This document shows, piece after piece, positions 1-41,111 of a DNA stretch of 41,111 nucleotides; position 1 is the stretch's first letter, and each line of letters begins with the position of its first letter. The position numbers were made by a program, and so were the translations under genes. This stretch comes from a virus, in the IMG/VR virus record IMGVR_UViG_3300032242_001204, positions 1 through 41,111 of that record. One strand, 5' to 3'. The notes below the pieces were generated by a model, which was given only the letters and a program-made list of their open reading frames with translations, was not told the origin of the DNA and ran no database searches.

Positions 1-1293
1 AAAACATTATCTTCAGCAGTTGCTACAGGTGGAATTACACATAACGGTTCTACATCTGGAACAATTGTTCTTCAGGCATCCGCAGTTGCTGGATCAAATA
101 CATTAACACTCCCAGCAGCAACAGATACCCTTGTTGGTAAGGCTACAACAGATACCCTTACAAATAAGACATTAGATACTGCAGGAACTGGTAACGTTCT
201 TAAAATTAATGGTACTCAAGTATCAGCAGTTACAGGTACTGGTTCAGTAGTACTTGCAGCATCTCCTACCTTAACTGGTACAGTGTCTGCAGCAGCGGTA
301 ACAACAACTGGTGACGTAACAGTTGGCGGTAACTTGACAGTTAATGGTACAACTACCACAATTAACTCAACTACTCTTAATACAACAGAGCAGGTTCTTG
401 TTATCTCTAATGCAGCATCGCCAACAGATGTAACTGCAAATGGTGCGGGAATTACAATTAAGGGTGCTACAGATAAGACAATTAAATGGTATTCATCAAC
501 AGGTGCTGTTACATTCTCTGAAAATATTGATCTTGCTTCAGGTAAGACATATAAGATTAATGGAACTACTGTCCTTTCCGCTACAGCGGTTGGTGGACAA
601 ACAATTCCAGCATCAGCAATTGTTGGTTTGACAGATACTCAGACTTTGACTAATAAGACAATATCTGGTTCATCAAATACATTGTCAAATATTGCTAACT
701 CAAGCTTGACAAATTCAACAATATCTGGTGTGGCACTCGGATCAAACTTAGCAGCCTTGACCACTGGCACAGGCTTGACTGGAGCATCTTATAACGGATC
801 TGGTGCTATAACACATGCTATTGATACAACAGTAGTTGCAACTTTGACTGGAACTCAAACTCTTACAAATAAGACTTTGACATCTCCATCACTTGGAACC
901 CCTACTGTAACTGGAACAATTACTTTATCTTCATCTGGAGCTACATTCTCAGATTCTACAGTTCAAACAACTGCTGGTGTTCCATCGGTTACCCCAATAG
1001 ACAATAACGTTTTTGCTACTGGAACTGTAAACTTGGCATCTGGTTATAAAGATTATATGTTCAAGGTTGGAGCAAGCGTTACTGTAACCTTACAGCAAGA
1101 TTCTGCAGCTACTTATCCAGTTGGAACTTCTATTGATTTCTATGCAAATGGAACTGGAGCAGCATTTGCTGCAGGAACTGGTGTAACAATTATAAATACC
1201 CCAGGACTTAAGTTTAGAGCGGTTGGATCAGTTGCAACAGCAATGAAGGTAGCAACAAATACATGGTTAGTCTTCGGAGACTTGTCAGCATAA
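1..1293 (+). CDS. Tail fibre protein, 5'-truncated by window edge
   Basis: The frame is open from base 1, so the gene starts upstream of the window; the GTG at 283 is internal and not a credible start. The visible 430 residues are Thr/Ser/Gly/Asn-rich and carry three copies of a (D/G)TxTLTNKT-type repeat, near nucleotides 148, 628 and 850, plus a GNLTVNGTTTTINSTT segment. Both are typical of phage fibre shafts built of short beta repeats. The last 90 residues or so lose the repeat and look like a compact beta-rich tip ending in TWLVFGDLSA. The role is probably host-surface binding or a side fibre. The next gene follows after 18 bases, so the two are likely co-transcribed. The fibre assignment is firm by style; the receptor is unknown. 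Confidence 0.8.
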   Translation, partial: KTLSSAVATGGITHNGSTSGTIVLQASAVAGSNTLTLPAATDTLVGKATTDTLTNKTLDTAGTGNVLKINGTQVSAVTGTGSVVLAASPTLTGTVSAAAVTTTGDVTVGGNLTVNGTTTTINSTTLNTTEQVLVISNAASPTDVTANGAGITIKGATDKTIKWYSSTGAVTFSENIDLASGKTYKINGTTVLSATAVGGQTIPASAIVGLTDTQTLTNKTISGSSNTLSNIANSSLTNSTISGVALGSNLAALTTGTGLTGASYNGSGAITHAIDTTVVATLTGTQTLTNKTLTSPSLGTPTVTGTITLSSSGATFSDSTVQTTAGVPSVTPIDNNVFATGTVNLASGYKDYMFKVGASVTVTLQQDSAATYPVGTSIDFYANGTGAAFAAGTGVTIINTPGLKFRAVGSVATAMKVATNTWLVFGDLSA

Positions 1294-1311
1294 AGAATAG
1301 GAGACTGAAAA

Positions 1312-2274
1312 ATGTCAAAACAAGCAGGTAGATTCTCGGAATCAGCAAATGATTTTCTAAACCCACAGGCGGTTACTGGTTTAACCGCCACGGATGTAGG
1401 CACAGACAGACCATATCTGGCTACTGCTAACACTACATCAGCTGCTTCAGCAGCGGGAACAGGTGGATCTGCATCTATTGCTTGGACACTTCCTTCTACT
1501 TCATCTGCGGCTACATCCTATACAATTACTACTACACCAGCAACATATACTGTGATAACTGGAACAGCAACTACTTCTTATACATTTCAAGGGTTAGCTT
1601 CAGCAACATCTTATACATTTACTGTAGTTGCCACCAATGCAGCAGGAAGCTCTCCTAGCACAACTTCTAGTTCAGTTACAATTACTACAAATCCATCAGC
1701 ACCGACTTCCGTTACTGGAACTTCTCCATCAGTATTAACAGATCAAATAACTTGGTCCGCTCCAACCAGCAATGGAGGCAAAGCAATAACATCATATACA
1801 ATAATTGCTTCTGCTCCAGATGGAAGTACTTATCCAAATGTAACTTCTCCATTTTCACATGCAGAACCAGACGGAAGTACTATAACGTTTTCAGTTTATG
1901 CATTGAATGCCAACTCAGTAACAACAAAATCTGCAGCAGGTACCGCTGCAGTTACTGTTACACCACCATTCTTCCCACCATTCTTTCCACCATTCTTCCC
2001 GTTCTTCCCACCATTCTTTCCACCATTCTTCCCACCTTCTTTCCCATTCTTCCCGCCATACTTCCCATACTTCCCATTCTTCCCACCTTCTTTCCCATTC
2101 TTCCCGCCATACTTCCCATACTTCCCATTCTTCCCACCATTCTTCCCACCATACTTTGCTCCACCATACTTCCCATTCTTCCCACCATTCTTCCCAAGTT
2201 TCTGTGCAGCGGTAGCATGTAGACCCGCATGCACTGGTGGATCGTATTGCACTTGTGGGTCATGCCAAGCTTGA
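1312..2274 (+). CDS. Fn3-domain adhesin with FFPP repeat and Cys-rich C-terminus
   Basis: A 320-residue protein with start set by TAGGAGA ten bases upstream. Residues 1-40 are a short N-terminal segment. Residues 50-215 form two fibronectin type III-like domains (SYTITTTP, SYTFTVVATNAAGSSPST, then ITWSAPTSNGGKAITSYTI). Residues 218-297 are almost only Pro, Phe and Tyr in units such as FFPPFFPP, SFPFFPPYFPYFP and FFPPYFAPPYF. The last 23 residues hold six cysteines (CAAVAC, RPAC, GGSYC, TC, GSC). It is probably a tail-associated adhesin or an extended virion spike. The FFPP block is aromatic and proline-rich enough to form a rigid extended rod or a hydrophobic surface anchor, and the cysteines could cross-link or bind metal. 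A related block begins at the end of the window in another gene. The nearby prolyl-hydroxylase-like genes make the prolines candidate substrates (inference). Confidence 0.8.
   Translation: MSKQAGRFSESANDFLNPQAVTGLTATDVGTDRPYLATANTTSAASAAGTGGSASIAWTLPSTSSAATSYTITTTPATYTVITGTATTSYTFQGLASATSYTFTVVATNAAGSSPSTTSSSVTITTNPSAPTSVTGTSPSVLTDQITWSAPTSNGGKAITSYTIIASAPDGSTYPNVTSPFSHAEPDGSTITFSVYALNANSVTTKSAAGTAAVTVTPPFFPPFFPPFFPFFPPFFPPFFPPSFPFFPPYFPYFPFFPPSFPFFPPYFPYFPFFPPFFPPYFAPPYFPFFPPFFPSFCAAVACRPACTGGSYCTCGSCQA
1963..2202 (+). repeat. FFPP-coding repeat with a perfect 51-bp tandem duplication
   Basis: This run of CCA/CCG and TTC/TTT/TAC codons encodes residues 218-297 of the upstream adhesin. The basic unit is 12 bp (Pro-Pro-Phe-Phe). 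Within it, a 51-bp (17-codon) unit starting CCCACCTTCT occurs twice in tandem, at 2031-2081 and 2082-2132, with no differences that I can see. The duplication is in frame and suggests recent expansion by slippage or unequal recombination, so copy number may vary between relatives. Confidence 0.85.
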
Positions 2275-2280
2275 TGTTAA

Positions 2281-2321
2281 TTAATATAAAGGGTATAATA
2301 AATATATACCCTTTATATTAA
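2281..2321 (+). terminator. Perfect 17-bp A/T-rich hairpin, likely terminator
   Basis: Bases 2281-2297 are exactly complementary to 2305-2321 around the 7-base loop ATAAATA. The core pairs are AAAGGGTATA with TATACCCTTT. It lies seven bases after the Fn3-FFPP stop codon and is followed by A/T-rich DNA. It is probably a terminator or an mRNA-stabilising 3' hairpin. The stem has only three G-C pairs, so it is weaker than the terminators at 15307 and 19222. The left arm also contains TATAAT at 2294-2299, so a promoter or operator role is possible. Confidence 0.6.
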
Positions 2322-2352
2322 ATATAAATAGTATTAAATAAAAGGAGAAAAA

Positions 2353-2826
2353 ATGCAATTTAACAAATACGCTTTTGCTACAGAAATAGAAGAAGGTTCT
2401 AATTTATTTGAAGTTTTTTATATTTCTGTATTTGAATCAGATTCAGATATAGCCAAAAGATGGAAAATTGGTACATCAGATGGTAAAGCAATTGTTTTAA
2501 ATGTTACAGATTATGTAAAAAATAATAAAATTACATTTGGATCAGTTTGGGATGGAAATAAGTTTATACTGCCAGCCGTTCAAGATAATTCTGAAATGCT
2601 TAAAGGTTTAGATACATTAGATCCATGGGTTTATGAGTCAGGTTCTTTATTTTTTGCATTAATTTCTAATAATAAAGTTTTTGGCAGAAGCATAGAACAT
2701 TTAAATATTGAAATGTGGGATGCAGCCACTTCAAATAAAGTTATATTGTTAGACTTAACAGATATAAAGCCTTTTGGAGTTGGCTATGTCTGGGATGGTT
2801 CAACACTAACTCCTCCAACAGAATAA
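2353..2826 (+). CDS. Small tail-fibre-like protein with duplicated VWDG motif
   Basis: A 157-residue protein starting at ATG after AAAGGAGAAAAA, a good ribosome-binding site. It appears to be two copies of one beta-rich module. Each has an Ile-Ser/Phe strand, an LNVTDYV or LDLTDIK segment and an FGSVWDGNKF or GYVWDGSTLTPP ending. (Y/V)VWDG near a C-terminus is common in phage tail-fibre and virion accessory proteins. It sits between an adhesin gene and the oxygenase cassette, directly after a hairpin, so it probably opens a new transcription unit. The function is not known beyond a likely virion or fibre-associated role. Confidence 0.6.
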   Translation: MQFNKYAFATEIEEGSNLFEVFYISVFESDSDIAKRWKIGTSDGKAIVLNVTDYVKNNKITFGSVWDGNKFILPAVQDNSEMLKGLDTLDPWVYESGSLFFALISNNKVFGRSIEHLNIEMWDAATSNKVILLDLTDIKPFGVGYVWDGSTLTPPTE

Positions 2827-2840
2827 TAGAAAGTTTACTT

Positions 2841-3080
2841 ATGTCAAAATGGAATGATTGGAAAAATAATCTTGGGGACTCACGTCCTTGGCACCTTTTA
2901 AATCCAAATAAAATTGTAGATGACGAAGAAGTTCCAAAAAATAGATTAGAAATTTGCAAAGCCTGTCCAAGATTTGTTTCGCTTACAAAGCAGTGCTTAG
3001 AGTGCGGTTGTTTTATGCCAGCAAAAGTTCACCTTGCAGATGCAGAATGTCCTTTAAAAAAATGGGGCAAATCTGAATAG
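2841..3080 (+). CDS. Small Cys4 zinc-binding protein (DUF6171-like)
   Basis: 79 residues containing CKACPRF, then TKQCLECGCFM, then ADAECPLKKW. The spacing CxxC, CxxCxC and a last C matches a small family of predicted zinc-binding proteins found in many tailed phages, known to me as DUF6171-like (from memory). No catalytic residues are visible. The gene starts 15 bases after the previous stop with a weak ribosome site, and its stop overlaps the GTG start of the next gene by one base, so it is part of the oxygenase-cassette operon. The role is unknown; metal-dependent protein binding is a guess. Confidence 0.65.
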   Translation: MSKWNDWKNNLGDSRPWHLLNPNKIVDDEEVPKNRLEICKACPRFVSLTKQCLECGCFMPAKVHLADAECPLKKWGKSE

Positions 3081-3829
3081 TGTTTTCTAAACCTTATATA
3101 AAATTTTATAAAAATAATTTAAATATAGATTATCCTAATATAAAACAATCTGGAGTTATTAGATCTTGGATGGATAAAACCTATAAGAAAGTAGCTTATC
3201 TTTGCTCCCCAATGGTCAATGCAAATGCTCATGGATGGGTAATTGAACTACCTCAAGATGTAATTATTAAATGGGATGGAAAGTCAGAAGGTTTGGATGG
3301 TGAAAATCTGAATCATGTAAAAGTAATTTCTGGTAAAACATATAATGATTTTGAATTAATTTCAGAATCACCTGGCGTTGGCTCTGTAACATTTCTTCTT
3401 AATGTTTTTGCTAAAACTGATAATAATCATTATATAATAATAACAGGCCAACCAAATTTTATATTTCCAGATGCTACTGCGTTAACAACTTTAATAAGAT
3501 CTGATTTTTATAATTATCAAGAATTGTCTGTTGGTTGGAAGATAAATACAAAAGATAAAGAAATAGTATTCCCCAAAGGAATGCCAATCGCATTTATTTA
3601 TATATATCCAAAAAGACTAATAGAGTCTACAGCAGTTACAATTCAACCAGTATCAGATAAAATAAAAAAAGATGCAGATACGTATATAAAAAAAAGAGAT
3701 AGTCATTTTAAAAAAAATGGTTTATACAATTTTCCACGGTTTTATAAAAATGGCATAGGGCCAAACAATGAAAAATTTTTAGATTCTCCACTTAAAGTAA
3801 GCATAAAGCCACCAACGATTAATTATTAA
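3080..3829 (+). CDS. DUF6065-like protein A
   Basis: 249 residues with a GTG start that overlaps the previous stop (TAGTG). It resembles the gene at 6036: both begin with SxVxRxWMDxT, followed by a Cys-(S/F)-P-(M/L) segment, an Ala-Asn...GW-(V/T)-I strand and a (K/V)WDG motif, and later by an IAFIYIYPKRL-type strand (compare IATFIPISLKRL). I recognise this as the DUF6065 type, a beta-rich family seen in viruses and bacteria next to 2OG oxygenases; its biochemical function is unknown to me. Because each such gene here is followed by an oxygenase gene, it may be a partner, carrier or substrate-recognition subunit. Family call moderately sure; role inferred. Confidence 0.55.
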   Translation: MFSKPYIKFYKNNLNIDYPNIKQSGVIRSWMDKTYKKVAYLCSPMVNANAHGWVIELPQDVIIKWDGKSEGLDGENLNHVKVISGKTYNDFELISESPGVGSVTFLLNVFAKTDNNHYIIITGQPNFIFPDATALTTLIRSDFYNYQELSVGWKINTKDKEIVFPKGMPIAFIYIYPKRLIESTAVTIQPVSDKIKKDADTYIKKRDSHFKKNGLYNFPRFYKNGIGPNNEKFLDSPLKVSIKPPTINY

Positions 3830-3833
3830 TATA

Positions 3834-3842
3834 TGATATAAT
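3834..3842 (+). promoter_or_regulatory. Extended -10 promoter TGATATAAT
   Basis: TGA-TATAAT lies in the 32-bp gap before the first oxygenase gene and matches the TGn-TATAAT sites found ahead of several other gene groups here. No TTGACA-like box lies 16-18 bases upstream. Further TATAAT copies at 3842-3847 and 3848-3853 make the exact start uncertain. Transcription would begin about ten bases before the Shine-Dalgarno at 3857. Confidence 0.45.
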
Positions 3843-3867
3843 ATAATTATAATAGATAGGAATGTTA

Positions 3868-4575
3868 ATGAACATTTACGATGAAAATGAAAACACTTGG
3901 TTTACTAAAGATAGATCAGAAACATCTTCAAATAGAGTAGCAAGAACTTTACAAAACAATATTTTAGTAATAAATCCAGGTTTAGGATTAAATATTTATC
4001 GTAATACTTTTTCTTTAGAAGATTCAAAAAGATATATTGATACGCTTGAATCAAATTTATCAACTAATAAAAAATATAAATGGTCAGAGGCTAAAGTAAC
4101 AAATTCAGATATGCCTATTAAAAAAGCAAGAGATTGCGTAGATTTTAAATATAAACAAGAAAACCTTGGCCCAAGAGATGAATTCAATTCTGAATTAATT
4201 GATTTGCATGAAGAAATTTATCAAAAATTAAAACTTTGTATAGATGATTATGCTCATTATTGGGGAATTAATGTTGTATATTATGAAGCTTTTAATTTTG
4301 TAAAGTATGAAGGTGAGGGTACTCATTTTAATATTCATGCTGATCATGGCCCAGCTTATAACTGCACTGTCTCTGCAGTTATTTACATTAATGATGATTA
4401 TGAAGGCGGGGAGATCAAGTTTCCAAGACTAGATAATTTTGTACATACTCCAAAAGTAGGAGACATAGCAATCTTCCCGTCAAATTATATTTATGAGCAT
4501 GCTTCGTTACCTATTGTGTCTGGAACAAAGTATTGTGTTGTCATCATGACCGATATAAATACATTAAGCCATTAA
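3868..4575 (+). CDS. 2OG-Fe(II) oxygenase 1 (prolyl-4-hydroxylase type)
   Basis: 235 residues. I start at ATG 3868, six bases after TAGGA; an in-frame ATG at 3862 lies too close to that site. The family uses 2-oxoglutarate, O2 and Fe(II) to hydroxylate a substrate, often proline. The double-stranded beta-helix core is visible: H157-A-D159 as the first two metal ligands, then YINDDYEGGEIKF, then the distal H211 in YIYEHAS, then K221 in SGTKY as the likely 2-oxoglutarate anchor. All key residues are present. It is closest to oxygenase 2, sharing EAFNF, YNCTVS and FPSNY. It follows a DUF6065-like gene. Substrate unknown; the FFPP proteins are candidates. Confidence 0.85.
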   Translation: MNIYDENENTWFTKDRSETSSNRVARTLQNNILVINPGLGLNIYRNTFSLEDSKRYIDTLESNLSTNKKYKWSEAKVTNSDMPIKKARDCVDFKYKQENLGPRDEFNSELIDLHEEIYQKLKLCIDDYAHYWGINVVYYEAFNFVKYEGEGTHFNIHADHGPAYNCTVSAVIYINDDYEGGEIKFPRLDNFVHTPKVGDIAIFPSNYIYEHASLPIVSGTKYCVVIMTDINTLSH

Positions 4576-4578
4576 CCA

Positions 4579-5358
4579 ATGGAATTAAAAAATAAAATTA
4601 TTAAGTTTAAGTCTTTTAGACCTTGGCTTAAAGAAGACAGCATCTCGACCCCTAGTTCAACTCAGGGAGCAATACCAGATTGGTATAAAGAGGCAGATAG
4701 GTTTGCAAAAAATCCTTATAATGGAGAATATTATAAAGCTCCAAAAACAGTTTGCCCTTTTCCCAAAGAAGGAACTACAGATGATTATGGGATGATACCA
4801 ACGTGGAAAGCTTGTCCAGCTATTTTAGATGCTTTTACAACTGGATATGTTTTAAAAACTCCTTGCGATATAACATTTTTTAAAAACAGTCAAAATAAAA
4901 TTGATGTAAAGATAGAAGATAATCAGTATAAAGATTTTTGTACAGCAAGGCCACCCATGCCACAATTTGAACACCCCAAGGGTTATTATAAAGATCATTT
5001 TGCTTGGCAACCAGATTGGGGATTGGAAGTTCCAGAAGGTTATAGTTGTTTATACATGACACCGATGAACAGATTTGATTTACCATTTTTAAATACAACT
5101 GGTATTGTAGATAATGATAAAGTTCATTTATCTGGAACCTTTCCATTTTTTATAATAGATGACTGGGAAGGCACTATTCCAGCGGGAACTCCTTATATGC
5201 AAATTCTTCCATTTAAGAGAGAAAACTGGCAAAGTGAAATAGAAATACTGTCAACAAATACTATTTATGATAAAATGATGGATAATATGAAAATGTACCG
5301 CAAACCAGATGGCGGGATTTACAGAAAAAAAGTCTGGACTAAAAGAGAGTATAGTTAG
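4579..5358 (+). CDS. DUF6065-like / beta-barrel protein B
   Basis: 259 residues starting three bases after the previous stop, with no clear Shine-Dalgarno, so probably translated by coupling. It begins with FKSFRPWLKED and SSTQGAIPDWYKEA, has a CPFPKEG segment, KACPAILDAF, then TPCDITFFKN, and a beta-rich second half with SCLYMTPMNRFDLPF, FPFFIIDDWEGTIPAGTP and LPFKRENW. The last part (a strand, a PxGTP turn, a strand) parallels the end of the DUF6065-like proteins at 3080 and 6036, so I place it as a divergent relative. I see no catalytic signature. It lies between two oxygenase genes and may serve the same pathway. Confidence 0.5.
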   Translation: MELKNKIIKFKSFRPWLKEDSISTPSSTQGAIPDWYKEADRFAKNPYNGEYYKAPKTVCPFPKEGTTDDYGMIPTWKACPAILDAFTTGYVLKTPCDITFFKNSQNKIDVKIEDNQYKDFCTARPPMPQFEHPKGYYKDHFAWQPDWGLEVPEGYSCLYMTPMNRFDLPFLNTTGIVDNDKVHLSGTFPFFIIDDWEGTIPAGTPYMQILPFKRENWQSEIEILSTNTIYDKMMDNMKMYRKPDGGIYRKKVWTKREYS

Positions 5359-5365
5359 GAATAAA

Positions 5366-6043
5366 ATGCAAACTTGGACTGAAAAAGAAATGCTAGGCAA
5401 TGGTATTGTTTGTTATAGAAACGTTATTAAGCCAGAATTTGATGTTATTAATAAATTAGAAAATATATTGGGCAAAGCAGCACCTTATGGTCAGATATCT
5501 GATGATGGTAAAAGATATCATTGGTATCCAGCATATGTAGGTTATCAACAATTGATGCCAGAATATCGTGACTGCTATGATTTTAAATTTAAGAAAACAG
5601 ATATACAGGCAGATACAACAGAAGATTCATTACGCTTGCAAGATGTATGGCAAGATGTTTACGATGCTCAGTTTGCAGCAGTAGAAGATTATAGAAGTAT
5701 GTTTAATATTATGGAATTAAAATATTGGGAAGCATTTAATTTTATTAAATATGGTCCAGGTCAGCATTTCCAAGAACATCATGATCATGGGTTTTCTTAT
5801 AATTGTACAGTATCTCTTGTTGCATATGTCAACGATGACTACGAAGGCGGAGAATTGTACTTTAGATTGCAAGAATTAAACATAAAACCTAAAGCTGGAG
5901 ATCTATATATATTCCCTTCAAACTATATGTATCCACATAGAGCTATGCCAGTAACATCTGGAACAAAATATTCAATTGTTACTATGTTAGATTATAATAA
6001 AAAATTCCATACACCAGAAATGTATATACCAGACAATGACTAA
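5366..6043 (+). CDS. 2OG-Fe(II) oxygenase 2 (prolyl-4-hydroxylase type)
   Basis: 225 residues from ATG 5366, preceded by TTAGGA and starting eight bases after the previous stop. A GTG at 5309 in the same frame would overlap the upstream gene by 50 bases and is less likely. Core motifs: H138-H-D140 in QEHHDHG, then YVNDDYEGGELYF, then the distal H191 in MYPHRA, then a lysine in SGTKYSIV. All metal and co-substrate residues are kept. Close sequence likeness to oxygenase 1 across the core points to a duplication. Its end overlaps the next gene by eight bases. Substrate unknown. Confidence 0.85.
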   Translation: MQTWTEKEMLGNGIVCYRNVIKPEFDVINKLENILGKAAPYGQISDDGKRYHWYPAYVGYQQLMPEYRDCYDFKFKKTDIQADTTEDSLRLQDVWQDVYDAQFAAVEDYRSMFNIMELKYWEAFNFIKYGPGQHFQEHHDHGFSYNCTVSLVAYVNDDYEGGELYFRLQELNIKPKAGDLYIFPSNYMYPHRAMPVTSGTKYSIVTMLDYNKKFHTPEMYIPDND

Positions 6044-6755
6044 AATTTTAGCTTACAAAACGCCAAACCATCCAGTAGTAATAGAGCAATCAAAAGTTCA
6101 AAGAGATTGGATGGATGAAACTGCTGGAAAGCATGTTTACAAGTGTTTTCCTTTAAGCTTAGCAAACCAGGTGGGATGGACAATATCTTTTACAAAAGAT
6201 ATCGAGTTTGTTTGGGATGGTATAACAGATACAACTCCAGATCATGTAACGATATTGCAAAGTGGAGGATTAACTGATACAAATAGGGCAAATGCAACAA
6301 TAACCTTTCATAGTGGAATACAGTTTAAAACTGATGAAGATATGTCTGTTTTATGTATACCCCCTGCAAATTTGTTTATAGATGGTTTAGTTCCGTATAC
6401 CTCCGTAATATCAACTTCTTTTTTGGACGAACCTTACCCGATTGCTTGGAGAATAACAAAGCCCAATCATAAATTTTTAATAAAAGCTGGAACGCCGATT
6501 GCTACTTTTATTCCTATTTCTTTAAAACGTTTATCGGAAATTGAATTAGATGTTTATGATAAAGTGTTTGAAGAAAATTACCATAAGTTTAGAGAAGAAA
6601 GAGGCGAAGCTTGGGCAGAATTGACTGCCAAGGGCGGATTTACTAATTTCTATAGAGATGCTGTAGATCACAAAGGAAATTCAATAGGAAAACATGAAGT
6701 AAAGTCTTTAACAATGAAAATCAATGATTTTACTACATCTAGTCAGGTGGTATAA
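6036..6755 (+). CDS. DUF6065-like protein C
   Basis: 239 residues, start ATG overlapping the end of oxygenase 2 (ATGACTAA). It is the best match in this window to the gene at 3080: SKVQRDWMDET, YKCFPLSLANQVGWTI, FVWDG, an IPPANLFIDG loop comparable to GQPNFIFPDA, and IATFIPISLKRL. Both end in a Lys/Glu-rich helix followed by FYR-(D/N). The pair shows that a two-gene unit (DUF6065-like plus oxygenase) has been duplicated. Function unknown; tight coupling to oxygenases suggests joint action. Its last bases contain the promoter-like site at 6748. Confidence 0.6.
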   Translation: MTKILAYKTPNHPVVIEQSKVQRDWMDETAGKHVYKCFPLSLANQVGWTISFTKDIEFVWDGITDTTPDHVTILQSGGLTDTNRANATITFHSGIQFKTDEDMSVLCIPPANLFIDGLVPYTSVISTSFLDEPYPIAWRITKPNHKFLIKAGTPIATFIPISLKRLSEIELDVYDKVFEENYHKFREERGEAWAELTAKGGFTNFYRDAVDHKGNSIGKHEVKSLTMKINDFTTSSQVV

Positions 6756-6756
6756 T
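6748..6756 (+). promoter_or_regulatory. Extended -10 promoter TGGTATAAT, possible leaderless start
   Basis: TGG-TATAAT overlaps the end of the DUF6065-like gene. The ATG at 6763 lies only six bases past the hexamer, where RNA synthesis would be expected to begin, so a transcript from here would have almost no leader. An AGGTGG at 6745-6750 offers an alternative ribosome site for longer read-through transcripts. Confidence 0.5.
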
Positions 6757-6762
6757 AGTAGC

Positions 6763-7440
6763 ATGGAAATTACAAATAAAAATATTCATTTTAACGCCCC
6801 AGTATCAATAACTCCTTCGGGATTTTTTGGTGATGATAAGGCAATGATTGTAGAATTAGAAAATTTTATGACAGAAGAAGAAATAGATTTTCTAGATAAT
6901 GCAGCAAGAAATATTAGCATTTGGGACATTACAGAAGATCATGTTAATGAAAATGGCACAGTAATTTATGATTCTAGTTACTGGAAAGATCGAGTAGCAA
7001 GTGCCCCTTCATTAAATAAAAATGATGAAAATATTGTTCCTGTAATTGTAGGCTTGTTTCAAAAACTACAGCCAGTAATAGAAAATTTTTATAATGTTAA
7101 AGCTCAGCCAACAGGACAAACTATTGTTCGCTGGCTTCCAGGGCAGTTGCAAAATCCTCATGCTGATAAAGAATTGCACGATGGCCCAGATGCAGGAAAG
7201 CCAAATGATTTTCCTTGGTATGATCTTGCAAGCTTGTTTTATTTAAATGATGATTATGAAGGTGGAGAACTTTATTTTCCTAACCAAGGAATTAAATTTA
7301 AACCAAAAAGAGGTGCAGCTTACTTTTTCCCAGGAGATAAAAATTTTATACATGGCGTGACAGAAATAAAAAGCGGGATTAGATATACCTGTCCATTTTT
7401 TTGGACTATAACAGAGCATACAGGAGATAGACAGCCATAA
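6763..7440 (+). CDS. 2OG-Fe(II) oxygenase 3 (prolyl-4-hydroxylase type)
   Basis: 225 residues. I use ATG 6763, eight bases after the previous stop; the in-frame start at 6724 would overlap that gene. Core motifs: H133-A-D135 in NPHADKE, then YLNDDYEGGELYF, then H197 in FIHGVTE and R207 in SGIRYTCPFFW. The arginine anchor and the HGV motif are classic for prolyl-4-hydroxylase-like enzymes. The N-terminal 80 residues (MTEEEIDFLDNA) are the helical region usual before the barrel. All key residues are intact. Its stop overlaps the next start (TAATG). Confidence 0.87.
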   Translation: MEITNKNIHFNAPVSITPSGFFGDDKAMIVELENFMTEEEIDFLDNAARNISIWDITEDHVNENGTVIYDSSYWKDRVASAPSLNKNDENIVPVIVGLFQKLQPVIENFYNVKAQPTGQTIVRWLPGQLQNPHADKELHDGPDAGKPNDFPWYDLASLFYLNDDYEGGELYFPNQGIKFKPKRGAAYFFPGDKNFIHGVTEIKSGIRYTCPFFWTITEHTGDRQP

Positions 7441-8138
7441 TGTTGAATATATTAAAAGAACAATTATTAAAAAATAATTTTAATGTAGAGTCGCCAGTAG
7501 ATAATGTTCTTGTTGTAAAGAATTATTTACTTGATTCTGAAATTGATTATTTTAATGATCTTATTAATTCGACTCCAGAAAAAGATTGGCTTATTGAATA
7601 TATGTCAAATTTAAAACCATTTTGTTTGGAAAAGTTTGGAAGAGATGATGTAGAAAATTTAGTTGCAGAAGGTTTATTTGAAATAACTCAAAATTGGGAA
7701 GATAAGAATTTAAATATTTCTAAACATTCAGTAACTACAGATATAACAAAAAGATTGAATGATTATATATATAAAATAGATGAAAGTATAACTCTTAATG
7801 GTTTTGGTAGCATACAAAGAATGCAAGAGGGTGTAGAGTTAAAATGTCATACTGATCAAGACACGGACCCATCAATAAAGTATGCTGCAATTATTTATTT
7901 AAATAATAATTATAATGAAGGAAAACTGTTTTTTAAAAATAAAGATTTAGAATTGAAACCAGAACCTGGGTCATTATTATTATTTCCAGGGGATGAAGAA
8001 TTTCATCATGGAGTTCGTCCAGTAGGAGAGGGCCCAATAAGATACGTTATAGTTGGTTTTATAAAAGTAATAGATTATTACAAATATGATAGACAAGGAA
8101 ACGTAATAAATAATTTAAAAGAAAGTGATAGCAAATGA
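7440..8138 (+). CDS. 2OG-Fe(II) oxygenase 4 (prolyl-4-hydroxylase type)
   Basis: 232 residues, ATG sharing a base with the preceding stop; AGGAGA about 13 bases upstream may help. Core motifs: H137-T-D139 in LKCHTDQD, then YLNNNYNEGKLFF (a divergent form of the YLNDDYEGG strand), then H190 in FHHGVRP and an arginine in PIRYVIVGF. All ligands are present. It is shorter in loops than oxygenase 3 and has more Lys/Asn codons ending in A/T. It overlaps the next gene by ATGA. The substrate is not evident; it is diverged enough from oxygenases 1 and 2 that it may act on a different residue or protein. Confidence 0.85.
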   Translation: MLNILKEQLLKNNFNVESPVDNVLVVKNYLLDSEIDYFNDLINSTPEKDWLIEYMSNLKPFCLEKFGRDDVENLVAEGLFEITQNWEDKNLNISKHSVTTDITKRLNDYIYKIDESITLNGFGSIQRMQEGVELKCHTDQDTDPSIKYAAIIYLNNNYNEGKLFFKNKDLELKPEPGSLLLFPGDEEFHHGVRPVGEGPIRYVIVGFIKVIDYYKYDRQGNVINNLKESDSK

Positions 8139-8890
8139 ATTTAAATGAAAAAAATAGACTAACAAAGGATATTGTTATCTATGAAAATTTTTTAACAAAA
8201 GATCAATGTGATTCTTTAATTAATGTTTTAGAAGAGCAAGCCAGTGCTGAAAAATTATCTTGGACCCCAATATCTTTTTATGAATCCTATTCTTCCGTAC
8301 TTCCACAAGATGGAGATTCAGAATTGGCAAAATTTAATTTGGAGCCATCTATTTTTTCTGATATTAAAAGAGGAATTATTGAAGGTATTGCATCTGTTCA
8401 TGATTTAAAGCCAGAACAGATTGTTCAAATTGGCTACCATACTCAAAAGTGGGAACCAGGAGCGTATGCAAGACTTCATTCTGACAATACAGATGAACAT
8501 GGAAATACTGGTCCATTTGAAAGAAGTAGATATGCTGGCTTCTTATATTTAAATGATGATTTTCAAGGAGGACTCCTTCAATTCCCCTCTCATGATATTA
8601 GCTTGAAGCCAAAAGTAGGAATGCTTGCCGTATTTGCGGGTGGTTTCGAAAACATGCATGAAGTAACTTTAATAGAAAAGGGAACGAGATATACACTTGG
8701 TTCTTTTTGGGATGATAGAGAAGAAGATGCCTATCCTCAAGAAATTAGAGATGTTTGGGCGGAAGAGATGAAAAAGATTCGAGATTTTCAAGCAGAAGAA
8801 AAGAAAGAATGGCAAGATTTATTAAAAGAAGGTTATAAGTTAGATAAAGATGGCAATAGATATAAAATAGAGGAGTTAGACAGTGAATAA
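8135..8890 (+). CDS. 2OG-Fe(II) oxygenase 5 with C-terminal helical extension
   Basis: 251 residues, ATGA overlap with oxygenase 4. Core motifs: H115-S-D117 in RLHSDNTDEHG, then YLNDDFQGGLLQF, then H175 in NMHEVT and an arginine in KGTRYTLGSFW. After the barrel comes an extra Glu/Lys-rich stretch of about 60 residues (EEMKKIRDFQAEEKKEW, DLLKEGYKLDKDGNRY) that the other paralogues lack and that looks helical. It could mediate oligomers or substrate docking. Its end overlaps the GTG start of the next gene by eight bases. Confidence 0.85.
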   Translation: MNLNEKNRLTKDIVIYENFLTKDQCDSLINVLEEQASAEKLSWTPISFYESYSSVLPQDGDSELAKFNLEPSIFSDIKRGIIEGIASVHDLKPEQIVQIGYHTQKWEPGAYARLHSDNTDEHGNTGPFERSRYAGFLYLNDDFQGGLLQFPSHDISLKPKVGMLAVFAGGFENMHEVTLIEKGTRYTLGSFWDDREEDAYPQEIRDVWAEEMKKIRDFQAEEKKEWQDLLKEGYKLDKDGNRYKIEELDSE

Positions 8891-9578
8891 AAATATTTTA
8901 GAAGAAAAGATTTACTATTATGAAGATGTTATTCCAGATTTTGAAAACTTCAATAAAACATTATTTGGTTTAAATGATATTGGGTCTACTGGAGAAATTA
9001 ATCTTTGGTACCCATGGACCGCATCAAATGATAAAAACTTTATTTATGGTGAAACAAAAACTTTTGATATTAACATGATTAACAGCTTGCAAGATCCTTT
9101 AAAAGAAAAAATGTTGTATATTTATAATTCTGTTGTAGATGCTTTTTATAATGTTTCTAAAGATTATGCTGAATCTTTAGGTGATTATGATGAACCTAGA
9201 CTATTCCCAACATTTAATATAAAAAAATACTATAGCGGGATATCAATGGGTTCTCATTTTGATCAATTAGATGGAGATCAGACTTTAAGATATTCTTTAG
9301 TTATGTATTTAAATGATGACTGCGAAGGCGGAGAAATTTCTTTTAGTATTGTGGATTATGATGGAGTAAATCAGAAACCCTCAACCCCAATGGATTACGA
9401 AGAAGCATTAAAAAATAAAACATTTGATGTTGGGATAAAACCAAAAGCAAATAGTGTTATTATTTTTCCATCTTCTGCTCCATATTTTCACACTGCTCAT
9501 ACCGTAAAAACTGGTTTTAAATATATGGTACCAGGACATTGGATTCATAACAATATGGAATTCCATAAAGGTATGTAG
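8883..9578 (+). CDS. 2OG-Fe(II) oxygenase 6 (prolyl-4-hydroxylase type)
   Basis: 231 residues with GTG start inside the end of oxygenase 5. Core motifs: H125-F-D127 in GSHFDQLDGD, then YLNDDCEGGEISF, then a longer insertion (about 30 residues, NQKPSTPMDYEEALKNK) before KPKANSVIIFPSS, then the distal histidine in YFHTAHTV (H203 or H206) and a lysine in GFKYMVPGHW. The key residues are kept although the spacing between halves is unusual. It is the last of six oxygenases and is followed six bases later by a dehydrogenase gene. Confidence 0.83.
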   Translation: MNKNILEEKIYYYEDVIPDFENFNKTLFGLNDIGSTGEINLWYPWTASNDKNFIYGETKTFDINMINSLQDPLKEKMLYIYNSVVDAFYNVSKDYAESLGDYDEPRLFPTFNIKKYYSGISMGSHFDQLDGDQTLRYSLVMYLNDDCEGGEISFSIVDYDGVNQKPSTPMDYEEALKNKTFDVGIKPKANSVIIFPSSAPYFHTAHTVKTGFKYMVPGHWIHNNMEFHKGM

Positions 9579-9584
9579 TATACA

Positions 9585-10253
9585 TTGAAAACAGCTATAG
9601 TAACTGGAGCAAGTAGAGGTGTAGGAAAAGCCACAGTCAAATTGTTAGAGCAAAATAATTATAAGGTTATTGCATTATCTAGAAATTTAGAAGCGATGAA
9701 AGAGTTGCAATCTGATAATGTTGAAATTAATCAAGTAGATATAACAAATGCCAATCAAATAAAAGAGTTCTTTAATAAGTATAAAGATATTTCTTTGGAT
9801 CTTTTAGTTAATAATGCTGGAGGCGGAGCTGGTCCCACTTTTATTATTAATGAAACTATGGAAAATTTTAGAATGGCTTACGATATAAATGTATCTGGTC
9901 CAATGTACTTATCTCAACTATTTGTTCCGTGCATGAAAAAGTCTGACTCCGCAACAATTATTTTTATTACATCATTGTGTGGCAAAATACCTTTTAGAGG
10001 TGGCGGGAATTATTCAAACGCAAAGCGTGGTCAGATGGCTTTGATAGATACAATGCGTATGGAATTTCCAGAATATGGGATTAAGATAAGTGAGATCTGC
10101 CCTGGTTCTATAGATACAGGAATAGAAAAAAAAGATAATGCGATATCTGCTGAAGATATGGCAGAGGCAATAAGATGGGTAGCATCTATGCCAAAAACAG
10201 TTAATATAAATCATATTGAAATAAGTCATATTTATAATGGAAAGTTTATTTAA
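9585..10253 (+). CDS. Short-chain dehydrogenase/reductase (SDR)
   Basis: 222 residues with TTG start and no clear Shine-Dalgarno, so probably coupled to the gene before. Classical SDR signs: TGASRGVGKA (residues 7-16) for NAD(P) binding, LLVNNAGGG, then the catalytic serine in ITSLCG and the YSNAK (YxxxK) pair. PGSIDTG after it is the usual PG motif. The short C-terminus fits a minimal SDR. It would reduce or oxidise a carbonyl/alcohol using NAD(P)H. Its position at the end of the oxygenase cassette suggests that it acts on a hydroxylated product or on a sugar, but nothing in the sequence fixes the substrate. Confidence 0.85.
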   Translation: MKTAIVTGASRGVGKATVKLLEQNNYKVIALSRNLEAMKELQSDNVEINQVDITNANQIKEFFNKYKDISLDLLVNNAGGGAGPTFIINETMENFRMAYDINVSGPMYLSQLFVPCMKKSDSATIIFITSLCGKIPFRGGGNYSNAKRGQMALIDTMRMEFPEYGIKISEICPGSIDTGIEKKDNAISAEDMAEAIRWVASMPKTVNINHIEISHIYNGKFI

Positions 10254-10256
10254 TAA

Positions 10257-10466
10257 ATGGTTAGAAAACTAATAACTGGAAATGAAGTTCAGGAATTTAA
10301 TGAGGCTGTTGATTTAACTATACACACAAAATGTCCAGAAAAATGGCTTTTAATTGATCTTGAAACGGGTCAAGAATATATGGGTTCAGCCAAGCCCAAC
10401 TTATATGGAAAGTGGAAGAGGATAAAAGATGCTGTTAATACTAAAAAAAATGATGTGTGGGATTAA
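10257..10466 (+). CDS. Small hypothetical protein (69 aa)
   Basis: Starts three bases after the SDR stop. The second half reads EKWLLIDLETGQEYMGSA and GKWKRI, a pattern I associate with small phage proteins of unknown role. No membrane segment or metal site. It is likely co-translated with the dehydrogenase and overlaps the small Cys-rich gene that follows. I do not recognise a function. Confidence 0.55.
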   Translation: MVRKLITGNEVQEFNEAVDLTIHTKCPEKWLLIDLETGQEYMGSAKPNLYGKWKRIKDAVNTKKNDVWD

Positions 10467-10563
10467 AGGTCATACCTTAAAAATGGCTGGCTCATGTCCA
10501 TTTACTGGTAAAACATATAATTATTGCGACAGATGTACTCAAATGTTTCCCATTGTTGGTTAA
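10450..10563 (+). CDS. Small Cys-rich zinc-ribbon-like protein (37 aa)
   Basis: A short open frame, ATGATGTGTGGG..., that overlaps the preceding gene by 17 bases. The product contains CGIKGH, then SCPFTGKTY, then CDRC, giving a C/H...C...CxxC arrangement typical of small zinc-binding phage proteins (DUF1660-like style). It is too short to be sure of, but the ordered Cys/His spacing and the lack of any other gene in the 150-bp gap support it. The role is unknown. Confidence 0.55.
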   Translation: MMCGIKGHTLKMAGSCPFTGKTYNYCDRCTQMFPIVG

Positions 10564-10598
10564 TTTAAGTACACAATATTCGCTACAGATAAAGAAAG

Positions 10599-10607
10599 TG
10601 GTAAAAT
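10599..10607 (+). promoter_or_regulatory. Extended -10 promoter TGGTAAAAT before the head genes
   Basis: TGG-TAAAAT is followed by eight bases and then the ATG at 10616. No Shine-Dalgarno lies between them, so the transcript is probably leaderless or nearly so. It fits the group of TGn-TATAAT sites in this window and would drive the head operon. Confidence 0.45.
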
Positions 10608-10615
10608 AGACTCAT

Positions 10616-10945
10616 ATGAAAATTACACCTGTTGAAGAAGTTAATTATGGAACCTACCTCTGGCAGATGCCAGATGGCAAATTAGTATCTGATGAAGATG
10701 GTAATTTTATGTGTATTTATGCAATTAAGGGTGATGTAAAAAAGATTACAGAACTTAGAAACTTTGCCAAGTCTTATGGCGTTGAGGATGGGGAACCAGT
10801 ATGGTTCTCTGGACACCGCCCAGTTTCTGCCGAAGAGTACGATAATCAGAAGCAGAGAATGGACTGGGGATTAGTTGCAGACGAATGGGACATCCCAGCT
10901 CTAAAAGAAGATTTAGAGCAAAAGAAAAAAATGGGGATTATTTAA
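10616..10945 (+). CDS. Hypothetical protein preceding portal (109 aa)
   Basis: An acidic small protein beginning MKITPVEEVNYGTYLWQMPDG, with KLVSDEDGNFM, RNFAKSYGVEDGEPVWFSGHRPVS and a helical Lys/Glu-rich C-terminus. Its stop is directly followed by the portal start (TAA-ATG), so translation is coupled. Similar small proteins sit just before portal genes in other phages, but I know no function for them. No signal peptide, membrane segment or catalytic motif is visible. It may be a head-assembly accessory. Confidence 0.65.
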   Translation: MKITPVEEVNYGTYLWQMPDGKLVSDEDGNFMCIYAIKGDVKKITELRNFAKSYGVEDGEPVWFSGHRPVSAEEYDNQKQRMDWGLVADEWDIPALKEDLEQKKKMGII

Positions 10946-12526
10946 ATGGAACACAGAGCTACAGTAGTAGATGATAACGATGATTTTGCTAAAGGTTATT
11001 CTCTTGAAATTGAAGGAGCAGCTTTAGGCACTTCTCCACGTGAATTGCAGGAGACAGATTTTGATGACCCGTTTTTGGCAAAGGCTGAAGACCTTTTAAA
11101 AATTGAAAACCTTAACCCAAACTTTAGACGAAACGCTTCTCGTAAATTAAATAAATCTTATACTGGTTTAGATGACGCTAAATCAAAAAAGCTTGATCCG
11201 CTAGATTTAACTGGATATTCATTATTCCAGATCGTACAACCACCTTATAACGTTATGTACCTTGCTCAGCTTTATGATGTTTCCCCTTATCACCACGCAG
11301 CAATTGATGCTAAGGTTGCAAATACAGTTGGCCTTGGATATAAATTTGTAGAGACCCAAAAAGTTTTAGACAAGCTAGAAGATGCTTCAGAAAATGAACC
11401 AGCACTAGAAAAAGTTAGAAGAAAAGTTTCTCGTGCCAGAGTAATGATGAGGGATAAGGTTGAAAGCCTAAACTCAGATGATTCATTTGAAGAGGTCCTG
11501 CGCAAGGTTTACAAAGACCTAGAAACAACTGGAAATGGCTATCTTGAAGTAGGTAGAACATCTGCTGGAGAGATTGGTTACGTAGGCCATATACCTGCCA
11601 TTACAATGCGTATAAGACGTCATAGAGACGGTTTCGTGCAGGTAGTATACAACCGCTATACCTATTTCAGAAACTTTGGCGACACGACCACACAGGACCA
11701 AATAGGCACAGATCCACGTCCTAACGAAGTTATTCATTTTAAGAAGTACACACCAACAAATACCTATTATGGCGTTCCAGATATTTTGTCTGCTAAAAAT
11801 GCAGTTGCTGGTGATGAGTTTGCTTCCCGTTATAATTTAGATTATTTTGAAAATAAAGCTGTACCACGATATATCATTACAACCAAGGGTGCACGTCTTA
11901 ATGCTGATTCCGAAAGAAAGCTTTTAGAGTTTTTCCAGATAGGTCTTAAAGGCAGAAATCACAGAACCCTTTATATTCCTCTTCCAGCAGATAACGATGC
12001 AGCCCGTGTAGAATTTAATATGGAGCCAATTGAGGCGGGAATACAAGATTCATCCTTCAGCAATTATGCCATAGAAAATAGAGATCGTATTCTTATTTCC
12101 CATAGAACTCCATTATCTAAAATAGGTAATGGAACCCCTAGCCCATTAGACGATAAGATATTTAAAGAGCAGGTCACAAGACCAGCACAGGATGCATTAG
12201 AAATTCAAATTAATAAAATTATTAAAGAATTTACTGATATGTTTAAATTCAAGTTTGAAGAACTTACTCTTACTGATGAATTGGCACAAGCTCAAATTGA
12301 TCAAATCTACCTTACAACTCAGGTATTGAAGCCAAATGAAGTTAGAATGAGATTGGGTATGAATCCAATTGATTCTGGCGATGAAGTATTTGATCCAGCA
12401 GCCAAAGCTGCAGAAATCCAAGCTCAAACTATGGATTCAAGAGCAAGAGATAAGACCAGAAATGCAGCCCCAGAAGAGGCGGTCAGCGGTAGAGCCAGAA
12501 AAGGCGAAGGCAGAAAAGTAAAATAA
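10946..12526 (+). CDS. Portal protein (HK97/PBSX type)
   Basis: 526 residues. The portal is the 12-fold ring at the head vertex through which DNA is packaged and ejected. Recognisable parts are LFQIVQPPYNVMYLAQLYD near residue 92, the following HHAAIDAKVANTVGLGY helix, the clip/stem region with NEVIHFKKYTPTNTYYG and GVPDILSAKNA, and YFENKAVPRYIITTKG near residue 300, all characteristic of PBSX-family portals. The C-terminus is basic and disordered (RARKGEGRKVK). Length fits the family. It starts immediately after the small gene before it. The terminase expected upstream is not here. Confidence 0.93.
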   Translation: MEHRATVVDDNDDFAKGYSLEIEGAALGTSPRELQETDFDDPFLAKAEDLLKIENLNPNFRRNASRKLNKSYTGLDDAKSKKLDPLDLTGYSLFQIVQPPYNVMYLAQLYDVSPYHHAAIDAKVANTVGLGYKFVETQKVLDKLEDASENEPALEKVRRKVSRARVMMRDKVESLNSDDSFEEVLRKVYKDLETTGNGYLEVGRTSAGEIGYVGHIPAITMRIRRHRDGFVQVVYNRYTYFRNFGDTTTQDQIGTDPRPNEVIHFKKYTPTNTYYGVPDILSAKNAVAGDEFASRYNLDYFENKAVPRYIITTKGARLNADSERKLLEFFQIGLKGRNHRTLYIPLPADNDAARVEFNMEPIEAGIQDSSFSNYAIENRDRILISHRTPLSKIGNGTPSPLDDKIFKEQVTRPAQDALEIQINKIIKEFTDMFKFKFEELTLTDELAQAQIDQIYLTTQVLKPNEVRMRLGMNPIDSGDEVFDPAAKAAEIQAQTMDSRARDKTRNAAPEEAVSGRARKGEGRKVK

Positions 12527-12560
12527 TACACTAGAATTATTTTGCCTTTATACTACACAC

Positions 12561-12569
12561 TGATATTAT
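12561..12569 (+). promoter_or_regulatory. Extended -10-like site TGATATTAT
   Basis: TGA-TATTAT lies in the 53-bp gap between portal and protease, ten bases before the protease ATG. No Shine-Dalgarno precedes that ATG (AACTTAGA only), so a short-leader transcript is plausible. One mismatch to TATAAT lowers confidence. Confidence 0.35.
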
Positions 12570-12579
12570 TTAACTTAGA

Positions 12580-14091
12580 ATGAACATTCAAAAAGTACAA
12601 TGGAATAATAGCCAATCTACAGTCAATATGTCCTTCCCTATCACCAAGGTAGATAAGGAAAAAAGAACTGTCTCTGGATTTGCAACATTAGATAATATTG
12701 ATCGCCATGGCGACATTGTAACAGCAGAAGCATCAGAAAAAGCATTTGCACGTTTTAGAGGAAACCTCCGTGAGATGCATGCCCCAATTGCTGTAGGTAA
12801 AGTTCTATCATTCCATCCAGAAGATTATCTTGACAAAGAGTCTGGAAAAACTTATAAAGGTATTTATGTACAGGCCTATGTTTCTAAGGGAGCACAGGAC
12901 ACTTGGGAAAAAGTTCTTGACGGAACTATGACTGGATTCTCAATCGGTGGCAATATTGTTCAGTCTTCATTTGAGCCAGGAGATAAAGAAGAAAATCGTG
13001 TTATTAAAGAATACGATCTTATGGAACTTTCATTAGTTGATTCCCCAGCAAACCCACTTGCTAGCATTTTTTCTATTCAGAAGAATGTTGATGGTTCTTC
13101 ATTTATGAAGGGTATGGCAGCAGATACTAAAATTGAAAATGTTTATTGGTGCAAGAAAGATCAGATCGCATCTTCAACAATTGCATCTTCAAAAGATTGC
13201 GTTATCTGCGGTACAGGAATGGATAACGTTGGTTGGATAGAATCTTCAGAAACTGAAAAGGGATTGGCAATTAGCAAAGTTGTTGATTCTTATTTTAAAA
13301 AAGATGATGCTCCAGGCCCAGATCACTCCGCTACAACACAAGATGGCGATGCAGGAACTGTAAATTCAAAAGAAACAATTAATCTTTATCCAGAGCAAAA
13401 TAAAGCTAAACAAAGACTGAGAAGAAAACTCAAGAAAAAAACAATTAAGAAGTCTGATTCAATAAATGATTCAGAGTATGCTAATGAAGGAGGTAATAAA
13501 ATGGCAGACGAAACAAATAATGACGCAGTAGCAGATGCAATTGAACAGATTGTAGAAGCAGCAGAAGAGGCAATTGATGCAATTGTAAATTCAGCAGCTG
13601 ATGTCGAAACTCCAGCAGATGCTCCAGCAGCAGATGCACCAGCTACAGAGGAAGCTCCAGTAGCAGCAGATGCACCAGCAGAAGCTCCAGCAGAAGAAGC
13701 CGTAGAGAAGTCGGTCACAAGCGCAGAGGCAACAGAACCCTTTGCAAAGATGTTGACAGAAATGCGCAACCTCTTCAGCGAAGCAGTAGAACAGAATTCT
13801 GCAGACACAGAAGCAAAAATCCAAAAGTCAGTAGATACAGTAGAGGCAGCACGTGCCGAATACATGAGTGCCGTAGAAGGCATGAAGAAGGATCTTACAG
13901 ATCTAACTAATAACATCTCTGATTTCTTCAAAAGATTTGAAGAGCTAGAAAAGCGTTTTGGTGCTTACGAAAGTGATACTGCAGTACAAAAGTCCATTGG
14001 TGAAGTCGAAAACTCGCCAAGGGGTACTAGACTCCAAAAAAATATGGAGTTCGATTGGCAAGGATCCTTCCTCGGTTCCGCAAATCTATAA
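12580..14091 (+). CDS. XkdF-like prohead protease fused to scaffold domain
   Basis: 503 residues. Residues 15-170 are a capsid-maturation serine protease of the XkdF type: VDKEKRTVSGFATLDNIDRHGDIV, the catalytic histidine in REMHAPIAVGK, the nucleophile serine in MTGFSIGG, and LMELSLVDSPANPLA. Residues about 188-226 hold YWCKKDQ, then CVICGTGMDNVGWIE, a Cys cluster that may bind zinc. From residue 308 the protein is an Ala/Glu/Pro-rich stretch and then a coiled coil, as expected of a scaffold. It sits just before the capsid gene. A strong internal start at 13501 probably yields the scaffold alone. The protease would process the scaffold during prohead maturation. Confidence 0.88.
   Translation: MNIQKVQWNNSQSTVNMSFPITKVDKEKRTVSGFATLDNIDRHGDIVTAEASEKAFARFRGNLREMHAPIAVGKVLSFHPEDYLDKESGKTYKGIYVQAYVSKGAQDTWEKVLDGTMTGFSIGGNIVQSSFEPGDKEENRVIKEYDLMELSLVDSPANPLASIFSIQKNVDGSSFMKGMAADTKIENVYWCKKDQIASSTIASSKDCVICGTGMDNVGWIESSETEKGLAISKVVDSYFKKDDAPGPDHSATTQDGDAGTVNSKETINLYPEQNKAKQRLRRKLKKKTIKKSDSINDSEYANEGGNKMADETNNDAVADAIEQIVEAAEEAIDAIVNSAADVETPADAPAADAPATEEAPVAADAPAEAPAEEAVEKSVTSAEATEPFAKMLTEMRNLFSEAVEQNSADTEAKIQKSVDTVEAARAEYMSAVEGMKKDLTDLTNNISDFFKRFEELEKRFGAYESDTAVQKSIGEVENSPRGTRLQKNMEFDWQGSFLGSANL
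13487..13494 (+). promoter_or_regulatory. Strong internal Shine-Dalgarno AAGGAGGT
   Basis: A perfect AAGGAGGT six bases before an in-frame ATG at 13501, inside the protease gene. It is the best ribosome-binding site I see in the window and has no reason to exist unless it is used. Confidence 0.8.
13501..14091 (+). CDS. Nested capsid scaffold protein (internal start)
   Basis: In frame with the protease gene and sharing its stop, this 196-residue product starts MADETNNDAVADAIEQIVEA. It comprises an acidic Ala-rich helix, a Pro/Ala/Glu linker (ADAPAADAPATEEAPVAADA) and a coiled-coil C-terminus (SVDTVEAARAEYMSAVEGM, DFFKRFEELEKRF). This matches the layout of nested protease/scaffold genes such as lambda C/Nu3, where the scaffold is made in excess from an internal start. 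The ribosome site at 13487 supports it. The scaffold would template capsid assembly and be removed by the protease. Confidence 0.75.
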   Translation: MADETNNDAVADAIEQIVEAAEEAIDAIVNSAADVETPADAPAADAPATEEAPVAADAPAEAPAEEAVEKSVTSAEATEPFAKMLTEMRNLFSEAVEQNSADTEAKIQKSVDTVEAARAEYMSAVEGMKKDLTDLTNNISDFFKRFEELEKRFGAYESDTAVQKSIGEVENSPRGTRLQKNMEFDWQGSFLGSANL

Positions 14092-14106
14092 AAATCAACA
14101 AATACA

Positions 14107-14124
14107 AAGGTGGTGAAATAAAAA
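14107..14124 (+). promoter_or_regulatory. Capsid gene ribosome-binding leader
   Basis: AAGGTGGTGAAATAAAAA directly before the capsid ATG. The same 18 bases plus the ATG recur exactly before the tail-tube gene at 18459-18479. The purine-rich core AAGGTGGTGA would pair with 16S rRNA, and the A-rich spacer is unstructured, so it looks tuned for high translation. Confidence 0.7.
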
Positions 14125-15279
14125 ATGAGCAATGAACTTTTACAAAAAGTAATTGACACAACAAACCTTGGAACTTCAGGTTCTGATCTATCAGGTGACG
14201 GACGTACCCATTCAGGTACAGGTCTTCTATACCCAGATCAGGCTAACAGATTCCTAGATTACATGTGGGATGCTACGATTCTCGCTAAGGCGGCTCGTAC
14301 AATTCGCATGCGTTCAAACACAACTGAGATTGATCGTGTTTCTGTAGGACAGAGACTGATGACAGTTGCAGCAGAAGAGAACCCTCGTGACTACGTTAAC
14401 GCAGCAGGAGATCAGTTCACTACAGCAGGTGCAACATTTTCTAAGATTTCTCTAACAACTCGCAAGCTTCGTCTTGATTGGGAGCTCTCAGCAGAGGCTC
14501 TTGAAGACAATCTTGAGGGACCAGATCTCGAAGATCATATCGCCCGCTTGATGGCAACACAGGCAGGTAACGACATCGAAGATACTCTTATCAACGGTAC
14601 TGGATCAGGCAGCGGACTTATGTCAGCATTTGTCGGATTCAGAGCTAACGCTCTAGCAAACGCACACGTTGTTGATGGTAACGCACAGGGACTCGACAAA
14701 GCTGTTTTCAATACAGCAATTAAGACCTTGCCACGTAAGTACAAGCAGCGTCGCAATCAGCTTCGTTTCTTCGTAGGATCAAACTTAGTTCAGGATTATC
14801 TATATAATCTTACAGCTAACGCTGGTTCTGTGAATCCATGGGATATCGCTTCTGGCGTAATCCGTGGTGACGTAGTTGCTAACGATGGTGGTCCTGGTAC
14901 CACTACACCGTTTGCTTTCGGTATCCCAGTAATCAACGTTCCTCTTATGGACGAAACTCGTGATTCAACTGGTAAGGCATATGGCGACTCAGGCTACGAT
15001 GCAACTTCAGGTCTCTTTGGCGATGTCCACTTGACATTCCCACAGAACTTTATCGTTGGTATCAAGCGTGATGTTGTTGTCTACCGTCTCTTCCAGCCAA
15101 AGAAAGACACAATTGAATATACACTATTCATTCGTGTTGGCTGCGCTTTCGAGAACTACGATGCACATGTTATCGTCAAAAATGTTAAGGTCTCAGGAAC
15201 CCAGTTCGGTTCACTTGGATCAGTAACACACGGATCACTCGTATCTAATGCAGATACACGTGCACGTGGTACATTCTAA
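14125..15279 (+). CDS. Major capsid protein (HK97 fold)
   Basis: 384 residues. N-terminal arm MSNELLQKVIDTTNLGT, then a region consistent with the E-loop and P-domain (RLMTVAAEENPRDYVNAAGDQ, ISLTTRKLRLDWELSAEALEDN), the spine helix IARLMATQAGNDIEDTLINGTG, and A-domain strands to a C-terminus with PQNFIVGIKRDVVVYRLFQPKKD. The gene lies after the protease/scaffold, has the strong leader described at 14107 and is followed by a terminator. Codon choice differs from its neighbours: many Arg are CGT/CGC, and Asn/Asp/Phe often end in C, as expected for a very highly expressed gene. There is no delta domain; scaffolding is by the upstream protein. Confidence 0.92.
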   Translation: MSNELLQKVIDTTNLGTSGSDLSGDGRTHSGTGLLYPDQANRFLDYMWDATILAKAARTIRMRSNTTEIDRVSVGQRLMTVAAEENPRDYVNAAGDQFTTAGATFSKISLTTRKLRLDWELSAEALEDNLEGPDLEDHIARLMATQAGNDIEDTLINGTGSGSGLMSAFVGFRANALANAHVVDGNAQGLDKAVFNTAIKTLPRKYKQRRNQLRFFVGSNLVQDYLYNLTANAGSVNPWDIASGVIRGDVVANDGGPGTTTPFAFGIPVINVPLMDETRDSTGKAYGDSGYDATSGLFGDVHLTFPQNFIVGIKRDVVVYRLFQPKKDTIEYTLFIRVGCAFENYDAHVIVKNVKVSGTQFGSLGSVTHGSLVSNADTRARGTF

Positions 15280-15306
15280 TCTAACCTATTAAAGGTGCAA
15301 ATAAGC

Positions 15307-15335
15307 GGGGAGGACTTAAAATCCTCCCCCTTATA
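15307..15335 (+). terminator. Rho-independent terminator after capsid gene
   Basis: GGGGAGGA (15307-15314), loop CTTAAAA, TCCTCCCC (15322-15329), then CTTATACTTT. An eight-pair GC-rich stem followed by a T-rich run, 28 bases after the capsid stop. Confidence 0.85.
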
Positions 15336-15349
15336 CTTTATATAATAGA

Positions 15350-15358
15350 TGGTATAAT
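15350..15358 (+). promoter_or_regulatory. Extended -10 promoter TGGTATAAT
   Basis: TGG-TATAAT just after the capsid terminator, followed by AGATACGAC. Transcription would start near 15365, giving a short leader that contains the Shine-Dalgarno AGAGGA at 15371. No -35 box is seen. Its position between a terminator and the next gene strongly suggests a real promoter. Confidence 0.65.
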
Positions 15359-15382
15359 AGATACGACATGAGAGGAAAAGAT

Positions 15383-15769
15383 ATGTCATTTGATACATTA
15401 AAAATTACAGAATTAAAAAAGGTAGCAGAAACCTTTGGCGTAGAATTGCCAGAAAAAGCTACAAAGCAATCAATTCTTTTAGAACTTGAAGATAATGGAA
15501 TTTCATACGATATGTATGCAAAGTTTAATGGTACAGAAAAAGTAGAAATTGAACAACCAGTAAAAGAAAAGAAAGTTAAGCTTGATAAAGCTAAGACTAT
15601 TTTAGTAAGAATGGATAAAGCTAATCCATCTTATACTGTTTACGGATATACCTTTACTCAGGAACATCCATTCGTAGCCATGACAGAAGACGACGCTACA
15701 AAGATTTTTGACCATGAGCCAGGCTTTAGACCAGCAACTCCTAGAGAAGCTCAGGAGTTTTATAATTAA
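15383..15769 (+). CDS. Head accessory protein with SAP-like N-terminus
   Basis: 128 residues from ATG 15383, chosen because AGAGGA lies seven bases upstream; an in-frame ATG at 15368 would add five residues and has no ribosome site. The N-terminal 40 residues (LKITELKKVAETFGVELPEKATKQSILLELEDNG in two helices) resemble a SAP/LEM-like helix-extended-helix. A basic Lys-rich linker follows, and then a compact domain with VYGYTFTQEHPFVAMTEDDATKIFD and FRPATPREAQEFYN. Genes in this place usually encode head-completion or decoration proteins. The function here is inferred from position. Confidence 0.65.
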   Translation: MSFDTLKITELKKVAETFGVELPEKATKQSILLELEDNGISYDMYAKFNGTEKVEIEQPVKEKKVKLDKAKTILVRMDKANPSYTVYGYTFTQEHPFVAMTEDDATKIFDHEPGFRPATPREAQEFYN

Positions 15770-15782
15770 ATAGGGGGCTTAA

Positions 15783-16733
15783 ATGCATCAGATAATACGT
15801 GGTACCACAGCAACAGCAGAACTTGAGATATACTACAAAAAAGAACTGTGTAATGCAGATGGCGATGTCCATGTTGTTATAGTTGATGCAGACTACCCAG
15901 ATAGAGTGCTATTGCCATCTACGTTGGCATATAACGATCCAGAAATAGGGAAGTATACAATAGACCTTAACGGTATTGTAACTTCCCTAAATCGTGTTAT
16001 AAAGGTCACATGGAGCTATACAACACATGGACAAACAACTTATCAGGAAGATTTTTATGAGGTGTATACTCCGTATGCTTCATTAGCAGATATAATAGAA
16101 TATTATGGTTTTGGCACCCGCCCATCTGATCTTAACTATAAATCAGAAGAAGAGATTCAAGCAGCGGAGTTTATTGCACGTATGCAGATAGAAACCTACG
16201 CAGGCCAAACATTTGGTCGTGGGTGGGGAGATCAAGAAATATTTGGAAATGGATCAGATGCTTTAGAACTTGTAGAAAGAATGCTTGAGATAGGCCAATT
16301 GTACGAAAATGGCACCTTAACAATAGATTACACTACAGATCCAATAGTCAATAAATTTGGATTTGACATAGAGCTAACTCCAACATATCGTGCTATACGT
16401 ATTATTAATAAAGATTATCAAAACATAATTGCTTATGATAGCTCATTTAATGTAACTTCAGAATATTCTGGAAGTTTTAAGGCTGGATATAGATATAGAG
16501 TTTATGGCGAAAAAGGTTGGCCTTATGTCCCACAAGATGTTAGAAGATGCACAGTCTTATTAGCAGGAGATTATCTTTCTAGAGATTCTGAGTGGAGACA
16601 AAAATATCTTAATAAAGTCCAACTAGGCGATATTAATTTTCAACTTGATTCTGGTGCATTTACTGGAACTGGAAATGTTATTGTAGATCAGATCTTAGAT
16701 CAATATAGAAACACTGGAATAGTGATCATATAA
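15783..16733 (+). CDS. Head-tail adaptor with N-terminal Ig-like domain
   Basis: 316 residues; AGGGGG before the ATG serves as ribosome site. Residues 1-98 form a beta-rich domain (GTTATAELEIYYKKE, GKYTIDLNGIVTSLNR, WSYTTHGQTTYQEDFYEVYTP) like those that shape ligands of adaptor proteins. From YASLADIIEYYGFG onwards it looks like a gp6/YqbG-type adaptor with helices (EEEIQAAEFIARMQIETYAGQTFG) and a C-terminal helical part (PQDVRRCTVLLAGDYLSRDSEW). The adaptor ring binds the portal and starts the neck. Its stop overlaps the next start (TAATG). Confidence 0.72.
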   Translation: MHQIIRGTTATAELEIYYKKELCNADGDVHVVIVDADYPDRVLLPSTLAYNDPEIGKYTIDLNGIVTSLNRVIKVTWSYTTHGQTTYQEDFYEVYTPYASLADIIEYYGFGTRPSDLNYKSEEEIQAAEFIARMQIETYAGQTFGRGWGDQEIFGNGSDALELVERMLEIGQLYENGTLTIDYTTDPIVNKFGFDIELTPTYRAIRIINKDYQNIIAYDSSFNVTSEYSGSFKAGYRYRVYGEKGWPYVPQDVRRCTVLLAGDYLSRDSEWRQKYLNKVQLGDINFQLDSGAFTGTGNVIVDQILDQYRNTGIVII

Positions 16734-17182
16734 TGTCTGTATCATTAGTTGGCAGCATAATGAATATGACAGCTGATATATTAATTCAGCAAAATAAACA
16801 ATCTGAAACTAGCGGTGTTATAACTAGAGAATGGGTTTATGAAGAAACTATTCGTTGCAAGATATCACCAGTTAAATCTTCTGGCGCATCTGTGCGTGGG
16901 GATGGAAAAAGATTTGATGTTGGTAAAAATAATGAATATATAGAAAGTATAGAATTAAAAATGAAATGCTTGAAGCCAATTTCAAAGCGTTCAAGAATAT
17001 CTGGTATAAAATCTAATGACGGTCAATCTGTATACACAGAAATTGATAGATACGATAACCCCGACACAACATTTGATGTTATCGGTTCACATGCAGTTTT
17101 AGATCCATTTGGCAAAGTTTCACATTATGAAATAACATTGCAGAGGGTACGTGTCCAAAGTGATAACACTCAAAGCAAGTGA
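16733..17182 (+). CDS. Head-closure (stopper) protein
   Basis: 149 residues with a small-barrel look: MTADILIQQNK, VITREWVYEETIRCKISP, ESIELKMKCLKPISKRSRISG, FDVIGSHAVLDPFGKVSHYEITLQRV. Head-closure proteins of the Hc1/SPP1 gp16 type have this layout (oxidised-strand barrel plus a loop that plugs the channel) and this place after the adaptor. There is no enzymatic motif. It overlaps the following gene by 32 bases. The call rests on order plus strand pattern. Confidence 0.65.
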   Translation: MSVSLVGSIMNMTADILIQQNKQSETSGVITREWVYEETIRCKISPVKSSGASVRGDGKRFDVGKNNEYIESIELKMKCLKPISKRSRISGIKSNDGQSVYTEIDRYDNPDTTFDVIGSHAVLDPFGKVSHYEITLQRVRVQSDNTQSK

Positions 17183-17885
17183 TTTTAATATAACTGATAT
17201 AGAAACAGAACTTGATTTAAAAATAGACGGAATAAAAGCTTTATCCTCTCAAAGAGTTTTAACTGCTTTAGGCGATGCTATATTTACATTAAGTGCAAAA
17301 GCATTTGTAAAATCTATGAATATGCAAGCAAAAGCAACTCCAAAAAAATATCATCATGTGTATGAATGGAATAAAGCTGGATTAGAATCTGGAAGACTTT
17401 TTTTCTTATATAAAGAATCTTCAAGAGGTGGATCATTAAGAATTAAAACTGGATTTATGCAATCAAGAAAAAATGTTCCAATTGCTCCTGAATTAATGGT
17501 TCCAGGAAAAACAGGAAAATCAGTTGCATCAAAATATGTTTTTAGAGATAAAGCAAATGTTATGGAATCTGGTTCTCCAGTAATATATAGAACTTCTAAA
17601 AATATACCACTTCCAGATAACGGCTCAATAAGATTTGTAGCAGCAGGCACTATAATAAAAAATTATAATCCTGGTGGTAAAGAGGTAAAAGGCTCATTTG
17701 AGCATTTCTTTAAATTGTGGTATTCTACAAAAGTTAATTCAATTATCTCTTCATCTGGAATTATTCAGGCAATAGATAATGAAACTGCAAAAGTTTTAAG
17801 TCAAGAAAAAGCGGGAGCTGCACAAGTTACAACTTCTGTAGTTAATCTATTAAGACAGTATTCAAGAGAGGTAGAGGTAGTATGA
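17151..17885 (+). CDS. Neck / head-tail joining protein (gp10-like)
   Basis: 244 residues with GTG start at 17151; a GTG at 17160 is an alternative, better spaced from AGAGGG at 17142. Contents: an N-terminal helical region (LDLKIDGIKALSSQRVLTALGDAIFTLSAKAFVKSM), a central basic beta part with KKYHHVYEWNKAG, GSLRIKTGFMQSRKN, NGSIRFVAAGT, and a C-terminal helix. Genes between closure and tail terminator usually encode the HK97-gp10-type neck protein, and this one fits, although it is longer. It overlaps the next gene by ATGA. Confidence 0.6.
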   Translation: MSKVITLKASDFNITDIETELDLKIDGIKALSSQRVLTALGDAIFTLSAKAFVKSMNMQAKATPKKYHHVYEWNKAGLESGRLFFLYKESSRGGSLRIKTGFMQSRKNVPIAPELMVPGKTGKSVASKYVFRDKANVMESGSPVIYRTSKNIPLPDNGSIRFVAAGTIIKNYNPGGKEVKGSFEHFFKLWYSTKVNSIISSSGIIQAIDNETAKVLSQEKAGAAQVTTSVVNLLRQYSREVEVV

Positions 17886-18388
17886 CAAATTACAATAGCC
17901 AGGCTTCAGCAGATATAAGAAAATATATTTGGTATAGCATAAAAGAAGCAGACCTTCTTAATGAGAATGATTATTATGTTGACAATATGGCAGATCCACT
18001 TGTACCCATAGTTCCCGCTCAACAGGTCCCAGAATTCAATAATAGCCTTCCAGGACGTACATATATGCTTTATGACTTTGATCTAAAGCAGGTCCCAGTC
18101 CAATGGTGGATGTCAGAAGAATCTTTTACCCTTACAGTAATATCTCAAAATTATGAAGTAATTAATCAGATAACCAATCTAATTCAAGACCTTTTTAGAA
18201 GGTATGATGAAAGTGCGGTAGATCTTAATAAATACCTAAACGGAAATACAGACTTTATATATCATCATATTATGATTGACTCAGTATTTTCCCCAGAACC
18301 ATTTGGAACTGAAGGAAATTATCAGGTAGGAAGCGTAATATTTTCATATAATTATTCAAGAAAAACAGACTCAAAAGGTAGGTTCTAA
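17882..18388 (+). CDS. Tail terminator protein
   Basis: 168 residues. It shows the alpha/beta pattern of tail terminators: YIWYSIKEADLLNEN, a central MLYDFDLKQVPVQWWMSEESFTLTVISQNYEVINQITNLIQDLFRRYDESA and a last strand NYQVGSVIFSYNYSRKTD. Such proteins cap the tail tube on the head side and set the end of tail polymerisation. It is placed directly before the tail-tube gene, as usual. Confidence 0.7.
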   Translation: MTNYNSQASADIRKYIWYSIKEADLLNENDYYVDNMADPLVPIVPAQQVPEFNNSLPGRTYMLYDFDLKQVPVQWWMSEESFTLTVISQNYEVINQITNLIQDLFRRYDESAVDLNKYLNGNTDFIYHHIMIDSVFSPEPFGTEGNYQVGSVIFSYNYSRKTDSKGRF

Positions 18389-18409
18389 ATTCGTATTATA
18401 AGTTTAATA

Positions 18410-18418
18410 TGTTATTAT
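18410..18418 (+). promoter_or_regulatory. Extended -10-like site TGTTATTAT
   Basis: TGT-TATTAT in the 88-bp gap before the tail-tube gene. Like the other sites it lacks a -35. A transcript from here would carry the strong ribosome leader at 18459. One mismatch to TATAAT. Confidence 0.35.
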
Positions 18419-18458
18419 TAGACCAAGAGGAAGATTTAAGCCAAACTTTAAAAAAAAT

Positions 18459-18476
18459 AAGGTGGTGAAATAAAAA
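18459..18476 (+). promoter_or_regulatory. Tail-tube ribosome-binding leader, identical to that of the capsid gene
   Basis: The same AAGGTGGTGAAATAAAAA as at 14107-14124, followed by ATG. The flanking DNA differs, so the match is confined to the translation signal. Confidence 0.7.
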
Positions 18477-19202
18477 ATGGCAGCAAATGTAAAAAACGTA
18501 ATTGTTGGTGCAGCACAGGTATTCGTATCTACAGGCACTAACGCAAATCGTCCACAGACAACAATTGACAGCTCAGGCTTAGCTTGGGGTGCTCAGAAAG
18601 CAGCTGGATACTTAGACGGTTCTTCAAATTGGAGAGACGTCGGATATACAAACACTGGTCTTGAGGTTTCATACGAGCCAGGTTATGGTGAAGTTACTGT
18701 TGATCAACTTTTGGACGCAGCTAGACTTTTCAAGCAGACTGTTAAGGTCATGCTTAAGACAGAACTCACAGAGGGTACTCTTGAAAACGTACACTTAGTA
18801 TTCGGTCAGTCAGATCCTGTAGTTACCTACAGCGGTTCAACAGGCGCAAGCAATACAGTATTCACAGCAGCAACAGATACATCAGCTGGTTACAAGAATG
18901 CAACACTTAATCTTGCAGCAGGTGCACTTGGTGATGCTCCAGTAGAACGTTCTATCGTTGCAGTTGGACAAGCTCCAGCTAATCTTGGAACAGAAGCTTC
19001 TCCAAAGGATGCTTCAACTCTCGGAAAAGAGCGTGTATATGTTGCACGTCGTGTAGTACAGGTTGAGACCACTTCTCACGCATTAAAGCGTGACGGTGCA
19101 ACTGTATTCCCAGTTCAGTTCCGATGCTTACCAGATGATAAAGATATGTACGATGGCGCAGAATATGGCGTTATTATTGACAGAGTTTACTCATCTCTCT
19201 AA
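18477..19202 (+). CDS. Major tail (tube) protein
   Basis: 241 residues; MAANVKNVIVGAAQVFVS, WRDVGYTNTGLEVSYEPGYGEVTVDQLLDAARLFKQTVKVMLKTELTEGTLENVHLVFGQSD and VQFRCLPDDKDMYDGAEYGVIIDRVYSS give the tail-tube pattern: a strand-rich barrel, a helix, and a C-terminal strand pair. It polymerises into the hollow tail. A strong leader precedes it and a strong terminator follows, and codon choice (CGT for Arg, GTT/GTC, AAG) matches the capsid gene, as expected for the second most abundant virion protein. Confidence 0.87.
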   Translation: MAANVKNVIVGAAQVFVSTGTNANRPQTTIDSSGLAWGAQKAAGYLDGSSNWRDVGYTNTGLEVSYEPGYGEVTVDQLLDAARLFKQTVKVMLKTELTEGTLENVHLVFGQSDPVVTYSGSTGASNTVFTAATDTSAGYKNATLNLAAGALGDAPVERSIVAVGQAPANLGTEASPKDASTLGKERVYVARRVVQVETTSHALKRDGATVFPVQFRCLPDDKDMYDGAEYGVIIDRVYSSL

Positions 19203-19221
19203 AACTTAATATAGACAATTA

Positions 19222-19260
19222 ATAAATGTCCCCCACTAAAAGGGGGGCATTTATGTTTTA
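19222..19260 (+). terminator. Rho-independent terminator after tail-tube gene
   Basis: A thirteen-pair stem (ATAAATGTCCCCC with GGGGGGCATTTAT, one G-U pair), loop ACTAAAA, then GTTTTA. It starts 20 bases after the stop codon. Confidence 0.85.
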
Positions 19261-19271
19261 AATAATCATTT

Positions 19272-19280
19272 TGATATAAT
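19272..19280 (+). promoter_or_regulatory. Extended -10 promoter TGATATAAT
   Basis: TGA-TATAAT between the terminator and the tail-chaperone gene. The leader would start near 19287 and includes AAGGAG at 19296-19301. No -35 is visible. Confidence 0.6.
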
Positions 19281-19306
19281 TTGTATAAGGTAACTAAGGA
19301 GAATAA

Positions 19307-19648
19307 ATGCCAACAACAGTATATGACACACTTGAGATTAAGTTGTCAAACGGTACAGTAATTACAGTACAACCACTAAAAATAAATAAATTAAAAAAGT
19401 TTTTGCAAGCTATCAAGCCAATTCAAGACGGCACAGCAGACACAGATGAAAAAGCAATGGATGTCTTTATTGCTGCTGGTATGATTTGCATGGAGCAGTT
19501 TGCTCCCGAGTTTGCAACTGATAAAGATCTTTTTGAAGATAATTTTGAAACTCCAACACTTATGAAAATTCTTGAAATAGCAGGTGGTTTGAAGTTGAAC
19601 AATGACGACCCAAACTTCCAAGGGGCGAATCTAGTTGGGAATCTCTAG
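19307..19648 (+). CDS. Tail assembly chaperone, short form (G-like)
   Basis: 113 residues starting six bases after AAGGAG. Acidic and helical: LEIKLSNGTVITVQPLKINKLKKFLQAIKPIQDG, KAMDVFIAAGMICMEQF, TPTLMKILEIAGGLKLNNDDPN. It is the N-terminal form of the two-frame chaperone that holds the tape measure during tail assembly. A CCCAAAC slippery site at 19609 lets a fraction of ribosomes shift to the -1 frame. Without shifting, the product ends GANLVGNL. Confidence 0.85.
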   Translation: MPTTVYDTLEIKLSNGTVITVQPLKINKLKKFLQAIKPIQDGTADTDEKAMDVFIAAGMICMEQFAPEFATDKDLFEDNFETPTLMKILEIAGGLKLNNDDPNFQGANLVGNL

Positions 19649-19932
19649 ATCTCGTCTCTTTAGAATCTGAAGTTTTCCTTTTAGGAATATGGAAAAACTT
19701 TGATGATTTAGAATCATCGTTATCCATGGAAGAGTTGCTAGTTACTCTTGATGCTGTCCGTAAAAAAGATATGCAAGACAAGAAATTTTTAGCAGCAATT
19801 CAAGGCGTAGACTTAGATGAAGAAGCTCAAGAAGAGGAAGACATAACCAAGATTAAAGGTTACAGAGCCCAGCAAGATGGCTTTGGAATTGGTATAGGAC
19901 TTGGACATGTTGTGGAGGATAACGCTAGTTGA
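19307..19932 (+). CDS. Tail assembly chaperone, frameshifted long form (GT-like)
   Basis: Joined product of 19307-19615 and, after a -1 shift, 19615-19932: about 208 residues. The extension reads LPRGESSWESLDLVSLESE, FLLGIWKNFDDLESSLSMEELL, then AVRKKDMQDKKFLAAIQGVDLDEE, and ends GIGLGHVVEDNAS. The LGIWK...LESSLSM...KKFLAAIQG pattern is what I know from chaperone extensions of siphoviruses, particularly those of actinobacteria. The extension binds tail-tube subunits while the shared part coats the tape measure. The ATG at 19726 is internal and not a separate gene start. Its stop overlaps the TTG start of the tape measure (TTGA). Confidence 0.82.
19609..19615 (+). other. Programmed -1 ribosomal frameshift site (CCCAAAC)
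   Basis: Read in the chaperone frame the heptamer is C-CCA-AAC, the canonical X-XXY-YYZ slippery pattern. After a -1 shift the P- and A-site tRNAs re-pair with CCC and AAA. The -1 frame is closed by TGA at 19603-19605 and open from 19606 to 19932, so the site sits exactly where a shift can work. Confidence 0.85.
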
Positions 19933-22900
19933 ATAATATACAGCTAAATATCGTTGCGAATGCACAGTTCCAACAGGTGTATGCAGAAGTTGCAAAGTTA
20001 AAATCAGCTTTAACAACTTTACAGCAAACATCTGTTGGTGGTCCATTTACATCAGGTGTTCAGTCTGATATAAAAGCAGCGCAATCACAATTTGATTCTG
20101 CAGTATTATCAACACGTGCGTTTACAATTCAGCAAGTAGCAATGACTGATAGCGTCGCTAAATTTGGACAGCAGCTATCAAGAGGTCAATTAAGCTTACA
20201 AAATTATTATAAAATATGGCGGGATAGTGCAAAAGGCACCTCAGCCGAAATTGATGCATTAGCCACATCTCAAGCAAGACTTAATAGATCAATGGCTGTC
20301 GCAGACCCATTAAAACCAGGTTATGCAAAACTAGTAACTGATATTAATGGTGTAGTTACTGCAGAAGAAAAGCTTGTATTCCAGCAACAAGCATTAAATA
20401 CCGCCCTACAACAAGGAGCAATGAAACTTGTTGATTTTGGTAAAAATACCCAATGGATGGGACGCCAATTAACAGTCGGCTTAACCATGCCACTTGCTAT
20501 GTTTGGTGCTGCAGCATCTCAAGCGTACTTAAGTTTTGATAAGCAAATGACTCAGATGCTTCAAGTTTATGGAGCACACGCAACAGTACAATCACAAGCA
20601 ACTTTAGATTTAATACAAAAACAAGTTACATCTTTAGCAGATAAACTAGCACGTACTCTTGGCGTAGCAATGACAGATACCGTTACTGTCGCACAAACAT
20701 TTTCATCTATTGGTCTTGAAGGACAAAATCTTATAGCAGCAACTGAAGCTACAGTAAGATTGCAAAGATTAGGTAATTTGTCAGCTCAACAAGCCTCCAC
20801 ATCAATGGTTGCTTTACAGAATGTATTTAAGTTGCAGGCAAATCAAATCGGGGATGCCGTTAATTTTCTCAATGCAGCAAAGCACTCCACTTCAACAACT
20901 ATGCAAGATATTGTTGATGCGCTTCCACGTGTAGGTCCTATCATTCAACAGTTGGGTGGATCTTATAAAGATTTTACAACATTTTTAGTTGCATTAAAAG
21001 AATCTGGTGTTCCAGCTGCACAAGGTGCTAACGCAATTAAATCCATGCTTGCATCAATAATTAATCCAACTACTGCAGCTCAAAAAGCATTATCAGCTTT
21101 GCATATTAATATTAAACAAATAGTTGCAGATAATCAGGGAAACCCTATGGGAATGGTAACTGGGTTACAAGCATCTTTAAGTCAATTACCAAGCGAACAA
21201 AGATTAAAAGCTATTGAACAGGTTTTTGGTAAATTTCAATTTGCACGTGTAACAGCTCTCATAGATAATTTAGGAAAATCTGGATCTCAAAGTGCTAAAG
21301 TATTAGAACTTTATAACCAGTCAAATGCTCAGTTAGCTTCTGTAGCAAATCAAGAACTTAAAGTTTCTTCTTCTGGAACTCCAGCAGCACAATTCCAAAA
21401 GATGAAAGCAACATTACAAGCTGATTTGCTTCCACTTGGTCGTTCTTTCTTGCAAGCATTTACTCAAATTGGAAATGCGGTAGATCATATTTATAATGCA
21501 ATAAAGGGTATAGCAAATATGATGGGTCCAGTTGCTGGAATTTTAGGTAAAGTTTTTGGCACTGGTTTTGCTGGTTTGATAATAATTGGTCCAGTTATAA
21601 TGCTTGTTGGTTTGTTCGCAAACTTAATAGGTAATATTCTTAGAGGTGCAAATTCTATAAGAATGTTTAGGCAAGGAATGCAGGAAGCATTACCAAGCCA
21701 AAATGCATTTATGGCGGGCATTAAAGGAATGCGTAACTTCTATCAAGAACTTGATGCAGCAGAAATTGCAGCAAGAAATCAAATGGAACTTATGCCAGAA
21801 GCTATTACTACAAACGCTAAAGCTTTTGAAATATTAAGAACTGAGATTGTTAAATTAACTGAGCAATTTGTTTTATTAGCTAAAGCTCAAACATCTGCAA
21901 TGGGTGGAAGCCTAACCTCTAGTTTATTTTCAGAAATAGGTACTGTACTTCCTAAAACAGGAACAGCTTTTCTTAAAATTGTTCCAAAGAAAAATCAAGG
22001 CGGAATGCTTCCAGGATTTAATAGCGGTGGTTCAATCTATGATCCATCTAGACATGGTTCTGTAGTTCCAGGCCCATCTAATGTAAATTACGATTCTGTT
22101 CTAGCAAGTGTTCCAGTTGGAGGATTTGTATTAAACAAAGCAGCAAGTAAAAAGAATCCAGGCCTAGCAACACTTCCTAAATTTGCTAGCGGTGGAAGAA
22201 TGCTTGCAATGCTTACTCCTGGAGAAACAGTATTTGATCCAAAAACAACTGCTGCAAATTATAATTTATTAAGTAGTGCAAATAGCGGAATGAATATTGC
22301 AGGTGGTATATCTGAAGGACAGTTTAATTATGGCATTTGGCCCGCTGTGCTTGAAGAAAATCTTGTATTTAAAAAAATGTTTGGACATATTGCTGATCCA
22401 AAATTAAAAGCGGACGCAGCTGAATCATTTGCATTAAAACATTATGGATTTGATCCAACAAGAAGAAAACCAGGTTTATGGTCACTTCTTGATAGAAAAC
22501 CTTACGTAGATCCAAAAACTGGTTATATTAGGGGATCTGCAAGAGCAATGGATGAACTAACTGGAAAAACTTTAAAGCCTGGTGAACGTTACGATATGTT
22601 TGGTTCAAAGATAACAGCCGAAGGTAAAACCATATTGGGATATTCGCAAAAACCTAGTGTTGGTGTATTTGGAAAATCTGATACTTATGGAGAGCTTATT
22701 GGTTTTAATAATGCTAAAGCTTCCGCAACTGGCATTACTGATATAAAAGGATTTTTAAGAACTTTAGTAAAATATTCAAAGGAAGAATATGGCACTCCTT
22801 ATATATACGGATCAACAAATCATTTCCTTAGAGGTTTGGAACGAGAAGGTATAGTAAAAACTGCTGATCGAGAAGCATTTGATGAAGCGTTTCATAATGC

Positions 22901-25900
22901 ATATATTGGTGCAGTTGAAAGTAGATCAGTATTAAGAGATTCAGATGATCCATATCACATTACTTCACTTAAAATATTAAAAGAAAGATTTGGAAAATCA
23001 AATCCACAAGTTTTAGATCTTTATAATCAATGGCTTTCAAAAGAATCTGCTTATAATCCACAATATTTAAGCGGACTTATCCCCAGCGCAACTGGACATA
23101 CTTCTGGTGCATCTGGCGCAAAAGGATTAGAGCTAGACCTTCCAAATGGTAAAAAAATTAAATATGATCCGATGAAAGGTGCATCTGCTGGGGGCACGAA
23201 TTCAACTGAGTTACCTGGATCTTTCTTCTTCCATGGCAGCCAAGATAATATACCACACCTTGCTAAAGGTGGTTCAATAGGAGCACATCACAGAAAATCT
23301 CCAGTTTATTCATATACGGGATCAGACGTATATCGTGGTCAAACAAGAAGAATGAAAGCGTCTCTTGGAGTTCACTACAATTCATACAAAGCCCCGCATA
23401 CAAGAGGTCTTAAAGGCTGGAATTCTGGCGGAGTATTAGGCGGTTTGATACATCCGTCTAAGCCTAATTATGGTGTAGCTTCAACCGCAGTAGATATATT
23501 GCGTAATGCAGGAAACCTTTGGAGATATGGAAAGATGGCTGCTCCTGCTGTAGAATCATCTGCAGGAGCAGTTGTAGGTGCGGGAGAAACAATTGCAAAA
23601 GATGTTGGATTTATGTCTAAGTTTTCTGGTATGTTTAAACTTGGATTTTTGGCAAGAATAGGGCCTTTACTAAAGTTTTCACTATACTCATTCCTGCCAC
23701 AAATATTAGGAGCAATCATTCCAAATAAAATTGGAGGATTAGATTTAACTGGTGTCAAAAAAATTGGTTTAGGTGGCCTGGGTGCTGGATTGACTGCAGC
23801 TGCATTTTCTGCTTCAGCACCAGTAGCTGTAGGAATTGGAATTGCCGTTGCAGCATTTAAAGGAGTTTCTTGGTACTTTGCACAAAACAAAAAAGCTTTA
23901 TTAGAGCACCAAGCTTTAGTTCAAAAAGTTTATACGGGTAACGCTCAAACAGTTGCATTATTTAATAATGAAGCTAAAAAAACACCACAAGCTTTAGCTG
24001 AAAGTATAAAATCATTAAACAATAATAATTCAACAAAACAAGTTGCTAATTATATAGGAACATTAAAACCAACCCAAGCAATTCAGACACTTGATTCTTA
24101 TGTTGCGTCTCAAGTATTATCTGGCTTAGATTCTTCTAAAATTGATGGAATGGTTAAATCAATACTTATATACAATAAACAAACACAATTACTAGATCCA
24201 GCATTAAAAACTATATCTAATGACAATAAAAACTTGGCAGAAACAACAAAAACCTATCTTGATGATTTAAAACTTAATATTACATACAATGATCATTTTT
24301 CAACATCTTATAAAACTTTAAGTTCTGATGGTAAAAATTATGCAAATGCTCTTTATAATATTTATTCTTCTATGGATAAAAATGTTATTTCTGGTACAAA
24401 ATTAGATGAAGTAATTCAAGGTTTATCACTGCATGCTCAAGATGCTGCAACTCAGATGAGATTGTTAGCTGAAGCTGCAGCAAAAGCAGGCGACACTAAG
24501 ATGACAGGATTAATAGATGATTTAAATAAACTCCTTGGAAATGCAGCTGCAGTAAAAGGAGCTCTTGCCGCATTAGACAAAGCACAGCAACTTACTGGGA
24601 TATCTAGTCAACAAATATTAAATGAAAATAAAGATTTATTTAAAACAGCTGATGATTTTAAAAATCCAAAAATTTGGAATCAAGCATTATTAAATTCACA
24701 AAGATTAGAACAGTCAAGATATGACGCTGCTAAAAAAGTTGCTGGCATTGCAGATTCAACAAATAATCTTTTAAATAAACAACTAACATCTTTAAAAGAT
24801 CAAAAAAAGGTAGCAGATGCACTGCTTGCATCTGAAAAACAGAAGGCTAATGTTCTAAATCAACAAAACGATTATTTAAACAAGCAAACAGATTTAACAA
24901 ATCAAATTAAACAAGCTGAAATATCTGGTAATTATATTCAAGCTGCGCAATTAAAGCAACAGCAAGATCAAAATACTGCAAAATATAAAGAGCAATCTAC
25001 AATTGATACGCAACAAGCATTTGTTGATAGCCTGCAAACTTCTATTGCTGATTTAGAACAAAAAATAAGTGATGCAGCCGCCGCCGCTTCTAAGCAAGCT
25101 GCAGCAGCTCAAATAATGGCAAGCTTTGCAAAAATAATAAGTGATAATTCCGCTCAGATTGCAGCATTTGCAGCTATAATTGCAAAAGATTATGGATCAG
25201 GTAGTTCGGGTGGAGGAGGTGCTATAACTCCAAGTGAATCTGGCATTATAGATTCTAATGCTAAAAAACTTCCTATAGGAAGTGTTAGACCAAATGGTAC
25301 TACTGTTAGATCAGGAGATTCTGATGCTCAAGATCCTACTATCCCATTACCAACTACAATAAATGGTAAAAAAGCACAATCTTTTCATAATCCATTTGGG
25401 TTCCCCCCTTACAACTCACGAAACGCTTGGACTGCATCTGACCCTCTAAGTGCAGCAACCGATACTCAAGCAGCTCAGGTAAGACAGCATTTAACTGAAC
25501 CAACAAAAGGAGCCGATGGAAACTGGTATTCATATAATGGATTTGTTTATTCAGATTTTCTGAAAACTAAAGTTTTGGGTACTTGGCTTAGTATAACTGG
25601 ATCTGGTCAAATTAGAGCTTTTTCTGAAGGAAGTATTGGCGGAGTTAAAGGTCCAGGAACTTCGACATCAGATTCAATCCCAGCCTGGCTTTCTAATGGT
25701 GAATATGTTGTTAAAGCAGATTCAGTTTCTAAATATGGAACTCCATTCTTTGATGCACTAAATGCAGGACATTTTGCAAAAGGATCTATAGGTGGAGTTG
25801 GCCCTAGTTCAAAATCTAATCTTTCTAATATAACAGATGCCTTGCGCCAAATGTTTACCTATAAATATTCAGATAATACTGAATCAGTAGATAAGTTATC

Positions 25901-27971
25901 GGGAACAAGAAAATATGTTCATGCTGCTTTGATGGATGTTTTAAGGCTTTCGCCAAATTCGTTCCAATTAAGTTCAATGTTAATGCCAATAATTGGAAAG
26001 AAAAAAGTTGATCAACTATTCAATTATATGTATCAATCGGGAGCAAGGCCAATTGAAGAAGTTCTTGCAGGAAGCGGAACTAAAGGAGATTGGTTTAATA
26101 CATTAACAATGTTTTCTGGAAGCGCAAGTTCTGGTTCTGGAATAAAAAATGTTCCTAAATTATTTAAATCTTTAAAGGGTATTAAAAGTTTATTTGCTGG
26201 TATAAAAGATGTTGAAAATGTATCTAAAGATACTTCTTTATTAAACTTAAGTAATAGTGAATATAACAAATTAATTAAATCAATATATAAAAGAAAAGAA
26301 GTAGAGGTTGGTAATTTTAAATTACCAACATATAAATTAAATGGCAGCGATGCAACATATGCTTTTAGAGGTAAAGGGGAAGATTTATCTGCACTAAAAG
26401 GTGTCAAAGTTGTACCCACGGCCCCAATTCCTATTTTACAAGAAATTTTAAGATTAAACCCTAAAAATAAAGAAGTGCTATCTCTTCTTAAAAATTTCCA
26501 AAAAAATAATATGACTGATAAAGAAAATAAATTTTTAACAGAAATGATGGCAGCAGTTTCTATGACTAAAAAAGGCAAAGCCATGGGAATCCAATCAACA
26601 GATGGATTTGCAATGTTGATGTCATCTTTTGGCAAGGGTAAAGAAGCTAAAACAGCCAGATCTATTATTGATTTAAAAACAAGTAAATATTTAAATGCAT
26701 TAAAAGATGAAAACATTTTAAAAACAAATAAACTTTCAGATAAGTATAAAGAAGTTTCAGATAATTTTATGGCAGATTATGGAGAAGAAGCAGATATTTC
26801 TAGTGTACCAGTTATACACTCAACAAAATATCCAGTTGTAAGAAATCCAGATGGAAGTATTTCTTTACAAACAGCCGCACAACATAGAATACTTGGAAAA
26901 TCTCCTTATCCAAGACCTTCCATTCATTTTACATTAGAGGCACCAGTTCAATCACATGTATATGGTTCGTGGGCTGATGCAAATAATAAAATAGTTACAA
27001 ATCTTTCTTCAATGATAGATAATAATGGATTGCCTTATAATCTAAACCCTACTGATACATGGTGGATGAAAAAACCAGGAGAATTATTAAAAATTTCAAA
27101 TGCAAGTGTTATTAGACCATTTGACAATATGAAAAAATATGCAGAAGAATTAATAAAAAGAAATTTGTTAAAGCCAGGAGAAAAGCCTCCCGTCATGGCA
27201 GTTGACCCAATTTCAAAAGATATTTTGCATATGAGTAAAACAAAATATTCTCTTGATGATATAAAACAAATATCTGAATTAGCTAATGAACATAATTTAC
27301 AAGTTTCTAATTCCTGGAGAACATTAAATGAAAATCAAATTTTAGAAAAAATTGCTACAAAACTTGCTAAAGAACAAATTGGAATTAATACAGGGCTTCC
27401 TCCAGACATGGGAGCACATAATTTAGAAAGCCCATATATGGTAGCTAAAATTAAGTCAATAATGATGAAATTAAACTTAGGTGCAGATGTTCATGCCCAT
27501 TCAAGTGCAGGTGTATGGGAACAATTTTATTCTAACATTAAAAAAGTTAAGCTTAATGGTAAATTCCCACGTATTCCAAGAAGACCAGAAACAGATTTTG
27601 ATTCCGATATTGCAACACTGCTAGAAAATGCTAGACATGGTAATTTTAACACTAATATTTTGATGTCTAAAAAATATTGGGCAGATACTAGAGAGACTCT
27701 TGCAAAAGGTGGTTTAGTAGGTCTTCCTTCATATAAAGTAGGAACACCATATGTTCCAAATAATCAATTAGCTTTGTTACATAAAGGAGAAGCAGTAATA
27801 CCTGCAAATCAAAATACTGGAGCATATGGCGGAACTGTAAATGTTTATGTAAATGCAACTGGAGTAACTGATCCAAAGCAGATAACACAAATGGCACAAG
27901 ATGGTGTAATGAAGGCTTTAAATATAAAAGATGCTAAAATAAACAAAACTAACATGGCGGTGAGAGTATAA
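19929..27971 (+). CDS. Tail tape measure protein with two non-helical insertions
   Basis: 2680 residues, TTG start overlapping the chaperone stop; GGAGG lies ten bases upstream. It sets tail length and is ejected with the DNA. Residues about 150-480 form the TP901-type core (KLARTLGVAMTDTVTVAQTFSS, STTMQDIVDALPRVGPI, ALKESGVPAAQGANAIKSML). Hydrophobic segments lie near 543-571 and 1282-1319. A long coiled coil runs about 1588-1730. Gly-rich linkers with a GE(Y/T/A)V motif (MLTPGETVF near 770, PAWLSNGEYVVKADSV near 1915, LLHKGEAVIPANQN near 2620) separate the blocks. Between them are two globular, non-repetitive regions, about 790-1115 and 1960-2590, which may be enzymatic or host-acting cargo. 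It is much longer than typical tape measures, implying a very long tail unless these regions fold separately. Confidence 0.93.
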   Translation: MNNIQLNIVANAQFQQVYAEVAKLKSALTTLQQTSVGGPFTSGVQSDIKAAQSQFDSAVLSTRAFTIQQVAMTDSVAKFGQQLSRGQLSLQNYYKIWRDSAKGTSAEIDALATSQARLNRSMAVADPLKPGYAKLVTDINGVVTAEEKLVFQQQALNTALQQGAMKLVDFGKNTQWMGRQLTVGLTMPLAMFGAAASQAYLSFDKQMTQMLQVYGAHATVQSQATLDLIQKQVTSLADKLARTLGVAMTDTVTVAQTFSSIGLEGQNLIAATEATVRLQRLGNLSAQQASTSMVALQNVFKLQANQIGDAVNFLNAAKHSTSTTMQDIVDALPRVGPIIQQLGGSYKDFTTFLVALKESGVPAAQGANAIKSMLASIINPTTAAQKALSALHINIKQIVADNQGNPMGMVTGLQASLSQLPSEQRLKAIEQVFGKFQFARVTALIDNLGKSGSQSAKVLELYNQSNAQLASVANQELKVSSSGTPAAQFQKMKATLQADLLPLGRSFLQAFTQIGNAVDHIYNAIKGIANMMGPVAGILGKVFGTGFAGLIIIGPVIMLVGLFANLIGNILRGANSIRMFRQGMQEALPSQNAFMAGIKGMRNFYQELDAAEIAARNQMELMPEAITTNAKAFEILRTEIVKLTEQFVLLAKAQTSAMGGSLTSSLFSEIGTVLPKTGTAFLKIVPKKNQGGMLPGFNSGGSIYDPSRHGSVVPGPSNVNYDSVLASVPVGGFVLNKAASKKNPGLATLPKFASGGRMLAMLTPGETVFDPKTTAANYNLLSSANSGMNIAGGISEGQFNYGIWPAVLEENLVFKKMFGHIADPKLKADAAESFALKHYGFDPTRRKPGLWSLLDRKPYVDPKTGYIRGSARAMDELTGKTLKPGERYDMFGSKITAEGKTILGYSQKPSVGVFGKSDTYGELIGFNNAKASATGITDIKGFLRTLVKYSKEEYGTPYIYGSTNHFLRGLEREGIVKTADREAFDEAFHNAYIGAVESRSVLRDSDDPYHITSLKILKERFGKSNPQVLDLYNQWLSKESAYNPQYLSGLIPSATGHTSGASGAKGLELDLPNGKKIKYDPMKGASAGGTNSTELPGSFFFHGSQDNIPHLAKGGSIGAHHRKSPVYSYTGSDVYRGQTRRMKASLGVHYNSYKAPHTRGLKGWNSGGVLGGLIHPSKPNYGVASTAVDILRNAGNLWRYGKMAAPAVESSAGAVVGAGETIAKDVGFMSKFSGMFKLGFLARIGPLLKFSLYSFLPQILGAIIPNKIGGLDLTGVKKIGLGGLGAGLTAAAFSASAPVAVGIGIAVAAFKGVSWYFAQNKKALLEHQALVQKVYTGNAQTVALFNNEAKKTPQALAESIKSLNNNNSTKQVANYIGTLKPTQAIQTLDSYVASQVLSGLDSSKIDGMVKSILIYNKQTQLLDPALKTISNDNKNLAETTKTYLDDLKLNITYNDHFSTSYKTLSSDGKNYANALYNIYSSMDKNVISGTKLDEVIQGLSLHAQDAATQMRLLAEAAAKAGDTKMTGLIDDLNKLLGNAAAVKGALAALDKAQQLTGISSQQILNENKDLFKTADDFKNPKIWNQALLNSQRLEQSRYDAAKKVAGIADSTNNLLNKQLTSLKDQKKVADALLASEKQKANVLNQQNDYLNKQTDLTNQIKQAEISGNYIQAAQLKQQQDQNTAKYKEQSTIDTQQAFVDSLQTSIADLEQKISDAAAAASKQAAAAQIMASFAKIISDNSAQIAAFAAIIAKDYGSGSSGGGGAITPSESGIIDSNAKKLPIGSVRPNGTTVRSGDSDAQDPTIPLPTTINGKKAQSFHNPFGFPPYNSRNAWTASDPLSAATDTQAAQVRQHLTEPTKGADGNWYSYNGFVYSDFLKTKVLGTWLSITGSGQIRAFSEGSIGGVKGPGTSTSDSIPAWLSNGEYVVKADSVSKYGTPFFDALNAGHFAKGSIGGVGPSSKSNLSNITDALRQMFTYKYSDNTESVDKLSGTRKYVHAALMDVLRLSPNSFQLSSMLMPIIGKKKVDQLFNYMYQSGARPIEEVLAGSGTKGDWFNTLTMFSGSASSGSGIKNVPKLFKSLKGIKSLFAGIKDVENVSKDTSLLNLSNSEYNKLIKSIYKRKEVEVGNFKLPTYKLNGSDATYAFRGKGEDLSALKGVKVVPTAPIPILQEILRLNPKNKEVLSLLKNFQKNNMTDKENKFLTEMMAAVSMTKKGKAMGIQSTDGFAMLMSSFGKGKEAKTARSIIDLKTSKYLNALKDENILKTNKLSDKYKEVSDNFMADYGEEADISSVPVIHSTKYPVVRNPDGSISLQTAAQHRILGKSPYPRPSIHFTLEAPVQSHVYGSWADANNKIVTNLSSMIDNNGLPYNLNPTDTWWMKKPGELLKISNASVIRPFDNMKKYAEELIKRNLLKPGEKPPVMAVDPISKDILHMSKTKYSLDDIKQISELANEHNLQVSNSWRTLNENQILEKIATKLAKEQIGINTGLPPDMGAHNLESPYMVAKIKSIMMKLNLGADVHAHSSAGVWEQFYSNIKKVKLNGKFPRIPRRPETDFDSDIATLLENARHGNFNTNILMSKKYWADTRETLAKGGLVGLPSYKVGTPYVPNNQLALLHKGEAVIPANQNTGAYGGTVNVYVNATGVTDPKQITQMAQDGVMKALNIKDAKINKTNMAVRV

Positions 27972-28487
27972 ATGTCTTATAGTATAAATGCGGGAATTTC
28001 TGTATCCCCCGACAATGGAACTACTTGGTATGCTCTATCTGATCATAATAGACAGCCTATTCAATATGCCCCGCAAAGAATTGAACAAGTACAGCGTATG
28101 GCAAATGGAACTATGAGAAAATTTGTTGTTGCCAATAAAGCTATTTATGATACCACCTGGCAAGCCCTGCCTTCCGCTTCGCAGACTATAACATCCCAAT
28201 CTGGGATTTCATTACAGTCATATCAGCCTACAGTAGACGGAAAAATGGGCGCAGCATTTATGAAAGCATTCTACGACAAGTATGTTACTCAACCTATTTT
28301 ATTAAAACTAACTTATGCAGTAGATAATATAACTGGAACTGGACATGTTCCATCTCAGTTGGCTAATCCATCTACAGACAACCATCAAATATTAACAGTA
28401 TATATGACTAACTTTGTGTATACAGTTTCTAAAAGATTGACACTGTTGGATTACGTAGATGTAACCTTACAGTTTACGGAGGTTTAA
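27972..28487 (+). CDS. Distal tail-type protein
   Basis: 171 residues, starting immediately after the tape-measure stop. Beta-rich, with MSYSINAGISVSPDNGTTWYAL, QRIEQVQRMANGTMRKFVV, FMKAFYDKYVTQPILLKLTYAV and a last strand YVDVTLQFTEV. Genes between tape measure and tail hub encode the distal tail ring that joins tube to tip; size and order fit. The pattern RMANGTMRKF is common in the tail proteins of actinobacterial phages, to my memory. No catalytic motif. Confidence 0.65.
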   Translation: MSYSINAGISVSPDNGTTWYALSDHNRQPIQYAPQRIEQVQRMANGTMRKFVVANKAIYDTTWQALPSASQTITSQSGISLQSYQPTVDGKMGAAFMKAFYDKYVTQPILLKLTYAVDNITGTGHVPSQLANPSTDNHQILTVYMTNFVYTVSKRLTLLDYVDVTLQFTEV

Positions 28488-31400
28488 TTGTTATCTGTAG
28501 ATGGTGTTAGTAATGACATATTCTTAAAATCAAGTTCAGTTAGATTGCTTCCAGTAATATCTGCTGAATGGAATCAAAACATATTTCAAATGCCTTATTT
28601 AACAGTTGCGGGCACTGCAACGCAAGTGTCAATTAATAACAATAATCCTTCAGGTTCAAGATCTGTAACTCCAATCACAGACTCAAATAAACATCCCAGC
28701 TTTAATACATTTAGTTTTAGCATGACTGGTACTGGAGATTTTGTCCAGTATACATCAACCCCATCTGTTCCATCTACTGCTTATAAAATAGTTACATATT
28801 TTACAACAAGCTCAAATACTCCTATAATGATTAATACAAATGCTCAAGGAGTAACATCTGGAAATGTTAATATAAATAAACAACACGGTTCAAATAATGC
28901 AGAAGTAAATTCTTATAATTGGACTAAAATAGAAACCTATATAGGATCATCTTCCGCTGCAGAAGCTATTTCTAAATTTACATATAAGATATCTGCAAAT
29001 AGATTTAGTACAAGTCAAGAAACACCTATTATTTATTATACTCAACCAGAAGTTTATGCAACAACAAACTTTGATTATATGTATGGAACTGTATGGTCTA
29101 CAGATGATGTTTTTACAGCTTTTAGGCCTGGCGAATCATATGTTAGAACAGGTTTAGATTCTTATTTTACGCCATCTGATTTTAGACAAATAAAGAATAC
29201 AGAAATTTTAGCTGGATATAATAGCAGCCCGTTTGATATGCCAGCAAGCCCACTTGTCGCTACTCCAAACTTTTTTCATGCTTCATCCCCGCTTCCAGTT
29301 TATAAACATAATTTAATGACTGATATATCTGCTTACAAGTATTTTGTTTCAGATTATGTTACAAATCCTTCCGTAACTGGATTTTATGCAGATCCAGTTA
29401 TTATGAATAAAGTTGTTGTTAAATTAAATACTTACCTTGCTACCACACCAGTTGTAGTAACAGTTACAAAAACGGACGGGGGTACAATATCTTCTAGTCC
29501 GATTACTCCTCCAAACAACGGTGTAATAATACTATATTTAAACAATGGATCTTTAACGACGGATAAATGGGCAGCAAACTCTATGCCTTCATTTACTAAT
29601 ACTGGTGATTTAAATAATTACGTGTCAATTAAAAATATTACCGTCACAGCACAATCTCCCGTAAGAAGAACAGCAGAATTTACACAATCTGGGCAATCAA
29701 CATTAAATGCTGATTTACAAAATAACATGGACCTATTGCAGGTTATTGAAATATCACCAAGGTTAGAAATAGACCTAACTCCTTATGTAATTGACGTTTC
29801 TGTAAATAAAGCTTTAGACTCAAAGCAAACTTATTTGCCCATATCTTCAGTTGTAACTGATGATGCAACTATTACTCTTTCTTCTATTCCTTTTGGGGAT
29901 ATGGCTAATCCAGTACCAATTTTTTCAAATGTAAGCAACTTGTCTTCAAATATCTTAAAGAATAATTTAAGAAAAAATGTTAAGTTTTATATTAATTATA
30001 ATTTAATTGATTATACTGATACTTCTAATATTGATCAGACTGTAAACAAAATAATTCCAGGCGGAGTATTTTATTCAGATACTTGGCAACAAAATGATAT
30101 AGACACAGTTTCAATTCAGTGTTATGATTTAACTAGATACTTACAAACAATCCCAGCTTCTGACTACGTTGCAAACTTTAAAAATGCTTTTGAAGTTATA
30201 TCTAACGTTTTAGATTTGAGCGGGTTTACTGATTATGATATTGATTCTTTGTACTCAGTATGCAATGATTTAAATAGTCCATTAAGTTTAGATTACTATT
30301 TCTGTAACTCTAAAGATACAACTTTACTTGATGCTTTAAATCAAATATTTTTGCCATATCAAATTGGTGCTTATGTTGATAACTACGGAGTTATGAAATT
30401 TTTAAGTTTATCTAATATCATGGGCAAGATATCTTCTACTGCTAATTTTAATATTGATGATTCTGTTGTTGTTCAAAATGGTTATACTATAAATAACAAA
30501 TCTAAGCCTGGAAAAATATCTTTAAGATATCAAATACCTAGATTAAAACAATCTTTATCTTTACAGAATGTAACAAATGCTGATGTAAGAGTTGGCCCAT
30601 CATATATTTATACAACAAGTAATGACGTGGTATGGTCGCAACAAAGCGTTGATGCTGTTGGACTTAATTACTTAGCAGCCCCTATGGCTGATACAGATAA
30701 CAGCTTTGCAGTAAATCAAGCAGACTTGCTAGATTCTTTTCACACATTTAATTTAAATAATGATGGGTATGCAGTAATTGAAGACGAAATAGTTTCTTTT
30801 GTTTATAAACAATACACTATTGCTCAGTCATCATCTCCAAATGTAAACGTAACTGTTTCTGTAAAAAATGACCTTGAATTAGCAGCAGCGGTTAGTAAGT
30901 TTATTAAAGATAAAAAAATTGGTTTAATACAAAACCAAGGACCGATATCGGCGATATCTCATGGTACGGCCACCTCAAATGGTAAAAATTATACTACAAC
31001 CACATACACAGTTACGCCAACGCAACAGTATCCTTTATCTACATTTAAAATAGGAGATCTTGTTTCAGTAACTGGAATGAATCCAGATTCTTTAAATGCT
31101 AATGGAAAAGTAATTGCTGCATCTGGAAATAGCTTTACATTAATAACTTCTAGTGCAGATGCTTTTGTATCTGGCGGGTTTGTAACAAAAGGCTTTGATT
31201 ACGATGTTTTTATAACTCCTACTGGACTAATAACAAATGTTAATCGTGGAATGTTTGGAACTAGTGTTTCGGCTCATAAATTAGTAAATAGTGTAAGTGG
31301 CGATATTGTTGTAGAAAAAGATGTAAAGGTTAGCTTGTATAATTCAGGTACATCTATATCAACTCAATCTAATAATTTTTCAATTGTTACACATACAGAC

Positions 31401-32999
31401 GATCCTAATAGTACAACAACCCCTAAAGCACAGATACCAAAGTATTATATAACCGCTAATCCAAACTCAACTGGTAAAGTTTTATTTTATCCAAACTCAG
31501 ATTCTGATCAGGGCTATAACACTTATTCTGTAAAATTTAATTTTGATAGTAGTTCTGCGGTATTTCCTAATAGAGCATCAGCTGGATTATTCTTTAATAT
31601 GAATACATCCTCTACAGATGGTACTGTTTTCCTTGAATTAATTAAATATAACAATTCTTTAACTGTTCCTGATTATCGTTATTTATTAGTACTAAGTCAT
31701 TTAGAAGGTGGCACACCAGTTGTAAAAGCTTGGACTGATGTATCTGGTGTTGTATTTTCCATCATGAATAATTTTGAAAAGTTGTATAGAAAAAATGATG
31801 GAGCAGTAATTGCAAAAACTGCTGATGGGTTAAATGATTATATTCTGTATGCAGACCCACATGAAACATTTAATTTAAAATTTGTTAAGTATCCGTATTC
31901 AAACGCAAATGATGGAGAAGGTCCATCTGGAACATCTGGTTATGTTTGGACAGCATTTTTGAATAACACTGAAATTTCTGGATGGCAAATACCCTCTGGT
32001 AATAAGTGGATACCAACAGATGCAAATACAATAACTGGCTTAAGAAAAAAAGTTGTTTTTGATGAGCCTTTAGTTACTGGCAGCAGTATAAAGTTTGGAG
32101 CATTTGCTTCCGCCAGCCCAACATTGATACCCAATTCTTTAATAACTTACCCAGCAACTTATACGCCAGTTGGCGGAAGTGCTAAGGGTGCCTTTACACC
32201 TAATTCAGTAATAGCTTATGTTAGAGAAATATACGCAAGTCAAAAATCATTAAAGGAAAGAAGTGTAAACTACTACTTCCAAGATCGTGAATTTTTAAAT
32301 GGCTTAGTTCAAAATCAAAGATTATTTAATTCTTATAAAGAGTACATGATGCAGACCCAGCCAGAAGTTATTGGTATAAATACATATGATGTACAATATA
32401 CTAACGGAGCAGCAGTAGGGGTTGACATTCTCCCAGTTGAATATGCTTGGTTCTACTATCCAGGAAATACTTTATTAGATCAAAACTTCTTGCAGCATCA
32501 GATTGTTGACGAATACTCTGTCTCGTACTCAACACCAATAAATACTGGATTCCGAGCAAAGTTTGCTTTAGTTAATAATAGCTCTCATATGGTTTATTTA
32601 AAGAAAGACTCTGATGAGTTAAATGCTTTTGTTGTTAATTTAAATTTGTGGACTCATGAAATTATAGCCCCATCTGATCCAGAAATTATAGAATACGTTA
32701 CAGACGCAGGAAACATAGGAGAGGTAGTTCAGCTAGACTCATCGTTTATCCAGTCTAAGGCAGCTGCTGGAAAGCTTTTAAAGCTTATATCTGCAGGCAT
32801 TGATAACTTCTCAAAAGATGTCACACTTTCAATATTTGGTAATCCAATGATTGAGGTGGGGGATGTAATAGGTTTTAATTATCCACTTATGGGCATCAAT
32901 CAACAAAAATACCTTGTCCATGGAGTATCTCATACCTACAATAATGGACTAACAACAAAGCTTACATTGAATATGTTAAGCAGGGGAATTAATAAATAA
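28488..32999 (+). CDS. Tail hub / large minor tail protein with lectin-like insertions
   Basis: 1503 residues, TTG start four bases after GGAGGT. Residues about 55-210 look like a jelly-roll (KIVTYFTTSSNTPIMIN, NWTKIETYIGSSSA). Residues 425-700 are hub-like (LEIDLTPYVIDVSVNKALD, DTVSIQCYDLTRYLQTIP, TLLDALNQIFLPYQIGAYVDNYGVMKFLS), which recalls the tail-associated hub fold. Residues about 960-1220 form a concanavalin/LamG-like sandwich (YYITANPNSTGKVLFYPNSD, SAGLFFNMNTSS, GTVFLELIKYN, PSGTSGYVWTAFLNNTEISG). The end (VGDVIGFNYPLMGI, YLVHGVSHTYNNGLTTKLTL) closes the hub. It probably contacts glycans and forms the tail-tip centre. Domain calls are from strand patterns. Confidence 0.72.
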   Translation: MLSVDGVSNDIFLKSSSVRLLPVISAEWNQNIFQMPYLTVAGTATQVSINNNNPSGSRSVTPITDSNKHPSFNTFSFSMTGTGDFVQYTSTPSVPSTAYKIVTYFTTSSNTPIMINTNAQGVTSGNVNINKQHGSNNAEVNSYNWTKIETYIGSSSAAEAISKFTYKISANRFSTSQETPIIYYTQPEVYATTNFDYMYGTVWSTDDVFTAFRPGESYVRTGLDSYFTPSDFRQIKNTEILAGYNSSPFDMPASPLVATPNFFHASSPLPVYKHNLMTDISAYKYFVSDYVTNPSVTGFYADPVIMNKVVVKLNTYLATTPVVVTVTKTDGGTISSSPITPPNNGVIILYLNNGSLTTDKWAANSMPSFTNTGDLNNYVSIKNITVTAQSPVRRTAEFTQSGQSTLNADLQNNMDLLQVIEISPRLEIDLTPYVIDVSVNKALDSKQTYLPISSVVTDDATITLSSIPFGDMANPVPIFSNVSNLSSNILKNNLRKNVKFYINYNLIDYTDTSNIDQTVNKIIPGGVFYSDTWQQNDIDTVSIQCYDLTRYLQTIPASDYVANFKNAFEVISNVLDLSGFTDYDIDSLYSVCNDLNSPLSLDYYFCNSKDTTLLDALNQIFLPYQIGAYVDNYGVMKFLSLSNIMGKISSTANFNIDDSVVVQNGYTINNKSKPGKISLRYQIPRLKQSLSLQNVTNADVRVGPSYIYTTSNDVVWSQQSVDAVGLNYLAAPMADTDNSFAVNQADLLDSFHTFNLNNDGYAVIEDEIVSFVYKQYTIAQSSSPNVNVTVSVKNDLELAAAVSKFIKDKKIGLIQNQGPISAISHGTATSNGKNYTTTTYTVTPTQQYPLSTFKIGDLVSVTGMNPDSLNANGKVIAASGNSFTLITSSADAFVSGGFVTKGFDYDVFITPTGLITNVNRGMFGTSVSAHKLVNSVSGDIVVEKDVKVSLYNSGTSISTQSNNFSIVTHTDDPNSTTTPKAQIPKYYITANPNSTGKVLFYPNSDSDQGYNTYSVKFNFDSSSAVFPNRASAGLFFNMNTSSTDGTVFLELIKYNNSLTVPDYRYLLVLSHLEGGTPVVKAWTDVSGVVFSIMNNFEKLYRKNDGAVIAKTADGLNDYILYADPHETFNLKFVKYPYSNANDGEGPSGTSGYVWTAFLNNTEISGWQIPSGNKWIPTDANTITGLRKKVVFDEPLVTGSSIKFGAFASASPTLIPNSLITYPATYTPVGGSAKGAFTPNSVIAYVREIYASQKSLKERSVNYYFQDREFLNGLVQNQRLFNSYKEYMMQTQPEVIGINTYDVQYTNGAAVGVDILPVEYAWFYYPGNTLLDQNFLQHQIVDEYSVSYSTPINTGFRAKFALVNNSSHMVYLKKDSDELNAFVVNLNLWTHEIIAPSDPEIIEYVTDAGNIGEVVQLDSSFIQSKAAAGKLLKLISAGIDNFSKDVTLSIFGNPMIEVGDVIGFNYPLMGINQQKYLVHGVSHTYNNGLTTKLTLNMLSRGINK

Positions 33000-33009
33000 A
33001 CCAGTAAAA

Positions 33010-33018
33010 TGGTATAAT
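33010..33018 (+). promoter_or_regulatory. Extended -10 promoter TGGTATAAT
   Basis: TGG-TATAAT in the 42-bp gap after the hub gene, then a short leader with AAGGAG before the ATG at 33042. Exactly the same nine bases as at 6748 and 15350. No -35. Confidence 0.6.
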
Positions 33019-33041
33019 TATAGAATAACAAGGAGCAAAAA

Positions 33042-33557
33042 ATGGCATATATAAAAATATCGGACCCAAAGATCATTGATCTACCAACAATCCATCAGAT
33101 CATAAATGTGGTAAATCAGCATAGCGATAATATATCTGCTTTGACAAATAACTTTGGAAGCATACTTAGCGGTCCAAGCACAGCTAATAATACCACTCAG
33201 TATCAATATGATATGTCATCTCAACAAATTTTTTATGGAGTTACTTCTTTTAATTCAAGCTCAACATGGAGCAAATCATATAACGAATATACAACTTCAG
33301 TAACTTTTGCGCTTCCTTTTGGAGTAACACCGATAGTTACAGCCACGATTCACACATCTGGACAAACAGCATTGGCAACGGGAACTGGAGCTAGCAACCC
33401 GTTTCAAAATTTAATAACAAGAACTTTTCCAGACTCAACAACTCCATTAGCTAAAGTAAACATAGTTTTAAAAAACCCTACTCTTGCATCTTCTGACACT
33501 GGTTTTATAAAAAGTGGATCCGTATTTGTTCATTGGATAGCAATAGGTCATAAGTAA
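33042..33557 (+). CDS. Small tail protein with H-type-lectin-like domain
   Basis: 171 residues; AAGGAG upstream. Residues 1-55 form a helical oligomerisation segment (IDLPTIHQIINVVNQHSDNI). Residues 75-171 read FYGVTSFNSSSTWSKSY, TTSVTFALPFGVTPIVTATIHTSG and SGSVFVHWIAIGHK, a six-strand sandwich like the H-type lectin domain used by phage fibres to bind sugars. Trimeric or hexameric binding is likely. It sits between the hub and a large adhesin, as receptor-binding proteins do. Confidence 0.65.
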   Translation: MAYIKISDPKIIDLPTIHQIINVVNQHSDNISALTNNFGSILSGPSTANNTTQYQYDMSSQQIFYGVTSFNSSSTWSKSYNEYTTSVTFALPFGVTPIVTATIHTSGQTALATGTGASNPFQNLITRTFPDSTTPLAKVNIVLKNPTLASSDTGFIKSGSVFVHWIAIGHK

Positions 33558-33573
33558 AAAAGGGGGGTAATCT

Positions 33574-36500
33574 GTGAAGATAACTAATTTAAGTCCTACT
33601 TATACATCTGATTCTTCTTATATGAAGAAGCAGCCTATTCCTATTGATATAAAACTTGATCCAACTTCTAATTCTATTACCGCACCATTTAAACAAGCAA
33701 AATGGAATGGTTATATATCTCCTATTGGTGGAAATAAAAATTTAACAGCATACCTACTTGGCCTACAAAATAATTTTAATATTGGTCCCGCCGATGTAAC
33801 GCCTAGCAATAGCGATGGTTCAGTTAATACTCCAGAAACAGGAACTCCCCCATTACAAGTTGCTAATTTAGCAGCTTCTTATGTTGGCGGGGATGTTGTG
33901 TTAACATTTGATTTTGATGTTACAGATCCAGCCAACCAATATGCCCTTTATTTTAATGTAGGATTATCTGTAGATGGAGGATCAACCTACACAATAATTG
34001 TTCCATCTTATGATATAACAACTTTATCAACAACATCAATAAATCAAACAGTTACTGTAAAAAGTGATGCTAGTGGATTTGCAGATTCAACTTCTTTTAA
34101 TTATGTTGAAGTAGCAACATATGACACTTCAGCCCAAACTGCTGGATATGTTACTGCATCTTTATCTGGAAGTTATATTTGCCTTTTGCCTGCTCCTATA
34201 ATATCAGAACAGAATGCAGTATCTTCATATATAATAACTACTACAAATATAGATGCTGCAAAAGCAATACCAAATGGAAAATTTTCATCAGAAATAATTC
34301 AAGAGTATGTGACGACCACAACTGGAGCATCACCCGCAACAATTGATGCTGAGGCTGCGTCAAATGGTGGATGGAAACAAGTTGGAGAGCCAAGAACAAC
34401 AAGCCCAGCTGTAATATTTAATAATGATGGATACCATCGTTGGATTAGAGCATACTTTAAAGATTTGAATGGCGGTCATTCACCGATATCAAATTATGTT
34501 GAAGCTACCCCGCAACCATTAATACCAAATAATACTTTGCCTCCTAGCGGAGTATCAAATGCGTCTGCTGCATTTGGCGGGACTTCAGGAGATGATATTG
34601 TTGTATCATATACCCTACCAACAATAAGCCAATCAGACCCTAACGCTTTAGTATCATTAAAGGTAAAACTAGTACCGACATCTCAACCTACACAATCAGG
34701 ATTTTTTTATCATACAGTAGTATCTGGTGAAACCAATTTCACAATATCTTCAAACTTAATATTTGCACAATTTGGAAATTACTATTCTTCATATTCTGGA
34801 ACTGTAGTAGGTGTTTCGCAATATGGTACTGAAAGTACAACAGTTGCTACTATATCTACATTTACAAAAACAGATACTTTAAGCACAGTCTTACCAGTTG
34901 CAACTATTGCAAATATAATTGACGGCTATACAGTTCAATTTGATTTTGCTAATACTATAGCAAGTACTGGTCAGGTATATCAATTCTTTATTGACCCTAC
35001 TCCATGGATTGGAAATAATACAAACTATGCTATTCCAGATTATTTTAATGCAACATTTTCTTCTTGGTCAAATTCAAATCCAAATCAAGTAGTTGTTTCA
35101 AGCTTGACTGCAGAAAACGGTAGTTTCCCTATACCATCTGGAACATTGCCTTATGCTGGGTACAAGATAACAGGAACAAACATTCCAGCAAACACTTGGA
35201 TAACTTCTATATCTGGTACTGGTCCTACATACACTTTAAATCTTAATAATAATTTAACACAAGCTCCATCTGGAACATTTAGTATGCAAAGTAAAGTTTA
35301 TGATGGAATTGGACCAGCAAACGTATTTACCCAATACTACAATACAATTTATATTGTTGTTGTTTTTTATAGTAAGTATGGAACTAGATCTAAAAACTTA
35401 TTACTTAGTGCATCTCCAGTAAACCCCGCTACATCTGTAATTGCAAATGCTGTGCAGATAGGTGCGGGTGGTGCAATTTATGTTGGTACTAGTAAAGATA
35501 GCGGATCAAGAATAGTATTAGGCCCATCCATTAATAAAGGACCAGATGGAACATCTTCCTCTTACTCTGGCATATTTGCATTTGACTATGGTGCCACTTC
35601 CAGCAGTGCAGCAAGCACAGCAATAATTACAAACCCTTCAGCAGGAAGTTATACTTTTGAAACGACTAACGCAAAAATAGCTGACTGGGCTATTAATGGC
35701 ACACAAATTCAAAATACATTATCTGACAGTGCTACAAATTATGTAGGTTTATCAGCAACTGGCACTTACGCATTTTGGGCTGGTTCGCCATCAAGCGGAG
35801 GAAGTGCATTAGCTAAGTTTACTGTAACGCCACAAGGAGCGGTAGTAGCAAGAAACATTCAAATTATAGGTAGTGGTAACAATTCTGACACCCTACTTAG
35901 TGCTGGTTCTAATTTTACCGTTAAAGGCGATGGAACAATAACGGCTAGAAATGCAACAATAAATGGTCATTTGAATGTAGATCAATCTTCAACTTTTAAT
36001 AGTGATATTACTTTGGGATCCAATGCATATCTTTTGGCTTTGCCTTCTGGTTCAACTATAGATACTGGACCAAGTGTGCAGATAGCTGGAGCAGGTCTTG
36101 TTGCATATGGATCTACAAGCAGAGCCCCAACAACTCAAATAACGGCAGATCCAACAAAAATTATTGGGCTTGATAAAGATGGAAATAAAGCCGTAATAGC
36201 AGTTTCTTACGCAACTGAAGAAAACACTCCTATATCATTTTATACAAATGCAGCAATGCTTGGATCACCTACTGGTTCTAATCCTTGGATAGTTTCAAAT
36301 AATAAAATTTCTTCTGGTAAGATTCAATTAGATTCAGCAAATCAATATATAACAGTATATCCTACAGCAGCAGACGGATCAACTGTTACAACTTCTGGAG
36401 TAAGGCTTTACGGATCTTCATCAACCTCAACAGGCTATGCAATTAGTGTCGGTTCATTAACCGCAACCCCTAAATTTTATGTAAATCATACTGGAAATAT

Positions 36501-37185
36501 GACTGCTCAAGATGCAACCATAGTGGGTACTGTAACAGCAAAGCAAGGTTATATAGGAGACACAAGTGTTACAAATGGAAAATATTGGACTATAAATTCA
36601 AACAACATTATATCAAATGGTACATCTTGGATTAAATTAGATGCGGCTACGGATTCTGTTATTTCTTATACCCCGAAAGCAACATCCCCAGGTTCTATTA
36701 TTACTTTTTCTGCGTTTTCAGCTGGTGGATTTATTGCTTCTGCTTCAGCTACTGCTTATGCAGGAACAAATGATGCCACTGCTACATCTACATCCCTTTC
36801 AGCAGGGTTAATATCATCAACAGGATATACTGTTCTTAAAACTGCTCAAGCTTTTCAAGTTTTTGGAACAAGTCAAGCTTCAGGGGCATTGCCGATGATA
36901 TCCATAGATCCAACTGGTAATTCAACAGTTTGGACAAACAACGGGGTACCTCAAGTTGTAGGATCTTCATTTACATCAATAAACACACAAGTGATTTATT
37001 TAAACACAGATGATATAATTATCGGTAACTCAGGAACTGGTAATACTTATTTTAATGGTTATTCAAGAATAAGAAATATAACTCCAGTAGATGGCTCTGG
37101 ACAATATCTAAGAAATATCTGGATAAGCCCTTCATCATCTACACCATCTGGAGGATTTGTTGGCGACCTTTGGGTTACATATTAA
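33574..37185 (+). CDS. Large minor tail protein with Ig/Fn3-like and shaft repeats
   Basis: 1203 residues, GTG start after AGGGGGG. The N-terminus (PIPIDIKLDPTSNSITAPFKQAKWNGYISP) looks like an attachment segment. Residues 90-440 hold three Ig/Fn3-like domains (LAASYVGGDVVLTFDFDV, VSNASAAFGGTSGDDIVVSYTLP). The second half carries shaft-type repeats: AKFTVTPQGAVVARNIQI, NFTVKGDGTITARNATINGHLNV, FYVNHTGNMTAQDATIVGTVTAKQGYIGD. Each matches a beta-helical unit found before receptor-binding tips. It is a likely host-range protein or tip spike. The gene after it begins ten bases later. Confidence 0.75.
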   Translation: MKITNLSPTYTSDSSYMKKQPIPIDIKLDPTSNSITAPFKQAKWNGYISPIGGNKNLTAYLLGLQNNFNIGPADVTPSNSDGSVNTPETGTPPLQVANLAASYVGGDVVLTFDFDVTDPANQYALYFNVGLSVDGGSTYTIIVPSYDITTLSTTSINQTVTVKSDASGFADSTSFNYVEVATYDTSAQTAGYVTASLSGSYICLLPAPIISEQNAVSSYIITTTNIDAAKAIPNGKFSSEIIQEYVTTTTGASPATIDAEAASNGGWKQVGEPRTTSPAVIFNNDGYHRWIRAYFKDLNGGHSPISNYVEATPQPLIPNNTLPPSGVSNASAAFGGTSGDDIVVSYTLPTISQSDPNALVSLKVKLVPTSQPTQSGFFYHTVVSGETNFTISSNLIFAQFGNYYSSYSGTVVGVSQYGTESTTVATISTFTKTDTLSTVLPVATIANIIDGYTVQFDFANTIASTGQVYQFFIDPTPWIGNNTNYAIPDYFNATFSSWSNSNPNQVVVSSLTAENGSFPIPSGTLPYAGYKITGTNIPANTWITSISGTGPTYTLNLNNNLTQAPSGTFSMQSKVYDGIGPANVFTQYYNTIYIVVVFYSKYGTRSKNLLLSASPVNPATSVIANAVQIGAGGAIYVGTSKDSGSRIVLGPSINKGPDGTSSSYSGIFAFDYGATSSSAASTAIITNPSAGSYTFETTNAKIADWAINGTQIQNTLSDSATNYVGLSATGTYAFWAGSPSSGGSALAKFTVTPQGAVVARNIQIIGSGNNSDTLLSAGSNFTVKGDGTITARNATINGHLNVDQSSTFNSDITLGSNAYLLALPSGSTIDTGPSVQIAGAGLVAYGSTSRAPTTQITADPTKIIGLDKDGNKAVIAVSYATEENTPISFYTNAAMLGSPTGSNPWIVSNNKISSGKIQLDSANQYITVYPTAADGSTVTTSGVRLYGSSSTSTGYAISVGSLTATPKFYVNHTGNMTAQDATIVGTVTAKQGYIGDTSVTNGKYWTINSNNIISNGTSWIKLDAATDSVISYTPKATSPGSIITFSAFSAGGFIASASATAYAGTNDATATSTSLSAGLISSTGYTVLKTAQAFQVFGTSQASGALPMISIDPTGNSTVWTNNGVPQVVGSSFTSINTQVIYLNTDDIIIGNSGTGNTYFNGYSRIRNITPVDGSGQYLRNIWISPSSSTPSGGFVGDLWVTY

Positions 37186-37194
37186 AGGAATATA

Positions 37195-40100
37195 ATGGGA
37201 CTATTTGTAAATAAAAGCTCTTGGTCATCTTCCTCATCCACAAAACTTTGGGCAAAATCTTCAAGCGGTTGGAAGCAAGCGGTAAAGGGTTTTGTTAATA
37301 CTGTTGTTGGCTGGGTACAATTCTACCCAACTGCGGGACCTTACTTTGGATATTCTTTAGAAATAACAGCGTCACCTACAAAATATCCTTCATCTGGAAC
37401 AAATTACCCAAAACTAACTGGAAAAACTTATCATTGGCAATCGGCTGGTGGCTTAGTACTAACTTATTCTTTTAAAAAATCTGCATCGGCAAATGGACCA
37501 TTTACGCTTGTAACTGGAAGCGGTGCCAGTGGAACTATATCTAATCCATCTTCAGGTTCATATAATACTGTCCAATATACAGTAGTGCCAGGAGATTTAA
37601 CTTCTGCAAACCCTACATATTTTGTTTTTGAAGTGGCGGGAAATGATAACAGTGGAAACACTACAGAATCAAGCTATACAAATTCAAATACCTCAGTAAA
37701 TGTAGCATCAGTTTATGGTCCAGATGTAACTATGGGTGCAGGTTATTGGCAATCTGGCCCATATTTTTCAAATTCTAGCACGGTTTATTACGTAGGAACA
37801 GCAACCAATGCTTCATATACAAGAACATATATAACAAGAAGTGATGGAACTGTAATATTAAATGACACTACATTTAGTTCTAAGGTTTTAAATAACGTAG
37901 GACAAAAGCCTACAGACAATAAAGGTTCTGTATATCAAATACTTTTTGATAGTACAGATGTAGGAAAAACTTATAGTGCTTATTCTATAGCTTATGATGC
38001 AAGTAATAACGGTACAACTGGAAATACAGCTACTATGTCAACTGCTGTTGTAGCCCCGTTTGATAGGGCGACACAACCAACTACAACATTATCTGGAACA
38101 TATTTAGCTTTTGGATATCAGCTGCTTGGAAATACTGGAACATTTAATAGCACTCCGCAGGGAGTAAGATATGCTTGGCAATTTTCGTCAACAAATAAAG
38201 CGGGAAGTTGGCAGACAATGTACGATAGTTCAGGCCAACCAATTAGCGGAAATCTAGGTACTGGAGATTCAACACAAGGACAAAATCATTACTTAACAAT
38301 ACCTTCTTATTTTTATGATTCTACTGGAACTAAACTTAGCGGTACAACAAATGGTTATATTAGATTTTATTCAACAGGATATCTTTCTGGAATATTTTCT
38401 AGCGAACCAACAAATACTGGATTGGGACCTATCTTTGATGCCACTCCAACCCAAGCTTCTGCAGCTGTAATAAATCCTCCCACCACTATAACAAAGTCCA
38501 CAACTGCAAATATCGGAAATTGGAATTGGACTCCAGATTTATTTGAATATCATCTATATTGGTTAGACCCAAACACCTACACTCCGTACCCATTAACTAC
38601 AAGTCTTCAACCAGTATCAATTACAAATAGAAGTATAACAAGCGGGACAAGAGCAACTTTAACAACATCACGTCCTGGCGGATTTAGAACAAATAAACCA
38701 AATGGAACACAAGAAAACTTAGTGATTACTGGAGTAGATACTTTATTTAATGGCTCTTGGCCTATAACTGGTGTAATATCAAATTATGTAACAATAGATT
38801 TATCTGGAACTCCTGCATACAGCTATACAGATGTTTATACAGCAAATTCTAGTTATATAACATATCAATCAAATTTGTATAAATGTGTATTAAATTTGTC
38901 CAAACCCACAACTTTTTCTTATTCTGCAAGTTATTCTTATGGAGACAATGTTACTAGTACATATAGATATTATTGCACTACTGCTTATAACGGAAATGGT
39001 TGGAGCTCTGTAACAACATATAGTGCTGGAAGTACAGTAATTTATGCTAATCATTTATATTCTTCAGTTGGAAATAATAACCTTAATCATTCCCCGACAG
39101 GAGTAAATGGTTATATTTATTGGACAGATTTAGGAGATGTTACACCAAGTGCGGGTATATATTGGAGACTTGTTAATCCTTTGGACACTTTTTTCTTTAG
39201 TTCTGTAACTAATTTAAATACATCAAGTAATGGATCCGCATATGGAACTTGTTATAATGAAGGTGTTTATTTACCTGCATCCTACAATAACTTTACTCAC
39301 CCATTTACAATTCCAAATTTTGATTATATTAGAGGCCAAGATTTAACAGGACTAACTTTGCAACTTAATGTTACTGCAATAAATACAACGACGGGAACTG
39401 GATATGCAGCAGTCTCAAAACAAATATATGGATTAAGCTCATTAACTTTAGGTTCTGTAACAAATGGAGATGCTGTAGCATCTATTCCATTTACGTTAAC
39501 AAATGGCGGGTACGTAACTGTTTCAATATCACCATCTAAAGATGTAGTCTATCCAACTTTAATATATGCAGATCCTGTAAATAAAACTCCTTATAGCGGT
39601 ACTATAAATATATCAGGGCTTACAAATGGAACAGTTTATACTTTGACTGTTACACCATATAATCCAGATGGATATGTTGGAAGTTCTATAAATGCAACAT
39701 TAAATCCAGCCCCTAAACCATCTGCATTTACTTACTATGCCTACGATGCCTCAATTTATCCAACTACCCCATCCACACCTACGCTTACAAAAGGAACTGG
39801 TGTTTATGCAAATGATGTGTTTGTTGATTGGACATCTTCAAAGCCAGCAAATACAGATTATTATGTAGAATATTTTTATGGAACGGCTTACAACAATGGT
39901 TCCTATACTATTTCAAATCCACAAAGCAGTAGTTATGGTGGGGTTATAAATAGCTTTAAATTAGATGGATCTGTAGATCTTGGTGGTGGAAATACATACG
40001 AAGACTATTGGCCTATGTCTGGAAGTGGAATTTTTTATGAATATATAGTTGCATATGGCAATAATAAAACGGCAGGAGTTACTTGGACCGCATCAACTAA

Positions 40101-41111
40101 TGCAAATAGTTATGTGGTTAATTATACAATTTCTGGAGCATCTGCTGGAAATGGAACTTATACAAGTGCAGCTTTAAATTCTTATACATCATCTTATGGC
40201 ATAGATCTAAGTACAATTGGCGGAACTGTTACTTTTAATAGTGTTACTGCATATGCCTCAGCAGATGGTACTGGAACAAATTTAACTCCAGCAACACTTC
40301 AAAATGGACAAAGTGCTTCTACATCCCCATCAATTAAAACTTCTACTGGATCAACTGGATATATAAACTTTACATATAGCACTCCCGCACCGTCAGACCC
40401 AACATTTATATTTTCTAGTGGAAGTGCATCTGCACAAGGTTATATATATGTAACTTCCACTGGTGCTACTTCGATAAGCTATACCATATTTTATAGTTCA
40501 AATGGTACTGGTATTAGTGGTCGTGGAAACTTTAATACCTATACATCTTATGATTCTGGTACATTTAGTAGTTCATCTGGAATATACTATCTTCCAAAAA
40601 ACGGTTATTATTACATGTCAGCAACATCTTCAAACGCTTCAGGAAACAATCCTGGATCAACAAGATATTCAAACGGAACTGGACAAACTGGAACAGTAGC
40701 TAACTGGGGATACGCTGGTACTCCAGATCAACCAGCATCTCCGTTGTCAGTTACAGCAGCATCTAGTTCTGAAATAGATATATCTTGGGCTGCACCAGTA
40801 GACACCCCGAGTGCAACATTGCATAAAAACAATGTAGAAACATATGAAATTTGGTGGCAATCAAGCGCAACACCAGCACCAGCTTCAACGGTAACTGCAG
40901 ATTATCCTGGAATCACAACAACATCCTATCCCAATACTGGACTTTCCGCAAACACTACGAGATATTACTATGTTAGATCTAGAAATAGTCTTAACACTCA
41001 GACTGGACAATCTTTAATAAGTGCTTGGGTATACGCAGGCGGTGCCACAACTTCCGCAGTAACACCACCGTTCTTCCCACCGTTCTTCCCACCGTTCTTC
41101 CCACCGTTCTT
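37195..41111 (+). CDS. Very large modular adhesin ending in a second FFPP repeat (3'-truncated)
   Basis: Open from ATG 37195 (AAGGA upstream) to the last base, at least 1305 residues, with no stop that I can find. The N-terminus MGLFVNKSSW, KLWAKSSSGWKQAVKGFV and VVGWVQFYP is a common tail-tip attachment motif. Many Ig/Fn3-like domains follow. Near residues 600-646, WSSVTTYSAGSTVIYANHLY, followed by HSP and YWTDLG, is like a chitin/cellulose-binding CBM5/12 domain. The last complete domain (ASPLSVTAASSSEIDISWAAP, YEIWWQSSA, TRYYYVRSRNS) is Fn3. After TSAVT the protein enters PPFFPPFF repeats at 41065 and is cut by the window edge. It is probably the main carbohydrate-binding tail protein. Confidence 0.8.
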   Translation, partial: MGLFVNKSSWSSSSSTKLWAKSSSGWKQAVKGFVNTVVGWVQFYPTAGPYFGYSLEITASPTKYPSSGTNYPKLTGKTYHWQSAGGLVLTYSFKKSASANGPFTLVTGSGASGTISNPSSGSYNTVQYTVVPGDLTSANPTYFVFEVAGNDNSGNTTESSYTNSNTSVNVASVYGPDVTMGAGYWQSGPYFSNSSTVYYVGTATNASYTRTYITRSDGTVILNDTTFSSKVLNNVGQKPTDNKGSVYQILFDSTDVGKTYSAYSIAYDASNNGTTGNTATMSTAVVAPFDRATQPTTTLSGTYLAFGYQLLGNTGTFNSTPQGVRYAWQFSSTNKAGSWQTMYDSSGQPISGNLGTGDSTQGQNHYLTIPSYFYDSTGTKLSGTTNGYIRFYSTGYLSGIFSSEPTNTGLGPIFDATPTQASAAVINPPTTITKSTTANIGNWNWTPDLFEYHLYWLDPNTYTPYPLTTSLQPVSITNRSITSGTRATLTTSRPGGFRTNKPNGTQENLVITGVDTLFNGSWPITGVISNYVTIDLSGTPAYSYTDVYTANSSYITYQSNLYKCVLNLSKPTTFSYSASYSYGDNVTSTYRYYCTTAYNGNGWSSVTTYSAGSTVIYANHLYSSVGNNNLNHSPTGVNGYIYWTDLGDVTPSAGIYWRLVNPLDTFFFSSVTNLNTSSNGSAYGTCYNEGVYLPASYNNFTHPFTIPNFDYIRGQDLTGLTLQLNVTAINTTTGTGYAAVSKQIYGLSSLTLGSVTNGDAVASIPFTLTNGGYVTVSISPSKDVVYPTLIYADPVNKTPYSGTINISGLTNGTVYTLTVTPYNPDGYVGSSINATLNPAPKPSAFTYYAYDASIYPTTPSTPTLTKGTGVYANDVFVDWTSSKPANTDYYVEYFYGTAYNNGSYTISNPQSSSYGGVINSFKLDGSVDLGGGNTYEDYWPMSGSGIFYEYIVAYGNNKTAGVTWTASTNANSYVVNYTISGASAGNGTYTSAALNSYTSSYGIDLSTIGGTVTFNSVTAYASADGTGTNLTPATLQNGQSASTSPSIKTSTGSTGYINFTYSTPAPSDPTFIFSSGSASAQGYIYVTSTGATSISYTIFYSSNGTGISGRGNFNTYTSYDSGTFSSSSGIYYLPKNGYYYMSATSSNASGNNPGSTRYSNGTGQTGTVANWGYAGTPDQPASPLSVTAASSSEIDISWAAPVDTPSATLHKNNVETYEIWWQSSATPAPASTVTADYPGITTTSYPNTGLSANTTRYYYVRSRNSLNTQTGQSLISAWVYAGGATTSAVTPPFFPPFFPPFFPPF
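41065..41111 (+). repeat. Start of a second FFPP-coding repeat
   Basis: Four near-identical 12-bp units of CCACCGTTCTTC, encoding Pro-Pro-Phe-Phe, run to the window edge. The region just before it (GCAGTAACACCACC) resembles the lead-in to the repeat at 1963 (CCG here, CCA there). The true length cannot be seen. Confidence 0.85.

Follow-up and report, generated by a model that had tools for sequence, protein, structure and literature searches.

Genomic Context and Domain Organisation of the Proposed Fibre Protein

The stretch analysed here, referred to below as the window, is the whole 41,111-nt sequence of an uncultured IMG/VR contig (IMGVR_UViG_3300032242_001204). A 320-codon open reading frame preceded by an AGGAGA ribosome site, designated P0001, occupies positions 1312–2274; this gene, its upstream neighbour, the oxygenase cassette, and the second rod-bearing gene described below all lie on the (+) strand. 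The gene upstream of it (1–1293), whose 5' end is truncated at the contig edge, is a tail or virion gene related to the virion structural proteins of PHROG 6002 (E-value 1.6e-15), and portal, capsid, tape measure, and minor tail genes are found in the rest of the window. The major capsid protein (MCP) is closest to those of Streptomyces phages, with 55% identity, which makes an actinobacterial host likely; judged from sequence, the source of P0001 is likely an uncultured tailed phage infecting aquatic actinobacteria.

The head of P0001 (1312–1962, residues 1–217) comprises two Fn3 domains. It matched the Pfam fn3 family (PF00041) with an E-value of 1.6e-12 and a score of 47.9 bits against a cut-off of 25, was modelled by AF2 as beta domains with pLDDT values mostly in the range of 81–95, and is distantly similar to the central tail fibre J proteins of PHROG 31 (E-value 4.8e-6). 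Both homology and position within the tail gene block thus place P0001 among tail fibres and minor tail proteins, in line with the stiff fibre that had been suggested from the sequence at the outset. Two further features separate this gene from the oxygenase genes described below. A perfect 15-bp inverted repeat with a 7-nt loop (2283–2319), recognised by sequence inspection and absent from the terminators listed by a scan of the window, is a possible transcript boundary, and a small cysteine-rich protein is encoded at 2841–3080, with a weak match to DUF6171 (5.4e-5) that lies below the cut-off.

The Phe-Pro Rod

The Fn3 head is followed by a rod of 80 residues (1963–2202, residues 218–297) composed of 35 proline, 35 phenylalanine, six tyrosine, three serine residues, and one alanine, and then by a tail with six cysteines; the rod length and the cysteine count agree with the original prediction. 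The repeats, on the other hand, are not the perfect ones reported there, but a mixture of four-residue PPxF and three-residue PxF units, where x is F, Y, or S, with a TRF match of 75–82%. About 44% of the rod is phenylalanine, and its charge is zero. AF2 yielded a structure for the Fn3 domains of P0001 only and left the rod unstructured (pLDDT about 50); if extended as a polyproline II helix, it would be about 25 nm long. The absence of a recognisable domain, also noted earlier, was confirmed, since the last 103 residues gave no matches in Pfam, NCBIfam, or PDB. Within the set of papers searched, none had the repeat PPFFPPFF, and there was no precedent for a comparable phage rod, Hint-tipped fibres, or hydroxylated tail fibres.

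That this segment is translated, a point on which the original prediction depended, is indicated by the reading frame with its ribosome site and by a bias in the phenylalanine codons. The existence of a second rod in the window and of at least 182 distinct rods in other viral contigs speaks against a chance origin. The ratio of TTC to TTT is 31 to 3 in the P0001 rod but 73 to 369 elsewhere in the window, and the 182 distinct rods together contain 4790 TTC and 623 TTT codons. We read this bias as avoidance of slippage-prone TTT-TTT runs; homogenisation of the repeats could also contribute to the bias. On the codon and family evidence, an untranslated or chance repeat was rejected. Among 170 rod proteins, PPP was present in only nine rods despite the ubiquity of PP; this scarcity perhaps limits ribosome stalling.

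When viral contigs were scanned for a run of three PPFF units, there were at least 120 matches. An identical scan of 85,000 genomes of bacteria and archaea gave nine stretches; three of these belong to real rod proteins, located on phage-looking MAG contigs that are probably phage (loci L129, L131, and L135), and the rest are chance frames, so that a host origin of the rod protein was rejected. A tblastn search of 50,697 cultured phage records with three queries (P0001, a PASTA-rod protein, and an Fn3-rod protein) gave no matches. Of 23 loci related to P0001, 22 proved to be true relatives, and all 22 carry a rod, while their tips are unrelated. A large Fn3-Fn3 class, a PASTA class, and a few others make up the heads of the rod proteins.

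Being uncharged and so rich in phenylalanine, the rod could be regarded as a hydrophobic anchor inserting into the host membrane or a lipid-rich surface layer, with the cysteine tip acting as a plug; insertion into a hydrophobic surface layer was one of the options in the original prediction. We consider this unlikely, since a membrane helix could not accommodate prolines spaced only three or four residues apart, and since in the family the rod is often placed like a spacer, between Fn3 domains or before large Hint and S74 domains.

A second tail-like protein of the window (37195–41111) also bears a rod, which begins at position 41065 at the C-terminal end of the reading frame and is interrupted by the end of the contig (41065–41111). 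Its tip was sought in two near relatives (G024 and G051), but the protein was unmatched in the stretches compared. Contig ends fall inside rods in a number of other loci as well (L011, L041, L055, L081, and L104), which suggests that the repeats break assemblies and that rods are probably under-counted.

Exchangeable Tips

The C-terminal tip of P0001, CAAVACRPACTGGSYCTCGSCQA (2203–2271, with the stop codon at 2272–2274), consists of 23 residues with six cysteines in the arrangement C-x4-C-x3-C-x5-C-x-C-x2-C; no cysteines occur elsewhere in the protein. Tips differ widely within the family. In a set of 170 distinct rod proteins, the tip contains at least four cysteines in 48 and is Hint-like in 20; another 37 proteins end at the rod, and the remainder are of other kinds, among them an S74 chaperone. 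One and the same head class carries very different tips behind the rod. In record G051, with an MCP identity of 95% and a fibre head identity of 66% to the window, the rod is built of different, PPGFFA-like units, and the tip is different and free of cysteine; therefore, the tip changes within the capsid lineage of the window itself.

Tips of fewer than 100 residues that contain two or more cysteines had an even number of them (2, 4, 6, 8, 10, or 12) in 57 of 57 cases, corresponding to 37 of 37 sequence clusters (binomial p 7e-12), and odd counts of 3, 5, 7, 9, or 11 were never seen, although the tips are of quite different sequence. This pattern bears on the earlier proposal of a metal site or a trimer lock formed by the six cysteines. 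Metal-binding tips occur in other tail spikes, and the cysteine spacing in the window tip would permit a metal site. However, metal sites or interchain locks would allow odd counts, whereas the consistently even numbers are explained by disulfides paired within one chain; the metal or trimer proposal is thus not favoured, and we regard it as very improbable. We infer from the sequence pattern that the window tip is a disulfide knot.

Tips of the Hint kind differ from that of P0001. The model of one of them (locus L139; pLDDT 79.5) had as its best Foldseek matches the bacterial intein-like structure 2LWY (E-value 1.5e-8), inteins, and Hedgehog (1AT0). An N-terminal cysteine and a C-terminal HN motif were found in L139 and also in L152 and L153, while several other Hint-like tips lack the catalytic cysteine or the HN. 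The three loci with an N-terminal cysteine and a C-terminal HNK are located at L139 3500–4795, L152 9989–11254, and L153 9989–11269. Such a tip could cleave itself off, leaving a reactive rod end. The window tip, with its 23 residues and six cysteines, does not belong to the Hint fold.

The 2OG-Fe(II) Oxygenase Cassette

Downstream of the fibre gene lie six PF13640 oxygenases, three DUF6065-type proteins, and one dehydrogenase. The first two oxygenases carry the HxD...H...K signature: the one at 3862–4575 matched PF13640 with an E-value of 3.9e-10, and the one at 5309–6043 with 1.1e-15. They are followed by three oxygenases of the R type, at 6724–7440 (4.8e-8, with conserved catalytic residues), 7440–8138 (9.7e-13), and 8135–8890 (1e-7), and by one of the K type at 8883–9578 (7.5e-9). 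A short-chain dehydrogenase (9585–10253; adh_short, 4e-41) ends the cassette. Three DUF6065/PHROG 7084 relatives are interleaved among the oxygenases, at 3080–3829 (Pfam DUF6065, 2.1e-26), 4579–5358 (PHROG 7084, 3e-34), and 6036–6755 (DUF6065, 4.6e-35); these proteins may act together with the oxygenases in one modification.

All six oxygenases scored above the PF13640 cut-off, and the HxD...H...K/R residues expected of P4H-type 2OG-Fe(II) enzymes are near-invariant in their families, which comprise 58–129 sequences each. The HxD motif is present in 93 of 93 sequences of the 3862–4575 family, where the H and K are 99% conserved, and in 129 of 129 sequences of the 5309–6043 family, where both are fully conserved. 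In three of the six window enzymes, the lysine at the 2OG-binding position is replaced by arginine. Two oxygenases, 3862–4575 and 5309–6043, were searched against PDB, and in both cases the best match was a bacterial prolyl 4-hydroxylase, that of Bacillus anthracis (3ITQ; 1.9e-5 and 6e-5, respectively), followed by collagen lysyl hydroxylases (LH3, 5e-4, for 5309–6043). A prolyl 4-hydroxylase as the nearest solved relative does not fix the substrate of the cassette.

Some of the genes and PHROG families matching the 2OG oxygenase are annotated as ferrochelatase or DNA endonuclease V, including gp210 of NC_026927.1, similar cyanophage genes, and PHROG 3531, 2297, and 274; this looks like a spreading misannotation.

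Linkage between the Rod and the Cassette

PF13640 was detected in 47 of 50 records with rods, and at least five copies were present in 38 of them, while among 38 random viral records the family was found in only two, with at most two copies and no record reaching five. The same trend is visible within the capsid family of the window, represented by 34 records: three of the four rod carriers have at least five copies versus none of the 30 phages without rods (hypergeometric p about 0.0007), the latter having at most two. The contig of the fourth rod carrier (G053) starts 5.4 kb before the capsid gene, so that the region matching the cassette of the window is largely off the contig. When loci were selected by the 5309–6043 oxygenase alone, a rod gene was found upstream in 43 of 43 of those that extend 3 kb or more in that direction, at a median distance of 1.65 kb. 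Conversely, for rod genes selected by rod or head and having at least 5 kb downstream, an oxygenase was present in 67 of 69 loci and within 3 kb in 58 of 69; these locus counts are inflated by common descent.

The MCPs of rod carriers range from 99% identity to that of the window down to no detectable similarity. One record (G006) shares only 56% identity with the window in the portal protein and 60% in the MCP, but six of nine cassette genes are 73–84% identical, while in another (G022) the MCP is 97% identical and the cassette only 33–74%. These opposite divergences show that the cassette and the capsid genes are exchanged separately. Rods can also exist without the cassette, since three rod records (G009, G032, and G038) have one PF13640 oxygenase or none.

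These data allow two readings of the cassette. The one that we prefer is that the prolines of the shaft are its substrate. Alternatively, with the fibre, rod, and tip as described above, the cassette could act elsewhere, on glycans, small molecules, host proteins, or further proteins of the virion; it would then be linked to the rod only as part of a shared, exchanged tail-end block. The set of six oxygenases, three DUF6065-type proteins, and a dehydrogenase seems too much for a proline hydroxylation kit, the PF13640 family also covers non-prolyl substrates, and the cassette is missing from a few records with rods. Moreover, cyanophage S-MbCM7 has two 2OG oxygenases after its tail fibre genes, and no Pro-rich rods were found nearby when this and other cyanophage loci with related oxygenases were checked. 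The invariable association of the 5309–6043 oxygenase with rods and the low copy numbers in phages of the same capsid family that have no rods argue against a substrate elsewhere, which we regard as possible but less probable.

Proposed Function and Relation to Known Systems

Taken together, we propose that P0001 is a modular tail fibre with a rigid Phe-Pro shaft and a swappable tip, and that the neighbouring cassette hydroxylates the prolines of this shaft; we assign this reading as a whole a probability of about 0.5. The two Fn3 domains would anchor the protein to the tail of the virion, and the extended, rigid rod would hold the small, disulfide-knotted tip away from the particle. Phages exchange these tips at or close to the rod, which would suit a fast-evolving end that contacts the receptor. 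The architecture, the modularity, the even cysteine counts, the linkage to the cassette, and the conserved catalytic residues are direct results of the analysis, whereas the place in the virion, the disulfides, the receptor role, and the hydroxylation are deduced from them. The rod prolines are the likely substrate of the neighbouring 2OG-Fe(II) prolyl-hydroxylase-like enzymes, as suggested by the linkage, the enzyme class, and the chemistry of the shaft: hydroxyproline would both stiffen the rod and solubilise an otherwise very insoluble Phe-Pro polymer. Further substrates are likely too, since six oxygenases exceed the need of one rod and three of them carry arginine.

Tail fibres themselves are well known; the novelty of this one lies in its shaft, unrecorded so far, and in the putative modifying cassette to which it is linked. 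P0001 shares an Fn3 head, a position among tail genes, and a variable C-terminal end with the Fn3/Ig-like phage tail fibres and minor tail proteins (PHROG 31, Pfam fn3); the Phe-Pro rod and the exchangeable cysteine or Hint tips, however, were absent from all families searched. The collagen-like fibres of prophages (PMC3368898) likewise contain a proline-rich, repetitive, fibrous shaft, but they are built of Gly-X-Y triplets, whereas the rod is devoid of glycine and consists of phenylalanine-rich units of three and four residues, and is not collagen-like. Bacteria and viruses are said to lack the prolyl hydroxylases required by collagen-like domains (PMC3368898); the Phe-Pro shaft, by contrast, adjoins a hydroxylase-like cassette. 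The Hint tips of the relatives have the same fold as the BIL/Hint domains, being placed there at the end of a tail fibre, while the tip in the window is of the cysteine kind.

Viral prolyl 4-hydroxylase genes have been reported as auxiliary metabolic genes in aquatic viromes, where their use by the virus "remains cryptic" (PMC9301287). According to the work of Eriksson (1999) as cited there, Chlorella virus PBCV-1 encodes a prolyl 4-hydroxylase with viral-protein peptides as substrates. On this account, PBCV-1, a eukaryotic virus, differs from the phage in the window, in which several oxygenase genes lie beside one repeat gene and their activity is predicted.

A bolder interpretation, put forward here only tentatively, is that the rod proteins form a new class of fibrous proteins, in which a rod hydroxylated by a dedicated, co-inherited cassette makes up one exchangeable unit. 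Such a rod would be a general shaft onto which different tips are fitted, among them self-cleaving Hint tips, by which the end of the fibre could become covalently joined to its target. The shaft-and-tip design, unrecorded so far, is common to many uncultured aquatic phages, and the even-cysteine mini-knots resemble naturally diversified binding tips. The linkage of the rod with the cassette offers the viral prolyl-hydroxylase-like enzymes a concrete candidate substrate.
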